Shown piece after piece: positions 1-64,000 of a stretch of DNA of 64,000 bases. Numbering within the stretch: the stretch's first letter is position 1; each line of letters starts with the position of its first letter. The DNA lies in NCBI RefSeq assembly GCF_037977385.1, contig NZ_CP150277.1:1775001-1839000 (forward strand). Reading direction: 5' to 3'. Made by a program: the position numbers and the translations under genes. The notes under the pieces were generated by a model. That model was not told the origin of the DNA and made no database searches. It saw only the letters and a program-made list of their open reading frames with translations. The stretch is from Terribacillus sp. FSL K6-0262. GTDB lineage: Bacteria > Bacillota > Bacilli > Bacillales > Amphibacillaceae.

Positions 1-105
1 AATGGATCCAGCAGCATATTTCCGGACCATATGGAACCAAGCCTGTTCATGTAAGTGGGAATCCAAAAACATAGTGCCATTGAAATCGAATATGACGCCC
101 TTCAT
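1..105 (-). CDS. HAD-superfamily sugar-phosphate hydrolase, N-terminal fragment
   Basis: Only the first 35 codons lie in the window; the gene continues past base 1. The translation opens MKGVIFDFNGTMFLDSH, the HAD motif I (hhhDxxGT/V) in which the first Asp is the phospho-acceptor; here it reads DFNGT, so the usual second Asp is Asn. That variant is seen in several beta-phosphoglucomutase-like HAD proteins. A strong GGAGGAG ribosome site sits just upstream of the ATG at 103-105, directly after the lacR-type gene, so the two are probably co-transcribed. A role in clearing sugar phosphates from the neighbouring PTS operon is inference. Confidence 0.75.
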   Translation of the reverse strand, partial: MKGVIFDFNGTMFLDSHLHEQAWFHMVRKYAAGSI

Positions 106-117
106 TCCTTCTCCTCC

Positions 118-882
118 TTAAGCCTTCTTCGGCAGCTGAACCTCGACATATTGTTCGTAATGGGACTGAACATCTTCGCGAAGCTGATCGTCCGTTATCA
201 AATAATCCATATCGTGCAGGTTATAAAATACATAGAAGTCTTCCCGGTTGAATTTTGTATGATCGACAAGCAAGTATTTACTGCGGGAGTTGTTCAGTGC
301 GATTTGATGTGCTTCTCCTTCCTCGATACTATATGTGGAAATCTCTTCGTTATGGACCCCGTTTGCACTGATGAAAGCTTTGGTGAAATTGAGTTTTTGC
401 AAACTGCTATTGACCAGCGGTCCGACGAAGGTTCCGGTATTTTTGCGAAAATCCCCGCCGATCAGGAGGATTTCAGCTGTATCACTTTGTGTCAGGATTT
501 CAAATACCGGATAGCTGTTCGTAATGATCCTGATTTTCTTTTGGAGCAAATGACGGGCAAGCAGTTCGATTGTCGTCCCCGGCCCGAGGAAAACGGTATC
601 GCGATCGCTGACGAGAGAGGCGGCCAAGGCTGCAATCTGTGTCTTTTCCTCTACTTGGACGCCAAGCTTTTCCACATGGGATAGTTCCTGATCCATTGCA
701 TGGGTGATACTTTGTGCTCCGCCATGTATCCTTACTAACTTACCGGCCTTATCCAATTCATCTAAGTCCCTGCGGATTGTCATATCCGAAACATTCAAAT
801 CGTGGATGATATCGTTGACTGTTATGATTCCTTTTTTGTTGACGATGTCCACTATTTTTAATAAGCGCTCTCTTTTCAACAT
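118..882 (-). CDS. lacR: DeoR-family transcriptional repressor, LacR type
   Basis: About 254 residues. The N-terminal 60 residues form a DeoR winged helix-turn-helix (RRDLDELDKAGKLVRIHGGA is the family signature helix). The rest is the sugar-phosphate-sensing DeoR C-terminal domain with the conserved VFLGPGTT segment. I start it at the ATG at 880-882, which has a GAGGTG ribosome site 7 bases upstream; the GTG at 891 lies inside that site. It is divergent from lacG-lacF-lacE-ganB, and by analogy with staphylococcal and lactococcal LacR it should repress that operon until a galactose-6-phosphate-derived inducer is present. The effector is inferred, not visible. Confidence 0.85.
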   Translation of the reverse strand: MLKRERLLKIVDIVNKKGIITVNDIIHDLNVSDMTIRRDLDELDKAGKLVRIHGGAQSITHAMDQELSHVEKLGVQVEEKTQIAALAASLVSDRDTVFLGPGTTIELLARHLLQKKIRIITNSYPVFEILTQSDTAEILLIGGDFRKNTGTFVGPLVNSSLQKLNFTKAFISANGVHNEEISTYSIEEGEAHQIALNNSRSKYLLVDHTKFNREDFYVFYNLHDMDYLITDDQLREDVQSHYEQYVEVQLPKKA

Positions 883-986
883 TATTTTCACCTCGAAACT
901 TTAAACATAACTTATCATATGCAACTTTATGCAGTCAATATAAATAAACAAAATCGAACATCTTTAGTTGGATATGATTGGATTAA

Positions 987-2507
<1,521 letters not shown>

Positions 2508-2554
2508 GTGCCGGCACGGCGGACGCTGTTTGCCGTGCCATTCCAAGCAGTAGG

Positions 2555-2569
2555 ATGAAAGCGTTTTTA
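2555..2569 (+). promoter_or_regulatory. Possible cre (CcpA) site between lacG and lacF
   Basis: ATGAAAGCGTTTTTA matches the cre consensus WTGNAANCGNWNNCW except at one position. It sits right before the lacF ribosome site, an unusual but possible roadblock position. It may be chance. Confidence 0.4.
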
Positions 2570-2580
2570 GGAGGGTTAAC

Positions 2581-2895
2581 ATGACAAAGGAATCGTTGCA
2601 GATGTTAGGTTTTGAGATTGTCGCATATGCCGGGGATGCCCGCAGCTCTTTGATGAAGCTGCTGCGTGAGGTGCGTGCCGGTAACTTTGAAAATGTGGAA
2701 GCAGAGCTGAAAAGTGCCGATGAAAATCTTAAATTGGCTCATAATGCACAAACACAGATATTGGCAGAAGAGGCTGCAGGCAAGGACATGGATATCGGGT
2801 TCATCTTCATCCATGGTCAGGATCATTTGATGACGACTTTGCTTCTTCGGGAGCTCGTTCAGGACTTCGTCGAGCTCTACCGCAAAACGAGCTGA
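2581..2895 (+). CDS. lacF: PTS lactose/cellobiose-family EIIA
   Basis: 104-residue soluble EIIA of the lactose/cellobiose PTS family, about the normal length. It passes phosphate from HPr to the EIIB domain of the next gene. The motif FIHGQDHLMTT carries the phospho-accepting His at residue 78, the same position as in lactococcal LacF; Asp81 is the conserved trimer/metal residue. The ribosome site is TTTTAGGAGGG. It is the second gene of the lac operon and lies 15 bases before lacE. Confidence 0.92.
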   Translation: MTKESLQMLGFEIVAYAGDARSSLMKLLREVRAGNFENVEAELKSADENLKLAHNAQTQILAEEAAGKDMDIGFIFIHGQDHLMTTLLLRELVQDFVELYRKTS

Positions 2896-2910
2896 TAAGG
2901 GGGAAGTGGG

Positions 2911-4608
2911 ATGAAAGGAATAATCGGTCAAATTGAAAAAGGGAAGCCATTTTTCGAAAAGGTTTCCCGCAATATCTATCTGGGAGCAGTGCGTGACGGC
3001 TTCCTGACAGCGATGCCGGCTATTTTATTTGCGAGTATTTTCATCCTTTTGGCAGCTTTGCCGGAGGTGCTGGGCTTTGCCTGGCCGGAAAATGTCTCGA
3101 CATGGCTATGGAAGGTATATAACTACTCCATGGGTGTGGTGGGCCTGCTTGTTTCTGCTACCACTGCCAGAAGCTTAAGTGAGTCCATGAATCGGAAGAT
3201 GCCGAAGAACAAAGTGATCAACTCGACATCCGCAATGCTGGCTTCAATCGTTGGCTTCATGCTTTTGAGTGTCTCGCAGATAGATGGAGGATTCTCTTCC
3301 GAATACATGGGAACGAAAGGTTTATTGGCATCATTTGTATCCGCTTTCATAACAGTTAATGTCTATCGTTTCTGTGTGCTGAAGAATATTACGATCAAAA
3401 TGCCGAAAGAAGTGCCGGGAACCATCTCGCAGACATTCAAGGATATGTTTCCCTTCGCCTTCTCTGTCCTTGGCATGGTGTTGATCGACTTGATCGTTCG
3501 GTCAGCGTTGAATGTGCCATTTGCCGAGGCTCTTGTCAAACTGCTTTCTCCTTTATTCACAGCAGCAGATGGTTATCTTGGGATTATGATCATCTGGGGC
3601 ATGATGGCGTTCTTCTGGTTTGTCGGTGTACATGGTCCATCCATTGTGGAGCCTGCCATTGCAGCCATCATTTATGTCAATGTCGAGGCGAACCTTCAGC
3701 TTTATAATGCGGGGGAACACGCATCCAATGTACTGACAGTAGGACTTGGGAACTTTGTCGGGACAATGGGGGGGACAGGAGCTACACTTGTCGTCCCATT
3801 CATTTTCATGCTCCTGGCGAAATCCAAGCAGCTGAAGGCAGTAGGTAAGGCCTCCTTCATACCCGTCAGCTTTGCGGTGAATGAGCCCTTGCTTTTTGCA
3901 GCGCCGATCATCCTGAACCCGTATTTCTTCATACCATTCTTGCTCACACCGATGATAAACGTATGTATATTCAAGTTCTTCGTCGATGTCATCGGCATGA
4001 ACAGCTTCATGTACGTCCTGCCTTGGGCCACGCCGGCACCGATAGGGCTTGTGCTCGGAACCGGCATGGGATTATGGTCATTTGTGCTGGTTTTGACTTT
4101 GATCGTCGTCGATTTCCTGATATACCTGCCATTCTGTAAGGTATATGATAAAGAACTTGTCATGCAGGAGGCGCGTAACGCGCAGCTGGAAGCAGCTGCA
4201 GCAAGTACACAGCCAGCTGCGTCTGCAGCAGTGAGCGGCATTGCAGCGACGCAAGCAGCAGAATCGGAAGTGACAGCCGTATCCGATGAAGTGAAACCGA
4301 CCAACGTCCTTGTCCTCTGTGCTGGCGCAGGCACGAGTGCCATGCTGGCTAAAGCATTGACAGAAGGAGCTGAACGATTCAGTGTGCCGATTTCTGCATC
4401 TGCCGGCGCATATGGCTCCCATTATGAAATCATGCAAGACTACGATATGGTCATCCTGGCACCTCAGGTCGGATCGTATTTTGAAGATATCAAAGAAGAC
4501 ACCGATCGTCTCGGTATCAAGCTGGCAGCAACAAAAGGCGCGGAATACATCAGCTTGACCCGCGATCCGAAAAAAGCGGTGGATTACGTCATCGATCAGC
4601 TCAAATAA
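2911..4608 (+). CDS. lacE: PTS lactose-family EIICB transporter
   Basis: 565 residues. The first 420 or so are the EIIC membrane channel with about ten hydrophobic segments and the GVHGPSIVEP substrate-site motif. An Ala/Ser-rich linker (about 425-460) leads to a C-terminal EIIB domain whose VLVLCAGAGTSAM loop holds the phospho-Cys at residue 470. The C-B order and size match staphylococcal LacE. It imports and phosphorylates a beta-galactoside; given the endo-galactanase behind it, galactobiose or galacto-oligosaccharides are as likely as lactose. Start ATG 2911 has GGGGGAAGTGGG upstream. Confidence 0.92.
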   Translation: MKGIIGQIEKGKPFFEKVSRNIYLGAVRDGFLTAMPAILFASIFILLAALPEVLGFAWPENVSTWLWKVYNYSMGVVGLLVSATTARSLSESMNRKMPKNKVINSTSAMLASIVGFMLLSVSQIDGGFSSEYMGTKGLLASFVSAFITVNVYRFCVLKNITIKMPKEVPGTISQTFKDMFPFAFSVLGMVLIDLIVRSALNVPFAEALVKLLSPLFTAADGYLGIMIIWGMMAFFWFVGVHGPSIVEPAIAAIIYVNVEANLQLYNAGEHASNVLTVGLGNFVGTMGGTGATLVVPFIFMLLAKSKQLKAVGKASFIPVSFAVNEPLLFAAPIILNPYFFIPFLLTPMINVCIFKFFVDVIGMNSFMYVLPWATPAPIGLVLGTGMGLWSFVLVLTLIVVDFLIYLPFCKVYDKELVMQEARNAQLEAAAASTQPAASAAVSGIAATQAAESEVTAVSDEVKPTNVLVLCAGAGTSAMLAKALTEGAERFSVPISASAGAYGSHYEIMQDYDMVILAPQVGSYFEDIKEDTDRLGIKLAATKGAEYISLTRDPKKAVDYVIDQLK

Positions 4609-4624
4609 ATAGGAGGGGAATCTT

Positions 4625-6262
4625 TTGAAAAGGAAGCTGGCATTTCTGTTTGTCTTGCTGTTAAGTTTTTCGAGTGCTTTCGCGGCTGTCCAGCCTGCTT
4701 CTGCTGCTGGTTATGACAGCTCCTTCATACGCGGTGCAGACATATCGACACTTGCCGACATGGAGAAAGCAGGGGCCAAGTACTATGAGAATGGCGTCCA
4801 GAATGATCCTTTGCAGATTTTGAAGGATAATGGAGCCAATTATGTCAGACTGCGCATCTGGAATGATCCGAAAGATGCAGCCGGCAATACGTATGGCGCG
4901 GGTACAAATGATTTGAAAACGACAATCGAGTTATCCAAACGTGCCAAAGCAAAAGGTTTGAAAGTCCTGCTCGATTTCCATTACAGCGATTTTTGGGTGG
5001 ATCCAGGAAAACAGAATCTGCCTAAAAGCTGGCTGGGTCTGTCCTTTGATGAGCTGAATGCGAAGGGATATGATTACACGTACAGTGTTCTTGCGGAGAT
5101 GAAAAAACAGAATGTCTATCCGGATATGGTCCAGATAGGCAATGAATTGAATAGCGGCATGCTATGGCCTTATGGAAAGAGCTGGGGTGAAGGCGGCGGA
5201 GAATTCGATAGACTGGCAGCTTTCCTTAAGTCGGGCATCAAAGCGGTGAAGGATACAGAGCCAAAGGACACAACATTAATGCTGCATTTGGCAGAGGGCG
5301 GAAATTATGAGACCTTCAAATGGTGGTTTGATGAAATAACAGCGCGCAATGTCGAATACGATACAATCGGTATTTCCTATTATCCATATTGGCACGGCAC
5401 CTTGGATGACTTGGAAATGAATATGAATAACATCTCCAAGCGTTATGGAAAAGACGTCATCGTTGTCGAAACAGCATATGGAAATACAGCAGGCAATGCA
5501 GATGCTAAAGAAAATGCTTTTGGTCAGGAAGAAGCTGAAATTGCCGGGTATGCGGCGACGCCGAAAGGGCAGCATGATTTTATGAAGGATTTGGTGACAT
5601 CCATTCAGCAAGTCCCCAATGATAAAGGGACTGGATTCTTCTACTGGGAACCGCTCTGGTACGATGGAAAGGTATCATGGGCGACGGCTGCAGGGATGAA
5701 TTATCTCGGTGTGAAGGATCAGCCGGGAAATGAGTGGGATAATCAGGCTGTCTTCGATTTTAAAGGCAATGCCTTGGAAGCTTTGAAGATCTTTGGTACA
5801 CCGAATACAGCTGCGCAGACGAACTATGCCAAAAATGCCAGTTTTGAGGCTGGCGGATCTGCAGGCAGTCCATCCGATTGGGTGAAGTGGATTGCTTCGG
5901 GTACAAGCGATACAGCAGTCAAATCGGAAGGCGATGCACTGGATGGAAGCTACAAAATATCCTTCTGGGATACGAAGTCCCATGAAGCGTCCATCTATCA
6001 GCAATTGAACGGGCTATCCAGCGGCACGTATAAACTGACAGCCTGGGTGAAGGCAGGCGGTACGCATACAGACTCTGAGCTTTATGTGAAGAACGGCGGT
6101 ACACAGCTGAAACAGAGCATACCTGGTGCATTGTCCGATTGGACGAAGGTGACGATTGACAATATCAAAGTCACGGATGGCAAACTGGAGATCGGTATCT
6201 ATGATAAAGCCGAAGCAAATGCTTGGTTGAATGTCGATCATGTAAAGCTTCGGAAAAAATAA
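4625..6262 (+). CDS. ganB: Secreted arabinogalactan endo-beta-1,4-galactanase (GH53) with C-terminal binding module
   Basis: 545 residues from a TTG start at 4625 behind AATAGGAGGGG. Residues 1-28 are a signal peptide ending near PASAA. Residues 30-390 are GH53: the acid/base Glu is in QIGNELNSGMLWP and the nucleophile Glu in VIVVETAYG. Residues 400-545 form a beta-sandwich carbohydrate-binding module like those appended to other GH53 enzymes (CBM61-like). It cuts beta-1,4-galactan, the side chain of pectic rhamnogalacturonan I, outside the cell. As the last gene of the lac operon it supplies galactobiose-type products to LacE/LacF and LacG. Confidence 0.93.
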   Translation: MKRKLAFLFVLLLSFSSAFAAVQPASAAGYDSSFIRGADISTLADMEKAGAKYYENGVQNDPLQILKDNGANYVRLRIWNDPKDAAGNTYGAGTNDLKTTIELSKRAKAKGLKVLLDFHYSDFWVDPGKQNLPKSWLGLSFDELNAKGYDYTYSVLAEMKKQNVYPDMVQIGNELNSGMLWPYGKSWGEGGGEFDRLAAFLKSGIKAVKDTEPKDTTLMLHLAEGGNYETFKWWFDEITARNVEYDTIGISYYPYWHGTLDDLEMNMNNISKRYGKDVIVVETAYGNTAGNADAKENAFGQEEAEIAGYAATPKGQHDFMKDLVTSIQQVPNDKGTGFFYWEPLWYDGKVSWATAAGMNYLGVKDQPGNEWDNQAVFDFKGNALEALKIFGTPNTAAQTNYAKNASFEAGGSAGSPSDWVKWIASGTSDTAVKSEGDALDGSYKISFWDTKSHEASIYQQLNGLSSGTYKLTAWVKAGGTHTDSELYVKNGGTQLKQSIPGALSDWTKVTIDNIKVTDGKLEIGIYDKAEANAWLNVDHVKLRKK

Positions 6263-6265
6263 ACG

Positions 6266-6300
6266 AACCCCTGCAGTATATGCACTGCAGGGGTTTTCTA
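6266..6300 (+). terminator. Terminator after ganB (bidirectional)
   Basis: A 12-bp perfect stem (6266-6277 with 6284-6295) around CCCCTGCAG is followed by TTTTCT. It lies between convergent genes, so it may also serve the minus-strand gene that ends at 6301. Confidence 0.9.
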
Positions 6301-6813
6301 TTATGTGGTGAGAGCCTCCAAGGAGTCGAGGATATGATCAATCAGATTGGGGAGATCACCCATCTGATTTTCGTTTATTTTTCTATCGAAGCGCACTTCC
6401 ACTGCGTTTTGATAATGCTTTTGCTGTTTATCATATATATACTGCAGCGTTTGTTCCGGACGTCTCGGCGGTGTCCATATTTGGTTCAGGATCGATTCGA
6501 TGACAGGACACTCCGTCTCGGGATTTTCCACTGTTAAATAGAAGAAAAGGCGTAATGTACATCCGGGGTTTTTATCAGGTACTTCCAATATCTCATCCGC
6601 TAAATCAAGGAGGGATGCTTCCAGGCAGATTTCAGCGGTCACTTCCGCATTTTCCCGCAATGTGAAACCGAGCCGGAATTCACGTGACATGGAAGCCATC
6701 TCCATCCGGTCATGACGGGAAACGACAGTGATCTCCTTGTCCAGATTATCCAAATCATAGAGCTGATTCTCAAAAGCCACTTTCAAATTATCAAATACAG
6801 TAGGATCGAACAT
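6301..6813 (-). CDS. Conserved hypothetical protein, acidic, cytoplasmic
   Basis: 170 residues from the ATG at 6811-6813, which has a GAGGTCC ribosome site 8 bases upstream; a longer frame to 6903 lacks one. The protein is acidic, has no signal peptide or membrane segment and no motif I recognise. Residues 1-60 (MFDPTVFDNLKVAFENQLYD at the start) look helical, followed by an alternating hydrophobic beta pattern around CLEASLLDLADEI. It is convergent with ganB and divergent from the response regulator at 6950. Confidence 0.6.
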   Translation of the reverse strand: MFDPTVFDNLKVAFENQLYDLDNLDKEITVVSRHDRMEMASMSREFRLGFTLRENAEVTAEICLEASLLDLADEILEVPDKNPGCTLRLFFYLTVENPETECPVIESILNQIWTPPRRPEQTLQYIYDKQQKHYQNAVEVRFDRKINENQMGDLPNLIDHILDSLEALTT

Positions 6814-6949
6814 CGTGCAGGACCTCGCTTTTTCTATATGAGAAAACTCTAGCACAAGCCAGATATAGAAACAATCTTTACCAAAGGGTGCTAGTAAAAA
6901 CATTGGGTATTCGTTACAATTTCATGGAAGACGAATGAGGTGACATACG

Positions 6950-7639
6950 TTGTTTAAGATATTACTGATCGAGGATGACAAAAGTCTATTTGAAGAAATT
7001 CGGACCCGTTTGACGCAATGGTCCTATGAGGTGTATGGAATAGATGATTTCGGACAGGTGATGGAAACATTCTCATCCGTTCAGCCGGAGCTTGTACTCA
7101 TCGATATCCAGCTGCCGAGCTACGACGGTTTTCACTGGTGCCGGATGATCAGGGCGCATTCCAATGTGCCGATCATCTTCCTGTCCTCCAGGGATCATCC
7201 GATGGATATGGTCATGGCGATGCAGCTTGGCGGGGATGACTTTGTCCAGAAGCCATTTCATTTTGAGGTGCTGATCGCAAAAATCCAAGCTATTTTGCGC
7301 CGCGTCTACAATTACAGTACGGACAAAGTTACATTGAAGACATGGAATGGCGCAACGGTTGATTATGAAAAGAATGAAGTGGAAAATGATGCTGGAAAAG
7401 TGGAACTTACCAAAAATGAGATGTTCATCCTGAAGCTCCTGGTAGAGCAGAAAAACAAGATTGTCTCCCGTGAGAAGCTGATTACAAGCCTGTGGGATGA
7501 CGAACGCTTCATCAGTGATAATACATTGACGGTAAATGTGAACAGATTGAGGAAGAAACTGGATGGGATCGGCCTGGGACAGCAAATCGAAACAAAAGTG
7601 GGACAGGGTTATTGCGCGCTGGAGGCAGATAGGCCATGA
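6950..7639 (+). CDS. OmpR-family response regulator, BceR type
   Basis: 229 residues: a receiver domain (acidic pocket EDD at residues 8-10, phospho-Asp in LVLIDIQLPSYDG, Lys in FVQKPF) and a winged-helix DNA-binding domain from about 130. It starts at TTG 6950 with GAGGTG upstream. The stop overlaps the kinase start. With the kinase, ATPase and permeases that follow, it forms a Bce/Psd-type module that senses and detoxifies cell-wall-active peptides. Its target is expected to be the promoter before the ATPase at 8743. Confidence 0.88.
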   Translation: MFKILLIEDDKSLFEEIRTRLTQWSYEVYGIDDFGQVMETFSSVQPELVLIDIQLPSYDGFHWCRMIRAHSNVPIIFLSSRDHPMDMVMAMQLGGDDFVQKPFHFEVLIAKIQAILRRVYNYSTDKVTLKTWNGATVDYEKNEVENDAGKVELTKNEMFILKLLVEQKNKIVSREKLITSLWDDERFISDNTLTVNVNRLRKKLDGIGLGQQIETKVGQGYCALEADRP

Positions 7640-8637
7640 TCCGGGAGTTTCTTCGGGATAAGGCAAGCTGGCTTGGTATGTTTGTCTTGCTTTCAGGCTT
7701 GCTTGTACTGATTGCGTATGTGGATACAACGATTCCTTTCGATTCCATACTCTATATATTATTGCTGTTCTGGCTGCTGCTGATCGTCTTTCTATTTTTT
7801 CGATATCATCGTGAAACGCGTTATTATCGCGGGTTGAGGGATTGGGAGAAAAGTCTGGACGCCTCGACGCTGCCAGAACCGGATCGACCATATGAATACA
7901 TTGTTCATGAAAGCCTGCATGAACAGGTCAACTTCTTGAATCGTACTGCTGCCGATCGCCAGGAGTCATTGGAAAGGGAGAAGGATGAACTGCTTTCCTG
8001 GATCCATGAAGTGAAAACCCCGTTGACTGCCATGCAGCTGATCCTTGAGCGGGTGGAAGATGCGGCGTTGAAGCAGCAGCTGACGTATGAATGGCTGCGT
8101 GTACATATGCTGTTGGACACACAGATCCATCAAAAGCGCATTACATTTATCGAGAATGACTTATTCATCGAGAAGATTGATCTACATGCTGTCATCAGCC
8201 AGGAGATCCGGACCTTGCGCTCGTGGTGTATGCAGAAGGGAATCGGTTTCGACTTGGACCTGGAGGAGGAAGTGGTGCTGAGTGATACGAAATGGCTCAC
8301 GTTCATTATGCGGCAGTTATTATCCAATGCAGTGAAGTATAGTGAAAACAGTGATATTTCCATTTCAAGCGAGAAAGTCGATGGACATGTACGCATCCAC
8401 ATCGAAGATCGGGGCATCGGGATTGATGCAAAGGACTTGCCGCGTATATTCGATCGGGGTTTTACATCTACCATCCAACACGATAAAGCTGCCACCGGCA
8501 TGGGGCTTTATTTGACCAAAAAGGCAGCAAAACCGCTAAGGATCGAAATAGACGCAGTATCTGATTTAGGAAAAGGCACATGCTTTACGCTCACTTTCCC
8601 AAAACGAAATGAAATGGTCGGCATGATGGGCGTGTGA
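7636..8637 (+). CDS. Intramembrane-sensing histidine kinase, BceS type
   Basis: 333 residues. Two membrane segments (about 13-32 and 38-57) are joined by a very short extracellular loop, the mark of intramembrane-sensing kinases that have no input domain and read the state of a BceAB transporter. The H-box SWIHEVKTPLTAMQ holds the phospho-His; N-box LLSNAVKYS, G1 DRGIGIDAKDLPRIF and G2 TGMGLYL follow. It overlaps the response regulator by 4 bases (ATGA). Confidence 0.88.
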   Translation: MIREFLRDKASWLGMFVLLSGLLVLIAYVDTTIPFDSILYILLLFWLLLIVFLFFRYHRETRYYRGLRDWEKSLDASTLPEPDRPYEYIVHESLHEQVNFLNRTAADRQESLEREKDELLSWIHEVKTPLTAMQLILERVEDAALKQQLTYEWLRVHMLLDTQIHQKRITFIENDLFIEKIDLHAVISQEIRTLRSWCMQKGIGFDLDLEEEVVLSDTKWLTFIMRQLLSNAVKYSENSDISISSEKVDGHVRIHIEDRGIGIDAKDLPRIFDRGFTSTIQHDKAATGMGLYLTKKAAKPLRIEIDAVSDLGKGTCFTLTFPKRNEMVGMMGV

Positions 8638-8656
8638 CAGGATTGTCACACGCCTT
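8631..8656 (+). terminator. Weak hairpin after the kinase gene
   Basis: A 9-bp perfect stem (8631-8639 with 8644-8652) overlaps the kinase stop codon and is followed by only CCTTTGT. It probably separates the regulator unit from the transporter unit, which needs its own inducible promoter in 8660-8742. Confidence 0.5.
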
Positions 8657-8742
8657 TGTACATTTGTTAGCTGAAAAGCAGGAGCATATCCCGGGGCATC
8701 CGTATACTTGAGGTAACAAATCAGATAAAGAGGTGCGAATGG

Positions 8743-9504
8743 ATGGGAATTCTAGAAGCGACAAGAGTCCAGAAGAATTACGGGAATAAATTCAATAAAC
8801 AGGAGGTGCTGCGAGGAGTCGACCTTAGTATCGAGGAGGGGGAATTCGTCGGTATCATGGGGTCATCCGGATCTGGTAAGACAACGCTATTGAATGTGCT
8901 TTCGTCCATTGATCGTGCCAGCAGCGGAACGATCCTGATTCAGAATAATGAAATCACGAATATGAAAGAGAAGAAGCTGGCCGAGTTCCGGAAAAACCAT
9001 CTTGGGTTTGTCTTCCAGGACTATAACTTGCTTGATACGCTGACAGTGAAGGAGAATATACTGCTTCCGCTTTCCATCAAGAAAGTGCCGAAAAAAGAAG
9101 CAGATCGCATGTTTGCAGAAGTAGCCGACCAGCTTGGCATCACGGAGATACAAAACAAATACCCAAGTGAAATTTCCGGCGGTCAGAAGCAGCGGACATC
9201 TGCTGCCCGTGCGTTCATCCATGAGCCGAGCATCATTTTCGCTGATGAACCGACGGGAGCTTTGGATTCGAAATCGGCTTCCGACTTGCTTAATAAGCTT
9301 AGCTCGCTGAATGTCAACCGGAAAGCGACCATCGTCATGGTCACCCATGATCCGGCGGCAGCCAGCTATTGCAGCCGCGTCATTTTCATCAAGGACGGTC
9401 AGATCTATACGCAGCTGAACAAAGGCCAGCAGGAGCGCCAAGCCTTCTTCAGGGATATCATGTCCACGCAAGGTGTCCTCAGCGGGGTGCAAAATGAGCA
9501 TTAA
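8743..9504 (+). CDS. ABC transporter ATP-binding protein, BceA type
   Basis: 253-residue MacB/BceA-family ATPase. Walker A is GSSGSGKTT (about residues 40-48), signature ISGGQKQR, Walker [13 protein letters not shown]. It energises the large FtsX-like permeases encoded next and, in known Bce systems, frees lipid targets from bound antimicrobial peptide. Ribosome site AAAGAGGTG. The 3' end overlaps the permease start by 11 bases. Confidence 0.9.
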
Positions 9505-11440
9505 TAGCCTGATATTTCGCAATCTGAAGAAGAATCTCCGTAATTATTATTTGTATGTGTTTGCCCTGATTTTCAGTTCCGGTTTGTACTTTGCCTTTGT
9601 TACCCTGCAATATGATAAGTCGATGGATCCGGTGGAAGGATCGGTGAAAGGCGGAGCGGGTATCGCCACTGCTTCTGTACTCCTTGTATTTATCGTCGCT
9701 ATCTTCCTGCTGTATGCCAATACGATCTTTATCAAACAGCGCAGTAAGGAGATCGGTCTGTTTCAGCTGATCGGGATGACGAAGAATAAAATCTTCACTA
9801 TATTGAGTGCGGAAAATGCCATTCTTTATTTCGGCAGCCTCGTTTTCGGAATAATATTAGGGTTTATCGGCTCGAAGCTCTTGATCATGGTGATGTTTAA
9901 GGCTACCGGGGTGGAAGGGATAGCTTCCTTGTCCTTTTCAACAACAGCTTTTCTTCAAACCTTGATCGTATTTATTTGTATCTATGCACTCATTGCGCTG
10001 ATGAATTTGTTTTTCATTAAACGTCAGACGATCCTGTCATTGTTCCACGTGAAATCAAAGACAGAACTGACAGCAAGAAAGCTGTCTGTTTTCCAGATCA
10101 TCATCGGGATTTGCGGCATTGCCCTGATTGCGGTAGGTTATGTTGTTTCCGGAAAGCTATTCGATGGAGATTTCACCTCTATGAAGGAATTATTCGGAGT
10201 CATGTTCTTTATCTTGTTTTCTGTCATCCTTGGAACCTATTTATTCTACAAAGGGTCTGTCGCCTTCCTGGTAAGCCTTGTCAGAAAGCAAAAGGGCGGT
10301 TACCTGAACATCAAGCAGGTATTGTCCCTTTCATCCATCATGTTCCGGATGAAGTCCAATGCAACGCTTCTAACCATCATCACGACAGTATCCGCATTGG
10401 CCATCGGACTGCTTTCCTTGAGTTATATCACGTTCTATTCCGCTGAAAAAATGGCTTATAACTATACGGGTGGAGCAGATTTCTCCTTATTGACAGAAAA
10501 AGATGCCGAAGCCTTCCGTCAGGCAATGGATGATAATGATATCGCTTATACAGAAGACAAAGCGGAAGTGTATACCGTACAGCTCAATTTCGAGAAAATC
10601 CTGCAGACGGAGCTGGAGCTGAACTTTAATGCTTCCATGATGGATACGGCTGTCATCAGCGAGAAGGCAGCAGGGTTGGATGTGGCGCCGGATGAGCTGA
10701 AATTGACCGGCTATAATGAGCTGCTGCAGCGTTTCATGTCTCTGAAGGACAAGGGAGATGTAGTTATCCATGGGAAAGAGAAGGAAACAGCACTGCATTA
10801 TACAGGCATGGAGGACGAATACCCGATTTCTAATTATTACACCATGGGCGGATTGCCGACAATGATAGTCGATGACGCACTGTTCCAGGAGCTGAAGCAG
10901 GATATCAATCCAGATTTGAATCAAGGCTATCACTGGTATTTCGGTTATACGATTGAAGATGATGATCAATTGACAAAGGCGAATGCTATATTCAATGATT
11001 TGGATTTTGAGGCAAAGGATAATAGTGAATCCAGAATCGACGCCGCTAAGGAGCAGAAATCGACGATGGGCTTGGCTTTATTCATTGTAGGATTCCTCGG
11101 CCTGACATTCCTGATCACGTCTGGCTGTATCCTGTACTTCAAGCAGATGGATGAAGCAGAAAGCGAGAAACCAAATTATACGATCCTCCGCAAGCTTGGC
11201 TTCACGACTGCGGATCTTCGCCGGGGCATCCAGCGCAAGCAACTGTTCAACTTCGGTATTCCGCTTGTCCTCGGGCTCATGCACAGCTATTTTGCTGTCC
11301 AGTCCGGCTGGTTCCTGTTCGGTTCGGTGATGATGACACCGATGATCATCGTAATGATCATTTATACAATTCTGTATTCGATCTTTGGCATCCTTTCTGT
11401 TGTCCATTACAACAAAGTCATTAAACAATCACTTTCATAA
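9494..11440 (+). CDS. Bce-type ABC permease, first copy
   Basis: 648 residues starting at ATG 9494 (GGGGTG ribosome site). Ten membrane segments are expected: one after [16 protein letters not shown], a group at about 55-320, a large extracellular domain at about 320-530 that binds the peptide-lipid complex, and three at the C-terminus. The family motif YCxxLRKLGF appears as [19 protein letters not shown]. It pairs with the ATPase upstream and signals to the intramembrane kinase. Confidence 0.88.
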
Positions 11441-11441
11441 G

Positions 11442-11467
11442 GGGCTGCATGCAGCCCTTTTCTTTTT
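11442..11467 (+). terminator. Attenuator-like terminator between the two permease genes
   Basis: The 16-bp perfect palindrome GGGCTGCATGCAGCCC (11442-11457) is followed at once by TTTTCTTTTTT. It has every feature of an intrinsic terminator, yet the second permease starts only 14 bases later, so it should lower expression of that gene relative to the first. Confidence 0.8.
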
Positions 11468-11480
11468 TGGGAGGTGTCAT

Positions 11481-13406
11481 ATGTTTATTCATCAACTGAT
11501 CTTCCGAAATATAAAAAGAAATCTGCGACACTATTATTTATACTTTTTTGCACTTGTCTGCAGTACGGCATTATATTTTGCCTTTGTCACCCTGCAATAC
11601 GAGGCCGCGGCCGGAGAATTGGACGATTCATTCAAAGTGCAGGCGGGTATTGAAGTAGCCTCTTATTTGCTTGTATTCATTGTAACGGTGTTCCTTCTGT
11701 ATGCGAACGGATTGTTTTTGAAGCGGAGAACAAAGGAGATCGGATTGTATCAGCTGGCCGGGATGACGAAAGGGCAAGTCAGTTTTTTGTTCATGATGGA
11801 AAATGCCATACTTTATGCTGGGAGTCTTTTGGCAGGCATATTAACCGGGTTTATAGGATCCAAACTATTGATGATGATGATTTTGTATAAGATGATTGGA
11901 ATGAGTCAGGTTGTTGTTCTGAAGTTCACTTGGCAAGCAGTCGGCCAAACAGTGATAGTGATCATGATCTTATATGTACTGCTCATGGTGATGACTACCC
12001 TGCAAATCGGGAGACAAGCGCTGCTGGCTTTATTCCAGCAGCAAAATAAAACAGAATCTCCTGATCAGCGTGTCACTTGGTACCAAGTTGCCATCGGGAT
12101 TGCAGGAATCCTGTTGATTACTTCTGGTTATTATACTTCTGCGATTCTCTTCGATGGTGATTTTGGGGACTTTGCAGCTTTGACAAGAATGATGGGATAC
12201 ACACTGGCCAGTACCATGATCGGAACGTATTTTATCTATAAAGGCTCTGTCACGCTGCTGCTCCTTATTATTCGAAAAAGCAAGCAAGGGTATTTGACAA
12301 TCCAACAGGTGCTGTCGATTGGTTCGATTATGTTCCGGATGCGCACGAATGCTTTCTTACTCACGGTCATCACGACAGTCATGGCACTGGCAATCGGTTT
12401 TCTATCCCTTGGCTCCATATCCTATTATTCTGTTGGAAAAGATGCTGATTCTGCAACTGGAGGGGCAGATTTCTCTTTCGAATCCAATGATGATCAGCAG
12501 CAATTCCGCCAGAAGCTGGACAAAGCAGCAATCGGATTTAAAGGGGAAGAAAAAGACATTGTTCAGTTGGATGCCGACATATCAGCAATCCTCGAAGAAG
12601 ACAGTAACATGTCATCCCTGCAGAATATGACATTCATTCCGGCAGAGCAAGCTGGGTTTGATGTAGAAACTGGTCATGTCATCTTAGCAGGGGATGATGA
12701 CCGATCGAATGCAGCTGCAACGTTCCATGCAGGAGAAATAGTTGTCCATCCAGCTGGTGGAGATGTACATTTGCATTTGGAAGACATTGTAAACCGTTCT
12801 CCGCTGCCAACTATCGTGACGTACGGCGGTCCTGCAGCAGTAGTCGCTGCAGCTGATTTTCAAAAACTCCGACATGATGATGCAGCTGAGCAGCAGACAC
12901 TTTACTTCATCACTCTCCAGGATGAGGAAGATGAAAAAGAAGCCGTAAAGTTATTTTCTAAGCTGAACATAGAGGGATGGGCTATGTCCAAGCAGCTAGC
13001 TTTGGAATCCAGCAAGCTGGCAATGGGTCTGTACATGTTCATCGTCGGATTTTTGGGACTTGCTTTCTTGCTTACCTCCGGCTGTATTCTATACATCAAG
13101 CAAATGGACGAAGGTGATAGGGAGCGGCCTACGTACATGATATTGCGCAAGATCGGATTTACGAAAACAGATTTGCGTAAGGGAATTGTCCGCAAGCAGC
13201 TCTTTCATTTCGGGATTCCTCTTGCCATAGGGTTGTCTCATGGTTATTTTGCAGTGAAGTCCGGATGGTTTTGGTTTGGCACCTCTTTATGGCTGCCGAT
13301 GGTGACAGTCATGATTGTATTTGCTTTGCTTTTTTCCGCTTTTGGTATGTTATCTGTGCTTTATTATAAAAGCGTCATTACAAGATCCCTTCAGGACAGT
13401 CGATAG
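11481..13406 (+). CDS. Bce-type ABC permease, second (paralogous) copy
   Basis: 641 residues from ATG 11481 behind GGGAGGTG. It aligns with the first permease throughout: N-terminus LIFRNIKRNLRHYYLY versus [16 protein letters not shown], and C-terminus with TYMILRKIGFTKTDLRKGI. The extracellular domain (about 315-520) has diverged strongly. There is no second ATPase or kinase nearby, so it either shares the upstream ATPase, forms a mixed transporter or gives a second specificity. A tandem permease duplication is the simplest origin. Confidence 0.87.
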   Translation: MFIHQLIFRNIKRNLRHYYLYFFALVCSTALYFAFVTLQYEAAAGELDDSFKVQAGIEVASYLLVFIVTVFLLYANGLFLKRRTKEIGLYQLAGMTKGQVSFLFMMENAILYAGSLLAGILTGFIGSKLLMMMILYKMIGMSQVVVLKFTWQAVGQTVIVIMILYVLLMVMTTLQIGRQALLALFQQQNKTESPDQRVTWYQVAIGIAGILLITSGYYTSAILFDGDFGDFAALTRMMGYTLASTMIGTYFIYKGSVTLLLLIIRKSKQGYLTIQQVLSIGSIMFRMRTNAFLLTVITTVMALAIGFLSLGSISYYSVGKDADSATGGADFSFESNDDQQQFRQKLDKAAIGFKGEEKDIVQLDADISAILEEDSNMSSLQNMTFIPAEQAGFDVETGHVILAGDDDRSNAAATFHAGEIVVHPAGGDVHLHLEDIVNRSPLPTIVTYGGPAAVVAAADFQKLRHDDAAEQQTLYFITLQDEEDEKEAVKLFSKLNIEGWAMSKQLALESSKLAMGLYMFIVGFLGLAFLLTSGCILYIKQMDEGDRERPTYMILRKIGFTKTDLRKGIVRKQLFHFGIPLAIGLSHGYFAVKSGWFWFGTSLWLPMVTVMIVFALLFSAFGMLSVLYYKSVITRSLQDSR

Positions 13407-13418
13407 ACTGTCCTTCTT
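13394..13418 (+). terminator. Terminator overlapping the end of the second permease gene
   Basis: A 7-bp stem GGACAGT/ACTGTCC (13394-13400 with 13407-13413) around the stop codon, followed by TTCTTT. Modest strength. Confidence 0.55.
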
Positions 13419-13436
13419 TGTATATGATAGCCTGTA

Positions 13437-13461
13437 GTTAACCAAAGAGGCGGAAGGGTAT
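13437..13461 (+). promoter_or_regulatory. Candidate sigma-B promoter of the ydhK-like gene
   Basis: GTTAAC (13437-13442), 13-base spacer, GGGTAT (13456-13461) resembles the sigma-B consensus GTTTAA-N12-15-GGGWAW. The -10 is perfect, the -35 imperfect. Confidence 0.5.
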
Positions 13462-13512
13462 AGGGAAGTGAGAGTGTGATACATACTAGTAGCAGCAAAG
13501 GAGGAGAATCGC

Positions 13513-14082
13513 ATGAGAATACAGATGATTCTTTTTGCAGCCGTTTTGATGCTTACGGCTTGCGGAAATGATGAGCCGCAAACGCAAGGTCATGTACATT
13601 CAAATGACACAGATCATATGCAGCATGATGAATCGGGTGAATTACCGGAGGGTCTTGAAGAAGCGGAGGATCTTGAAGAAGCGGAGGATCCCAAATTCCC
13701 GCCTGGCAGCAAGGCAATCATCCAAGCCGATCATATGGAAGGAATGAAGGGTGCAGAAGCGACCATTGTCGGTGCCTTTGATACATATGCATATGAAGTG
13801 ACATATACATCCACGGACGGTGAGCATGTGGATAATCATCGCTGGGTCATCCAGGAAGAGCTGAAGGAAGCGGATGAACATCCGCTAGAGCCAGGAATCG
13901 AGGCGACGCTTACGGCGGACCATATGGAAGGGATGAAAGGTGCCACTGCGATTGTGGAGGATGTCGAGGATACAACGGTGTATATGGTGAATTATAAGTC
14001 GATGGCAACAGGGGAAGAAGTGAAAAACCATAAGTGGCTCACCGAGGAAGAGTTGGCGCCTATGAAGGATAGCTCCGATTGA
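13513..14082 (+). CDS. YdhK/DUF1541-type lipoprotein
   Basis: 189 residues. The signal sequence ends in the lipobox LTAC (Cys about residue 17), then comes a His- and acid-rich linker and two copies of the DUF1541 fold (about 60-115 and 125-180). Both copies contain the motif ADHMEGMKGA, which is rich in His and Met, and a closing NHxW. An 18-bp exact tandem duplication in the linker (13653-13670, 13671-13688) encodes LEEAED twice. It is an envelope stress protein of unknown molecular role. Metal binding is suggested by composition and by the metal transporter next door, but is not shown. Confidence 0.8.
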   Translation: MRIQMILFAAVLMLTACGNDEPQTQGHVHSNDTDHMQHDESGELPEGLEEAEDLEEAEDPKFPPGSKAIIQADHMEGMKGAEATIVGAFDTYAYEVTYTSTDGEHVDNHRWVIQEELKEADEHPLEPGIEATLTADHMEGMKGATAIVEDVEDTTVYMVNYKSMATGEEVKNHKWLTEEELAPMKDSSD

Positions 14083-14110
14083 AGGGGCTATTTTTTATGT
14101 AAAAATTCAC

Positions 14111-14159
14111 TTTACAAAACGTAATCGTTACGATAATATACAAAACGTAATGATTACGA
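14111..14159 (+). promoter_or_regulatory. Promoter with two Zur boxes before the metal ABC operon
   Basis: A sigma-A promoter TTTACA (14111-14116), 17 bases, TAATAT (14134-14139). Its spacer is filled by ACGTAATCGTTACGA (14119-14133), and ACGTAATGATTACGA (14145-14159) covers the start region. Against the Bacillus Zur consensus TCGTAATNATTACGA these differ at 2 and 1 positions. The Fur consensus (TGATAATNATTATCA) fits much less well. Zinc-replete repression is the expected outcome. Confidence 0.8.
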
Positions 14160-14197
14160 ATTTATTGGCATACATATATATTTGAGGGGGAAAACGG

Positions 14198-15727
14198 ATG
14201 CGGAAATTTCTGATAAAGACATTGGGAATGGCGATACTTATCTTGCTGCTGGCAGCATGTACGGATAATGCCGATTCAGAAGGAGACAAGAAGCACCTCG
14301 CCTTCGTATATAATTTTGCGACCAATTCCTTGGATCCGAATGTGGATTCCAGTTATGTACCACTGCGTGCCGGAATGACAGAAACGCTGGTCAGATTGAA
14401 TGAGGAAACGTTGACAATCGAACCGTGGCTTGCTGAGAGCTGGGAAGGCACAAACGAGGGGAGGGAGTGGACGATCAAGCTTCGTGAAGGCATCGATTTC
14501 CAAAATGGAAAACCGATGGATGCGGCTGCGGTGAAAGCATCATTGGAAAGATCCTTGAAGGATAATGTAGCGATCCAGAATGCACTGAAAATCGATGCCA
14601 TCGAAGTAATGGATGATAGGACCCTGCATATCACGAATACACAGGCGTTTCCTGAGTTCGTATCGGAGCTTGTAAACCCAAATGTATCCATCATTGATGT
14701 GGAAGCAGGCGACTTTGTCAATAATCCGATTGGGACAGGCCCTTTCAAGCTTGAATCATTCACGCCTGGCAGTAAATTGGAGCTAGTTCGGAATGAGGGC
14801 TATTGGGATGAAAAAGCTAAACTTGATTCTGTGACCTTCTCCTTCAATGAAGATGCGAATGCTCGTTCTTTAGCTTTGGAGTCAGGTGATGCGGATGTCG
14901 TCTTCCGACCGGAAGTGGAAAGCATCGGGAGCTTGGAGGAGAAGGAAGGCGTGAAGGTGGAATCGACCGAAACCTTCCGCGTGCACCAGCTGACGATGAA
15001 TATGGAGCGGGAAGCCCTGAAGGATGTGAATGTTCGCAAGGCTTTGGATGCCTTGATTGATCGGGAGGAAATTGCACAGTCTGTATTGCTAGGATATGCA
15101 GAGCCGGCAAAAGGGCCGTTCCCTGGCTCCCTGCCATTTGCGCCAAGCTATAGTGAACATGAAACGGGAGAAGATGTTGCAAAGGAATATCTTGAAAAAG
15201 CTGGCTATACCCTCGTGGATGGCAAAATGCAGAAAGACGGGGAGCCTCTTGAGCTTACCATGCTGACCTACTCTTCCAGGGCTGACCTTCCATTGATCGC
15301 ACAGATATTCCAATCGGATGCGAAAAAGCTTGGTATTGACGTGGAACTGCGTCAAATAGAGATCCCGGAAGAATACATGGCATCAAATCGGGATTGGGAT
15401 TTAGCCACATACAGTAACCTGACAGCCCCTCGTGGTGATGCTGGATATTACTTGAATGCCACATATCACCCAGACGGAGCTTTGAATTTCAGTGGTGCAG
15501 ATGAACCAGAGCTGACGAGGATCATCGATGAATTAAATGTAACAGTCGATGCCGATAAGCGTGCAGAGCTATCTGAAGCAGCTGCCGATTACGTAGATGA
15601 AAATCAAATCAATTCATTTGTGATTTATCCAGACACGCTCGTTGCCTATGATGAAACGAAAGTGAAGAACTGGGTCACGACAAGAAGTGAATATTATATG
15701 ATAACAAATCAATTGGATGTGAAGTGA
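14198..15727 (+). CDS. Ni/oligopeptide-type ABC transporter substrate-binding lipoprotein, Zur-regulated
   Basis: 509-residue family 5 (NikA/CntA/OppA) solute-binding protein. The lipoprotein signal ends in LAACT (Cys about residue 21). The family signature region covers about 75-105 (AESWEGTNEGREWTIKLREG). It is anchored outside the membrane and hands its ligand to the two permeases encoded next. The family covers nickel chelates, metallophores such as staphylopine, and peptides; the two Zur boxes upstream argue for a zinc-related ligand, probably a zinc-metallophore complex. No metallophore-synthesis genes (cntKLM type) are present here. Start ATG with GAGGGGG upstream. Confidence 0.85.
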   Translation: MRKFLIKTLGMAILILLLAACTDNADSEGDKKHLAFVYNFATNSLDPNVDSSYVPLRAGMTETLVRLNEETLTIEPWLAESWEGTNEGREWTIKLREGIDFQNGKPMDAAAVKASLERSLKDNVAIQNALKIDAIEVMDDRTLHITNTQAFPEFVSELVNPNVSIIDVEAGDFVNNPIGTGPFKLESFTPGSKLELVRNEGYWDEKAKLDSVTFSFNEDANARSLALESGDADVVFRPEVESIGSLEEKEGVKVESTETFRVHQLTMNMEREALKDVNVRKALDALIDREEIAQSVLLGYAEPAKGPFPGSLPFAPSYSEHETGEDVAKEYLEKAGYTLVDGKMQKDGEPLELTMLTYSSRADLPLIAQIFQSDAKKLGIDVELRQIEIPEEYMASNRDWDLATYSNLTAPRGDAGYYLNATYHPDGALNFSGADEPELTRIIDELNVTVDADKRAELSEAAADYVDENQINSFVIYPDTLVAYDETKVKNWVTTRSEYYMITNQLDVK

Positions 15728-16671
15728 TGTTTCGTATCATTGGGAGAAGATTGCTGGAGGTTGTACTGTTCGTCTTATTCGTCACCTTCTTCAGTTTCCT
15801 TTTCCTTCGCCTTGCACCAGGTGATCCAGCGCTTACGATCCTGAATGTGGATGAACTGAATGTAAGCCAAGAGCAGGTGGAGGCGCTGAGGGAGGATATG
15901 GGCTTCAACGATCCATTACTTGTCCAATATGGAAAGTGGCTGCTGGATTTCCTTCGTCTGGATTTCGGCAATTCCTATATCACCAGTCAGCCGGTATCGG
16001 AGATGCTGCTGACTGGTCTTCCGGCTACATTGGAGCTGACCATCGGTTCCTTGATCGTCATGCTGCTGGTCGCGATTCCATTGGGATCCCTTTCCGCTTT
16101 ATACAAGGATAGCTGGATCGACCATGTCAGCCGCTATTTCTCCATCATTGGTGCTGCCGTCCCCAGTTTCTGGCTCGGACTGATCATGATTGATATGTTT
16201 GCTGTCAGATTAAGCTGGTTCCCGACAATGGGACGTGACAGCTTGCTATCCCTTGTGCTGCCGGCAGTGACATTGGGACTTGCTATTGCGGGTGTTTATG
16301 TACGGCTGCTCCGTTCCAGTCTGTTGGACTCCTTGGGACAGGAGTTTGTCCGCGCGGCAAGGGCGCGGGGTATTTCGGAAGGACGCATCTTCTTCTCGCA
16401 TGCTTTCCGACACAGCTTGCCGCCAGTCATCACGGTATTCGGTGTCAGCCTGGGCAGCTTGATCGGCGGTGTTGTCGTGGTGGAAGTATTATTTGCTTAC
16501 CCCGGTGTAGGAAAGCTCGTCGTTGATTCTATCCGTCAGCGTGATTATCCGCTGATTCAAGGCTATATCGTCCTGATGGCGGCTATTGTCTTCATCGTGA
16601 ATACATTAGTGGATCTATCTTATCGATATGTAAATCCTGAACTTCGATTAAAAGAAAGGAAGCTCAGCTAG
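15727..16671 (+). CDS. NikB/OppB-type ABC permease
   Basis: 314 residues starting at ATG 15727, which overlaps the stop of the binding protein by one base (TGATG). Six membrane segments; the N-terminal segment carries the typical FFSFLFLRLAPGDPA signature, and the EAA loop reads EFVRAARARGISEGRIFFSHAFRHSLPP. It forms the channel together with the next gene product. Confidence 0.88.
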   Translation: MFRIIGRRLLEVVLFVLFVTFFSFLFLRLAPGDPALTILNVDELNVSQEQVEALREDMGFNDPLLVQYGKWLLDFLRLDFGNSYITSQPVSEMLLTGLPATLELTIGSLIVMLLVAIPLGSLSALYKDSWIDHVSRYFSIIGAAVPSFWLGLIMIDMFAVRLSWFPTMGRDSLLSLVLPAVTLGLAIAGVYVRLLRSSLLDSLGQEFVRAARARGISEGRIFFSHAFRHSLPPVITVFGVSLGSLIGGVVVVEVLFAYPGVGKLVVDSIRQRDYPLIQGYIVLMAAIVFIVNTLVDLSYRYVNPELRLKERKLS

Positions 16672-17514
16672 ATGAGTGTCATGGCTCTTTCCCCTGAAAA
16701 AATAAAGAAAACCAAGGCCTGGCTGATCAGTGCGCTTTTGGTCCTGTCATTGGCAGTGGCGGCATATACGTTCCTTTACTTGAAGCATGATGCCAACATG
16801 ACAGATGTCGGGAACCGGCTGGCATCCCCATCGTGGGAGCATCCCATGGGGACGGATCATTTAGGCCGTGATGTGCTCACGAGGCTCTTACTCGGATTCC
16901 GTTTGACTGTCGGCTACAGTTTGATTGCTTTGGCTGCAGCAGTTATGATCGGTGTTCCTTTCGGCCTGCTTGCAGGAATACGGGGAGGCTGGGTCGATCG
17001 GCTATTCATGCGGATCGCCGATGGTTTCCTTGCTTTCCCCGATACAGTGATTGCCATTGTGCTAAGCGGTCTGCTGGGGCCGGGTATTGGTAACTTGCTG
17101 TTTGCCATCGTTCTTGTAAAATGGGTCAACTATGCCCGGATGGTACGCAGCACAGTGCTGACAGAAGTGCAAAAAGACTATATCACCATTGCCAGGATCA
17201 ATGGTCTGTCCACGTTTACGATCATGCGCAGACATCTTATGCCGCATATCATCGGGAATGTCCTCGTCCTGTCCAGTTTGGATTTCGGTAAAATCATTTT
17301 GCTCATTTCTTCGCTTTCATATATCGGTCTTGGTGCACAGCCGCCGACCCCGGAGTGGGGCGCCATGCTGAATGAATCCAGGCCTTACTTCCAGGCGAAC
17401 CCCGAAATGATGGTCTATCCTGGACTGGCCATCGTTGCAGTGGTGTTAGTGGCGAATGTTCTCGGTGACTATTTACGAGATGAATTTGATGTGAAAAAGG
17501 AGGTGCAGCCATGA
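16672..17514 (+). CDS. NikC/OppC-type ABC permease
   Basis: 280 residues, starting directly after the previous stop. It has an N-terminal membrane anchor, the family sequence HPMGTDHLGRDVLTRLLLG (about 58-76) and the EAA loop KDYITIARINGLSTFTIMRRH. It is the second half of the importer channel. Overlaps the first ATPase gene by 4 bases. Confidence 0.88.
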   Translation: MSVMALSPEKIKKTKAWLISALLVLSLAVAAYTFLYLKHDANMTDVGNRLASPSWEHPMGTDHLGRDVLTRLLLGFRLTVGYSLIALAAAVMIGVPFGLLAGIRGGWVDRLFMRIADGFLAFPDTVIAIVLSGLLGPGIGNLLFAIVLVKWVNYARMVRSTVLTEVQKDYITIARINGLSTFTIMRRHLMPHIIGNVLVLSSLDFGKIILLISSLSYIGLGAQPPTPEWGAMLNESRPYFQANPEMMVYPGLAIVAVVLVANVLGDYLRDEFDVKKEVQP

Positions 17515-18296
17515 TTTTATCAATCAAGGATTTAACGGTATCACATGGAGAAAAAACGCTTGTGGATCACGTCAGTCTTACCATCGATAAAGGAGAATGG
17601 TTCGCCCTCGTTGGTCAAAGCGGCAGCGGGAAAACGATGCTGTCACAAGCGATCGGTCAACTGCTTGGACCTAATCTAAGTGCATCCGGAAGCGTCATTT
17701 ATCAAGGGGATAATATTCTTGAACGGACGAAACAAGAAATGAAAGAGTTGAGAGGAAAAGCAATCAGTTATATTTTCCAGGACTATCACGGCTCCTTCAC
17801 ACCTTTCCTGACGATCCTGCAGCATATGGAAGAGTATTTGCAAACACATGGAGTGAAAGAAAAGCAAAAGCGTAATGAAATGACGAAAGAGGCGCTGGAA
17901 TCTGTCGGTCTGGATGCCAGCTTTGGTAAGCGATACCCATTCCAGCTGAGCGGCGGCCAGCTGCAGCGTGCTTCTATCGCACTTGCACTTCTTTTGGAGC
18001 CGGACATCCTGATTGCTGATGAAGCAACGACTGCGCTTGATAGCGTATCTGCGCATAGGATCCTTTCCTTGCTGCAAGAGCTGCAGCAAAAAACAGGCTG
18101 TGCGATTCTTTTCATTACACATGATTGGCGCCATGTTGTTCGCTATTCCCATAAAATCGCTGTCATGAAGGATGGTAAGATCATGGAAGTCGGAACAAAA
18201 CAAAAGCTCATCCATCAGCCGGAACATGCATATACGAAGCAGCTGATTCAAGCTGCCCCGACATTGCCCATGCGCGTCAGGGAGATAAGCAAATGA
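17511..18296 (+). CDS. NikD/OppD-type ABC ATPase
   Basis: 261 residues. Walker A GQSGSGKTM, signature LSGGQLQRAS, Walker B ILIADEATTALD and the switch His in FITHDWRHV are all present. It lacks the long C-terminal oligopeptide extension with the 4Fe-4S cysteines of OppD, which suits a nickel/metallophore system better. Ribosome site AAGGAGGTG; overlaps both neighbours by ATGA. Confidence 0.88.
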   Translation: MILSIKDLTVSHGEKTLVDHVSLTIDKGEWFALVGQSGSGKTMLSQAIGQLLGPNLSASGSVIYQGDNILERTKQEMKELRGKAISYIFQDYHGSFTPFLTILQHMEEYLQTHGVKEKQKRNEMTKEALESVGLDASFGKRYPFQLSGGQLQRASIALALLLEPDILIADEATTALDSVSAHRILSLLQELQQKTGCAILFITHDWRHVVRYSHKIAVMKDGKIMEVGTKQKLIHQPEHAYTKQLIQAAPTLPMRVREISK

Positions 18297-19057
18297 GGCG
18301 CGTTGTCGAAATGCATGATCTCAAAAAAAGCTATACTCCCGGTAAGCTGGCTGTCAATGATGTCTCTCTCTCCATTCACGAAGGTGAAAGCTTAGGCTTG
18401 GTAGGGGAAAGCGGATGTGGAAAAAGTACATTGGCGCGCTGCCTGTTGGGAGTAGAGACAATTGATGGCGGATCGATTATATTTAATGGAGACCCCCTTG
18501 CGAATGCCAGCCGGAAAGACTTTCGAAACTATCGCCGCAACGTACAGACCGTCTTCCAAAATCCAACCGCCTCTTTGAATCCGAAGATGAGAATCAAAGA
18601 TTCACTGCTGGATCCATATTTGCAGTTCCAGCATGAACTTCAGCTAGGGCACTTTCATTTCTCCTCCAAGCAAGCATTTGTACAGCAGCTGCTGGAAACG
18701 GTGGAACTGCCAAAAGAGCTGGGGGATCGTTTTCCGCATGAGCTGAGCGGCGGACAAAAACAACGGGTGACCATTGCCCGTGCCATCAGCATCGAGCCCA
18801 AGCTCATCGTCCTGGATGAACCAACGGCAAGCCTGGACGTCCTTTCCCAGGGAGCGATATTGAAGCTTCTTGCTTCTCTCCAGGAAACACTAGGTATGTC
18901 ATACTTGTTTATTTCCCATGACCTTGCTGCTGTTTATCAGCTTTGCCAGCGCATCGCAGTCATGAAAGATGGCGAGCTGCTCGATTTGTTTGATAAAGAA
19001 GATATTTATGATAATCAGCGTCACAATTATACAAAGGAATTGATCGGCATATTTTAA
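18293..19057 (+). CDS. NikE/OppF-type ABC ATPase
   Basis: 254 residues. Walker A GESGCGKST, signature LSGGQKQRVT, Walker B LIVLDEPTASLD, switch His in FISHDLAAV. It is the fifth and last gene of the Zur-controlled importer operon and is followed by a strong terminator. Two separate ATPases, as here, are the rule for family 5 importers. Confidence 0.88.
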   Translation: MRRVVEMHDLKKSYTPGKLAVNDVSLSIHEGESLGLVGESGCGKSTLARCLLGVETIDGGSIIFNGDPLANASRKDFRNYRRNVQTVFQNPTASLNPKMRIKDSLLDPYLQFQHELQLGHFHFSSKQAFVQQLLETVELPKELGDRFPHELSGGQKQRVTIARAISIEPKLIVLDEPTASLDVLSQGAILKLLASLQETLGMSYLFISHDLAAVYQLCQRIAVMKDGELLDLFDKEDIYDNQRHNYTKELIGIF

Positions 19058-19088
19058 GCGGATACTCTCTGGGAGCATCCGCTTTTTT
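19056..19088 (+). terminator. Terminator after the metal ABC operon
   Basis: An 8-bp stem AAGCGGAT/ATCCGCTT (19056-19063 with 19077-19084) is followed by TTTTTT. It sits between convergent transcription units. Confidence 0.88.
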
Positions 19089-20280
19089 ATGCTTCGAATT
19101 GCTTCAGGAGATCACCTAAAGACATCTCCCCGATGTTTCCCTCTGGCCGCTTCCGGACAGCAACTGTTTTATCCTGCATCTCCTTATCCCCGACAATAAG
19201 CAGATAAGGCACTTTCTGCTGGGAGCCTTCCCGTATTTTCAGCCCGATTTTCTCCGAACGATCGTCAACGGACACGCGATAGCCTGCTTTTTGAAGATAC
19301 TCGCCAACGGCCTTGGCATATTCTGCGTGCGCATCGCTGATCGAGAGTATGCTTGCCTGAACCGGTGCCAGCCAGAAGGGGAAGTCGCCTGCATAATGCT
19401 CGATGAGAATGGCCATGAAGCGCTCGATCGATCCATAGATGGCACGATGGATCATGATTGGCTGTTTGCGGCTGTTTTGCTGATCGATATAGCTGCAGCC
19501 GAATTTCTCCGGCATTTGGAAATCCAGCTGGACAGTGCCGCATTGCCAGCTTCTTCCGAGACTGTCGAGAATGTGGAAATCGATTTTCGGACCGTAAAAT
19601 GCACCGTCACCGGCATTCACCTTATAAGCGATCCCTTGTCTTTCAAGGACATTCTCCAAGGCAGCCTCCGCTTGATCCCAAATTGCGGGGGAACCCATGA
19701 AATCTTCTGGACGAGTGGATAGCTCTACCTCATAAGAGAAACCGAACAGGCTGTAAAAATCATCGATCAAATGAAGGACTTTTTCCACTTCTTGTTCGAT
19801 TTGATCCTCACGGACGAATAGATGCGCGTCATCCTGTGTAAATGATCGGACGCGCAGAAGCCCGTTCAGTGAACCGGATAGTTCGTGACGGTGCACCAAG
19901 CCCAATTCGGCATAGCGCAGGGGGAGATCCCGATAACTGCGGAGCTTGCTGTTATAAATCAGCACTGCACCAGGACAGCTCATCGGTTTGATGGCGTAGC
20001 GCTGATCATCGACTTCGGAGAAATACATATTTTCGTGATAATGATCCCAGTGACCGGACCGTTCCCAGAGCTGCTGCTTCATCATGATCGGCGTCTTGAT
20101 TTCATCGTAGCCAGCTTGGGCATGCTTTTCTTTCCATAATTCCTCCAGTTTATTGCGCAGTGCCATTCCCTTTGGCAAGAAGAAGGGCATGCCTGGTGCT
20201 TCCTCCATGCTCAGGAATAGCTCGAGCTGCTGTCCTAGTTTACGATGGTTCCGTTTTTCTGCTTCAGCTTGTTTGTTCAT
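19087..20280 (-). CDS. thrS: Threonyl-tRNA synthetase lacking the N-terminal TGS and editing domains
   Basis: 397 residues from ATG 20278-20280 (AAAGGAGGAAATTATC upstream). Full bacterial ThrRS is about 640; this one starts at the class II catalytic core (EKRNHRKLGQQLELF) and lacks the TGS domain and the N2 domain that clears Ser-tRNAThr. Class II motifs are intact: motif 2 around LVHRHELSGSL and motif 3 in IYGSIERFMAIL. The three zinc ligands are kept: Cys in KPMSCPGAV, His in TQDDAHLF and His in IMIHRAIYG. The anticodon domain fills the last 100 residues. It is probably an inducible second ThrRS, as shown by the tandem T-box leader; a full-length enzyme should exist elsewhere. Confidence 0.88.
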   Translation of the reverse strand: MNKQAEAEKRNHRKLGQQLELFLSMEEAPGMPFFLPKGMALRNKLEELWKEKHAQAGYDEIKTPIMMKQQLWERSGHWDHYHENMYFSEVDDQRYAIKPMSCPGAVLIYNSKLRSYRDLPLRYAELGLVHRHELSGSLNGLLRVRSFTQDDAHLFVREDQIEQEVEKVLHLIDDFYSLFGFSYEVELSTRPEDFMGSPAIWDQAEAALENVLERQGIAYKVNAGDGAFYGPKIDFHILDSLGRSWQCGTVQLDFQMPEKFGCSYIDQQNSRKQPIMIHRAIYGSIERFMAILIEHYAGDFPFWLAPVQASILSISDAHAEYAKAVGEYLQKAGYRVSVDDRSEKIGLKIREGSQQKVPYLLIVGDKEMQDKTVAVRKRPEGNIGEMSLGDLLKQFEA

Positions 20281-20301
20281 GATAATTTCCTCCTTTGAAA
20301 T

Positions 20302-20540
20302 AAAAAAGACCACAATCCTCCCGTGATCGGGACGATTGTGGTCGTGGTTCCACCCAGATTTCCGCCAATGCATTGGCGCTTGTATGAGATAACGGTTCCT
20401 CCGATAGCGGATACTGTGACTTCCCCGCCATAGCTTGAAGGTGGTAATCCAAATCGTTCTCCTGCAGGGCTCTCAGCCGTTGACCCTGCTTTCTGTTTAG
20501 GAGAGGGATGACTTGCATCATGTCCTTCGCATTGCTTTTC
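20302..20540 (-). promoter_or_regulatory. T-box riboswitch 1 (proximal) of the ThrRS gene
   Basis: Read on the minus strand, the conserved T-box GGGTGGAACCACG lies at 20343-20355. The terminator stem GACCACAATC/GATTGTGGTC (20308-20317 with 20334-20343) is followed by six T. A specifier candidate ACC (Thr; 20443-20445) sits in ATTACCACCTT, a sequence shared with the second leader. Uncharged tRNAThr binding should favour the antiterminator. The 5' boundary is approximate. Confidence 0.88.
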
Positions 20541-20557
20541 CGATATGAAATTGTAAA

Positions 20558-20812
20558 TAAAAAAGACCGCAGTCATCTCCCTGAAGGGACGATTGCGGTC
20601 GTGGTTCCACCCTAATTCCACCAGCAAACAGCTGATGCTCTTAAAAAAGCGATAACGGTCTTCCCGATTACGGATACTTGAGTTCCCCGTAATAGCTCCA
20701 AGGCGGTAATGCATGTGCTTATCTGCGAAGGTTCCAGCATTTCCTTCGCTCTCTGGAAGAAAGAGGCGCGTGCATGTTGTCCTTATCAACGCTTCTGTTG
20801 TGTTGTATGCTC
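20558..20812 (-). promoter_or_regulatory. T-box riboswitch 2 (distal) of the ThrRS gene
   Basis: A second complete T-box: AGGGTGGAACCACG at 20600-20613, terminator stem GACCGCAGTC/GATTGCGGTC (20565-20574 with 20591-20600) plus T-run, and specifier candidate ACC at 20705-20707 in ATTACCGCCTT. The two leaders stand in series, so both must be antiterminated for full readthrough. Confidence 0.88.
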
Positions 20813-20841
20813 ATTATACAGATACTGGATATAGACGTCAA
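20813..20841 (-). promoter_or_regulatory. Sigma-A promoter of the ThrRS leader
   Basis: On the minus strand TTGACG (20836-20841), 17 bases, TATAAT (20813-20818), just before the distal T-box. Confidence 0.85.
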
Positions 20842-21389
20842 ATGGAAATGAGGGATTTTTATGCAGGATTGGATCGGAACGGAAAAAACTATATAATGAT
20901 TTGATTACACAGCGCATCAAAAGATAGGCAGATCGGATATATCAGCTATTATCAATTGATTTAGTTTTAGTGTAGTAAAGCGGATACATCTTATAAGGTA
21001 TTACATAACCAAAGGGCAACATATAAATATTGTTGCCCTTCATTAATATGCACTTCTTTTAACCTTGTTTTCTTAAATGACCTCCATTTCTGTTTGTATT
21101 GATTTAGTATTAGAACCAGTCTGCTCATCGCTTTAAAGAAATCTTCGTATTTTCTCACTATGATTAGAGATATTCTCTCTTTACTCCTAGTTCTTCTTAT
21201 TTAAGTGGAGCAATAGCCGTTTATGCAGTATTTTATTTATATTATATTATATGGATCCATTGGGAATAAGATATTTTGTGGTTTTGACCTGGATGGATAC
21301 TTCTGCTAATAATCTTCTTATTATTATCTCCTGTTATTTCTTCATTATCTCTATCATTCCCTGACAATTTGGAATCCTCGGCTATATTG
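20842..21389. other. Non-coding AT-rich stretch at the island edge, possible decayed membrane gene
   Basis: No intact gene is visible. A 10-bp hairpin AAGGGCAACA/TGTTGCCCTT (21012-21021 with 21031-21040) has only short T-runs on either strand. From an ATG at 21160 a small two-segment membrane protein can be followed to about 21364 only by allowing a frameshift near 21199 and two stop codons. It may be a broken small membrane or immunity protein gene. This is a low-certainty reading. Confidence 0.3.
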
Positions 21390-22886
21390 TCATGCAGTCA
21401 GTTTGCCTTTTCTGATAGCATCTGCTTTATACATAGTGTATAACTCTATGGATACTTTAAAAGGAACATCCAACATTCTGGTAGTCTTTGCAGGATTGGA
21501 GCGTGATACTACAGCAAAAGAAGATAGATTGAATATCCTTTGCATTAAGGTCTGTGAAAATCTTAATTCCTCCAATCTAGATCTGGAGGTGATAATAACA
21601 GTGCTCGACAATCTGCATTTCTTTAACTGAATACTATCTCCTTCAAAAGAATAGCCACTAAATAACCCACTTCGTATTTGACTAATCAGGATATAGGATA
21701 CTAATACAAAAGCTACGTACCAAAAAGAAGGCAAGTAGAAGTATACTATTGCTATTGCTGCCAACCATAAGTAACTTGTTCGTATCAGCTTTGGGATTAT
21801 AGACTTTTTAGGAACTGTAGTCATAACTTCATGTAGACGAAATTCGGGTAACATTTCTTCAATAAGGGATCTTGCTTTCTTCTCGTTAATAAAGGGAAAC
21901 AGAACATTGGAGGTCTGGACTTCTTGATTATCACTGTCATTAGTGCTAATTATTCGTACTTTAACTAGACCGGTAAGTTTATTTAGTAATGAATATTTGA
22001 TACTTACAGCTTGTATTTTGTGTTTTGGAATTGAAAAGTCTGTTTTATTTACTCTTCCCTTGCTGATAAAGATTCTATTTTGATCAGTAGCTACGGAAAA
22101 GTCACCATACTTAAGGTAAGTCTTAAGTACACCATACCCAGTGGATATGATAAGCAATGATAATATTCCCAAAGACATGAGCCACCAGCTACTTGTAAAG
22201 AAACTTACTACTTGTTCCACATTCAGTTGGACGGAAAATAACCTCTCTACATTTCCATAAAATGAATAAAGTAACGTAAAGAACAAAACAAGCTTTAAAG
22301 ATGTAACTGATCCAATAATAATCTCCTTATTAGAGATTTGATAGATAGTTTTCCTTAAAGGATGCTTAAGAGTACTCATTTCTTGTTCTTCCGCATCTGG
22401 ATTGTCTTTCAGTATAGAACCGTACTTAATTAAATTATGTTTAATCTCTTTTGAACTTTCATGAGTTAACATGTCTAATTTTACTGAGCTTTTATTATCA
22501 TTTGCTCCTACGTCTAATAAAAGTATGGTTAATCCTAATAATCGATGGAAAAAAGGTGTATATTCATTTATACCTTGTATTCGTTGGAATGGAATGTGCC
22601 GGTCTATCTTTATAAAGCGACCACTCTTTATATGCAGCCCTTCATTATCAAAGAAGTATCCAAAATGCTTCCATTCTAGGACAATTGAGATAGCTTTATA
22701 AATACTATAAGCTGCAATAATCCATTTGACATTATCAAAAGGGAAAGGCGAAAACCTAGTTGTAGAGATAACCGATAAAAATATCGAGAAGAAGATTATC
22801 TCTCTCAGCGACCGGAGAGCTTTTAAACCCATCCATAATGGAGGGAGTCTTTTATAGACTGTTTCTGGATTGCTTATACTACCCAT
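21390..22886 (-). CDS. YdbT-like membrane protein with PH-like domains
   Basis: 498 residues from ATG 22884-22886 (GAGG 8 bases upstream), overlapping the end of the YdbS-like gene by 8 bases. The pattern is that of YdbT: pairs of membrane helices alternate with bacterial PH-like (bPH_2) domains, three in total, at about 70-140, 240-330 and 395-480. YdbS/YdbT-like pairs occur in leaderless bacteriocin clusters such as lacticin Q, where PH-domain proteins take part in export and self-protection. Base composition is much more AT-rich than the flanking chromosome. A role in bacteriocin export is inferred from context. Confidence 0.8.
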   Translation of the reverse strand: MGSISNPETVYKRLPPLWMGLKALRSLREIIFFSIFLSVISTTRFSPFPFDNVKWIIAAYSIYKAISIVLEWKHFGYFFDNEGLHIKSGRFIKIDRHIPFQRIQGINEYTPFFHRLLGLTILLLDVGANDNKSSVKLDMLTHESSKEIKHNLIKYGSILKDNPDAEEQEMSTLKHPLRKTIYQISNKEIIIGSVTSLKLVLFFTLLYSFYGNVERLFSVQLNVEQVVSFFTSSWWLMSLGILSLLIISTGYGVLKTYLKYGDFSVATDQNRIFISKGRVNKTDFSIPKHKIQAVSIKYSLLNKLTGLVKVRIISTNDSDNQEVQTSNVLFPFINEKKARSLIEEMLPEFRLHEVMTTVPKKSIIPKLIRTSYLWLAAIAIVYFYLPSFWYVAFVLVSYILISQIRSGLFSGYSFEGDSIQLKKCRLSSTVIITSRSRLEELRFSQTLMQRIFNLSSFAVVSRSNPAKTTRMLDVPFKVSIELYTMYKADAIRKGKLTA

Positions 22887-23406
22887 CGATATGCCTCGCT
22901 TCCCCATTGGAATTGGTTATATTCATTCCGGACAAGTCGGATATCAGTTGGCGAATGTGCTGGGCTTCTTGTTCAGGTAGCGCTGGGATTTCGTGTACAT
23001 AAGCTATAGTACCAATTTTTAGAGTGGATAGATTATATCGTTTCAGCAGAGGGTGCTGATACGTGTTTACATAGTAGACCTTATTCATAGGGATGATTTT
23101 ATAAGACTTCTTCAGGAAACGACCATATTTGAGTTGAATGCTGTTCTCGTTAACTTCATATCTCCAAGTCCTTTGCTTGAATTTTGGTATATAAAAGAAC
23201 TCAATTATGAAGGAAAGTACTAAAAGGATAGTACCTAAAAGGAAAACAGTATCCCACCAATTAGGCCAATTATAAGTAGTCTTTAGAAGGTATAGTACTC
23301 CTAATATACAAAATACGACTGAATAGACGATAATATCGACTAATCTCCAATACTTGATTGCATACGGAGAAATTTTCTTGGAAGGTTCTTTAAGTGTTAA
23401 ATGCAT
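22879..23406 (-). CDS. YdbS-like membrane protein with a PH-like domain
   Basis: 175 residues. Two membrane helices (about 25-45 and 52-70) precede one bPH_2 domain (about 75-160), the YdbS layout. ATG at 23404-23406 with AAGGGAG upstream. An extended -10 (TGCTATAAT on the minus strand, TATAAT at 23440-23445) lies 34 bases before the start. It is co-transcribed with the YdbT-like gene and divergent from the bacteriocin-like gene, 255 bases away. Confidence 0.8.
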   Translation of the reverse strand: MHLTLKEPSKKISPYAIKYWRLVDIIVYSVVFCILGVLYLLKTTYNWPNWWDTVFLLGTILLVLSFIIEFFYIPKFKQRTWRYEVNENSIQLKYGRFLKKSYKIIPMNKVYYVNTYQHPLLKRYNLSTLKIGTIAYVHEIPALPEQEAQHIRQLISDLSGMNITNSNGEARHIDG

Positions 23407-23584
23407 AGAAATCTCCCTTATAAATGTTTATACAGTGAAATTATAGCACCATATTTCTCCTAATAATGATAAAGAAAATATGAAGTTAAACAACCCACTT
23501 TTTACATTTAGTTAATAATATTCCAAAAAGAGGGAAAAGGGACTATTATGAAAGTACGAATTTAGATTATTTTGGAAAATGTTA

Positions 23585-23630
23585 TTGTATTAAAGATTTT
23601 GCTGTTTTATATTGATTGTGCAAGCTTGCA
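23585..23630 (+). promoter_or_regulatory. Promoter and palindromic operator candidate of the bacteriocin-like gene
   Basis: TTGTAT (23585-23590), 17 bases, TATATT (23608-23613). A 12-bp perfect palindrome TGCAAGCTTGCA (23619-23630) overlaps the predicted transcription start and could be an operator. Confidence 0.6.
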
Positions 23631-23661
23631 AAATATTTGAAAAAAAGGAGAATGAAAAATT

Positions 23662-23808
23662 ATGGGAGCAGCATGGGCGCTAATTTCAAGACTATCAGGG
23701 GCAGCATACAACTGGGCAGCAAAAAATATCGGCACAGTTTGGAACTGGATCAAAAACGGTGCTACTTTCGAGTGGATCAGCGATAAGATTGATTCCATCA
23801 TTAACTAA
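23662..23808 (+). CDS. Leaderless bacteriocin of the aureocin A53/lacticin Q type (candidate)
   Basis: A 48-residue frame. It starts at ATG 23662, 11 bases after AAGGAG, and has its own promoter and a strong terminator. The product has no leader or processing site. It begins MGAAWALISRL and carries five Trp (5, 18, 27, 29, 38). Residues 17-48 follow the aureocin A53/lacticin Q pattern: NWAAKN, then VWNWIKNGATFEWI, then DKIDSIIN, compared with WANKGKILDWLNAGQAIDWV and KIKQIL in lacticin Q. Charge is weaker than in those peptides: one Arg and three Lys against one Glu and two Asp, net about +1. It should form a compact bundle of short helices acting on target membranes. The PH-domain pair and ABC exporter around it are the usual partners. 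Identity is from memory of the family; no search was run. Confidence 0.8.
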   Translation: MGAAWALISRLSGAAYNWAAKNIGTVWNWIKNGATFEWISDKIDSIIN

Positions 23809-23821
23809 TACTTATTAAAAA

Positions 23822-23855
23822 AAGGGATAGAGTCGCAACCTCTATCCCTTTTCTA
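23822..23855 (+). terminator. Strong terminator after the bacteriocin-like gene
   Basis: An 11-bp perfect stem AAGGGATAGAG/CTCTATCCCTT (23822-23832 with 23840-23850) with a 7-base loop, followed by TTCTAT after the closing TT. It isolates the small gene as its own transcript. Confidence 0.9.
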
Positions 23856-24048
23856 TCTAATAAACAGTGGGCGCTGTTTATTAGCTTCCATACATATTCT
23901 TATTTAGGCCCCCACGACCAGAATAAGATTCGTCTCATACAGCTTACGCTTCAGAGAAGATATTGTATAGAAGAATGAAAACATGGGTGCACATATTATA
24001 CTATAACTGTATTTCCATGTATATTCTTTTAAACAGGGAATATGACGT

Positions 24049-24330
24049 TCAAAGGTCTTTTGTTTTCATAATATCCATTTCCTTATGACGTCGTTTTTGA
24101 AGGGATTTTCTTCCTCTGACCCACTCTTCTATCAATAGGATTAATCCAATGATCAGTAGTACAACGAACATAGTGACACTTTCAAGTCTGTTTGTAATAA
24201 ACATCCAAGACATTGCAGCAATAAATATTACAGGTATGAAAAAACCGAATATGAAGCCATTTCTAGTAGCCATAAAATATTGGATTGCTGACAAAACAAA
24301 GATTATGAGGAATACGGATAACTCAGGCAT
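24049..24330 (-). CDS. Small membrane protein of the island
   Basis: 93 residues, with about three hydrophobic segments (about 5-20, 25-43, 51-68) and a strongly basic C-terminal tail (RGRKSLQKRRHKE). It starts at ATG 24328-24330, directly after the stop of the DUF2089-type regulator (TAA then ATG), so the two are translationally coupled. Possible roles are an immunity protein or a membrane partner that holds the regulator. No family recognised. Confidence 0.65.
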   Translation of the reverse strand: MPELSVFLIIFVLSAIQYFMATRNGFIFGFFIPVIFIAAMSWMFITNRLESVTMFVVLLIIGLILLIEEWVRGRKSLQKRRHKEMDIMKTKDL

Positions 24331-24630
24331 TTAAATCCCTTCCTTTTCGCTATTGTATTTTTGGATGATTAGTCGAGCATCTTCAAGTGTTATACGTTCT
24401 TCTATTGCTAATTTCTTTATAAAGCTAACCAACTCTTCAGATTCACTTTCTTCCACTAATTCAATTTTTTGTATCAGTCGATTCAATCTTAGCCGCACTG
24501 TTGGATAAGATACTTCATACGCTTTGGCTAAGTCCTTTAATGAACCAGAATTAAGGATGAACTTACGTATAAATTCAAGGTCTTCAGAATCCAACGATAA
24601 GATCCACGAAGGAACGTCCTTCTTGTTCAT
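24331..24630 (-). CDS. DUF2089-type small DNA-binding regulator
   Basis: 99 residues. PSWILSLDSEDLEFIRKFIL followed by a helix-turn-helix (SLKDLAKAYEVSYPTVRLRLNRLIQKI, about 32-58) is the DUF2089 pattern; the C-terminal part is acidic and helical. The ribosome site is AAGGGGGGAAAGAG. It is divergent from the ABC genes at 24828 and is the only regulator in the island, so it probably controls the ABC genes or the bacteriocin-like gene. The target is inferred. Confidence 0.75.
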   Translation of the reverse strand: MNKKDVPSWILSLDSEDLEFIRKFILNSGSLKDLAKAYEVSYPTVRLRLNRLIQKIELVEESESEELVSFIKKLAIEERITLEDARLIIQKYNSEKEGI

Positions 24631-24827
24631 CTCTTTCCCCCCTTGGTTATAATAATAACACGATTTTAATAAAATTAAACATATTTTTATTATTTTGTTT
24701 AAAGTAATTAAGGTTTATCTTAACTTTATTCAAAAAACTCTGGATGTCATGTGAAGTATTTGATACCATATCCTTGAAAGTTCCCTTGGTGTTCCCATAA
24801 AAAAGTGTTTGAAGGAGGAAACTAATA

Positions 24828-25517
24828 ATGTTAGCCGTTTGTTTCAGAGAATTTAAAAGTTTGTTCAAAAGCATACGTTCTTTAATCATAATAGGTGTTA
24901 TCTTCGGTGTAACACTTGGCGCAGCCAAACTTGTCAGTTCATTTCAACGTCAACTTCAAGAATTGGGATTAGGTGATAGCGCATATGCAACAGGTCTATT
25001 GATCTTGATTCTCATAGCAAGCCCCCTCTTTGTATCCACTCTCACACACAGTACGATAAATGAAGAATTTAAATCCAGGACCATCAGGTTCATTGCGACA
25101 AAAACCTCAAGAGAAAACATTGTGATTGGTAAGTTTCTTGGGAATTTATTTTTTTGGATCGTTTGCTTATTCGTTGCCTTATTGTTAATTATCCCCTTCT
25201 CCAAGGCCTTTCACGTCCCGGAACTTATGCAATCCATCGTTTTTGTATCTTATTTTGTAGGATTGTCCTTATTGTTATCGACTCTTATTCCAAAACCCGG
25301 AGTGACTGGCTTTCTAGGAATGGCCATTGCGGTTGTCGTACCAATATTAGGTCTTTGGAGTATAGCATCTGAAAATATATTCCTTAAGATATATAGCTAC
25401 ATTACACCATACTATTTCTTCAGTCAGGATAATGACTTATATATCTATATAGTATTGATCTTCCCTATTATCTTTTTAGCTATAAGCCTATTCACAATTA
25501 GAAAGAGGGATTTATAA
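24828..25517 (+). CDS. ABC-2 type permease of the island
   Basis: 229 residues with six hydrophobic segments and the ABC-2 features of a short exporter permease (ESRTIRFIATKTSRENIVIG-like coupling region at about 80-100, here with FKSRTIRF). The start ATG has GAAGGAGGAAAC upstream. It overlaps the ATPase gene by one base (TAATG). With the ATPase it forms a heteromeric exporter of the kind that protects leaderless bacteriocin producers. Confidence 0.82.
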   Translation: MLAVCFREFKSLFKSIRSLIIIGVIFGVTLGAAKLVSSFQRQLQELGLGDSAYATGLLILILIASPLFVSTLTHSTINEEFKSRTIRFIATKTSRENIVIGKFLGNLFFWIVCLFVALLLIIPFSKAFHVPELMQSIVFVSYFVGLSLLLSTLIPKPGVTGFLGMAIAVVVPILGLWSIASENIFLKIYSYITPYYFFSQDNDLYIYIVLIFPIIFLAISLFTIRKRDL

Positions 25518-26467
25518 TGTACGCAATAGAGACAAATAATCTCACAAAAAAGTATGGTGAAAAAACAGTCGTTAACCAAGTTAATCTAAAAGTCAAAAAG
25601 GGATCGGTATTTGGTTTTTTAGGTAAAAACGGTGCCGGTAAGTCTACATTGATTAACATGTTAACTGGTTTAGCAATCCCTACTTCAGGAACTTTCAAAT
25701 TAAATTTGAATGATTCAGGTTCGAAAAAGAAAGTGCAGGCTAAGGTGGGAGTAATGCCGGATTATTCATCTTTCTACGATGATTTATCCGCATTAGAACA
25801 TCTAAGGTATTTCAGCAAGATCCTGGGAGTGAAAATGAAGAAAGAGGAATATATTAGACTGCTTGAAATGGTTGGTTTAGAAAGCGACACCAAGCTAAAG
25901 GTCAAAAAGTTTTCTTTTGGTATGAAGAAAAAGCTGGGGATTGCACAGACCTTATTAAATAATCCCGATATCATCTTCTTGGATGAACCAACATCCGGAG
26001 TTGATGCTAATTCTGTTTTGACTATACATTCTCTTATAAAAGATATATCAAGTGATGGTACTACGGTGTTCCTAACATCACATAACTTAGACGAGGTCGA
26101 GAAATTATGTGATGAGATATCTATAATGGACAAAGGTGCTATAAAGCTACAAGGGAGTATCGATTCCTTAAAAAAGGAATTCCAAAAAAACCTAACTGTT
26201 ACCGTTAAGCACGGCCATATACCTGCGCAGCATAAAGATAACTTAAAGCATAAACTAGATTCCCTTGCATCAAACGTAGAGTGGGAGGAAGAATACGTAA
26301 GGTTTGTAGTAGCGGAAGAGAAAAAGATTTCTTCCATAAATCGTTTATTTACTGGATTGGATGTAGACGTATATCGAATTCAGGTATATGAACCGTCATT
26401 AGAAGAGATATTCCTGAATACGGGAAAAGAAGAAACTGTTCCTTTAAGATCTCATCATGCTGTTTAA
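25517..26467 (+). CDS. ABC-2 type exporter ATPase of the island
   Basis: 316 residues. Walker A GKNGAGKST (about 37-45), signature FSFGMKKKLG in place of LSGGQ, Walker B IIFLDEPTSGVD, switch His in LTSHNLDEVEKL. The C-terminal 95 residues end in the typical YEPSLEEIFL. Codon use and AT content match the rest of the island. Probable immunity or export ATPase for the bacteriocin-like peptide. Confidence 0.85.
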   Translation: MYAIETNNLTKKYGEKTVVNQVNLKVKKGSVFGFLGKNGAGKSTLINMLTGLAIPTSGTFKLNLNDSGSKKKVQAKVGVMPDYSSFYDDLSALEHLRYFSKILGVKMKKEEYIRLLEMVGLESDTKLKVKKFSFGMKKKLGIAQTLLNNPDIIFLDEPTSGVDANSVLTIHSLIKDISSDGTTVFLTSHNLDEVEKLCDEISIMDKGAIKLQGSIDSLKKEFQKNLTVTVKHGHIPAQHKDNLKHKLDSLASNVEWEEEYVRFVVAEEKKISSINRLFTGLDVDVYRIQVYEPSLEEIFLNTGKEETVPLRSHHAV

Positions 26468-26711
26468 TCCAAAAATTTATCATCGCTGTAAACAACAGCT
26501 ATGTTAACCAGGGTTAAAAGAACAATAGGCCTGCCCGCTGGTTGCTCCCTACATTGGCACTTAGAGTTGTTTAAGTGCTTGGAGCCGTTCGGCGGTCGTT
26601 TGTTTGAAGGATATTATCTGGAGTGAGCAGCAGGGCTTTGCATCACTATCTGCCACGGTAAGACGAAAACGAAGAAATTCCTGCAATGGGCTGCTCTATC
26701 ATTGTAATGCA
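26468..26711. other. Intergenic junction at the right end of the island
   Basis: No gene or clear remnant found. Base composition returns to that of the flanking chromosome at about 26530, which places the island boundary here. No flanking direct repeat or tRNA gene is visible. Confidence 0.4.
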
Positions 26712-26744
26712 AATAGAACCGCAAATTCGCGGTTCTATTTTTTT
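26712..26744 (+). terminator. Terminator between island and GntR gene
   Basis: An 11-bp perfect stem AATAGAACCGC/GCGGTTCTATT (26712-26722 with 26729-26739) followed by TTTTT. It may close a transcript from the ABC genes and also the minus-strand GntR gene. Confidence 0.8.
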
Positions 26745-27363
26745 AATTTTGACTATCGATGAGATGCAGGCAGAAGTCGAGATCTTTTTCCAAATGCTGT
26801 TTCATTAATTCCTCTGCACGTTCTGGCTGCCGGTCCTTTATCGCTTGGAAAATATCTTCATGCTCCTCAATCAGAAAAGGGCGGTTGTAAAATACCACGG
26901 TCTTACGGAATAAGTAAATGATGCTTTGCATGCGGTTGATTGTATCGATCAGTCTGTCGTTGCCGCTGGTTTGGACAATGATCTGATGGAATCTTTCGTT
27001 GGCATCCATGATTTCATCATAGGATCCGGTTTTTCCTGTTTCCACACAATCCGCCAATGTCTCCAATTGATCTGCGGAAGAATAGGTCGCCGCACAGCGT
27101 GCGCTGTATCCTTCCAAAAGCATGCGAACCTGAAAAATATTCCGCAGATCTTTATCAGTCGGCTTTACTACTTTTTTATTGATGATCAGCCCTTCATATT
27201 CCAATCTTTTGATCGCATCACGGATTGGCGTTCGGCTGAAACCGAGATCAGCTGCCAGCTTTTCTTCCGTGATTTTTTCACCGCTTTGCAGCTGACCGTT
27301 CAATATCTTGTCCCGTACCATTTCATAAGACTGCTGCACGGCTTTTTTCTTATCCATATTCAT
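26743..27363 (-). CDS. FadR-subfamily GntR transcriptional regulator
   Basis: 206 residues. An N-terminal winged helix (about 8-75, with SRTPIRDAIKRLEYEGLI as recognition region) and a C-terminal FCD ligand domain (about 80-200) with the metal-type residues in ANERFHQIIVQTSGN and EEHEDIFQAI. ATG 27361-27363 or the second ATG at 27355-27357 could be used. It is divergent from the acid-sugar operon, and two TGTATACA palindromes lie in the shared control region. It most likely represses the operon until an acid sugar binds. Confidence 0.85.
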   Translation of the reverse strand: MNMDKKKAVQQSYEMVRDKILNGQLQSGEKITEEKLAADLGFSRTPIRDAIKRLEYEGLIINKKVVKPTDKDLRNIFQVRMLLEGYSARCAATYSSADQLETLADCVETGKTGSYDEIMDANERFHQIIVQTSGNDRLIDTINRMQSIIYLFRKTVVFYNRPFLIEEHEDIFQAIKDRQPERAEELMKQHLEKDLDFCLHLIDSQN

Positions 27364-27473
27364 CTATCTCCACCTTAAGTTTTCCCATTCGGATAAAATC
27401 TGCAGGGTTTACCCTCATCATAACAAATCCTGATAAAAAGACAAATGCACCAGAATGCAAAACGAAAATAACA

Positions 27474-27519
27474 AAATTGTATACAATTTCTTGATTAAAT
27501 GTATACAAAATAATATAAT
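27474..27519 (+). promoter_or_regulatory. Promoter and GntR operators of the acid-sugar operon
   Basis: Promoter TTGATT (27491-27496), 17 bases, TATAAT (27514-27519). A perfect 16-bp palindrome AAATTGTATACAATTT (27474-27489) lies just upstream of the -35, and a second TGTATACA (27500-27507) sits in the spacer. The arrangement suggests repression by the adjacent GntR protein. Confidence 0.8.
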
Positions 27520-27535
27520 TATGTTTAAATTGAGA

Positions 27536-27550
27536 ATGCAAACGTATTCA
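27536..27550 (+). promoter_or_regulatory. cre (CcpA) site of the acid-sugar operon
   Basis: ATGCAAACGTATTCA matches the cre consensus WTGNAANCGNWNNCW at every position. It lies downstream of the -10, where CcpA would block transcription when a preferred sugar is present. Confidence 0.85.
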
Positions 27551-27579
27551 ATACTTTTTTTGGAGGCGAACAGATCATC

Positions 27580-28473
27580 ATGGAATCAAACATAGGCTTT
27601 ATTGGACTTGGGATTATGGGGAAACCGATGGCATTGAATTTAATAAAAGCAGGTCAAAATGTAACCGCTTTTGATATTAATAAGGCTGCTGTCGAACAGC
27701 TGGCAGAAGCAGGAGCAAAACCAGCTCTGTCCATCCAGGAAGCAGTAGAAAACAATGATGTCGTGATTACGATGCTGCCTAGCGCAAAGCATGTAAAGGA
27801 TGTCGTTTTGGGAGAAAACGGTGTAGCTTCATTTGCCAAAGCGGGCTCGATTGTGATCGATATGAGCTCACTATCCCCGGTTGACAGCGTGGAAATCGCA
27901 GCTGCATTAAAGGAAAGGGACATACATATGATGGACGCGCCAGTCAGCGGAGGAGAGCCAAAAGCGATAGATGGAACCCTCTCCATCATGGTAGGGGGAA
28001 AAGAGGCGGATTTCACAGCAACCAAGCACATCTTTGACATCATCGGAGCTGAGACCGTCCTGGTAGGAGATAACGGCAGCGGCGCAACCGCAAAGCTTGC
28101 AAATCAAATAATTGTGAACTTGAATATCGCAGCCATGTCCGAGGCGCTTGTACTGGCAGCAAAAGCAAATATCGATATAGAGAAAATGTATCAGGCAATC
28201 AGAGGAGGCCTTGCTGGCAGTGCGGTACTTGATGCGAAGGTACCATTGATTCTCGATCGCAACTTCAAACCAGGCGGCCGGATCGATATCAATCTGAAGG
28301 ACATCACCAATGTCATGGATACTGCGCACAGTATCGGTGTTCCGCTTCCGCTTACAAGTCAGCTGCTGGAGATTTTCCATGCACTGAAAGCAGACGGAAA
28401 AGCAACGGATGACCATGGCGGCATTGTGCAATATTACGAGAAGCTTGCCCATGTAGAAGTAGGGAGGAAGTAA
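27580..28473 (+). CDS. ltnD: L-threonate-type dehydrogenase (3-hydroxyisobutyrate dehydrogenase family)
   Basis: 297 residues. The NAD site GFIGLGIMGKPMA opens the protein, the substrate motif DAPVSGGEPKA is at about 115-125, and the catalytic Lys lies in GSGATAKLANQ (about 170). In characterised four-carbon acid-sugar pathways this enzyme oxidises C2 of L-threonate or D-erythronate to the 2-oxo acid. It is the first gene of the operon, and the DUF1537 kinase starts right after it, which supports that role. Exact substrate unknown. Confidence 0.82.
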   Translation: MESNIGFIGLGIMGKPMALNLIKAGQNVTAFDINKAAVEQLAEAGAKPALSIQEAVENNDVVITMLPSAKHVKDVVLGENGVASFAKAGSIVIDMSSLSPVDSVEIAAALKERDIHMMDAPVSGGEPKAIDGTLSIMVGGKEADFTATKHIFDIIGAETVLVGDNGSGATAKLANQIIVNLNIAAMSEALVLAAKANIDIEKMYQAIRGGLAGSAVLDAKVPLILDRNFKPGGRIDINLKDITNVMDTAHSIGVPLPLTSQLLEIFHALKADGKATDDHGGIVQYYEKLAHVEVGRK

Positions 28474-28474
28474 C

Positions 28475-29911
28475 ATGATGGCCGAGCAAACCGAGCGTCA
28501 CGTCGATGAGCTGAAGCGACTTAAGGAAATGGATGATACAAAGGCGAAGCAGCTGCTGGATGAGGCACTGCAATCATTTAACAAGAAAATCATCGTATTG
28601 GATGATGACCCGACAGGGGTACAGACCATCCATGATATTTCCGTGTACACCGATTGGACGGCAGAAAGTATTCGTGCCGGGTTTAAAGAAGCAAACAGCA
28701 TGTTCTTTATCCTTACGAATTCCAGAGCCTTCACTGCGAAAGAAACAGAGCAAGTGCATCAGGATATCGCTGCTGCCATCGCGCAGGTTGCCAAAGAGGA
28801 AGGTAAAGACTATATCATTATAAGCCGCGGGGATTCCACCCTGAGAGGCCACTATCCGCTGGAAACGGAAGTCCTGAAGCAGACGGTGGAAAAAGTAAGC
28901 GGTGACAAGTTCGATGGAGAAGTCATCTTTCCTTTCTTCAAGGAGGGAGGCCGCTACACGCTTGATGATATCCATTATGTCCAAAATGAGAACAGCTTGA
29001 TTCCGGCTGGTATGACCGAATTCGCCAAAGACCGGACATTCGGCTTCACACATTCCCATCTCGGTAAGTGGGTGGAGGAAAAGACAGAAGGAAGATATCA
29101 GGCGGATAAGGCTACCTATCTATCACTGGATGAAATCCGGGCCATGGATATTGACGCACTTTTGGAGAAGTTATTGCAGGTGGAAGACTTCAATAAAGTC
29201 ATTATAAATGCAGTCGATTACGCAGATGTGCAGATAGCTGTGACTGCCCTGATCCGCGCCATGAATGCGGGCAAGAAATTTATGTTCCGCACAGCAGCAT
29301 CGCTGACAAAAGTAATCGGCGGGGTTTCTGACCGGGCGCTTTTATCAAAGCAGGATCTGATTGAAGAAAATGAGAAAAATGGCGGGCTTATTTTGGTAGG
29401 CTCCCATGTGAAGAAAACCACCCAGCAGCTCGAACAGCTAAGGAAATTGGATGGACTTCACTTCATCGAATTCAATACGCATTTAGTATTGGAGGAAGAG
29501 GCTTTCGGCAAGGAATTCAATCGCGTGCTGAAAGAGGCGGAATCGCTTATCAAACAGGGAAGAACAGTTGCTGTTTATACCCGGAGGGAACGTTTGGATC
29601 TTGGTCCGGATAAAAAAGAGGAAGAATTGCAGCTCTCAGTGAAAATCTCCAAAGCTGTCACTAGTATCGTGACTTCCTTGAGCGTACGTCCTAAATTCAT
29701 TGTTGCCAAAGGCGGCATTACTTCCAGTGATATCGGTGTGAATGGCCTGGCGGTTAAACGGGCAACAGTGGCAGGGCAGATCAAGCCTGGTATTCCGGTA
29801 TGGGTAACTGGAAGGGAAAGCAGATTCCCAGGCATCGCTTATGTGATCTTCCCGGGCAATGTGGGCGAAGTCACTACCTTAAGAGAAGTAATAGAGGAAC
29901 TGGCGTACTAA
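28475..29911 (+). CDS. otnK: DUF1537 four-carbon acid sugar kinase
   Basis: 478 residues. The N-terminal half carries the acid-sugar motif VLDDDPTGVQT (about 37-47) and ISRGDSTLRGHYPLE; the C-terminal half (about 300-470) is the nucleotide-binding part with FIVAKGGITSSDIG. DUF1537 enzymes phosphorylate 3-oxo-tetronates, threonate or erythronate. Ribosome site GGGAGGAAGTAAC; the start is ATG 28475 or 28478. The class II aldolase in this operon raises the chance that a longer acid sugar is the substrate. Confidence 0.85.
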   Translation: MMAEQTERHVDELKRLKEMDDTKAKQLLDEALQSFNKKIIVLDDDPTGVQTIHDISVYTDWTAESIRAGFKEANSMFFILTNSRAFTAKETEQVHQDIAAAIAQVAKEEGKDYIIISRGDSTLRGHYPLETEVLKQTVEKVSGDKFDGEVIFPFFKEGGRYTLDDIHYVQNENSLIPAGMTEFAKDRTFGFTHSHLGKWVEEKTEGRYQADKATYLSLDEIRAMDIDALLEKLLQVEDFNKVIINAVDYADVQIAVTALIRAMNAGKKFMFRTAASLTKVIGGVSDRALLSKQDLIEENEKNGGLILVGSHVKKTTQQLEQLRKLDGLHFIEFNTHLVLEEEAFGKEFNRVLKEAESLIKQGRTVAVYTRRERLDLGPDKKEEELQLSVKISKAVTSIVTSLSVRPKFIVAKGGITSSDIGVNGLAVKRATVAGQIKPGIPVWVTGRESRFPGIAYVIFPGNVGEVTTLREVIEELAY

Positions 29912-29918
29912 TATCAAG

Positions 29919-29950
29919 GGCAGTGCATTTCCGTAATGGGATGCACTGCC
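29919..29950 (+). repeat. Intercistronic inverted repeat
   Basis: A 10-bp perfect stem GGCAGTGCAT/ATGCACTGCC (29919-29928 with 29941-29950) with a 12-base loop and no T-run. It is more likely an mRNA processing or stability element between the kinase and permease genes than a terminator. Confidence 0.6.
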
Positions 29951-29971
29951 TAACAACCAAGGAGGTACATC

Positions 29972-31288
29972 ATGCCAATTGTATACATATGCATCGGAGT
30001 GGCACTTCTGCTGCTGCTTATCACAGTCTTTAGGTTAAACGCTTTCATATCACTTGTGATTGTGGCGCTATTGGTAGGCATCATGGAAGGGATGCATCCT
30101 ATTGAAGCCCTGGAGTCAGTAAAAAATGGGATTGGTTCTACGCTTGGGGACCTAGCCCTTGTATTGGGATTTGGAACCATGCTTGGAAAGCTGATGGCTG
30201 ATTCTGGCGGAGCCCAGCGGATTGCGGATACATTGATTGCGCGTTTTGGACAAAATAAAGTCCAGATTGCGTTAGTCATTACAGCATTCATCGTAGGAAT
30301 TGCTATGTTCTATGAAACCGGATTCATCGTCATCATCCCGCTCGTATTCACAGTGGCGATTGGCGCCAATCTACCGGTTTTATACATTGGAATGCCTGTT
30401 GCAGCGGCATTGATCACGGTGCATGGATTCGTTCCTCCTCATCCCGGACCGACTGCCATTGCTGTTATCTTTGATGCAAACATCGGCATCATGCTCTTGA
30501 TTGGTCTGATCATAGCCATCCCATCTATTTTTATAGGCGGTGTGCTTTATACACGTATGTTTAAAATGGAAAATCTGCAAAGCGATATTCCTAAGAAACT
30601 ATTCAACTCAAAACGGCTGGCAGATGATGAAATGCCAGGATTCGGAATCAGTATCTTCACCGCGCTGATCCCGGTCATTCTAATGTTCATCTATGCATTC
30701 ATGGAGATTTTCTATCCTGATTCCAGTTTATTGGAGTATGTCGGATTCATAGGAGACCCGTCTATTGCATTGTTGATTGCTGTCATCCTGGGAGTGTTCA
30801 CCTTTGGCTTGAATAATGGACGCTCGATGGAAGATGTCATGAACACGATAGCGGAATCGATTGCTTCCATTGCGATGATTCTATTGATCATCGGGGGCGG
30901 CGGTGCGTTTAAGCAAATTTTGATTGATAGTGAAGTAGATAAGTATATTGCAGGCTTCATGGAAGGATCGGGATTTTCACCGATCATCTTGACATGGCTG
31001 ATTGCGGCGGTTCTCCGGGTTTCGCTGGGATCGGCAACTGTTGCCGGGCTCACAGCGGCCGGAATTGCGGCCCCATTGGCAGGTGCCGGTGCAAGCCCTG
31101 AATTAATGGCATTGGCAGCCGGTGCCGGAAGCATCACCTTCTCCCATGTCAACGACGCTGGTTTTTGGATTTACAAAGAGTACTTTAATTTGTCAATCGG
31201 CAAGACCATCAAAACCTGGTCTGTCAGCGTTACAATCATCTCGGTTGTCGGCCTGCTATGCATTTTATTATTGGATTTGTTTATGTAA
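29972..31288 (+). CDS. GntP-family acid sugar permease
   Basis: 438 residues, about twelve hydrophobic segments. The family motifs FYETGFIVIIPLVF (about 112-125) and GFVPPHPGPTA (about 150-160) are present, as is SHVNDAGFWIYKEYF near 390. It is a proton-linked uptake carrier for sugar acids such as gluconate, and here presumably for the substrate of the dehydrogenase and kinase. Start ATG with AAGGAGGTACATC upstream. Confidence 0.88.
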   Translation: MPIVYICIGVALLLLLITVFRLNAFISLVIVALLVGIMEGMHPIEALESVKNGIGSTLGDLALVLGFGTMLGKLMADSGGAQRIADTLIARFGQNKVQIALVITAFIVGIAMFYETGFIVIIPLVFTVAIGANLPVLYIGMPVAAALITVHGFVPPHPGPTAIAVIFDANIGIMLLIGLIIAIPSIFIGGVLYTRMFKMENLQSDIPKKLFNSKRLADDEMPGFGISIFTALIPVILMFIYAFMEIFYPDSSLLEYVGFIGDPSIALLIAVILGVFTFGLNNGRSMEDVMNTIAESIASIAMILLIIGGGGAFKQILIDSEVDKYIAGFMEGSGFSPIILTWLIAAVLRVSLGSATVAGLTAAGIAAPLAGAGASPELMALAAGAGSITFSHVNDAGFWIYKEYFNLSIGKTIKTWSVSVTIISVVGLLCILLLDLFM

Positions 31289-31311
31289 TAGCCTAAGGAA
31301 GGAAGATCAAT

Positions 31312-32151
31312 ATGTTATTGGATACAAAAGCAATGCTGCAGGATGCACAGAAAAACGGTTATGCTGTCGCAGCCTTTAATGTATATAGTCTGGAAACGGT
31401 TCAGGCTGCCATAGCGGCAGCCGAAGCAGCTGGCAGTCCAGTGATTATCGCATTGGGGGAGCGGTATGTGCCAGCGGTCGATATAGATGGATTTGCCGAA
31501 ATGGTAAAAGGCCTGGCGCGCAAAAGCTCCATTCCGGTAAGTTTGCATCTGGATCATGCCTATGAAAAAGAAACGATCATCCGGGCAATACGCGCTGGGT
31601 TTGATTCTGTCATGTATGACGGATCGAAACATGACTTGGAAAATAATATAAAATATACAAAAGAGATAGTGGAGATAGCCCATTTAGCAGGAGTATCGGT
31701 GGAAGCGGAAATCGGCTCGATGGCAAGAGGGGCATTTTCTGATGAGGAAGAAGGAACGGGGGCACTGACTGATCCGAAGTTAGCAGAGGAGTTTGTCGAA
31801 GCTACTGGTGTCGACTTCCTGGCTGCAGCCATTGGGACGGTTCACGGGATGTATCAAGGAGAGCCGAATATTGATCTGGATTTACTCGAAGATATCAAAA
31901 AACGTGTTGATATTCCGTTGGTGCTGCACGGTGGATCTGGCACTCCTCAGGAAACGATTCGAAAGACGATCAACTCAGGGATTTGCAAGATAAACGTCAA
32001 TACGGAAGTTTCCATAGCTGCTGTTAAACGCTTGAAAAGCCTGTTAGCGAAGGAAGATACCATGCATCTATCGGTTGTGATGGAAGCTATACAATCCGAA
32101 ATCCAGCCTGTCATGGAGAGATTTATCAAGCTATTTGCGAATGATAAATAA
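31312..32151 (+). CDS. Class II ketose-bisphosphate aldolase family protein
   Basis: 279 residues, FbaA/KbaY/GatY family. The zinc site His lies in SLHLDHAYEKE (about 80); further metal/phosphate motifs are VEAEIGSMARG, GTVHGMYQGEPNIDL and VLHGGSGTPQ, with NVNTE closing the phosphate site. In typical otn operons this place is held by OtnC (a class II aldolase/adducin decarboxylase) and OtnI, both absent here. It should cleave a phosphorylated keto acid sugar by retro-aldol reaction. A tagatose-bisphosphate aldolase role for the lac locus is possible but less likely from context. Confidence 0.85.
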   Translation: MLLDTKAMLQDAQKNGYAVAAFNVYSLETVQAAIAAAEAAGSPVIIALGERYVPAVDIDGFAEMVKGLARKSSIPVSLHLDHAYEKETIIRAIRAGFDSVMYDGSKHDLENNIKYTKEIVEIAHLAGVSVEAEIGSMARGAFSDEEEGTGALTDPKLAEEFVEATGVDFLAAAIGTVHGMYQGEPNIDLDLLEDIKKRVDIPLVLHGGSGTPQETIRKTINSGICKINVNTEVSIAAVKRLKSLLAKEDTMHLSVVMEAIQSEIQPVMERFIKLFANDK

Positions 32152-32164
32152 GCGTGCGTAAAAA

Positions 32165-32207
32165 GGAATGACTCTGATATGAATTTTTCGGGGTCATTTC
32201 TTTTTTT
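32165..32207 (+). terminator. Terminator of the acid-sugar operon
   Basis: A 10-bp stem with two G-U pairs (32165-32174 with 32191-32200) followed by TTTTTTT. Confidence 0.8.
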
Positions 32208-32325
32208 ATGCTATGCTTTTCCTGACAGTTGACAGTATGAAAAAAGATTTATTCTGTATTGTAAGAAAAAACAGAAACTAAATGATGGAAGATTTCGTTT
32301 AAACTAAAAGAATGGAGGATTGGTG

Positions 32326-32784
32326 ATGAAGATTGGAAGAAAAGGCTTCACTTATGTGAGCGGTGTCCTGTTTATCGGTCTTGTGTCGTTTCTTGTCTTT
32401 CAATGGAAAGATGGTCGATCCGAACCCGCACCGCCTGTTTTGCAGGTGCAAGCTGGTGAAGAAATGATCACAGCCAAGCAAGGTGGTTACTGCTGGAATG
32501 AAAGAGGCAAAGCTGTTTGTGCAGATGCGCGGGACCCTTCAGAAGATCTTGATGAAGAACAAGTCTTAAGTATTGGATCCGGAGGGAATGCCGAGCTGAA
32601 ATTTGACAGTCCGCCAGAAGCCATGGAAATGGAGATGAAAAGAGAAGGTGGAGAATGGGAAAAACAAGCAGTGACGGATTTGCAGCTGAAACTTCCAGAA
32701 CGTAAAGGCAACTATGTATACCGGATAGCCGGGCAGTGGAATCAGGGAGACGTCAGCTATGCTTTTCAGGTGAAAACAGAGTAG
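32326..32784 (+). CDS. Membrane-anchored protein of unknown function
   Basis: 152 residues from ATG 32326, 7 bases after GGAGG. One N-terminal membrane helix (about 8-24) is followed by an extracellular domain of about 125 residues. Two Cys in QGGYCWNERGKAVCAD (about 47-62) could form a disulfide. The rest is rich in acidic residues and ends in a beta-type YRIAGQWNQGDVSYAFQV, like a small immunoglobulin-like domain. The layout resembles several Bacillus surface proteins of unknown role. Stands alone in front of a GNAT gene. Confidence 0.7.
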   Translation: MKIGRKGFTYVSGVLFIGLVSFLVFQWKDGRSEPAPPVLQVQAGEEMITAKQGGYCWNERGKAVCADARDPSEDLDEEQVLSIGSGGNAELKFDSPPEAMEMEMKREGGEWEKQAVTDLQLKLPERKGNYVYRIAGQWNQGDVSYAFQVKTE

Positions 32785-32827
32785 GTGAGGATCATGAATA
32801 TCGATCATCCGAGGGGAGAAAGGGCCT

Positions 32828-33343
32828 ATGAAAACAAGAAAATTGACTGCCGCAGATGCAGAAGCGTATTGGGAACTAAGATTACTAGCATTGCAAGATC
32901 ATCCTGATGCATTCAGTACCTCCTATGAGGATGCGATAAAACAGGAAGATCCAATCGGGAGGGTGAAAGGTAATTTGGAAAGCCCGGATGCAGAAACCTA
33001 TGGAATCTTCAAGGAGGGCAAAATTGCCGGCAATGCAACGCTGAGATATGAGACACCTGTGAAACTGCGGCATCGTGCGGATTTGGTGGGGGTTTATCTA
33101 GCACCGGAAATACGGGGGAAAGGCTATGGCAAAATGCTTATCACAAAAATGTTCCAGGCTGCCCGTGGACGAGATGGCATCGAGAAGATAAATCTGGCAG
33201 TGGCAGACACGAACCCAGCAGCCAGGCATGTATATGAGCAGGCGGGCTTCAAACCATTTGGTGTTGAAGAAAAAGCTTTGAAAATGGGAGATACATATAT
33301 ATCGGAAATTCACATGACTTTGGTTTTGGAGGATGACAAATGA
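32828..33343 (+). CDS. GNAT-family N-acetyltransferase
   Basis: 171 residues. The acetyl-CoA site VYLAPEIRGKGYGKMLI (about 90-106) and the closing NPAARHVYEQAGF are typical GNAT motifs. The substrate cannot be told. The start ATG has GAGGGGAGAAAGG upstream. It overlaps the following HAD gene by 4 bases (ATGA), so the two are co-translated. Confidence 0.85.
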   Translation: MKTRKLTAADAEAYWELRLLALQDHPDAFSTSYEDAIKQEDPIGRVKGNLESPDAETYGIFKEGKIAGNATLRYETPVKLRHRADLVGVYLAPEIRGKGYGKMLITKMFQAARGRDGIEKINLAVADTNPAARHVYEQAGFKPFGVEEKALKMGDTYISEIHMTLVLEDDK

Positions 33344-34131
33344 ATTTTATCTTCGATTTGGATGGCACTATCTGCTTTAAAGGAAGACCTGTCACACAGC
33401 ACATAATGGATACGCTGAAAGACCTTGAACAGAATGGACATCAAGTGATTTTTGCATCGGCAAGACCGATCCGGGATCTGCTCCCTGTCATTGATCATCA
33501 CTTTCACTCCATTACGCTGATAGGAGGCAATGGCTCCTTGATCTCTAAAGGCGGGAAGATAATTTTCTCCCATGCATTTTCGCCCGTTCAATTGCATGCG
33601 ATGGAGAGAGTGATAGAAGCCTACAAAGCCAGTTACTTGATAGATGGAGAGTGGAACTATGCCTATACAGGCGATCCAGCGCATCCCCTGAAATCGAGGG
33701 TCGATCCGGATGGTCTGGCTGAAGAAGTAAAATTGGAGGATCTCGAACAGGTAGTTAAAATTCTCGTTCTGGATTCTGCCGATCAAGAACAGGTGGCTTC
33801 AAAGGCAGAAAAGCTGGGACTTCGCGTCCATCGTCATCAGGGTGAAGGCATCGTGGACATCAGCCCTCCCGGCATTGATAAGTGGAGTGCCATCCAAGAA
33901 GCGGGGATCAAGGAAAAAGAATATATTGCTTTTGGCAATGATGCAAATGATGTCGAAATGTTCCGGCATGCCAAGTATGCCGTCATGATCGGGAAGCATG
34001 AAGAACTGGCGCATTATGCAGATGCAGCTATTCCGCTTGATGAAGCTTGTGAAGAGGGAATTGTGGCGATGCTGAAGGATTTGGCTGCCAACACCGGCAG
34101 GAAAGGTCAAAGAGAAGACGTACAAGCCTAA
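33340..34131 (+). CDS. Cof-type HAD hydrolase
   Basis: 263 residues. HAD motif I is FDLDGTICF at residues 5-13, motif II is in FASARPIRDLL (Ser), and motif IV is FGNDANDVEMF near 200 (GND variant of GDGxND). The cap between about 85 and 180 is the C2 type of the Cof subfamily. It is likely a phosphatase for small sugar phosphates or flavin-like compounds. Its overlap with the GNAT gene suggests a shared but unknown task. Confidence 0.85.
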   Translation: MNFIFDLDGTICFKGRPVTQHIMDTLKDLEQNGHQVIFASARPIRDLLPVIDHHFHSITLIGGNGSLISKGGKIIFSHAFSPVQLHAMERVIEAYKASYLIDGEWNYAYTGDPAHPLKSRVDPDGLAEEVKLEDLEQVVKILVLDSADQEQVASKAEKLGLRVHRHQGEGIVDISPPGIDKWSAIQEAGIKEKEYIAFGNDANDVEMFRHAKYAVMIGKHEELAHYADAAIPLDEACEEGIVAMLKDLAANTGRKGQREDVQA

Positions 34132-34140
34132 AGGAAACAA

Positions 34141-34182
34141 TCAAAGAATGAAACTCTGGATTTGCAGAGGTTCATTCTTTGA
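34141..34182 (+). terminator. Hairpin between convergent HAD and permease genes
   Basis: A 12-bp perfect outer stem TCAAAGAATGAA/TTCATTCTTTGA (34141-34152 with 34171-34182) encloses an inner CTCTG/CAGAG stem. No long T-run on either strand; it probably acts in both directions. Confidence 0.6.
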
Positions 34183-35179
34183 TCAACAAATAAATGAAAT
34201 AGGGGGCACCTATCGCCGAAACAACCAGTCCGATCGGAATCTCCGAAGGCGCCAGGATCGTCCGCGATAATGTATCGGCTACGAGCATGATGAGCGCGCC
34301 GATGAGTGCACAGATCGGGAGCTGATGCTTGTGATTCGGTCCGACGATCCGTCTGGCCAGATGAGGTGCAACGAGCCCGAGGAATGTGATGGCACCTCCT
34401 GCTGCCACGCAAGCTCCTGCCAGTGCGACGGCAAGGAGCAGCAGGAGAGTCCGTTCCCTTTGAACCGGAGCCCCGACGCCGACGGCGAGTTGGTCACCGA
34501 GCGTCAGCACGTTCAATGCTTTTGCTTTGAAAATGGCAAATGGAACAAGTATGACGATCCATGGCAAGAGCGCCAGCACATAATTCCAGCTCGTCTGCCA
34601 GATGCTGCCGTTGAGCCAGATGGTCGCCTGGGTGAAATCCTTCGGGTCCATCATGAGCTGAAAGACGATGATCAGCCCGCCGAATGCTGCGTTTACACCG
34701 ATACCGACAAGGATGAGCCGGACGGGAGAGACACCTTTTTTCCAAGCTAATGCGTAGATGAGGCTTGCTGCCAGGAAGGCACCTGCAAACGCAAATAGAG
34801 GCATGATGAATACCTGCAGGCTGCCTGTACCAGCCAACTTTTCTTGAAAGAAGAAAATATAGAGGACGACAGCGAAGCCCGCGCCGGCATTGATTCCAAG
34901 TATACCAGGGTCAGCCAGACCATTTTGGGAAACGCCCTGCAGGATGGCACCTGCAATACCCATTCCGATACCGATCAATAGGGCAATCACCATGCGCGGC
35001 AGACGGAAATCGAATAATATCACGTCATATGATCCATCCCCTGTTCCGAGCAGGGTCTTTACGACATCTGCTGGTCCGATGGGGATCGTCCCAGTATTCA
35101 AGCTGATAAAAAATATAATAAGGATGGCAGCGATGATTCCGGCTGCTACCAGACTTGTCTTCTTCACAGAATGTATCAT
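34172..35179 (-). CDS. Iron-siderophore ABC permease (FecCD family), second subunit
   Basis: 335 residues with about nine to ten membrane segments. FecCD motifs seen: RLPRMVIALLIGIGMGIAGA (about 58-77), NPLA-type sequence replaced by NGLADPGILGINAGA, and the coupling loop AITFLGLVAPHLARRIVGP (about 265-285). It overlaps the first permease gene by 4 bases (ATGA). The two form the channel for a Fe-siderophore delivered by the divergent lipoprotein. Confidence 0.88.
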   Translation of the reverse strand: MIHSVKKTSLVAAGIIAAILIIFFISLNTGTIPIGPADVVKTLLGTGDGSYDVILFDFRLPRMVIALLIGIGMGIAGAILQGVSQNGLADPGILGINAGAGFAVVLYIFFFQEKLAGTGSLQVFIMPLFAFAGAFLAASLIYALAWKKGVSPVRLILVGIGVNAAFGGLIIVFQLMMDPKDFTQATIWLNGSIWQTSWNYVLALLPWIVILVPFAIFKAKALNVLTLGDQLAVGVGAPVQRERTLLLLLAVALAGACVAAGGAITFLGLVAPHLARRIVGPNHKHQLPICALIGALIMLVADTLSRTILAPSEIPIGLVVSAIGAPYFIYLLIKE

Positions 35180-36177
35180 ATATTCCTACCCTCCCGGCGA
35201 GCTAGATAAATGAAGAATGGTACGCCGATCAGTGCTGTGAGGGCACCGACTGGTGTCTCGAAGGGTGGATTGATCATTCGGGATGCAATATCGGCAAAGT
35301 TCAGCAAAAGGCCGCCTAAAACAGCCGAGCATGGAATGATCCAGCGATAATCCGGGCCGACAAGGAAGCGTGTGATATGCGGAATGACCAACCCGATGAA
35401 GCCAATCGTGCCGCCGACAGAGACAGCAGCACCAGTCAAAATGAGCACGACCAGGACACCAGCTGCTTTTACCAGACCTGTCTTCAGGCCAAGACCTGTC
35501 GCAACCTCTTCCCCCAGACTGAGTGTCGTGACGGATCCGCTGATGAAAAATGCCAGAATCAGGCCGATTGCTGCAGCTGGAAACAGCAGTTTCACTGTCT
35601 CCCACTGCACATTCGCTACACCGCCTGCATACCAGAAGCTCAAATCCCGTGCAACATCGAAGTGTAATGCCAGTGAATTGGAGAACGCCCCGAGCAGGGC
35701 AGTGACAGCAGTCCCTGCCAATGCCAGTTTCACAGGCGTCAATCCAGTCCTTGCCAGCAAACCGATACCGAAAACAAGCCCCAGGCCCAGGCCGGAACCG
35801 GCAAAAGCGAATAGAAGCAGATTCACGTTGGAAATGCCGGGGAAAAAGACAAGCGCAATCGCAATCATGAACGTTGCACCCGAAGTCACCCCCATGATTT
35901 GCGGGGAAGCCAGCGGGTTGCGAGTCATGCCTTGCATGATGGCGCCGGATGCTGCGAGCATGGCGCCGATAAGAATCGCCGCCACTGTACGGGGCAGACG
36001 GACCCGGTGAATGATTTGATGGGATGTATCGGAAGCATCATAATGGAAAAAACTATTCCATACCGTGCCGAGTGAAATATCCGATACACCGGATATGATG
36101 GATAAGCCTATGGAAAATAAAAGCAGGGCAGTGCCTGCGATTAGTATGATCATGCCAATGAGTCTGCGTGCTTGCAT
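35176..36177 (-). CDS. Iron-siderophore ABC permease (FecCD family), first subunit
   Basis: 333 residues from ATG 36175-36177; the longer frame to 36249 runs into the Fur box and is unlikely. Motifs: VRLPRTVAAILIGAMLAASGA, MQGMTRNPLASPQIMGVTSGA, and coupling loop GTIGFIGLVIPHITRFLVGP. No ATPase gene follows, so the system must borrow one encoded elsewhere, as the B. subtilis Feu and YfiYZ-YfhA systems do with YusV. Confidence 0.88.
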   Translation of the reverse strand: MQARRLIGMIILIAGTALLLFSIGLSIISGVSDISLGTVWNSFFHYDASDTSHQIIHRVRLPRTVAAILIGAMLAASGAIMQGMTRNPLASPQIMGVTSGATFMIAIALVFFPGISNVNLLLFAFAGSGLGLGLVFGIGLLARTGLTPVKLALAGTAVTALLGAFSNSLALHFDVARDLSFWYAGGVANVQWETVKLLFPAAAIGLILAFFISGSVTTLSLGEEVATGLGLKTGLVKAAGVLVVLILTGAAVSVGGTIGFIGLVIPHITRFLVGPDYRWIIPCSAVLGGLLLNFADIASRMINPPFETPVGALTALIGVPFFIYLARREGRNI

Positions 36178-36233
36178 CGTCAACCCGCTTTCTAGCTCTA
36201 TCAAAACAGTGTCATGGTGCTTGTAAATGAAAA

Positions 36234-36248
36234 TGAGAATTGTTATCA
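36234..36248. promoter_or_regulatory. Fur box between the divergent siderophore genes
   Basis: TGAGAATTGTTATCA matches the 7-1-7 Fur consensus TGATAATNATTATCA at 12 of 14 defined positions. It lies between the permease and binding-protein genes, so one box can repress both when iron is ample. Confidence 0.85.
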
Positions 36249-36288
36249 TCTATTAGAAGATCATAACATAAACCAAGAGGTGAGTCCC

Positions 36289-37257
36289 TTGTTCAAAAGA
36301 AAGAGCATGCTTTTACTGCTGGCGGTCTTCGCCAGTGTTGTATTCATTATAACAGGTTGCGGCAATAACGATTCAAGTGATAATGCCGAAAATGACGCTT
36401 CCGATAAAGGAAGTGACGAAACACGTACGGTGACGGATGCAATGGGGCATGAAGTGGAGATTCCTGCCGATCCTAAAAATGTACTGGCGTCCTATTTGGA
36501 GGATAATCTGGTGGCCCTTGGTATCACTCCAGTGGCGCAGTGGTCTGTCAATAATGGCGAACCTCAAGGATATTTGCAAGACAGTCTGAAAGATGTACCG
36601 ACGATCGACTCCACGCTTCCGTTCGAAGCAGTAGCAAGTTTCAAGCCTGATTTGATCATCATGGATTCCGCTTCCATGGTGGAAGGCGATAAATACGAGC
36701 AGTACAATAAAATTGCGCCGACTTATGTAATGGGTACGGAAGAAAACGGCGACTGGCGCAAAGAACTGCAGACAATGGGTGAAATCTTCGATAAAAAAGA
36801 TGAAGCACAAAAAGTTCTGGATGACTACGACGCTAAAGCGGCAGATGCCAAAGAAAAAATCCAAGGTGCGATCGGCGATGAGTCAGCTGCAGCTATCTGG
36901 CTTTCGGGCGGTCAGCTTTATATCGTAAACGATAACCTATCCAGCGGCGCGGTGCTTTATGGCGATCTGGGCATCACTGTTCCAGAAGGTGTCAAAGAAA
37001 TCTCCGAAAGCGCAACAGCGAACTGGAACCCCGTTTCCCTGGAGCAATTGGCTGAAATGGATGTCGACCATCTGTTCTTGATCAATAGCGATGAAGGCGA
37101 TGGCTCTGAAATCCTTGACGATCCGCTACTAGCAAACGTACCGGCAATCAAGAATGGCAATGTGTATAAATATGACAAAGACACAAGCTGGCTGTATACT
37201 GGACCGATCGCAAACGAACAAATCATCGACGATGCGGTTGAAAGCCTCGTGAAGTAA
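36289..37257 (+). CDS. Iron-siderophore substrate-binding lipoprotein
   Basis: 322 residues from a TTG start at 36289 behind AGAGGTGAG; the longer frame includes the Fur box. The lipoprotein signal ends in ITGCG. An acidic linker is followed by a type III periplasmic-binding fold: RTVTDAMGHEVEIPADPKNVL starts lobe 1, FKPDLIIM is the typical strand, and lobe 2 ends in YTGPIANEQIIDDAVESL. It captures a ferric siderophore at the cell surface for the two FecCD permeases. The siderophore type (hydroxamate or catecholate) cannot be read from the sequence. Confidence 0.88.
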   Translation: MFKRKSMLLLLAVFASVVFIITGCGNNDSSDNAENDASDKGSDETRTVTDAMGHEVEIPADPKNVLASYLEDNLVALGITPVAQWSVNNGEPQGYLQDSLKDVPTIDSTLPFEAVASFKPDLIIMDSASMVEGDKYEQYNKIAPTYVMGTEENGDWRKELQTMGEIFDKKDEAQKVLDDYDAKAADAKEKIQGAIGDESAAAIWLSGGQLYIVNDNLSSGAVLYGDLGITVPEGVKEISESATANWNPVSLEQLAEMDVDHLFLINSDEGDGSEILDDPLLANVPAIKNGNVYKYDKDTSWLYTGPIANEQIIDDAVESLVK

Positions 37258-37260
37258 GGA

Positions 37261-37295
37261 AAAGCTTCTCCCCTTTTAGGGGAGAAGCTTTTTTA
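37261..37295 (+). terminator. Terminator after the siderophore-binding protein
   Basis: A 13-bp perfect stem AAAGCTTCTCCCC/GGGGAGAAGCTTT (37261-37273 with 37279-37291) followed by TTT. Confidence 0.92.
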
Positions 37296-37437
37296 ATGTC
37301 TGGTTTGTTGTCGAATCAACAATCTACATGCTGAATTTTGCCACTATAAATGTCGAATCACATATCAAGGACTGCCGGTATGTTTCATAGCACGCCTATC
37401 GCGGAAAACATAACTACACAAAAAGGAGGCATGCTGT

Positions 37438-38019
37438 ATGGCAAGAAGGAATCCAGCACGAAAGGCAGCGGTGAGTGTTATTTGCGCAGGAGCTGTGCTG
37501 GGAGCTGGGAGCTTCATGATTCCAGGTGCGGTAGCTGTAAATGCAAAAGCGAAGGAAGCAGTTCATTCTTCCCGAACGAATGAAGCAGCCGTTGAAACGC
37601 TACAGGCCATTTATACACAGGCATATGAAGGCTCTTCCATCGGAGTGGCAGGCAATTTTGCAATAGGTGAATCGACAAGGACAGATGTTGTGGATAGGCT
37701 TGGTGAACCTTTCTTATCCGATACCTTTGATACGTATCATGCAGAGATGGGGAATCCCGGGTTCAGTTTTGCATACAATGAGGATGGCATATTGAATGAA
37801 ATCCGCTATCTCGGAACTAATGTGGAGCGGCAAACGAATCTAGGCAGCATTACACCTGCCGTACTGGAAGAGCAGCTTGGCAAGGCAGATGCTATCACTT
37901 CTATTTCAAAGACGGATCAGCATAAGTATCTATATGAAGCTGGTGGCTTTGAGCTGGAATTCATTGTGAATGATGAGACACTACAAGTTGACCACGTAAA
38001 TCTAGTACCAAATAGTTAA
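37438..38019 (+). CDS. YjgB-like secreted protein (DUF4309)
   Basis: 193 residues with a signal peptide of about 36 residues (Ala-rich, ending VAVNAKA). The mature part matches the DUF4309/YjgB pattern: AIGESTRTDVVDRLGEP, then a FSFAYNEDGILNEIRYLG strand and a closing FELEFIVNDETLQVDHVNL, which is two related half-repeats. The function is unknown. AAAGGAGGCATGCTGT precedes the ATG. The 3' end carries a tandem duplication over the stop codon. Confidence 0.78.
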   Translation: MARRNPARKAAVSVICAGAVLGAGSFMIPGAVAVNAKAKEAVHSSRTNEAAVETLQAIYTQAYEGSSIGVAGNFAIGESTRTDVVDRLGEPFLSDTFDTYHAEMGNPGFSFAYNEDGILNEIRYLGTNVERQTNLGSITPAVLEEQLGKADAITSISKTDQHKYLYEAGGFELEFIVNDETLQVDHVNLVPNS

Positions 38020-38046
38020 GCAAAGCAGGTAGTTAAGCAAAGCAGG
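38013..38046 (+). repeat. 17-bp exact tandem duplication across the stop codon
   Basis: TAGTTAAGCAAAGCAGG occurs at 38013-38029 and again at 38030-38046. The first copy includes the TAA stop of the YjgB-like gene, the second supplies the left arm of the terminator, so the original gene-terminator junction has been duplicated. Confidence 0.9.
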
Positions 38047-38067
38047 AGGATTCACTCCTGCTTTTTT
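38041..38067 (+). terminator. Terminator after the YjgB-like gene
   Basis: An 8-bp stem AGCAGGAG/CTCCTGCT (38041-38048 with 38055-38062) followed by TTTTT. It overlaps the 3' end of the convergent membrane-protein gene. Confidence 0.85.
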
Positions 38068-38384
38068 GCTGTTCGGATCAGGTATTGCGATGGCAGGATG
38101 AGCGTTCCGATCATTGTTGCCGTGAGAAGTAAAATACTCGGATGTGCATTCAGGAAAATATCCAGCGCGGTGCAAATGGCCGCTCCCAAGAGGAAGAAAT
38201 CATATGCAGAGAATCCCTGTGATTCGCTGCTGGTCCAGCCGATGACATAAAGGGGAACGATGAGAGAAGCCCACATATCACTATGCGTGAATTCGAATCC
38301 ATACATAGCTTTATAAAGAAGCCAGCTATAAATAGGGGTTGCCAGGGCGAGACTGCCGAGTGTAAACAAGAGTTGTTTTTTCAA
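38052..38384 (-). CDS. Small integral membrane protein, hypothetical
   Basis: 110 residues with about four hydrophobic segments (5-22, 38-52, 62-78, 82-100) and short polar ends. No family recognised. ATG 38382-38384 has AAGGAGACTTTC upstream, a good ribosome site. Convergent with the YjgB-like gene, sharing the terminator. Confidence 0.6.
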   Translation of the reverse strand: MKKQLLFTLGSLALATPIYSWLLYKAMYGFEFTHSDMWASLIVPLYVIGWTSSESQGFSAYDFFLLGAAICTALDIFLNAHPSILLLTATMIGTLILPSQYLIRTAKKQE

Positions 38385-38465
38385 TGAAAGTCTCCTTCCA
38401 TACAGGATTTCCTTTCATTTTACCCGAAATATGTAAAGGGATGGTAAAAAAGGAGGGGATATTGT

Positions 38466-39212
38466 ATGGCTAAGATAGCTATTGTTACGGGTGTTTCCTA
38501 TCCGCGCTCCATCGGTACGGCGGTGTGCCGCAGATTGGCTGAACAAGGTTCGGATATTTTCTTTACATATTGGCAGGCAGGCGAGACTTGGCCTGATCAG
38601 TTCAGGAATGAAATCAGGGAAGCCGGTGTCAGATGTGTTGGAATGGAAGTGGATTTGGAGCGAGCAGATGCTGCCGAAGCTATTTTGCAGGACGTACAGC
38701 TGCAGTTAGGCGTGCCGGCTATTTTGATAAACTGCGCTGCTTTTTCGGAGACAGGTGATTATGAGGAATTCGATGCTTTTCAATTAGATCGCCACTATGC
38801 TGTCAATATGAGGAGTGTTTTTTTGCTTTGTACGGGATTCGCTAAATTGTTCAAGCAGCTAAAACCTGCTGGCAGGGGAAGCATTGTCAACCTGACATCA
38901 GGTCAAAGCCGGGGACCGATGCCAAATGAGCTGGCATACATCGCAACAAAGGGCGCGATTACTGCATTCACTCAATCACTATCAGCTGACTTGGCATCGG
39001 TGGGAGTCAATGTGAATGCGGTGAATCCCGGGCCGACAGACAGTACGTGGATGACGGACGATATACGGGAGCATCTGCTTTCTCGTTTTCCGATGGGGAG
39101 AATCGGTGAACCGGATGATGCAGCAAGGCTGATTGGCTTTTTGGTCGGGGAAGACGGATATTGGGTGACAGGACAGGAGCTCCACTCGGAAGGCGGATTT
39201 ATGCGAAGCTGA
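38466..39212 (+). CDS. Short-chain dehydrogenase/reductase
   Basis: 248 residues. The cofactor motif TGVSYPRSIGTAV (about 8-20) is a stretched form of TGxxxGIG. The active site is Ser in IVNLTSGQSRG and YIATK (Tyr/Lys, about 158-162); NAVNPGPTDSTWM and the C-terminal GEDGYWVTGQELHSEGGF are classical SDR features of the FabG type. The substrate is unknown. AAAGGAGGGGATATTGT precedes the ATG. Confidence 0.82.
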   Translation: MAKIAIVTGVSYPRSIGTAVCRRLAEQGSDIFFTYWQAGETWPDQFRNEIREAGVRCVGMEVDLERADAAEAILQDVQLQLGVPAILINCAAFSETGDYEEFDAFQLDRHYAVNMRSVFLLCTGFAKLFKQLKPAGRGSIVNLTSGQSRGPMPNELAYIATKGAITAFTQSLSADLASVGVNVNAVNPGPTDSTWMTDDIREHLLSRFPMGRIGEPDDAARLIGFLVGEDGYWVTGQELHSEGGFMRS

Positions 39213-39286
39213 AAAAAGAGGAAGAATTGGATGCTCTCCGGGATTTCGGAGAGACATCCATCCGAAGCTTCTCCGCTTAATGGAAC

Positions 39287-39928
39287 TTATATATGCTGAT
39301 CTCCATTTAATTCTTCTGATTCTTTCTTCCTGCGCTGGATTAACTTCCAAATTACAAATCCACTGCCGGCCACAGCAATAAATGCTAACATGCCATATTT
39401 ATAATAATCGAGGTAAATTTCCAATCGAGTCCATGATGCTCCGACCCATACCCCTAACAAGACGACGATGGAATTCCAGATTAATGTTCCGGCAGCAGAG
39501 AAGAGAAGGAATATCCCAAAATGCATTTTGGCCATACCAGCGGGAATGGAAATCAAACTCCTGACCAGCGGGATAAAGCGGCAGAGAAAGACAGCCCATA
39601 TATCATACTTCTCGAACCAAGCTGCTGCTTTATGCAAATGAGCAGGATCAAGCCGCAGCCATTTGCGATTTTTTTCTATCCAATTCGAAAGTTTGTCTAT
39701 ATCAAAGAGCGTTCCGATCCAATACAAGATCGAGGTGCCAATCAACGCTCCGAATGTAGCCGATAGTATCACGAAAATTGGATTCAGACTGGAGGAAGCC
39801 GCCAAAAATCCCCCAAACAGCAGGGTGACTTCAGATGGAAGCGGCGGAATCACAATCTCTATCATCATCAAAAGGGTAATGGCAGGATAACCATAGGCTG
39901 CCATCAATTCATTCATCCATGATTCCAA
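39287..39928 (-). CDS. DedA-family membrane protein
   Basis: 213 residues from a probable TTG start at 39928 (GGGAG 8 bases upstream). The DedA motif EIVIPPLPSEVTLLFGG is at about 25-41 and the second conserved motif FLCRFIPLVRSLISIPAGMAKM at about 115-136. DedA/DTT-type proteins take part in lipid flipping and envelope upkeep. Basic C-terminal tail (RRKKES). Confidence 0.85.
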   Translation of the reverse strand: MESWMNELMAAYGYPAITLLMMIEIVIPPLPSEVTLLFGGFLAASSSLNPIFVILSATFGALIGTSILYWIGTLFDIDKLSNWIEKNRKWLRLDPAHLHKAAAWFEKYDIWAVFLCRFIPLVRSLISIPAGMAKMHFGIFLLFSAAGTLIWNSIVVLLGVWVGASWTRLEIYLDYYKYGMLAFIAVAGSGFVIWKLIQRRKKESEELNGDQHI

Positions 39929-39945
39929 GCAGGCAACTCCCTTTG

Positions 39946-40557
39946 CTATTTATTTGCATTCATCATAGCGGTTTGGACAACAAGTGTATCGTCTAGATAA
40001 CCAAACGGAAAGATATAATCAGGCAGCACATCTATTGGATTGATAAAATATAGTAAAGCTGCACCGAAAAGTACTAATTCCTTTTTGGTTCCAATGCCGG
40101 AACTGAATTTATAAAACATTTGCTTTAGGTCATTTACCAGTTTACCGGCGCTTCCGACGGATTTAATCTTTTCATTGAATTTATCTTCGATGATTTGTTT
40201 TCCGCCGTCGGTAAGGGCGATTTCCTTATATTCAGCCAGTTGATTCTGTAATCTCTCTGTCGTAAAGGATGGATCGGCTTGTTTACACAGAGCCTCCAGA
40301 TGCTGTTCTGTCTGGATTGTTTTATTCTCGTCGAGAAAACCGGCAGCACGCATCAGATCCTCAAGGGAAACATCCAGTACTTCACTGAACTTTTTCAAAT
40401 GATTGACAGTCACTTTCCGTTTGCCATTCAGTATCTTGGATATGATTGCTGCATCAATTGCAGTCCGCCTGCTCAATTCGCGGATGGATATTTTTTTTTC
40501 CTTAAGTAACATACGCAGAAGATTCTCTATACCAGAAATATCTTTATTCATGTCCAT
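39946..40557 (-). CDS. XRE-type HTH protein fused to a DUF1232 membrane domain
   Basis: 203 residues. An N-terminal Cro/C1 helix-turn-helix (about 10-70, ISIRELSRRTAIDAAIISKI) is joined by a helical linker to a DUF1232 (YkvA-like) domain at about 150-200, with the motif INPIDVLPDYIFPFGYLDD. That links a DNA-binding head to a membrane-associated tail. ATG 40555-40557 with GAGGAG upstream. An inverted repeat 50 bases ahead recurs before the LCP gene, so this protein may control both. Confidence 0.82.
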   Translation of the reverse strand: MDMNKDISGIENLLRMLLKEKKISIRELSRRTAIDAAIISKILNGKRKVTVNHLKKFSEVLDVSLEDLMRAAGFLDENKTIQTEQHLEALCKQADPSFTTERLQNQLAEYKEIALTDGGKQIIEDKFNEKIKSVGSAGKLVNDLKQMFYKFSSGIGTKKELVLFGAALLYFINPIDVLPDYIFPFGYLDDTLVVQTAMMNANK

Positions 40558-40606
40558 GAAGGTATCTCCTCTTTCCGGGATCTTATTTTATTACCCTACA
40601 AGGATG

Positions 40607-40621
40607 TTGACAATTTGTCAA
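40607..40621. promoter_or_regulatory. Inverted-repeat operator, copy 1
   Basis: TTGACAATTTGTCAA: arms TTGAC/GTCAA with a 5-base centre, between the XRE-DUF1232 gene and the divergent DUF1275 gene. On the minus strand TTGTCA inside it (part of the repeat), 17 bases and TAAAAT form a promoter. The same 15-mer, with one base changed in the centre, lies before the LCP gene at 42320-42334. Confidence 0.7.
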
Positions 40622-40673
40622 TAGATGCGGTAGAACGGTATAGGGCAGAAAGAAAAGGAAAGAAGGAATCAAG

Positions 40674-41318
40674 ATGGATATTAAACGGGATCATATCACC
40701 ATCATGCTCTTATGTGCTTTATCGGGTGTAATAGATGTACTAGGTTATATTGGTCTATCACACGTGTTTACTGCCAACATGACAGGAAACATTGTATTGT
40801 TGGGTATTGGAATCGGTGATGCAAGGCAGGCGGTTTTGAGCAATGCTGCCATTGCATTGGCGGGGTTCGTCATAGGGATTGCCGCTACTGTTCTCGTCCA
40901 AAAAAAGAACGGTACTTCAAGAAATATTTTATTCTGGGAGTTCATTTTGCTTTTATTGGTTGCGGCGATGATACTGTCGATCCCGATCAGCGGAGGTCTC
41001 TCATCAGTCATTCTTCTGCTGTTAAGCACAGCCATGGGAATGCAGACGATAGCGGGAAGGAACCTCAAGATAGCCGGGCTTTCTTCTACTGTATTGACGA
41101 GTACACTTGCAGCTTTTGTAGAGGGACTTATAGGTATAGGAAAAACCAAAAAACTTTCGTTGGACACATATCTTAGAGGAGGCGCCATTCTCCTTTACTT
41201 AGTCGGTGCAGCGGCAGGCAGCTTCAGCGAAAGAATCATCGGCTTGAATACGATATGGCTGGGTGTGGTGCTGCTGGCGATTATACTGTTGATTCAAAGG
41301 AAACATACGCATCAATAA
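40674..41318 (+). CDS. YoaK-family (DUF1275) membrane protein
   Basis: 214 residues, six to seven hydrophobic segments. The family signature ALSGVIDVLGYIGLSHVFTANMTGN (about 16-40) identifies DUF1275/YoaK; GMQTIAGRNLKIAGLSSTVLTSTL at about 122-145 is the second conserved part. The function of the family is unknown. GAAAGAAGGAATCAAG precedes the ATG. It is divergent from the XRE-DUF1232 gene. Confidence 0.85.
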   Translation: MDIKRDHITIMLLCALSGVIDVLGYIGLSHVFTANMTGNIVLLGIGIGDARQAVLSNAAIALAGFVIGIAATVLVQKKNGTSRNILFWEFILLLLVAAMILSIPISGGLSSVILLLLSTAMGMQTIAGRNLKIAGLSSTVLTSTLAAFVEGLIGIGKTKKLSLDTYLRGGAILLYLVGAAAGSFSERIIGLNTIWLGVVLLAIILLIQRKHTHQ

Positions 41319-41320
41319 GA

Positions 41321-41353
41321 AAGAAGAAGATCCAAAAGGATCTTCTTCTTTTA
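41321..41353. terminator. Bidirectional terminator
   Basis: A 13-bp perfect stem AAGAAGAAGATCC/GGATCTTCTTCTT (41321-41333 with 41338-41350), T-rich after and A-rich before, between convergent DUF1275 and LCP genes. Confidence 0.9.
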
Positions 41354-42283
41354 TTTGCTGATGCTGTCCTGTATGGCAGTTATCTCATCTTCGGGCACTA
41401 TCAAGTAATAGATTCCATCGATTTTTGTACCGTCGCCTCTCATTTCATGCTCATGGACAGACTTGCGAACGTTGCGATAATCCGCAAACAAATGACGCAT
41501 GGACGCCAGGTTTATATTGGTCTGCACGTTTTTGCCGAGGACATCCAGCAGGTCATCGATTTTACTGACGGATTTGATATTGGCGCCTTTGTCGATGACG
41601 GCTTCAATCACCTGACGCTGTCTGGCATTCCGTCCAAAATCTCCATCAGGGTCTAAATGGCGCATCCTTGTGTATCCCAATGCTTGCTGGCCGTCCAAGT
41701 CAATCTGCCCCTTTTTGTAATGGTAGCCTTTCTTATAGAAACCTTCATCGTACCAATCCAGGTTGTTTTCCACTGTTACACCGCCTACTGCATCGACCAG
41801 ATCTGCCAGACCTTGCATATTGATCTCTACGAAATAATCGATATCAATGTCCAGCAAGTTTTCGACGGTTTCCACGGACATGTCGACCCCGCCAAAAGCA
41901 TAGGCGTGATTGATCTTGTCAACTGTACCGTGCCCGATGATCTCTGTCCGTGTATCACGCGGGATACTTACCAGGTCCATGGACTCGGAATCCGGATCCA
42001 GTGACATAAGCAGTAAGGCATCAGACCGCCCAGAGTCGAATTCCCTTTCATCGATGCCAAGTAAAAGGATATTGATTCTTTCTTTGTTCTTGATCTTCTC
42101 TGATGTGACGCCCTCATCGATCGCTGCCGAGTCTTTCTGGATGCCATCCACTGTCTGTTTCACATCCCTTGCAGTTAAAAAGAGGAAGGTACCAGCTCCA
42201 ATTACTATGACCAGGAGGATGAGTATGATATACCTGCCTATCCGTCGCCTCTGCTTCCGTTCCTTATGTCGTTTCTTTTCCAT
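41351..42283 (-). CDS. LytR-CpsA-Psr (LCP) family glycopolymer transferase
   Basis: 310 residues. A basic cytoplasmic start (EKKRHKERKQRRR), one membrane helix (about 15-35) and an extracellular LCP domain (about 70-230). LCP features seen: INILLLGIDERE, RSDALLLMSLDP, VSIPRDTRTEI, KINHAYAFGG and GQQALGYTRMRH with RNARQRQVI. It attaches teichoic acid-type polymers to peptidoglycan from undecaprenyl phosphate carriers. A palindromic operator shared with the XRE-DUF1232 gene precedes it. GTCAGGAGGTACGAAA is the ribosome site. Confidence 0.88.
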   Translation of the reverse strand: MEKKRHKERKQRRRIGRYIILILLVIVIGAGTFLFLTARDVKQTVDGIQKDSAAIDEGVTSEKIKNKERINILLLGIDEREFDSGRSDALLLMSLDPDSESMDLVSIPRDTRTEIIGHGTVDKINHAYAFGGVDMSVETVENLLDIDIDYFVEINMQGLADLVDAVGGVTVENNLDWYDEGFYKKGYHYKKGQIDLDGQQALGYTRMRHLDPDGDFGRNARQRQVIEAVIDKGANIKSVSKIDDLLDVLGKNVQTNINLASMRHLFADYRNVRKSVHEHEMRGDGTKIDGIYYLIVPEDEITAIQDSISK

Positions 42284-42314
42284 TTTCGTACCTCCTGACC
42301 ATTACAAGGTACGC

Positions 42315-42339
42315 TGTTGTTGACGATTTGTCAACAACA
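42315..42339. promoter_or_regulatory. Inverted-repeat operator, copy 2
   Basis: Arms TGTTGTTGAC (42315-42324) and GTCAACAACA (42330-42339) around GATTT: a perfect 10-bp inverted repeat whose core matches copy 1 at 40607-40621. It overlaps the likely -35 (TTGACA on the minus strand) of the LCP gene. Confidence 0.7.
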
Positions 42340-42447
42340 TGTATAGATATGACCGAAAGGGAGATACTAAACCTATCCCACTAAATAACCGCTGATTACT
42401 TCCCAGCAACTGACCTGCCCGAGAAATCGAAGGGGGGAATGTCTGCT

Positions 42448-42591
42448 ATGAAGGAATGCCCGACAAATCCGAAACAGCCTAAGGACGATTTGCCTCTTAT
42501 CCTTGCCATCCTCACTGTCATACCTGCCGCTTGCAATCAGCTACTAGATGCTGCCCATAAATTCTTCAAGTTATTCCAGCTGTTTTCCTAA
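42448..42591 (+). CDS. Small hydrophobic peptide gene, unknown
   Basis: 47 residues from ATG 42448 with AGGGGGG ending 10 bases upstream (an ATG at 42439 is too close to it). The start is MKECPTNPKQPKDDLPLILA, then a hydrophobic ILTVIPAACN segment and an amphipathic DAAHKFFKLFQLFS tail. A perfect terminator follows within 6 bases, which supports a real gene. Nothing similar comes to mind; roles could be a sporulation peptide, toxin-like peptide or membrane regulator. Confidence 0.55.
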   Translation: MKECPTNPKQPKDDLPLILAILTVIPAACNQLLDAAHKFFKLFQLFS

Positions 42592-42596
42592 AGGCA

Positions 42597-42630
42597 AAAC
42601 CGCAGAGCTCCGCGTTCTGCGGTTTCTATT
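42597..42630 (+). terminator. Terminator after the small peptide gene
   Basis: AAACCGCAGA/TCTGCGGTTT stem (about 42598-42607 with 42616-42625) followed by CTATTT. Confidence 0.8.
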
Positions 42631-42802
42631 TATTCATACAGAATTTAACACTATATCCACGGTTCCTGCTACAATTAGGGAAAAGGAAAGATTTTATGCA
42701 TTAGTTCGGACCGCAGGCTGTCGGGAAGATGACAGTCGGACAGGAACTGGAGAAACAGCAAGGATCATTTGCTAGTATCCTTTTTGGTTTAGGGGGAGGA
42801 AA

Positions 42803-43597
42803 ATGAGGATCAGGCATAAGTTTGGAGCGGGGGTTCTGCTTGTCGGTTTGTTTTCTTTATATATGGGCTTTCATTTGAGAGACTTCTTTGGAGTTGCGGC
42901 TGACAATCCATTAAACGTTTGGGTATCTGGTGCGTTTATTTATGCTGTTTATATGAGTCCGTTCATTTTTATATATGGAATATCCATCTCTTGGTTGATC
43001 GGGAAAAAGGTACAGCCCATCGATGCGAAGCAAACAGGACTTTATCTCATTTTGCATGGGCTGGGCGGACTGCCTTTTGCAGCCTTGAGCCTTTCTTCAA
43101 AAAGTACAGCTGTGTTTTTGCTTGCTGCAGCTTTGGGTGCATTTTTGGCAGTGGTGTTTGCTTTGTTTGAGCTTGGTCTTGGGTATATCACAAAGAAAGG
43201 GCGCATTGGCTGGTTAGTGGTGTATGTTCCTTTTCTGGCGTTTTCGACGATCCTGATCATTGGTCAGGTGCTGTCGGTGCCGCCGGAGGTCAAGGAGGAA
43301 GGGACTGAACCGGGGTATTCTGCCAGTGAGGCTGTTAAATACGTTACACAGCAGCATGGACAGGGAGAAAACGGGGGATTCCCGGCAGAAGCCGGCCATG
43401 TGGAACAATGGGAGCTTTTCGGGGAGCGTTTTACGAGAGAAACGGTTATCGAAAGCTTACAAGGGGAAAAAGATACATACTATGTAACATTGGTGGAAAA
43501 AAATCTGGATCGGCAGGAAGTCTATAAGACAACCTACATGACGAAGGAAAATGAGTTGCTGCTGCATGACAGAGTGACTGAAAAAGAGGAGGGATAA
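42803..43597 (+). CDS. Membrane protein with extracellular C-terminal domain, hypothetical
   Basis: 264 residues. Four hydrophobic segments (about 8-24, 40-62, 72-90, 95-118) plus one at 130-150, then a hydrophilic domain of about 110 residues. The C-terminal part has the pattern SEAVKYVTQQHG ... VIESLQGEKDTYYVTLVEK, like the small lipoprotein-type domains of other Bacillus surface proteins. No family recognised. GGGGGAGGAAA precedes the ATG. One base separates it from the next gene. Confidence 0.65.
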   Translation: MRIRHKFGAGVLLVGLFSLYMGFHLRDFFGVAADNPLNVWVSGAFIYAVYMSPFIFIYGISISWLIGKKVQPIDAKQTGLYLILHGLGGLPFAALSLSSKSTAVFLLAAALGAFLAVVFALFELGLGYITKKGRIGWLVVYVPFLAFSTILIIGQVLSVPPEVKEEGTEPGYSASEAVKYVTQQHGQGENGGFPAEAGHVEQWELFGERFTRETVIESLQGEKDTYYVTLVEKNLDRQEVYKTTYMTKENELLLHDRVTEKEEG

Positions 43598-43598
43598 T

Positions 43599-43994
43599 AT
43601 GTGCAAGGAGGCGATCATCCTCTTTGATGGTGTATGCAATCTCTGCAACAACAGTGTCCAATTCATCATCAAGCATGACAAGGGAGCCTATTTTAAATTT
43701 GCTTCCCTCCAAAGCGATTTCGGAAGTCGGCTGAGAGAAGCAAAGCAAATTCCAGATGGGATCGACAGCATCCTATTTGCAGAGGGTGACAAGGTATATA
43801 CGCAATCCAGCGCAGTTTTGCGTATTGCCCGCCGTCTGGATGGAGCTTGGAAATTAGCTGGGGCTGCTTTGTTCATCCCGCGTCCCATCCGTGATTCGAT
43901 CTATCGGTATATAGCTAGGAATCGCTATCGCTGGTTCGGAAGGCAGAATCAATGCATGCTGCCATCTCCAGAATTAAAAAAGCGATTTTTATGA
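43599..43994 (+). CDS. DCC-family thiol-disulfide oxidoreductase, YuxK type
   Basis: 131 residues. The DCC motif FDGVCNLCNNSVQFIIKHD (about 9-27) gives the family its name; the two Cys form a CxxC-like redox pair. FASLQSDFGSRL and SSAVLRIARRL follow as in YuxK. Probable redox role; the partner is unknown. Co-transcribed with the membrane protein before it. Confidence 0.82.
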   Translation: MCKEAIILFDGVCNLCNNSVQFIIKHDKGAYFKFASLQSDFGSRLREAKQIPDGIDSILFAEGDKVYTQSSAVLRIARRLDGAWKLAGAALFIPRPIRDSIYRYIARNRYRWFGRQNQCMLPSPELKKRFL

Positions 43995-44107
43995 TAATAA
44001 AGATTTTATTAAGATTTCGCTCTAGCTCCTATACAAATCGACCGATGACGGGTATCATACTAGCAGTAGCCAAGAACGGCAAATATTGCATAGAAAAGAG
44101 TCGGCAA

Positions 44108-45517
44108 ATGAGATTATCGATACTGGTCGCAATCGTACTGTGCCTGATCGGTGCGGGCATCTATTCGATTGCAGCAAACAACAAGAAGGAAGTGGAAGCG
44201 GTGACCGCTCCGGAACAGCTATTCGTCGCCACTGATGGGGATGATGAGAATGAGGGAACCAAGGAGAAACCTCTTCGCACGATTCAGGCAGCCGTGGATC
44301 AGGCCGCAGCTGGTACGACTGTCTACATTCGCAAGGGAATCTATAAGGGTGGATTTGATGTTACCAATAGCGGAACGAAGGAAGAGCCATTGGTCATCCG
44401 CAACTATGAAAATGAAGAAGTGGTCATCAGCGGCGAAGGACAGACGACGGATGAAGATGCGGCGTTGATCAATGTCGATAGCAAACGCTACATTACGATT
44501 CAGGGACTGACCCTTCAGGATTTGACGGCGGATTCACCTGACTATGCCGTGATGGGTATTTATGTATCGGGTAATAGCTCTTATATCAATATCATTCAAA
44601 ATCACATCCATCATATAGGGAATACGGCAGATGAAGGCAATGCCCATGGTATAGCGGTATATGGAACTGGCAAGATGGAACAAATCCGCGTCATGGACAA
44701 TATTGTGGAGGAGCTGACACTGGGAGCCAGTGAAGCGGTTGTCCTGAATGGCAATATCGATGGTTTTGCTGTTACGGGCAATACGGTCCGCCATAATAAC
44801 AACATCGGAATCGATCTGATAGGCTATGAAGGGGTAGCGGAAGATCCAGAGGCTGATTATGTCCGAAATGGAACGGTCCAGGGGAATGTGGTCCATGATA
44901 ACTCTTCCTATGGTAATCCGGCATATGGGGAGGATTATTCCGCAGGGGGAATTTATGTGGATGGTGCTAAAAATATCAAAATCAAGGCCAATACCGTTTT
45001 CCGCAATGACTTGGGTATCGAAGCGACTTCCGAGCACCAAGGACGTTACGCAGAAAACATCCTGATCACGGAAAACGAAGTGTATGAGAACAACTATACA
45101 GGTATTTCGATAGGCGGCTATGACGAAGAGCGCGGAGGAACCAAAGACTCATCCATCACCTATAATGTCCTTTATAAAAATGATACAAAGGATCTTTATG
45201 GCGGTCAGCTGCTTTTGCAGCATGATATCAGGGATAACGACATTTCACATAATGTATTCACAGCCAGCAAAACAGGCTTGTTCATTTCCAATGACTTCCA
45301 AACGAACCACAACACAACCATGAACCGGAATGTCTACGATAAGGACAAGGAAAACAGCTGGGTATGGAAACAGCAGGAATACAATGATTTTGGCAGTTAT
45401 CAGCAGGCGACGGGCCAGGAAGAGGATTCTGCCTATATAGAAGTGCATTACATGGATGCCTCCAGTAAAGATTTCAGCTTGAAGGAAGGAACGACTGCAC
45501 ATGCAGTCATAGATTGA
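44108..45517 (+). CDS. Secreted right-handed beta-helix protein
   Basis: 469 residues from the ATG at 44108, which begins a signal/anchor sequence (LSILVAIVLCLIGAGIYSIA); the open frame extends upstream but without a ribosome site, and the one here is also weak. The mature part starts with the DUF1565-type FVATDGDDENEGTKEKPLRTIQ (about residues 38-60) and then shows parallel beta-helix repeats of NxIxxN type, such as VMDNIVEELTLGA, AVTGNTVRHNNNIG, IKANTVFRNDLG and ITENEVYENNYTG. Such proteins are often polysaccharide lyases or epimerases acting on pectin-like chains. No catalytic residues can be assigned. Confidence 0.75.
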   Translation: MRLSILVAIVLCLIGAGIYSIAANNKKEVEAVTAPEQLFVATDGDDENEGTKEKPLRTIQAAVDQAAAGTTVYIRKGIYKGGFDVTNSGTKEEPLVIRNYENEEVVISGEGQTTDEDAALINVDSKRYITIQGLTLQDLTADSPDYAVMGIYVSGNSSYINIIQNHIHHIGNTADEGNAHGIAVYGTGKMEQIRVMDNIVEELTLGASEAVVLNGNIDGFAVTGNTVRHNNNIGIDLIGYEGVAEDPEADYVRNGTVQGNVVHDNSSYGNPAYGEDYSAGGIYVDGAKNIKIKANTVFRNDLGIEATSEHQGRYAENILITENEVYENNYTGISIGGYDEERGGTKDSSITYNVLYKNDTKDLYGGQLLLQHDIRDNDISHNVFTASKTGLFISNDFQTNHNTTMNRNVYDKDKENSWVWKQQEYNDFGSYQQATGQEEDSAYIEVHYMDASSKDFSLKEGTTAHAVID

Positions 45518-45521
45518 ATGG

Positions 45522-45552
45522 AACCTGCATGCTTCGGCATGCAGGTTTTTTT
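45522..45552 (+). terminator. Terminator after the beta-helix gene
   Basis: An 11-bp perfect stem AACCTGCATGC/GCATGCAGGTT (45522-45532 with 45537-45547), TTCG tetraloop, then TTTTT. Confidence 0.94.
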
Positions 45553-45711
45553 CGTGCAAGGGTTGTGGAATGATGATGGTCGTGCCTTTTTAATGATAGG
45601 ATGACGGCTGCGTAAATATTCTTCTGTTTTTGTAGTGATTTTGTAAACGTGTACAAATGATGAGGAGTATTTGCTATGCTTTACCTATTAATCTAAGGGA
45701 GGAACCTGCTT

Positions 45712-47985
45712 GTGAATAAAGTGATGGATTGGAGAGCTGTGGTAATCGCTGTTTTACTTGTCCCTTTCACGGTTTTCGGCTATGCAGTGCATAGCGAAGC
45801 CGAGACGGCAGCTGACCCTGCTCCGGAATTACAGCCAAAGGGAGAGGCGAATGGGAAAAAGGTATTATTTGATAATACGCACGGACAAACCGCCGGTGCC
45901 GCTGACTGGGTCATCGATGGTGCATTTTCCGATTTTGGGGAGGCCTTGGCCGAAGAGGGCTATTATGTAAAGGAATTAAGGAAAACATCGGCCATTACTT
46001 ATGAAGACTTGAGCGGCTATGATGTTTTTGTCATACCAGAACCAAACATTGCATTCAAGAAATCCGAGCAGGATGCGATGCTTCGTTATACCCAGGAGGG
46101 CGGCAGCATCTTTTTCATCGGAGATCATTATAATGCTGACCGTAACTATGATCGCTGGGATTCTGGCGAGATCTTCAATGGCTACCGCCGAGGTGCATTT
46201 GACGATCCGACCAAAGGAATGTCGGAGGAAGAGGCAAATTCCGATCGGATGCAGGGAGTCGAAAGCTCCGACTGGCTTGGGGAAAATTTTGGCATCCGCT
46301 TCCGTTTCAATGCCCTGGGTGATATAGAGTCTGGTCAAACTGTAGTGGATCCATCAGATTCTTTTGGCATCACGGAAGGTATTGAAGTAGTGGAATCCCA
46401 TGCTGGATCTACATTGACAATCCTCGATCCGACAAAGGCAAAAGGATTGATATATTTCCCGGAAAATATTCCGGCATGGCCGAATGCTGTCGACCAGGGG
46501 GTATACGCTGGCGGCGGGATCGATGAAGGAGCTTTTGCGGCAATTTCCAAAGTGGAGCAAGGCAAAGCCGCGTTCATTGGTGACTCTTCGCCGGTGGAAG
46601 ACGCTACACCGAAGTATCTCCGCGAAGACAACGGACGTACGAAGCGTACGTATGATGGTTTCACAGGAGAAGGAAATAACGGACAGTACATGCTGAATGT
46701 CATGGAATGGCTAAGTGAAAAGGAAAGCTATACAAGCTTCGAGGAAACATCCATCACACTCAGTGAGGAGACACCTCTGCTCGAAACGGATACAATCAAT
46801 GAAAATCCTGAGCTGACTACAGAAACACAAGCAGAGCCCTGGACCAATCCTCCAGCTGGCTATCGCTGGTATGATCCGAGCACTTTTGCAGCTGGTTCCT
46901 ATGGTTCGGATGAAGTCGCTTCCAATCCAGTTTATGAAGTGGTGACACCTGCAACATTGCCGACACAGCAGGAATTCACCGTGCGAGTTGCCGTAGAGGA
47001 CTTGGAGCCGGGTGAAACGCTGACAGGTCTGCAGCTGGGTGCCTATCTTCCGGGAGGACAGCAGATTGGTAAATTCAATACGACAGGAACCTGGCCTGGC
47101 GGCTATGGCTACAGCAGCAGCTTCTCTGTCACAGCGGATGCAACGGGAAGAGCGATAGTGGACATTCCTGCTCAATTGAATCCTGCCACTGCGGACGGAA
47201 CAGCCAATTTGCGACTTCGCAAGGATGGCAGCAATCTTTTGACGAAGTCCGTTCAGGTGGGCAATGTGGATGCGGAGCCTTTGCCGGATGATGAGGCAGA
47301 GCTGCCGCGGCAGGTAGCTATCCAGGAAGCGCGTAAAGCAGCGGACGGGGAGGTAGTAACGGTTGAAGGTATCGTAACATCCACCCCGGGCAGCTTTGGC
47401 GGAAAAGGTTTTTATCTGCAGGATGAGACTGGCGGAATTTATGTTTTTCAGGATAGTGACAGCTTCAAGGCTGGTGATCTAGTCCAAATCAGTGCAGTGA
47501 AGACTACGTATAATGGAGAAGTGGAAGTTACGGATATCATCAAGTCCGAAGTTATTGGACAAGCAGATATTCCAGCACCGAAGACTGTTTCTGTAATTGA
47601 TGACACGAATCAAGGACAGCTCGTCAAACTTACAGAAGTCACAATCAAAAACATCGAGACGTTCGGAACGTATGGTACTTTCGAGTTTGATGCACAAGCA
47701 GCTGATGGGACCGAGACACGTGTACGTGTCGATAATCGAATCGGCTTGAATCATGATACCTTTACATCACAGTTCCAGGAAGGCGACAAAGTTGATATTA
47801 CAGGTGTGTCCTCCATCTTTAATGGCACATATCAGCTGAAGCCAGTTTCAACAGATAATATCGTCAAATCGGCACAAGCAGAACAGCCTGCCCCATGCAA
47901 AGCCGATAACGGCAAGCATAAGGGTGCCGATAAAGGACAAGGCAAAGGAAAGGGACATGATAAAAGCTGGAAATGTGCTGCGTAA
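45712..47985 (+). CDS. Large secreted multidomain protein with amidotransferase-like and OB-fold domains
   Basis: 757 residues from GTG 45712 (GGGAGGAACC upstream). A signal peptide of about 30 residues; a ThuA/GldG-like domain of class I amidotransferase fold (about 48-350, KVLFDNTHGQTAGAADWV, YDVFVIPEP, GGSIFFIGDHYNADRN); a beta-sandwich at about 400-520; and a YhcR-type OB-fold at about 540-735 (VVTVEGIVTSTPGSFGGKGFYLQDETGGIYVF). The tail is Lys/Gly/His-rich (KHKGADKGQGKGKGHDKSWK) with two Cys. OB-folds of this kind sit in extracellular nucleases, but no nuclease domain is seen here. Function unknown; action on DNA or polysaccharide in the wall is a guess. Confidence 0.7.
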   Translation: MNKVMDWRAVVIAVLLVPFTVFGYAVHSEAETAADPAPELQPKGEANGKKVLFDNTHGQTAGAADWVIDGAFSDFGEALAEEGYYVKELRKTSAITYEDLSGYDVFVIPEPNIAFKKSEQDAMLRYTQEGGSIFFIGDHYNADRNYDRWDSGEIFNGYRRGAFDDPTKGMSEEEANSDRMQGVESSDWLGENFGIRFRFNALGDIESGQTVVDPSDSFGITEGIEVVESHAGSTLTILDPTKAKGLIYFPENIPAWPNAVDQGVYAGGGIDEGAFAAISKVEQGKAAFIGDSSPVEDATPKYLREDNGRTKRTYDGFTGEGNNGQYMLNVMEWLSEKESYTSFEETSITLSEETPLLETDTINENPELTTETQAEPWTNPPAGYRWYDPSTFAAGSYGSDEVASNPVYEVVTPATLPTQQEFTVRVAVEDLEPGETLTGLQLGAYLPGGQQIGKFNTTGTWPGGYGYSSSFSVTADATGRAIVDIPAQLNPATADGTANLRLRKDGSNLLTKSVQVGNVDAEPLPDDEAELPRQVAIQEARKAADGEVVTVEGIVTSTPGSFGGKGFYLQDETGGIYVFQDSDSFKAGDLVQISAVKTTYNGEVEVTDIIKSEVIGQADIPAPKTVSVIDDTNQGQLVKLTEVTIKNIETFGTYGTFEFDAQAADGTETRVRVDNRIGLNHDTFTSQFQEGDKVDITGVSSIFNGTYQLKPVSTDNIVKSAQAEQPAPCKADNGKHKGADKGQGKGKGHDKSWKCAA

Positions 47986-47991
47986 ATAAAA

Positions 47992-48028
47992 AAAGAAGCA
48001 GGAATGCATCATTTCCTGCTTCTTTTTT
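47992..48028 (+). terminator. Terminator after the multidomain gene
   Basis: Stem AAGAAGCAGGAA with TTCCTGCTTCTT around TGCATCAT, flanked by an A-run and a T-run, so it could work in both directions. Confidence 0.88.
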
Positions 48029-48166
48029 TATGCGTCTTTTATCATCGTAACTTGCTTTCTTACTCTTCATTCATCACAAAAGGACCGCCGAAACTGTGAA
48101 TAATTTCTCGTTTAAAAAAATGATATCCTCGTCATTTGGGCTTTCCTCCCAATTTCCCCTTATCCA

Positions 48167-48191
48167 GTTTATGTAGGTGTGATGCGGGAAT
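48167..48191 (+). promoter_or_regulatory. Sigma-B promoter of the gsiB-like gene
   Basis: GTTTAT (48167-48172), 13-base spacer, GGGAAT (48186-48191), close to the sigma-B consensus GTTTAA-N12-15-GGGWAW. gsiB is a classic sigma-B gene, which supports the call. Confidence 0.75.
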
Positions 48192-48259
48192 ACATTCACC
48201 AAGCGTGGCCGCGCAACGTTAAACTACTGCGAAAGAGACATCTTGAGGAGGAGATTAAC

Positions 48260-48637
48260 ATGGCACAGAACAATAACAGCAAAATGAGTTATGAAGAAGC
48301 GGGTAAGAAAGGCGGACAAGCAACGTCCAATAATCATGACAAAGGATTTTACGAAGACATCGGCTCAAAAGGCGGACAAGCAAATGCAGAGAAGTACGAC
48401 AAAGAGCACTTCCAGGGTATCGGCTCAAAAGGCGGACAAGCAAATGCAGAGAATCATGACAAAGAGCATTTCCAGAATATAGGTTCCCAAGGCGGCAATG
48501 CGACAGCGGACAGCCACGGACAGGACTTCTATGAAGATATTGGGTCCAAGGGCGGCAAGGCAAACGCAGATGCCCATGATAAAAAACACTTTCAGGAAAT
48601 TGGCTCAAAAGGCGGCCGTTCCAATAATAACAATTAA
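48260..48637 (+). CDS. gsiB: GsiB-like general stress protein with KGG repeats
   Basis: 125 residues from ATG 48260 (TGAGGAGGAG upstream). After a short start the protein is five repeats of about 20 residues built on SKGGQANAENHDKEHFQNIG, the KGG/LEA-type motif of GsiB. It is very hydrophilic with no Cys or Trp, and is a probable desiccation and heat protectant. DNA repeats are nearly exact (48360-48392 and 48420-48452), which makes the copy number unstable in principle. Under a sigma-B promoter. Confidence 0.88.
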   Translation: MAQNNNSKMSYEEAGKKGGQATSNNHDKGFYEDIGSKGGQANAEKYDKEHFQGIGSKGGQANAENHDKEHFQNIGSQGGNATADSHGQDFYEDIGSKGGKANADAHDKKHFQEIGSKGGRSNNNN

Positions 48638-48670
48638 GAAAGCGGCTTGAATGATGGAGAAGGCAAAAAG

Positions 48671-48706
48671 ATCGCTTCCGAATTTACAGGTTCGGAAGCG
48701 ATTTTT
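48671..48706 (+). terminator. Terminator after gsiB
   Basis: A 12-bp perfect stem ATCGCTTCCGAA/TTCGGAAGCGAT (48671-48682 with 48691-48702) followed by TTTT. Confidence 0.93.
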
Positions 48707-48788
48707 GCTGTTTATGGAATATTTCATACTTGGTAACCCTTATGCAGCCACATACATAAAATGACTTGAATCAAAAAGGAGGGATATC

Positions 48789-48902
48789 ATGTCTGAAGGT
48801 TATGGCAAAGGTTACGGCAGTGGTTTCGCGCTTCTAGTAGTACTTTTCATTTTGTTGATCATCATCGGTGCTTCCTACGTTGGCGGTTACGGCGGTTATT
48901 AA
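48789..48902 (+). CDS. YjcZ-family small sporulation-type peptide
   Basis: 37 residues: a Gly/Tyr-rich start [12 protein letters not shown], a single hydrophobic helix [18 protein letters not shown] and a GGYGGY end. This is the pattern of the YjcZ/YubE-type peptides that are numerous in spore formers. AAAAGGAGGGATATC precedes the ATG. A small coat or membrane peptide; its role is not established. Confidence 0.88.
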
Positions 48903-48916
48903 TTGAATGAAGAGGG

Positions 48917-48950
48917 GAAGCCGCATTATGCAGTGCGGCTTCTATTTTTT
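48917..48950 (+). terminator. Terminator after the YjcZ-type gene
   Basis: GAAGCCGCA/TGCGGCTTC stem (48917-48925 with 48934-48942) followed by TATTTTTT; shared with the convergent gene. Confidence 0.9.
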
Positions 48951-49385
48951 CTTTTTCATTTCATGATCCAAGGTCGCCTCTATTAACGCAATGAAGGCAG
49001 CCAGGACAATCTCTGTATACCAAGCTAATCGTACTGGTTCATAAAAGCCATTCACGATCGAGATGATGAGCCAATTCATGATGAAATTCAAAGAAAAGGC
49101 AACCATGTATTCATGAAATGTCTGTGTCTTTTGCTTGTTAGTCAGGATATGGTAGCAAGCTTTTGCGAAAAACTCGCCGGCAAGGCTCAGTAATAAGTAT
49201 ATACCGACAAAAATGGCTAAATGTTTGGGTGATTCATACGCAATCTCAAGAATGCTGAAGACGCCCAAGAATCCGAAATAGTAGAGTGCAGCAACAAAAG
49301 CAATGGAACACCCTGCGAGTATGAATGGAAGGATTGTCATCAATATCTTTGAATCTTTGTTTTGTTTTATCTTAGGCTGTCTCAT
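48942..49385 (-). CDS. YrvL-like membrane regulatory protein
   Basis: 147 residues from ATG 49383-49385 (a GTG at 49400 is an alternative). Four hydrophobic segments at about 16-35, 50-70, 95-112 and 118-140, with a basic start and a KKKK end. Size, layout and the FHEYMVAFSLNFIMNWLIISIV segment resemble YrvL-family proteins, which act as membrane regulators in bacilli. The family call is moderate. Confidence 0.55.
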   Translation of the reverse strand: MRQPKIKQNKDSKILMTILPFILAGCSIAFVAALYYFGFLGVFSILEIAYESPKHLAIFVGIYLLLSLAGEFFAKACYHILTNKQKTQTFHEYMVAFSLNFIMNWLIISIVNGFYEPVRLAWYTEIVLAAFIALIEATLDHEMKKKK

Positions 49386-49448
49386 TGCCACTGCTATCAC
49401 CCCATACGTTCTCTCTGGCTGTTCATACGTATTACGCGGCTGAATGTT

Positions 49449-49967
49449 TCATATAGATGTATAGTCAGAGCGAAGCAGGCTATAAATGGTCATATCAAGA
49501 AAGATACCATTCAATTTTTCGTATTCGCGCAACATACCCTCTTCATGAAAACCTGATTTCTCCAATAGTCTGCGAGAAGGTATATTTTCGGGCTCCACTT
49601 TTGCTTCTATCCTGTTAAGTCCTAATGTATGAAAGCCTTCCTCAAGCAAAGATTGCAGTGCCTGACTCATATATCCCTTTCGCCAGAATTCCTTTCCTAT
49701 CTCATAGCCTATTTCGCCTCGTTGGTTTCCGGTATCGATGTAATTGAACCCGCAAGTCCCGACAATCGTGTCATCATCCAATAGAATCGTGTAGCGGGCA
49801 GCGTTATCAAGCTGTGTAATATATAGAATCATCTCTTCTGCTTGCTCCGCAGATTGCATGGGAGTGATATTCATAAAGGCAGTCACATCAGGATCGGACC
49901 AGAAGCGGAATAAAGCTGGTGCATCAGAAACAGAAATCGGGCGTAATCGGATTTGTTGTTTGGACAA
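49449..49967 (-). CDS. RimJ/RimL-type GNAT acetyltransferase
   Basis: 172 residues. IRLRPISVSDAPALFRFWSDPDVTAF starts the fold, GEIGYEIGKEFWRKGYMSQALQ is the acetyl-CoA region (about 95-116) and NIPSRRLLEKSGFHEEGMLREY closes it. These are the hallmarks of ribosomal-protein alanine N-acetyltransferases and their metabolite-modifying relatives. The substrate cannot be told. A short ribosome site (AGAGGAGC) precedes the ATG. Confidence 0.85.
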   Translation of the reverse strand: MSKQQIRLRPISVSDAPALFRFWSDPDVTAFMNITPMQSAEQAEEMILYITQLDNAARYTILLDDDTIVGTCGFNYIDTGNQRGEIGYEIGKEFWRKGYMSQALQSLLEEGFHTLGLNRIEAKVEPENIPSRRLLEKSGFHEEGMLREYEKLNGIFLDMTIYSLLRSDYTSI

Positions 49968-50015
49968 GCTGCATGCTCCTCTCTTTGTATAAGAAAATCA
50001 ATTCCTGAATATGTA

Positions 50016-50310
50016 ATGCGAAAGGTGATGAACAACGATGTCATCTTTGTTTCAATAGGGCTTTCAATCGTTCTGCCGATGGCACTTGAAGAACGTTCCT
50101 GACATGGATGTTGGGGCGGCCCCTTTTCAGTCAGGCTCCGATTTTGGCAGCGCCAACGCTCCAAACATACTGTGGCTGCTCGGTGCGGAGCTTTTAATTG
50201 CATACGACCGCATTGAAAATACGGACAAGCGGATTGCGATCAACGGTCTAAAAACGACAAAAAAGGAGCTGCCATTCATCGTCGCCGGCACGAGAAAGGC
50301 CGTCAAATGA
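50016..50310 (+). pseudogene. Possible broken gene in a 480-base gap
   Basis: Between 49968 and 50450 no intact gene with a good start is visible. A frame from ATG 50016 (MRKVMNNDVIFVSIGLSIVL) stops at about 50099. Another frame, open from about 50056 to 50310, gives a plausible globular segment ending in NGLKTTKKELPFIVAGTRKA, without a ribosome site. A frameshift joining the two near 50086 would give one protein of about 97 residues. The family was not recognised, and the opposite strand is also open here, so this is tentative. Confidence 0.3.
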
Positions 50311-50450
50311 GTTTTCATGGGCTCTCAGCTATTTTGCCATCCTTTTCTTTGTTCTTTTTTTGAAAGGGAGCATATCCCCTCAAAGCGTCATTGTAGCTTA
50401 CCGCTTTTTTCCTGTAGAATATAGACAAAGATAACCTGGGGGCGGTAAAG

Positions 50451-51536
50451 GTGGCAGAACCACTGAAAGCTATATATACGAGCGATTTCCTGGAAGGTTT
50501 CGCATTTAAAGTAAAACAAGCTTATCCGGTCTTTGATGACAGAAAGTTCATGGAAGAGGTGATGGATGAGCGCTGGGAAGATCTCGAGCTGAAAGGCCGG
50601 ATCCGGAAAATCAGCCAGACACTCGGGGATTTCCTTCCCGGAAATTATCCGGAGGCTTTAGGTATCCTGCTGGCGATCCAGGAACAGTGTGAAGGGTTTC
50701 CTTACTTATTTTTCCCGGACTTTGTGGAAGTTTTCGGTCAGCAGCCAGAGTATGAAGAGCTGTCACTTCAAGCGTTAGAACAATTCACGAAGCGGTCGAC
50801 TGCGGAGTTTGCCATCAGGCCATTCCTGATCAGGTCCCCTGATAGGATTATGAAAAGAATGGCGGAATGGGCCCGGTCGGATGATCATCATGTGCGCCGT
50901 CTGGCAAGCGAAGGCTGTCGGCCAAGGCTCCCATGGGGCCAGGCGCTTCGGCAGTTCAAGAAAGACCCAAGTCCCATTTTTCAGGTGCTGGAATTATTGA
51001 AAGCTGATGATTCCCTGTATGTACGAAAGAGTGTCGCCAATAATCTGAATGATATTGCCAAGGATCATCCTGAGCAGGTCATCAGCACTGCCAAACGATG
51101 GAGCGGATTTTCCCCGGAGACGGACTGGATCATCCGGCATGGATGCCGTACATTGCTGCGGAGCGGAGAGCCGGAAGTAATGGCTTTATTCGGTTACGAG
51201 GAGGCAGCCGGGATTTTGACAGAAGCCAGCATAGCTGCAGGGCATCAACGGGTATACATCGGAGACACAGTAAGCCTGACATATTCGTTTAAAGTAAAGA
51301 AGCAGGCGAAGCTGCGTGTGGAATATGCCATCGATTTTATTAAAAAGCGCGGGATATCGAGGAAAAAATTCCTTCTCTCGGATCGGATATTTACAGCGGG
51401 GGAAACGGTGACGAAAGGACGAGTCCATAACTGGAAAGATCTTACGACCAGGATTCATTATCCGGGTATGCACCGGGTGGTGCTGTTGGCCAATGGTTCT
51501 GAAATTGCTCATACAGAAGTGGAACTACTTAAGTGA
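50451..51536 (+). CDS. AlkC-like DNA glycosylase (HEAT-repeat DNA alkylation repair)
   Basis: 361 residues from GTG 50451 (GGGGGCGG upstream). Residues 1-230 are HEAT-like helical repeats of the AlkC/AlkD superfamily with the conserved block HHVRRLASEGCRPRLPWG (about 145-162) and SLYVRKSVANNLNDIAKDHP. Residues 255-360 form an immunoglobulin-like domain (IGDTVSLTYSFKVKKQAKLRVEYAIDF), the feature that separates AlkC from AlkD. Known AlkC enzymes excise 3-methyladenine and 3-methylcytosine from DNA without base flipping. The 3' end touches the LOG-family gene, so they may share a transcript. Confidence 0.82.
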   Translation: MAEPLKAIYTSDFLEGFAFKVKQAYPVFDDRKFMEEVMDERWEDLELKGRIRKISQTLGDFLPGNYPEALGILLAIQEQCEGFPYLFFPDFVEVFGQQPEYEELSLQALEQFTKRSTAEFAIRPFLIRSPDRIMKRMAEWARSDDHHVRRLASEGCRPRLPWGQALRQFKKDPSPIFQVLELLKADDSLYVRKSVANNLNDIAKDHPEQVISTAKRWSGFSPETDWIIRHGCRTLLRSGEPEVMALFGYEEAAGILTEASIAAGHQRVYIGDTVSLTYSFKVKKQAKLRVEYAIDFIKKRGISRKKFLLSDRIFTAGETVTKGRVHNWKDLTTRIHYPGMHRVVLLANGSEIAHTEVELLK

Positions 51537-51550
51537 AGGAGAGGAATGGA

Positions 51551-52138
51551 ATGATGGAACGAATTGCTGTTTTCTGCGGGTCAAGTGAAGGGGCATCACC
51601 AGCTTACGTCGCTGCGGCTAAGGAAGTGGGAAAAACATTGGCGGAGCAAGGTTTGACACTGGTATATGGAGGAGCGAGTGTAGGATTGATGGGAGCTGTG
51701 GCGAATGGTGCGATGCAAGCAGGAGGGCATGTCATCGGCGTGATGCCTGATTTCCTGGAGAAGCGGGAAATCGCCCACTCACATGTATCTGAACTGATCG
51801 TCGTTTCTTCCATGCATGAACGAAAAGCGAAAATGGCAGAGCTGGCAGATGGCTTCGTGGCACTTCCTGGCGGTCCGGGGACACTGGAGGAATTTTTTGA
51901 AATCTTCACATGGGCCCAGCTCGGGCTTCACAAGAAGCCGCTGGGCATCCTGAATGTAGAGGGATATTATGATTTGCTGGTGAACTTATTCGATCATATA
52001 GCACGGGAACGTTTCATGCATGAGAAATATCGGACAATGGCATTGGTGGATGACAATCCAGCAAGTCTTCTTGAAAAGTTCCGTCAATATGAGGCCCCTG
52101 AAGTTAAAACATATATCAGACGAACAGAGCAGACGTGA
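51551..52138 (+). CDS. LOG-family protein, cytokinin riboside 5'-monophosphate phosphoribohydrolase type
   Basis: 195 residues; the first ATG after AAGGAGAGG is at 51551. The LOG motifs YGGASVGLMGAVANGAM, ERKAKMAELADGFVALPGGPGTLEE (PGGxGTxxE) and FEIFTWAQLGLHKKPLGILN are all present. Enzymes of this family remove ribose 5-phosphate from nucleoside monophosphates. The B. subtilis counterpart is YvdD. The terminator overlaps the stop codon. Confidence 0.88.
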   Translation: MMERIAVFCGSSEGASPAYVAAAKEVGKTLAEQGLTLVYGGASVGLMGAVANGAMQAGGHVIGVMPDFLEKREIAHSHVSELIVVSSMHERKAKMAELADGFVALPGGPGTLEEFFEIFTWAQLGLHKKPLGILNVEGYYDLLVNLFDHIARERFMHEKYRTMALVDDNPASLLEKFRQYEAPEVKTYIRRTEQT

Positions 52139-52154
52139 TGGCGTCTGCTTTTTA
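52128..52154 (+). terminator. Terminator after the LOG gene
   Basis: Stem AGCAGACG/CGTCTGCT (52128-52135 with 52142-52149) around the stop codon, followed by TTTT. Confidence 0.85.
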
Positions 52155-52249
52155 ATTCATGCCTTTATGGTCATGTTTTATAATTGAGCAAAAATTATCA
52201 AAAAAAGTCCAGGCTCTTGCGATAAGCTGTAATCATAGGAGGTGCACGA

Positions 52250-53137
52250 ATGCTAGTTCATGAATCGGCCGTTCAAACAGCCATTTCTTTTATAGAAAAT
52301 AATTTGCATGAGCCGCTTACAGCGGATCAAGTCGCCAGTCAAGCCGGCTTCTCCAAATACCATTTTCATCGATTATTCCAGTCTTCTGTCGGGTTGTCAT
52401 TCACGGATTATATTCGCCGGAGAAGGCTGGCTGGAGCATCGGCTGCGCTTTTGCATACTGAGCTGGGGATACTTGATATCGCATTCATGTATCAGTTTGA
52501 ATCTCAAGAGGCGTTTACCAGGGCCTTTAAAAGGCATTACAATCTTCCGCCAGGAAAATATAGACGCATGATGCGGGGAGCACTGCATCAGAAGGAGGAA
52601 AAGATGGAAGCAAACCAAGTAAAGGGATGGATATTAAGCGGTTCAGATCCCCACAGCTATGAAATGGGTATTGATTATAAGCAGGTGCATCAAGGGAAGG
52701 CGTCTGGCTATTTGAAGTCGAAGACAGTCATGGGAGGTGATGAATTTGCAACGATGATGCAGCAGTTCAAGGCAGCGAAATATTTAGGCAAAAGGCTGCA
52801 GCTGACTTGCTTCATCAAAACCCAAGATGTACAAGGCTTTTCCAGCATGTGGATGAGGGTGGATAATGCATTGGATGATGTAATCCAATTTGACAATATG
52901 AGCAATCGTCCGATAAAAGGGACGACCAATTGGACACGGTATCGTATCGTGCTCGATGTCCCGGATAATAGTGCGGTCATTTCCTTCGGTGTGATTTTAT
53001 CCGGAAAGGGAAAGGTCTGGGCGGATGGATTCCGGTTTGATGAAGTAGATGAATCGGTTCCGACAACGAATTTGGATATGACCTATGATTTACAAGACGA
53101 GCCGATCAATCTAGCCTTCGAGGAAGAGTTGGGCTGA
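52250..53137 (+). CDS. AraC-family regulator with a C-terminal sugar-binding-like domain
   Basis: 295 residues. The double helix-turn-helix is N-terminal (about 8-105; FSKYHFHRLFQSSVGLSFTDYIRRRRL and ESQEAFTRAFKRHYNLPPGKYR). After a short linker, residues 120-285 form a jelly-roll domain (KGWILSGSDPHSYEMGID ... KGKVWADGFRFDEV) of galactose-binding-like type, in place of the GyrI-like domain often found. The ligand is unknown. AGGAGGTGCACGA precedes the ATG. The next gene starts one base after its stop. Confidence 0.8.
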   Translation: MLVHESAVQTAISFIENNLHEPLTADQVASQAGFSKYHFHRLFQSSVGLSFTDYIRRRRLAGASAALLHTELGILDIAFMYQFESQEAFTRAFKRHYNLPPGKYRRMMRGALHQKEEKMEANQVKGWILSGSDPHSYEMGIDYKQVHQGKASGYLKSKTVMGGDEFATMMQQFKAAKYLGKRLQLTCFIKTQDVQGFSSMWMRVDNALDDVIQFDNMSNRPIKGTTNWTRYRIVLDVPDNSAVISFGVILSGKGKVWADGFRFDEVDESVPTTNLDMTYDLQDEPINLAFEEELG

Positions 53138-53138
53138 T

Positions 53139-53711
53139 ATGCTCGAAATGCTGTTCGATGTCATCCAGCTCCTCCTATTGTATTGGAAACAAGGCGTTCC
53201 GGTTGAGGTGTTATTCGTGTGGATACCGATGCCATTCTTACTTATGGTATCTGAATTGATCACCCGCCGTATCATCAATCAGCCCTTGGGTAACGCTTCT
53301 GCTTACGTAAAACTAATAGGCACTTGTATTGTATTAAGTGGAGCATGGATTGCACTGCTCCCCAGCTTGCTTCATATTGCAGGGGAATTCAACATGATCT
53401 CCATCATTTTTCCTCTCGATGAAGCTGTGCTGCTGGCAGGTATATCCCTGGCGATTGCTGCGTGTCTGCTGCCGCTGGCTGTCATATGGATCAAGCTGGA
53501 AAGAAAAATCACGAAATGCATCTATGTGGTTGCATGCGGCACAATCGATGCAATGGCAGTGCATGCCGCAGCCGAGGCATTGGGAATGGAATTGCCCCTG
53601 ATGGTAAGCCTGCTTTTCGGGCTGGCGTTCTGCATGCTGACAGCTGCTGTGCCGAACATGGACTATGCAGATGAACAAATGACGCATCACTTCAAAGGAC
53701 AGCATACATAA
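53139..53711 (+). CDS. Membrane protein of unknown function
   Basis: 190 residues with five hydrophobic segments (about 20-38, 60-78, 88-105, 108-125, 148-170). The charged stretch KLERKITK separates the fourth and fifth. Starts one base after the AraC-type gene, so it is probably its co-transcribed target or partner. No family recognised. Confidence 0.6.
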   Translation: MLEMLFDVIQLLLLYWKQGVPVEVLFVWIPMPFLLMVSELITRRIINQPLGNASAYVKLIGTCIVLSGAWIALLPSLLHIAGEFNMISIIFPLDEAVLLAGISLAIAACLLPLAVIWIKLERKITKCIYVVACGTIDAMAVHAAAEALGMELPLMVSLLFGLAFCMLTAAVPNMDYADEQMTHHFKGQHT

Positions 53712-53812
53712 AATGCTGATCCTTCTTTTTTTTGGTTCCCATTCTAACCTATTACCTATATAGCCAGCATCTTCATTATGGTAAAATATTCAAAAAGAGG
53801 AGGCTTTGCAAT

Positions 53813-54006
53813 ATGTCGGATTTCCAAATCGGCAGTCTGTTTGTGCATGTGAAGGATGCGAATGAAGCAGCAAATTGGTATGCCAATCTTTTAGGCAGAT
53901 ATCATCCTGTGTACAAGGTCACGGCGAGATGGAGATGAAAGCAGTCTTCCAATCCAATGAACTACATATCCAAGGTGCATTTTACGGAGGAATAGGAGGT
54001 CTATGA
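53813..54006 (+). pseudogene. Truncated VOC (glyoxalase-type) protein gene
   Basis: From ATG 53813 (AAAAGAGGAGGCTTTGC upstream) the frame reads MSDFQIGSLFVHVKDANEAANWYANLLG, the start of a VOC domain, then stops at 53938 after 41 residues. In another frame just past it, from about 53925, GEMEMKAVFQSNELHIQGAF follows to the stop at 54004-54006. VOC proteins are about 120 residues, so an internal deletion with frameshift has left about half. The ribosome site is intact, so a short peptide may still be made. Confidence 0.65.
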
Positions 54007-54007
54007 A

Positions 54008-54496
54008 ATGAGTATCGAGAACGTAAAGAACTATTTGGCAAATTTCAATCGAAGCAGTGATATCATAGAGCTCGATCTGTCCAGTGCCACTGTAGAGCTA
54101 GCTGCAACTGCCCTCGGAGTGAAACCTGCACGGATTGCCAAGACATTGGCATTCAGGGGAAAAGAAGCGGCAGAATCCGTTTTGATCGTTGCAGCAGGTG
54201 ATGCAAAAATCGATAATAAAAAATTCAGGCAGTTTTTTGGTGTGAAAGCACGGATGCTTTCAGCTGATGAAACACTGGAACGGACAGGTCACGCTGTCGG
54301 AGGGGTTTGTCCGTTTGGATTGAAAAATGATTTGGCTGTCTATATGGATATATCCTTGCAGCGTTTTTCGACTGTATTTCCTGCATGCGGCAGCAGTAAT
54401 TCAGCAATAGAACTGACGTGTGAAGAACTTGCCGAATTTGGCAAAGGGAAAGAATGGATAGATGTATGCAAGGGCTGGAGTGGCGACACGGCATGA
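54008..54496 (+). CDS. YbaK/EbsC-type aminoacyl-tRNA deacylase
   Basis: 162 residues. Family features: SSATVELAATALGVKPARIAKTLAFRG, the catalytic Lys region, DAKIDNKKFRQFFGVKARMLSADE and the motif GHAVGGVCPFGLKND. Such proteins hydrolyse mischarged tRNA, typically Cys-tRNAPro. Close in function to the editing activity that the short ThrRS at 19087 lacks, but no link is evident. AATAGGAGGTCTATGAA precedes the ATG. Confidence 0.87.
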   Translation: MSIENVKNYLANFNRSSDIIELDLSSATVELAATALGVKPARIAKTLAFRGKEAAESVLIVAAGDAKIDNKKFRQFFGVKARMLSADETLERTGHAVGGVCPFGLKNDLAVYMDISLQRFSTVFPACGSSNSAIELTCEELAEFGKGKEWIDVCKGWSGDTA

Positions 54497-54605
54497 AAGC
54501 AATGGCAGCTGTGTGTAAGGGATACTGCTTTGCTTCTGTCTCTGACACTGCTAAACTAAGCATGTACCCTATACTTCACAAAAAGATAGGTTAGGAGAAA
54601 GAATC

Positions 54606-55133
54606 ATGTCAGAAAATAATACAAAAAAAGAAGTATTCTCCTGGTTGCGAGCAATCATCATTGCCGTTGTCATTGCTTTCGGCTGCCGATATTTCTTGTT
54701 TACACCATCAACGGTCCACGGAGAATCGATGCTGCCGACATATCATGACAGTGATCACGTCATTGTCAGCAAGGTTTCGAAAATAGAGCGGAATGATATC
54801 ATTGTATTCAACGCCCCTGATGCGGATGCGCATTATATCAAGCGGGTGATCGGTCTTCCGGGGGACACAATCGAAGTGGTGGATAATGTGCTGTATGTGA
54901 ATGGCGAAGCCCAGGACCAATCCTATCTGCGGGAGGATATGGTAACTGGTGATTTCAAGCTCAAGGAATTGACGGGCGAGGAGAAGGTGCCGGAAGGTGA
55001 AGTGTTCGTCATGGGAGATAACCGCACGAACAGTAAAGACAGCCGCATGTTCGGATTCATTTCAGAGAAAGAGGTAATCGGGGAAGTGAAGATGACCTAC
55101 TATCCATTCTCTGATTTCCATATCGGCGACTGA
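54606..55133 (+). CDS. lepB: Type I signal peptidase
   Basis: 175 residues, the Sip type of bacilli. One N-terminal membrane helix (about 13-31), box B HGESMLPT with nucleophile Ser41, box D YIKRVIGLPGD with catalytic Lys78, and box E VFVMGDNRTNSKDSR. It removes signal peptides outside the membrane. TAGGAGAAAGAATC precedes the ATG. A CHY zinc-finger gene follows one base after the stop. Confidence 0.93.
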   Translation: MSENNTKKEVFSWLRAIIIAVVIAFGCRYFLFTPSTVHGESMLPTYHDSDHVIVSKVSKIERNDIIVFNAPDADAHYIKRVIGLPGDTIEVVDNVLYVNGEAQDQSYLREDMVTGDFKLKELTGEEKVPEGEVFVMGDNRTNSKDSRMFGFISEKEVIGEVKMTYYPFSDFHIGD

Positions 55134-55134
55134 T

Positions 55135-55446
55135 ATGTGTCAGGTACACGGAAAGACAGTCGATGGGGAAACGAGATGTGAACATTATCATTCTCCATTG
55201 GATGTCGTAGCAATCAAGTTCGCCTGCTGCAAGGACTTCTATCCTTGTCATCAATGCCATGAAGAGACAGCCGGTCATCAGGCAGAAGTCTGGCCGAAAG
55301 ACCAATTCGATGAACATGCCATCCTTTGCGGTGTGTGTAAAACGACACTTAGCATCAATGAGTATATGCATACAGACCATTGTCCAAGCTGTAAAGCAGC
55401 ATTCAACCCAGGTTGTCAGCTGCATCACCACTTATATTTCGAATGA
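55135..55446 (+). CDS. CHY-type zinc-finger protein
   Basis: 103 residues, made almost only of metal ligands: C2-H5, C16-H18-H20 (CEHYHSPLDVVAIKF), CCKDFYPCHQCHEETAGHQ and CGVCKTT ... HCPSCKAAFNPGCQLHHH. This is the stand-alone CHY zinc-finger fold of bacteria. Its role is not settled; zinc-dependent protein interaction is likely. Coupled to the signal peptidase gene. Confidence 0.87.
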   Translation: MCQVHGKTVDGETRCEHYHSPLDVVAIKFACCKDFYPCHQCHEETAGHQAEVWPKDQFDEHAILCGVCKTTLSINEYMHTDHCPSCKAAFNPGCQLHHHLYFE

Positions 55447-55491
55447 ATGAAAAGAGGCTGCCGTTAATTTGGCAGCCTCTTTTCATTCATT
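55442..55491. terminator. Long bidirectional terminator
   Basis: A 21-bp perfect stem (55442-55462 with 55471-55491) around GTTAATTT with inner AAAAGAGGCTGCC/GGCAGCCTCTTTT. The outer arms AATGAATG/CATTCATT extend it beyond what termination needs. Confidence 0.92.
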
Positions 55492-55604
55492 TTGCTCTCC
55501 TGCTCCAGGCTTGAAGGAAAAGGGTGATATGGATATCCCGATGACAGCCAAGCCTGGATGCAGCGCTTTTGGGGCAGGAGGAGATGATCCGCCCCCTTAG
55601 ATGA

Positions 55605-56771
55605 TCAGGATGCGGAACGCTGTGTACCAGCATCCCCCGTCCGGGAAAATATGAACTTCAGCATGGATGGTGTGACAAGTGTCGTCACGATGACCATGAT
55701 GATGATGCTCGTATAATATTCCGGATCGAGCAGCCCAGAGCTTAACCCAGTACCTGCAATGATCAAGGCTACTTCTCCGCGGGAGACCATACCTGTACCA
55801 ATGGCCATGGAAGATCTTCCATTGAATCCGGTCAGCCTTGCGCCAAGTGCGCCGCCGAACAGCTTCGTCACAATAGCCATGACGCTGATGAGCACGATGA
55901 ATAACAGCTGTGACCCGACTCCTTCAAAACTGATATTCAAACCGATGCTGACGAAGAAAACAGGAACAAAGACACCGTAAGCAATCGGCTCCAGCTTATG
56001 CTCGACCACTTCCTTATGCTTGGTCTGGGAAATGGCAATACCAGCTGCAAATGCGCCGATGATGCCAGCAACGCCCATATACTCAGCGAAGTAGCTGAAC
56101 ACAAGCGCCAGGATGATCCCGGCAGAAACAACCGTCTCACTTACCTGGAAGCGCGCAAACAGCTTCATCACCATTGGAATCAGCCAAATGCAAGCGATGA
56201 TGATGATACCGAAGAAGAGCACTTTCTTCCCGATCAGCGCGCCAAGACTGACTGATTCTCCTGTACCAAGCACACTCATCAATACTGCAAGCAGCACGAC
56301 AACGAGAATATCGTCCACGACAGCAGCACCTAATATTGTCGTCCCTTCCCTGGAATTAAGCTTGTTCATTTCCTTCAATGCCTGAACGGAAATGCTGACA
56401 CTCGTCGCGCAGAATAGCAGGGCCAAGAACAGTGCATGCCCTTGACTCATACCGAATGCGAGTGCAAGGCTGTAACCGCCGATGAATGGGAAAAGCACAC
56501 CGAGGACGGCAACGGAAAAAGCGGATTTCCAGTTTGCTTTCAGCTGTTCCAGGTCTGTCTCCAAGCCGGCGATGAACATGAGGACAAGTACACCAATTTC
56601 GGAGAATTCATGAATGAAGGATGTCTGCTGTATCCATCCGAGCACTGCAGGTCCGAGGATGACACCGGCAAGAAGCTCCCCCAGGACGGATGGCTGCCCG
56701 ATTTTCAATGCCAGCTGGCCAGCAATCTTTGTAAACAAAAGAATTAAAGCTAAGTGTAATATGAATTCCAT
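55605..56771 (-). CDS. CPA2-family Na+(K+)/H+ antiporter
   Basis: 388 residues, about twelve membrane segments. Family motifs: GQLALKIGQPSVLGELLAGVILGPAVLGW (about 18-46), VLVLMFIAGLETDLEQLK, AAVVDDILVVVLLAV with the paired Asp of the ion site (about 145), GAFAAGIAISQTKHKEVVE and GMVSRGEVALIIAGTGL. It has no C-terminal TrkA-N domain, so it belongs with NapA/GerN-type exchangers. Its leader carries a terminator directly before the ribosome site, suggesting attenuation control. Confidence 0.85.
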   Translation of the reverse strand: MEFILHLALILLFTKIAGQLALKIGQPSVLGELLAGVILGPAVLGWIQQTSFIHEFSEIGVLVLMFIAGLETDLEQLKANWKSAFSVAVLGVLFPFIGGYSLALAFGMSQGHALFLALLFCATSVSISVQALKEMNKLNSREGTTILGAAVVDDILVVVLLAVLMSVLGTGESVSLGALIGKKVLFFGIIIIACIWLIPMVMKLFARFQVSETVVSAGIILALVFSYFAEYMGVAGIIGAFAAGIAISQTKHKEVVEHKLEPIAYGVFVPVFFVSIGLNISFEGVGSQLLFIVLISVMAIVTKLFGGALGARLTGFNGRSSMAIGTGMVSRGEVALIIAGTGLSSGLLDPEYYTSIIIMVIVTTLVTPSMLKFIFSRTGDAGTQRSAS

Positions 56772-56926
56772 ATCTGACTCCTTTGTAGTTTATATTTATG
56801 CAATTTCCAGACACAAAAAAGGCATATCCGCCAGTTTTCACTGTGGATATGCCTAAAATGGACACAGAGGGGCCTGGGGTGGCAGGCTCCTCCGGAAATT
56901 GCATATGTATTTGATTATAGTTATTC
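56772..56926 (-). promoter_or_regulatory. Terminator-containing leader RNA, candidate ion-responsive riboswitch
   Basis: The transcript of the antiporter gene would start with a leader of about 150 bases. Its 5' half (56860-56900 on the minus strand) contains GGAGGAGCC and a GCCTG/CAGGC hairpin (56883-56887 with 56872-56876). The 3' half is a terminator: AGGCATATCC/GGATATGCCT (56845-56854 with 56820-56829) and six T. Known alkali-metal riboswitches control such antiporters, but I cannot assign a class from memory. Confidence 0.6.
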
Positions 56927-56955
56927 ATTATAGAGCAGGATCAGAACGAACACAA
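56927..56955 (-). promoter_or_regulatory. Promoter of the antiporter leader
   Basis: On the minus strand TTGTGT (56950-56955), 17 bases, TATAAT (56927-56932). Confidence 0.75.
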
Positions 56956-57060
56956 CCATTTTTCATCAGTTTGCCACGGGCAGCGTATCTAAGGAATCCC
57001 AAGCATACGGCGCAGATCCCATCTTCTTATTGCTATAATGAAGAAGAAGGGGGTAAGTGT

Positions 57061-57612
57061 ATGTATGAAAGTGGGAGGCTGCAAATCAGGCCTTTAGAGA
57101 AAAGGCATGCGAGGGAGCTTTTGGAGCTGAACTTGCGGAACAGGGAACTTTTCGAATCCATCTCACCAGTGGAACGCAGTGATTCGGATTATGACCTGGA
57201 GAAATATCGAAAAAATATCGAAGCTGCCAAGGAGGATTGGAAGGAAGATGCAAGATACGAATTCGGAATATTCCTTAAACAGGATGATTCCCTGATCGGA
57301 ACCGTTTCTTTGTTTTTCATCGAGCGGAAGACAGCGGAAAAATGCATGATTGGTTACTCGCTGGATGAAGCGCATAATGGAAAGGGCTATATGACGGAAG
57401 CTGTACAGTTAGTCCTGGATTTTGCTTTTGGAGAGGCAAAGTTTCATAGGGTCGAAGCAGGTGTGATGCCGCGAAACCTAGGTTCGATAGCGGTCCTTGA
57501 GAAATGCGGTTTCCAGCGGGAGGGCTTGGAACGAGACGTGCTGTGGATCGGTGGCCGGTTCGAAGATCATTATAAGTATTCCATATTGGCGACAGATCCA
57601 CGTACAAAGTAA
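57061..57612 (+). CDS. RimJ/RimL-type GNAT acetyltransferase
   Basis: 183 residues from ATG 57061; the frame continues upstream but AAGAAGGGGGTAAG lies just before this start. LQIRPLEKRHARELLELNLRNRELF begins the domain; CMIGYSLDEAHNGKGYMTEAVQL (about 96-118) is the acetyl-CoA region and NLGSIAVLEKCGFQREG closes it. Resembles the YdaF/RimJ group. Substrate unknown. Confidence 0.85.
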   Translation: MYESGRLQIRPLEKRHARELLELNLRNRELFESISPVERSDSDYDLEKYRKNIEAAKEDWKEDARYEFGIFLKQDDSLIGTVSLFFIERKTAEKCMIGYSLDEAHNGKGYMTEAVQLVLDFAFGEAKFHRVEAGVMPRNLGSIAVLEKCGFQREGLERDVLWIGGRFEDHYKYSILATDPRTK

Positions 57613-57641
57613 AACCAGGAGCAGGGACTGCTCCTGGTTTA
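57612..57641 (+). terminator. Terminator between convergent GNAT and MFS genes
   Basis: A 13-bp perfect stem AAACCAGGAGCAG/CTGCTCCTGGTTT (57612-57624 with 57628-57640) with a 3-base loop; usable in both directions. Confidence 0.9.
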
Positions 57642-58871
57642 ATGCTGCTGGGATGGAATAGGGCGTGAATGCCGTCTCCGATCGCGGTCTCCTTTAGCAG
57701 CAGCAGGCTGCTGCGGGCTCCGAACCGTGACTGCAAGTAAGAAAGAAATGAGACAAAGGACACCGATGGCTATGAATGTCGGCTGGAAACCGCCAAGCAA
57801 TGATGCAATGAAGGAGCCGCCGAGCGCACCGATACCGAAGCCCTGATAAATCACGCCGTAGTTTTTGCTCTGATTCTTCAAGCCGAAGTAATCGGCAACG
57901 ATTGTCGGGAAGACTGTGATATTTCCGCCGAAGAAGAAAGCAACGGCTGCCACACAGACAAAGAACAGTGTTGTGGATAGTTCGACCATGCTTAGTACTG
58001 CGACAGCTCCGGCAGTGACAAGCAAGCCCGCTGCAACCAAGTACAGCCGTTCCACCTTATCGGACAATGCCCCCAGCACGACTCTGCCGGTTGTATTGCA
58101 GATGGCCACGACTGCGACAGCGTTAGCTGCTGTTGCGGCAGAAAGGCCGGCGAGTTCCATGCCGGCATCTTTGACGATACCGATCAAATACAAGCCGCTC
58201 ATACACGCTGTCAGGAAGATGACAAATAGGATGTATGCCTGCTTTGTATGCAGCATTTCCCTGATGCTGTAATTCTTATTTGCCGCTTTAGCGGTTGTTT
58301 CCTGCGGCAGGATGGCGTCTTTAAGGAAGAATGCCCCGCCGCTGATCAGGATGAGGGCTGCAATTCCCCAAATGACGAAGGTGCCTTGCACGCCTGCAGA
58401 GGAGAGCAGTGCTTGATTGATATATTTGAAGACAAAGCTGCCTGTCCCAAATGCACCAACCGAAATCCCGGATATGAGACCTTTCTTTTCCGGGAACCAT
58501 TTGATGACGTTTGATAATGTCGTGATGTAAGCAATGCCGTTGGCAAAACCGACAACCACGCCTGCCAATAGATAGATAAGCCAAAGTGACGCAGCCAGTG
58601 AGCTCAGTATCAGACCGGCTCCGAGCAGGATACCGGCAAAGATGACCAGCTTCCTGATACCGAATTTATCCTGCAGCTTTCCACCGAAAAGAGTCGATAC
58701 TGCCAATGCGAAGCTCGTGATGGAGAAGGTGATTGCCACAGAGGAGACGCTCCACCCATATGCATCAGCCAATGGCTGGTTGAATAGACTCCATGTATAT
58801 ATAGTACCTAGGCCGATTTGTGTGATGATCGTACCGAGAACAATCAGCCAGCGATTTGTTTCCGTTTTCAT
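57639..58871 (-). CDS. OFA-family MFS transporter (YhjX-like)
   Basis: 410 residues, twelve membrane segments, the oxalate/formate antiporter family. It opens RWLIVLGTIITQIGLGTIYTWSLFNQPL, the OFA hallmark, and has FGGKLQDKFGIRKLVIFAG as MFS motif A. Downstream lie a LytTR regulator and a LytS-type kinase on the same strand, the same trio as E. coli YhjX with YpdAB, which responds to pyruvate. A monocarboxylate such as pyruvate is thus a likely substrate. It has its own control region with a near-perfect cre site. Polar tail rich in Arg and His. Confidence 0.85.
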   Translation of the reverse strand: MKTETNRWLIVLGTIITQIGLGTIYTWSLFNQPLADAYGWSVSSVAITFSITSFALAVSTLFGGKLQDKFGIRKLVIFAGILLGAGLILSSLAASLWLIYLLAGVVVGFANGIAYITTLSNVIKWFPEKKGLISGISVGAFGTGSFVFKYINQALLSSAGVQGTFVIWGIAALILISGGAFFLKDAILPQETTAKAANKNYSIREMLHTKQAYILFVIFLTACMSGLYLIGIVKDAGMELAGLSAATAANAVAVVAICNTTGRVVLGALSDKVERLYLVAAGLLVTAGAVAVLSMVELSTTLFFVCVAAVAFFFGGNITVFPTIVADYFGLKNQSKNYGVIYQGFGIGALGGSFIASLLGGFQPTFIAIGVLCLISFLLAVTVRSPQQPAAAKGDRDRRRHSRPIPSQQH

Positions 58872-58933
58872 GGGAAATCCCTCATTTCATCTGCGTTGTG
58901 TTGATGGTTTTATCATATCCGCTGCAGACTTAT

Positions 58934-58948
58934 TTGAAAGCGTTTTCC
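58934..58948 (-). promoter_or_regulatory. cre (CcpA) site before the OFA transporter gene
   Basis: TTGAAAGCGTTTTCC (written on the plus strand) matches WTGNAANCGNWNNCW except the last base. It lies in the 110-base gap between the regulator and transporter genes, about 65 bases upstream of the transporter start. Confidence 0.7.
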
Positions 58949-58981
58949 CATGAGTTGCATCAATGGAGGAATGAATGGTCC

Positions 58982-59719
58982 TTAAAGGCGCATGATCTGT
59001 CTGAATGCTTTTGCCTTGCTTCGGCTGACCGGGATTTGCTCGTTCAATCCCTTCATTTTGACAAGATATGTATTATGGAACCAAGGCAGGATTTCGTGTA
59101 TTTTCTCCGTGTTTACAATATATGAACGATGACAGCGGAAAAATCTATCTGTTGGAAGCTGCTGCTCGAAGGTACTGATGGAGCCGGGATAGGTATATAC
59201 CTCATCCTTTGTATGGACATTCGTCTGTTTTTCATCTGCCTCGGCATAAGCGATATCGTGTATGTCGATTACATAGATCTTTTCATCTTTCCAAACATTG
59301 AGCCGTGCCGGCGGCTCTGCCGTTTCCTTCCTGTCTGCTTCGGCGGGGGCGTGCTGCGATTCCAGCTTTTTAAGCATTGCTGCAACCCGTTCCTCGCTGT
59401 ATGGCTTTAATATATAGTCGAATGCTTCCAACTCGAATGCTTTGGCTGCATGCTCCTTGTAGGCGGTGGTGAATACGATGATCGGTTTATGCTTGAATTT
59501 GGCCAGACTTCCGGCCAGCATCATGCCATCAAGCGATGGCAGATTGATATCGAGGAACAGGACATCGGTTGTGTGTTCCTGGAAATATTTCAGCACATCC
59601 AATCCATCATCGAAGCAGTCTGTCACTTTGATGGAGCTGTAAGTATCAATCAAATACCGCAGCTCTTCCTGTGCCGGGAATTCATCCTCTGCAATGATTG
59701 CGCGTAACGTCATGTTCAT
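58982..59719 (-). CDS. LytTR-type response regulator
   Basis: 245 residues. The receiver domain has the phospho-Asp in DVLFLDINLPSLDGM (about 55) and the Lys in FDYILKPYSEE (about 105). A short linker (120-140) is followed by a LytTR DNA-binding domain (about 142-243) with FFRCHRSYIVNTEKI. Start at ATG 59717-59719 or the second Met at 59711-59713. Overlaps the kinase stop by 4 bases. Likely target: the OFA transporter gene next to it. Confidence 0.88.
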   Translation of the reverse strand: MNMTLRAIIAEDEFPAQEELRYLIDTYSSIKVTDCFDDGLDVLKYFQEHTTDVLFLDINLPSLDGMMLAGSLAKFKHKPIIVFTTAYKEHAAKAFELEAFDYILKPYSEERVAAMLKKLESQHAPAEADRKETAEPPARLNVWKDEKIYVIDIHDIAYAEADEKQTNVHTKDEVYTYPGSISTFEQQLPTDRFFRCHRSYIVNTEKIHEILPWFHNTYLVKMKGLNEQIPVSRSKAKAFRQIMRL

Positions 59720-61380
59720 TTCCCTTCCTTTACTGGTATATCAAAGTAGATCTCGGTACCGGGATCCAGCAGATTGATAGTCAGGCCTTTGCCGTAGATC
59801 AGACGGACACGCTGATGTACATTTGCCAGCCCGATATTCTTCACACTCGCTTCATCCCGATATAATTTGTCAACGATTTCCGGATCGATGCCGGCACCTG
59901 TATCCCTGATGATGATACGGATAAAATCACCCTTGTCCTTGACGGAGAGATAGACAGCGCCTTGCCACTTACGTTTCCGTACGCCATGATGGATGGCATT
60001 CTCCACCAGCGGCTGCAGAAGAAGGCTTGGTACTTTTATCTGCACGGGATCGATATCATACACGATTTGCAGTTTATCACCGAAACGGGATTTTTCGATT
60101 TCCACGTAATCCCTCACCTGTTTCAGTTCCTCTTCGATAGCGATCATTTCATCATGGAGCTCTAAGTTATAGCGCAGATAGCCGGATAGGTTGTGGATCA
60201 GCTCCCGTGCCCGGTTCGGATCCCGCCGCGTTGTAGAGGCTATCGCATTCAGAGAGTTAAAAAGGAAGTGCGGGTTGATTTTCGACTGGAGGGCCTTCAG
60301 TTCGGCTTTATTGGCAGTCTCTTTGATTTGCTCGATCCGGGAGATTTCCATCAGATTCGAAATGATTTGTGCCAGCCCTATCCCAAGTGTCTGCAGGGAA
60401 TCGGTGATACGGTTTTTCTTCTCATAATAAATTTTCAATGCACCTGTGACTTCATCGCCTTCCTTAAAAGGAACGATCAGCAAGCAGTGCATCTGCGGCA
60501 GGTGATGATCATCCACTTCATTCCGGATGACAATTTGCCCGCTGGACAAGGCTTGCTTTGTCATATCGCTGACGATGGATGTAGTATCCCGATAGCGCTC
60601 CTCCCCCAGACCATAGTAAGCCACAACGGTTTTGGTATCTGTTATGGCCACTGCATCCGCCCCGATTTCTTCCTTGATGATCTGGCAGATACGCTGTAAG
60701 GAAGCAGGCGTGATGGAGCGGAAATAAGGAAGCGTCTTATTGGCAATATCCAAAGCAAGTTTCGCTTGGGCAGCAGCAATCTGCTTCTTTTCTCCTTCGA
60801 TATTATGTACCAGCAGGATGAGCAAGCCAATGCTGATTTCACCGACCATCATGGGAACGGCAATCTGTTCGACGATGGAAATCCCCTGTGACCTTGGCTC
60901 CCCGAGTGCGATGATCAAAAGCATGGTCAATGCCTGACTCGATACGCCTGCAGTGATACCTACGTACCACCAACGATGCTTTTTGACCCTTTGGTTGATG
61001 AAACCAGAGGCGAAACCGGCGGTTACGCTGGTAATCAAGCAAGGCAAGGAAGTGATGCCGTCGATGTCGATCAAATAACGGTGGAGGCCGGAGATAATCC
61101 CCGTGATGATGCCTACCCATGGTCCGAATAATATCCCGCCTGACAGGATGGCCACGGTCCTGATATTGACAAGGGAGCCTTCCACTTCAATACCGGAATA
61201 TGTCCCGAAAATGGCAAAGCTGCAAAAGACGACCGTCAGTACAGTGAGTTCACGGACTGAATGGTTTTCCTTCTGAAGAATTTCCTTGAAGCCTTTGATT
61301 TTGGTCAAGAAGAACAGGATGATCAATAGCAAGGCAGCACGCTCAAATATCGATATGATCATTTCCAATGTTGAATGCAT
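59716..61380 (-). CDS. LytS/YpdA-type sensor histidine kinase
   Basis: 554 residues from ATG 61378-61380 (AAAGGGA nine bases upstream). The N-terminal 190 residues form the 5TM-5TMR-LYT sensor with the typical NIRTVAILSGGILFGPWVGIITG and GFASGFINQRVKKHRWWYVG. A GAF domain covers about 220-345. The kinase core has the HisKA_7TM/His_kinase motif INPHFLFNSLNAIAS (phospho-His), LQPLVENAIHHGV (N-box) and DTGAGIDPEIVDKL (G-box). Members of this family sense pyruvate or membrane signals. Overlaps the regulator gene. Confidence 0.88.
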   Translation of the reverse strand: MHSTLEMIISIFERAALLLIILFFLTKIKGFKEILQKENHSVRELTVLTVVFCSFAIFGTYSGIEVEGSLVNIRTVAILSGGILFGPWVGIITGIISGLHRYLIDIDGITSLPCLITSVTAGFASGFINQRVKKHRWWYVGITAGVSSQALTMLLIIALGEPRSQGISIVEQIAVPMMVGEISIGLLILLVHNIEGEKKQIAAAQAKLALDIANKTLPYFRSITPASLQRICQIIKEEIGADAVAITDTKTVVAYYGLGEERYRDTTSIVSDMTKQALSSGQIVIRNEVDDHHLPQMHCLLIVPFKEGDEVTGALKIYYEKKNRITDSLQTLGIGLAQIISNLMEISRIEQIKETANKAELKALQSKINPHFLFNSLNAIASTTRRDPNRARELIHNLSGYLRYNLELHDEMIAIEEELKQVRDYVEIEKSRFGDKLQIVYDIDPVQIKVPSLLLQPLVENAIHHGVRKRKWQGAVYLSVKDKGDFIRIIIRDTGAGIDPEIVDKLYRDEASVKNIGLANVHQRVRLIYGKGLTINLLDPGTEIYFDIPVKEGK

Positions 61381-61531
61381 AGGTGTAATCCCTTTCATAT
61401 GTATTGCTATTAGTTTATCAGAAATTTCGACTGGAAGGGAGTGGATGTGGTAATGATTGGAGAGAAGAATAATAGATTCATTTGGTTGAAAATCCGGTAT
61501 GGAAATAATATGTCATAATGTATAAATAGGC

Positions 61532-61595
61532 TGGATTTATCTGTATGAAAGCGCTATAATTAGTATAATGAAACACTGTTCCATAATACGGAACA
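61532..61595 (+). promoter_or_regulatory. Control region of the kdu operon: promoter, cre and IclR/KdgR-like operator
   Basis: A -10 TATAAT (61555-61560) with weak -35 TGGATT (61532-61537) 17 bases away. A cre-like ATGAAAGCGCTATAA (61545-61559, one mismatch) overlaps it. Next come AATGAAACACTGTTCCATAA (61567-61586), close to the KdgR box AATGAAAC-N3-GTTTCATT, and an inverted repeat TGTTCC/GGAACA (61577-61582 with 61590-61595). No regulator gene is in view. Confidence 0.6.
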
Positions 61596-61696
61596 TTAAT
61601 CTGGCATCACGTTTGATGCCGTTATTTCTGAGTGTCAATGTAAGGGGTTACACCGGACTTTGGAAGGTCAGTGAAAAAAGTAAGGAGATGATGGAA

Positions 61697-62527
61697 GTGG
61701 AACTGCGATACGCAACTCATCCAGCTCATGCGAAGACATTCACTACGGAGGAATTGCGCAATCACTATTTGATTGAGGAGCTTTTTGTATCCGGGGAAGT
61801 AAAGCTGGTGTACAGCATGGAAGACAGGACAATTATTGGCGGTATCCAGCCAGGCGGCAGTGCCGTTGCTTTGGAAGGTTATGATGAAATCAAGGCAGAT
61901 TACTTCCTGGAAAGGCGGGAAGTCGGCATTTTCAATATCGGCGGCGAGGGTACGATCACAGTCGATGGTGAAGTATATGAGATGGCAAACAAGGATTGCC
62001 TGTATATCGGCAAAGGAAAACAAGAATTGCTTTTCGCAAGCAATGAGGAAGCAAATCCAGCTAAGTTTTATCTATTTTCTGCCCCTGCACATACCTCTTA
62101 TCCAACCAAGCATGCATCCTTCCGAGATATTCCGGGAGATGCCATGGGTGCAAAAGAAAGTGCGAATGAGCGTGTCATCCGCCGTATCATTCATCTTGAA
62201 GGCATCCAGAGCTGTCAAATTGCCATGGGTATCACGATTCTCGAAAGCGGCAGTGTCTGGAACAGCATGCCGACCCATACCCACAATCGCAGGATGGAGG
62301 CATATCTGTATATCGATTTGGATGAGGACGCAAGTATGTTCCATTTGATGGGCGAACCGAATGAAACGCGTCATCTTGTCATGAAGAATGAGCAAGCTGT
62401 CATATCACCGCCTTGGTCCATCCATTGCGGCAGTGCTACAAGCAATTATGCATTCATTTGGGCAATGGCTGGTGAAAACAAAACATACACCGACATGGAT
62501 CAGGTGTCGATGGATGAGCTTCGCTAG
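61697..62527 (+). CDS. kduI: 5-keto-4-deoxyuronate isomerase
   Basis: 276 residues (E. coli KduI 278) from GTG 61697, 9 bases after AAGGAG; the ATGs at 61688 and 61691 abut that site. The start MELRYATHPAHAKTF aligns with the family. The zinc site is MPTHTHNRRMEAY (two His and Glu) with the last His in WSIHCGSA; YFLERREVGIFNIGGEGTITVDG and PAHTSYPTKHA are also diagnostic. It converts 5-keto-4-deoxyuronate, released from unsaturated pectin (or glycosaminoglycan) disaccharides, into 2,5-diketo-3-deoxygluconate. First gene of the operon with kduD. Confidence 0.94.
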   Translation: MELRYATHPAHAKTFTTEELRNHYLIEELFVSGEVKLVYSMEDRTIIGGIQPGGSAVALEGYDEIKADYFLERREVGIFNIGGEGTITVDGEVYEMANKDCLYIGKGKQELLFASNEEANPAKFYLFSAPAHTSYPTKHASFRDIPGDAMGAKESANERVIRRIIHLEGIQSCQIAMGITILESGSVWNSMPTHTHNRRMEAYLYIDLDEDASMFHLMGEPNETRHLVMKNEQAVISPPWSIHCGSATSNYAFIWAMAGENKTYTDMDQVSMDELR

Positions 62528-62539
62528 AGGGGGATGAAT

Positions 62540-63316
62540 ATGAGTTTGACGGACTTTTCGATGGATTACTTTAGTTTGACTGGCAAAGTGGCGATCGTGA
62601 CAGGGGGCAGCAAGGGGCTTGGTCAAGGTTATGCAGTTGCTTTGGCAAAGGCAGGTGCGGATGTTTTCGTCGTCACCCACAGAGATGATTGGGGGGAAAC
62701 GAAGGCGCTGATGGAAGCAGCAGGGGGCAAGGTGCATTTTCATCAGGCTGATCTGACTGATAGAGAGCAAGTGAAACAAGTTGTGCCGAGCTGTGTGGAT
62801 GTGTTCGGAAAGGTCGATATTCTCGTCAATAATGCCGGAACGATCATCCGGACGCCGCTGCTGGAGTACAGGGAAGAAGATTGGGATAAGGTGATGGACG
62901 TCAACCTGCATGCTGTTTATCTGCTGGGACAGGAAGCAGCGAAAGCGATGGCAGAACAAGGCGGCGGGAAGATCATCAATGTCGCATCCATGCTGTCGTT
63001 CCAAGGGGGTAAATTCGTACCGTCTTACACTGCCAGCAAGCATGCGGTAGCAGGATTGACCAAAGCCTTCGCCAATGAACTGGGAGCATATAATATCCAG
63101 ACAAATGCGATTGCGCCGGGATACGTGGCGACTGCGAATACTGCGCCGATACGTGCTGATGAAAAAAGGAATGCGGAAATTCTGTCCCGTATACCAAGCG
63201 GGCGCTGGGCAGATCCGTCCGATTTGATGGGAGTGGTCGTATTCCTGGCAAGCCGTGCGTCCGATTATATGAATGGCCATGTCCTGGCAGTGGATGGGGG
63301 CTGGCTCGCGAGATAA
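62540..63316 (+). CDS. kduD: 2-deoxy-D-gluconate 3-dehydrogenase / 2,5-diketo-3-deoxygluconate reductase (SDR)
   Basis: 258 residues from ATG 62540, 6 bases after GAGGGGG. The cofactor site TGGSKGLGQGYAVALAKAG (about 20-38), NNAGTIIRTPLLEY, active Ser in INVASMLSFQGG and YTASKHA (Tyr/Lys), and NAIAPGYVATANTAPIRAD fit KduD closely. It reduces the KduI product to 2-keto-3-deoxygluconate (KDG). Twelve bases after kduI. Confidence 0.93.
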   Translation: MSLTDFSMDYFSLTGKVAIVTGGSKGLGQGYAVALAKAGADVFVVTHRDDWGETKALMEAAGGKVHFHQADLTDREQVKQVVPSCVDVFGKVDILVNNAGTIIRTPLLEYREEDWDKVMDVNLHAVYLLGQEAAKAMAEQGGGKIINVASMLSFQGGKFVPSYTASKHAVAGLTKAFANELGAYNIQTNAIAPGYVATANTAPIRADEKRNAEILSRIPSGRWADPSDLMGVVVFLASRASDYMNGHVLAVDGGWLAR

Positions 63317-63529
63317 GCAGGGTGGAAGTTTGCGTCGGGGCAGTTTGACGGGAAAGAGAGATTGAGAGGACTGGGAAGGTGACCAAAGATCTGGAGAATC
63401 TTTGTGTATGCCACCCTCTCATTCCAATGATCTGGCCGATCATTATAAAAATAGCATATCACCCTATGTGATTCAAATATCTCAATTTCTTTTGCTCGAT
63501 TACCTATAAGGAAAGGTAAGGGATGCAAA
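63317..63529. other. Gap between kduD and kdgT
   Basis: No gene is seen in these 213 bases. A short hairpin AAAGAT/ATCTTT lies near 63384-63402 without a T-run, so a clear terminator is missing and kdgT may be partly read through from kduD. Confidence 0.4.
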
Positions 63530-64000
63530 ATGAAAATAATGAAAACGATGGAGAGAATTCCTGGCGGGCTCATGCTCGTACCGTTATTTTTAGGGGCAAT
63601 CATCAATACCTTCGCACCGAATTCGGCGGAATATTTCGGGTCATTCACAGGCGGACTCATGACTGGTACCATTCCGATCCTTGCTGTGTGGTTCTTCTGT
63701 ATGGGAGCAGGCATCCAGCTGAAATCGACGGGTACGATCCTGCGAAAGTCCGGAACGCTCGTCATCACTAAAATTGCCGTTGCATGGATCGTAGCTATCA
63801 TTGCAGCTCAGTTTCTGCCTGAAGGTGGTATTCAGACAGGTTTGTTTGCCGGTTTTTCCGTCCTGACTCTTGTTGCGGCCATGGATATGACGAATGGCGG
63901 GCTTTATGCATCGATCATGCAGCAGTATGGATCAAAAGAGGAAGCCGGGGCATTCGTACTCATGTCCTTGGAATCCGGTCCGCTTATGACGATGATCATC
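63530..64000 (+). CDS. kdgT: 2-keto-3-deoxygluconate permease, 5' part
   Basis: The first 157 codons; the gene runs off the window. It starts at ATG 63530 with GGTAAGGG upstream. The translation [23 protein letters not shown] and [23 protein letters not shown] sequence (here [15 protein letters not shown]), then [20 protein letters not shown], are specific to KdgT. It is a proton symporter for KDG, the product of KduD, and completes a ketouronate-use module. A KDG kinase and aldolase may follow beyond the window. Confidence 0.92.

Follow-up and report, generated by a model that had tools for sequence, protein, structure and literature searches.

The 48-residue peptide encoded at positions 23662-23808 of the window, a 64,000-nucleotide stretch of contig NZ_CP150277.1 from Terribacillus sp. 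FSL K6-0262, is by its sequence a member of the aureocin A53 family. The very probable reading is that it likely needs no leader to become active, that the neighbouring pair of PH-domain proteins likely exports it, and that its predicted action is to kill Gram-positive bacteria close by through membrane disruption. Its gene belongs to a set of seven (Table 1), a real leaderless bacteriocin cluster that looks complete and appears to be mobile. The killing, export and immunity functions are proposed for it by analogy with characterised relatives.

Table 1 Features of the bacteriocin locus (positions in the window)
Feature	Position	Strand	Evidence or remark
Insert missing from sister genome G007	20895..26570	.	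right edge approximate; GC 34.5%
Large bPH_2 protein, 505 aa, three bPH_2 stretches; likely export	21390..22907	-	DdF-like by domain and place
Small bPH_2 protein, 175 aa, one bPH_2 stretch; likely export	22879..23406	-	DdE-like by domain and place
Weak promoter candidate TTGTAT-17-TATATT	23585..23613	+	8/12 bases; read by eye
Perfect 12-bp palindrome TGCAAGCTTGCA; possible operator	23619..23630	+	in 5/10 aligned upstream regions
Ribosome-binding site AAGGAG	23645..23650	+	sequence; kept in three other Terribacillus
Leaderless bacteriocin structural gene, aureocin A53 family, 48 aa, net +1, five Trp	23662..23808	+	NF033881 match
Terminator hairpin, 13 pairs, 3' of the stop of the peptide gene	23820..23852	+	folding, z -6.8
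Small hydrophobic membrane-type protein, 93 aa, DUF2089 partner; likely self-immunity	24049..24330	-	analogy to DdD, BawB (PMC13262744, PMC10707071)
DUF2089 HTH protein, 99 aa; likely regulator	24331..24630	-	PF09862, 69.3 bits
ABC-2 type permease, 229 aa; likely protection or efflux	24828..25517	+	Pfam 23.6 bits, just under cut-off 27.2
ABC ATPase, 316 aa	25517..26467	+	top-scoring NCBI models drrA, GldA and lantibiotic protection ATPase; each below its cut-off

The peptide gene and its family

The reading frame, proposed in the initial annotation as a 48-residue peptide with five tryptophans, runs from an ATG at 23662 to a stop codon at 23806-23808 and has tryptophans at positions 5, 18, 27, 29 and 38. 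Its three lysines, one arginine, two aspartates and one glutamate give a net charge of +1, and with a formyl-Met its calculated mass is about 5354 Da. The ribosome-binding site claimed for the gene is present, 11 bases from the ATG. The strong terminator was also recovered: the 66-nt stretch with the hairpin folds at -18.5 kcal/mol, a value equalled by none of 200 shuffled sequences, and a simple terminator scan did not pick the hairpin up. The claim of an own promoter held in part. The candidate found by eye recurs in the aligned upstream regions of T. goriensis, T. halophilus and T. aidingensis, but it is weak, and a promoter scan at its threshold gave none on the same strand in the 300 bases 5' of the gene. 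The description of the peptide as leaderless agrees with a short reading frame that opens at the core, has its own ribosome-binding site and aligns at all 48 positions to the family model; the mature N-terminus is a prediction.

The profile NF033881, "aureocin A53 family class IId bacteriocin", matches the peptide over positions 1-48 of 48 with 70.6 bits against a cut-off of 27. This is the result that the proposed search with an aureocin-like class IId model had been expected to give, and it bears out the suggested kinship with aureocin A53 and lacticin Q. Pfam family PF11758 matches residues 15-47 with 17.4 bits, under a cut-off of 25 that is a library threshold and no defining trait of aureocin A53-like bacteriocins; the PF11758 label is missing on five relatives from the branch of the peptide described below (P0002, P0003, P0007, P0008 and P0011) and present on P0010. 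Among solved structures, the closest in sequence are BacSp222, lacticin Q and epidermicin; aureocin A53 appears there only at an E value of 0.26, and lacticin Z is absent from the search results. The residues of lacticin Q that had been quoted for comparison are correct according to the alignment. A tentative four-helix model is predicted for the peptide, and its structural alignment with aureocin A53 gives 26-28% identity. Like aureocin A53, lacticins Q and Z, epidermicin NI01 and BacSp222, the peptide is Trp-rich, leaderless by its reading frame and tentatively predicted to adopt a four-helix fold, and 48 residues with five tryptophans fit the aureocin A53-like group (about 43-53 residues). 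The highly cationic character of the characterised members is not found at net +1; it is typical of these members and lies outside what NF033881 scores. PH-domain membrane proteins and an ABC transporter, the usual though not invariable company of such genes, are encoded at the locus. The assignment as an aureocin A53-like leaderless bacteriocin gene is thus supported by the curated profile, the solved relatives, the predicted four-helix model and the cluster.

A search with a six-row alignment against 5.8 billion proteins gave 19 relatives at E <= 1e-6. One of them, from T. saccharophilus (P0002, 94% identical), is named "aureocin A53 family class IId bacteriocin" by NCBI, and so is WP_077306763.1 from plasmid pT1 of T. 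goriensis, which is 92% identical to the peptide. The others include peptides from B. altitudinis, Salimicrobium, Aeribacillus, B. wiedmannii and further Bacillus. All twelve relatives with an NCBI name, out of the 19, are assigned to the aureocin A53 family. The peptide is a further member of an already recognised family and not a new kind, and "new" in the sense of unrecognised had to be given up, since near-identical Terribacillus peptides already carry the family name. Among the PMC papers searched, none dealt with a Terribacillus bacteriocin, judging by title or abstract opening. Of 159 genomes from the host family, 6 contain a member of the aureocin A53 family; so do 8 of 397 from the order (the Terribacillus genome counted in both) and none of 14 control genomes. 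None of 148 pattern stretches in viral contigs was confirmed as a relative of the peptide.

Short reading frames with many tryptophans do arise by chance: at least five are encoded by 5 of the 143 ATG-started frames of 40-60 aa in the window, the peptide gene included, and five tryptophans alone are nothing special among them. The peptide gene is nevertheless not a chance reading frame, because the family model covers 48 of 48 positions at 70.6 bits and the comparison with the pT1 copy gives a dN of 0.036 and a dS of 0.42. Family score, conservation and cluster refute the idea of a chance frame, whose remaining probability is negligible.

Gene cluster, cassette and candidate operator

All seven genes of the cluster, which the initial annotation of the peptide left unmentioned along with the cassette, are open reading frames in the window. 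The PH genes are divergent from the structural gene, and the 93-aa and DUF2089 genes are convergent with it. The DUF2089 gene is the sole match to PF09862 in the genome. The same gene order and strands are found in T. halophilus, on pT1 of T. goriensis, in a B. coagulans MAG and on plasmid pSJ52 of Salimicrobium jeotgali. V. salexigens and the genomes G023, G097 and G390 have the same genes with the PH pair placed after the ABC pair and with tandem structural genes (three, four, four and two, respectively), and G214 and G447 carry cluster genes in other arrangements. The neighbour genes in B. altitudinis are split over two contigs (L006 and L007), and their order was left out of the comparison. 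PADLOC, given four of the seven cluster proteins, matched none of them. The cluster is a compact case, found on chromosome and plasmid, of the set formed by a PH pair, a DUF2089 gene and a small membrane protein.

Parts of this set recur in characterised systems. According to the available text of PMC7332713, the enterocin DD14 cluster (ddA-J) encodes a DUF2089 protein of 89 aa (DdC) and a 90-aa membrane immunity protein (DdD). The Terribacillus 93-aa protein is likened to DdD by size and place: it is a membrane-type protein of about 90 aa beside the DUF2089 gene. In the DD14 cluster, two PH-domain export proteins, DdE and DdF, are comparable to the Terribacillus PH pair, whereas the two structural peptides belong to another subgroup and the ABC system, with an efflux adaptor and an FtsX-like permease, is unlike that of Terribacillus. 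The thucin A cluster of B. thuringiensis, as far as described in the accessible text, has two PH-domain genes and a DUF2089 gene, as here. We identified the B. wiedmannii peptide P0012 as bawcin because its mass of 5485.41 agrees with the published 5485.47 and its identity to a V. salexigens peptide (30/48, 62.5%) equals the figure printed for bawcin against NTN-A/B in the available part of PMC10707071. The same part reports that bawcin was synthesised, tabulates its MICs, and describes BawC, a DUF2089 protein, and BawB, a 94-aa membrane protein, comparable to the Terribacillus pair. The HlyD-like protein and the permease of about 400 aa in the bawcin cluster, as presented there, are missing in Terribacillus, which has a two-gene ABC transporter instead. 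Bawcin is also 48 aa long, with the core GATFEWIS and 25 of 48 residues in common with the Terribacillus peptide; a peptide of V. salexigens (L005), the species of NTN-A/B, has the core GATFSWIS and 31 of 48 in common. Compared with these two, Terribacillus has a tryptophan at position 5, fewer lysines and arginines in the first helices, and a single structural gene.

At 48.6% and 45.9%, the flanks are richer in GC than the insert that contains the cluster. The sister genome G007 has these flanks (window 16108-20894 and 26699-31144) at a distance of 768 bases, without the cluster. Matches of pT1 and T. halophilus to the window stop at the cassette edges, and a 5.3-kb core (about 21187-26471) is common to both. 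The cassette occupies different genome sites across related species and lies on plasmid pT1 in T. goriensis. In T. aidingensis, the window flanks share one contig, and a second contig holds the cassette. The T. aidingensis cassette (L003/L038) lacks 22431-23558, a gap that takes out the small PH gene and a portion of the large PH gene, and its ATPase frame is apparently shifted; the bacteriocin and 93-aa genes are intact. Since the cassette is absent at the G007 site, plasmid-borne in T. goriensis and AT-rich, it has likely moved. In informal checks on a phage or transposon origin of the cassette, no integrase or transposase was found among the window proteins scanned, and inspection of the insert junctions by eye gave no clear target-site repeat. 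A nucleotidyltransferase-like frame is broken in two at the empty site of G007 (L059 4548-5246), and its final residues are still present in the window, at 26573-26626.

The palindrome TGCAAGCTTGCA starts five bases after the -10 candidate. The upstream regions that contain it are four from Terribacillus and one from Salimicrobium, the latter with surroundings that differ in sequence. The genome has no further exact copy, and the intergenic region between the DUF2089 and ABC genes (24631-24827) contains none. Each of the three cassette-bearing Terribacillus genomes has the palindrome once, always at the peptide promoter. Three of the seven other Terribacillus genomes have one copy elsewhere, and a reversed control pattern was found in 5 of 10 genomes; therefore, one copy per genome is near chance, and only its place is telling. 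Copies with two mismatches are at chance level (6 in all against 4.3 expected). It is our guess that the DUF2089 protein binds this palindrome. In the B. coagulans MAG, another, imperfect dyad occupies the place of the Terribacillus palindrome (L004 2374-2391), as if operator and regulator had changed together.

Proposed role and alternatives

Based on the characterised relatives, a role of the cluster can be proposed. The peptide likely needs no leader for activity, the pair of PH-domain membrane proteins encoded beside it likely carries out its export, and it is predicted to be lethal to Gram-positive bacteria in the vicinity because it disrupts the cell membrane. At net +1, its sequence suggests that electrostatic attraction would count for less in its action than the five tryptophans and the amphipathic helices. 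Like DdD in the case of enterocin DD14, the 93-aa protein would protect the producing cell, and the ABC pair may remove peptide that returns to the membrane. The DUF2089 protein probably controls expression, perhaps via the palindrome at 23619-23630.

The ATPase also scores with PmtC and PmtA, models of phenol-soluble modulin exporters, far under their cut-offs. It could be argued from this that the peptide is a surfactant-like or cytolytic molecule resembling the phenol-soluble modulins, with a main role other than killing bacteria and with the ABC pair as its exporter. We consider this very unlikely: the peptide matches the aureocin A53 model over its full length, and the cluster contains the PH-domain pair and the DUF2089 gene known with leaderless bacteriocins. 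It is also improbable, if slightly less so, that the cluster is a silent passenger, a recently acquired bacteriocin cassette that the strain does not express. An AT-rich insert in a GC-richer chromosome, the patchy occurrence in 3 of 10 Terribacillus genomes, the weak promoter match and the decayed copy of T. aidingensis would fit a passenger. However, all seven genes are open, most changes that separate the peptide gene from its plasmid counterpart are silent, and the promoter-proximal sequence and the palindrome are kept.

Low charge and solitary DUF2089 pairs

The peptide had been described as less basic than known members, and its charge of +1 compares with +4 to +9 for the characterised aureocin-like peptides tabulated in the accessible part of PMC6131525. 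The values for aureocin A53, lacticin Q, lacticin Z and epidermicin NI01 given there are +5 to +9 (BacSp222 is untabled), bawcin has +5, and the available text of a mining study (PMC11580447) states a mean of +4.63 over its predicted peptides. In a tree of 27 peptides and 48 columns, with 15 of the 24 inner branches open, the peptide falls in a nine-row branch with support of 100/100. All nine peptides have an N-terminal tryptophan; six carry a net charge of +1, two of +2 and one of +4. The suggestion of a distinct branch is correct to this extent, but the branch is nested in a 16-row clade (98/93) that also holds bawcin and peptides of V. salexigens and B. altitudinis. The branch may also differ in target range or charge mechanism, as had been suggested. 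Full-length rows computed outside the branch range from +1 (G097_1) to +6; left out were G023_2, which runs into masked N, and 'Salimicrobium' (GTA) and G447_2 (GAT), which have no start codon, and the charge table is without the peptides of L064 and L065. A low charge characterises the N-terminal-Trp branch without being exclusive to it, because the outside rows start at +1. The branch adds low-charge members to a family in which activity is generally put down to the attraction of cationic peptides to membranes.

DUF2089 matches were found in 80 plasmid records, and seven regions were examined. Two, from Parageobacillus and S. epidermidis, contain an aureocin-family gene. The other five (Priestia, E. 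durans, L. plantarum, L. lactis, where the record ends within the region, and S. hominis) have a DUF2089 gene and a small membrane protein with no annotated bacteriocin nearby. A six-frame search of these five plasmids as a whole (L063, L066, L067, L068 and L069) with the aureocin A53 model, the only model it covers, matched none of the five; the same search finds the peptide gene in the Terribacillus genome. The membrane proteins of the five solitary pairs match the bacteriocin-linked ones, including the family of the 93-aa protein, by profile (99.9% probability). If DdD-like immunity is general, the solitary pairs may be shields, that is, immunity modules, and they offer a lead on how non-producers could resist aureocin-type peptides.

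A broader proposal, which we put forward as a speculation with a rather small chance of being right, joins these observations. The N-terminal-Trp branch of Terribacillus, Salimicrobium, Aeribacillus and the B. coagulans MAG would be a charge-poor line of leaderless bacteriocins that kill through tryptophan-driven insertion into membranes, with little need for electrostatic attraction, which would suit salty habitats that screen cationic peptides. The DUF2089 and small-membrane-protein pair would be a portable immunity module that, on plasmids of lactococci, lactobacilli, enterococci, staphylococci and Priestia, non-producers carry alone as protection from peptides of this kind.

Elsewhere in the window, a T-box leader (20582-20798, - strand; Rfam RF00230, 112 bits) precedes the open reading frame 19087-20373, which looks like a threonyl-tRNA synthetase gene. 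Cross-matches between 20295-20451 and 20551-20713 suggest a second, tandem T-box copy.
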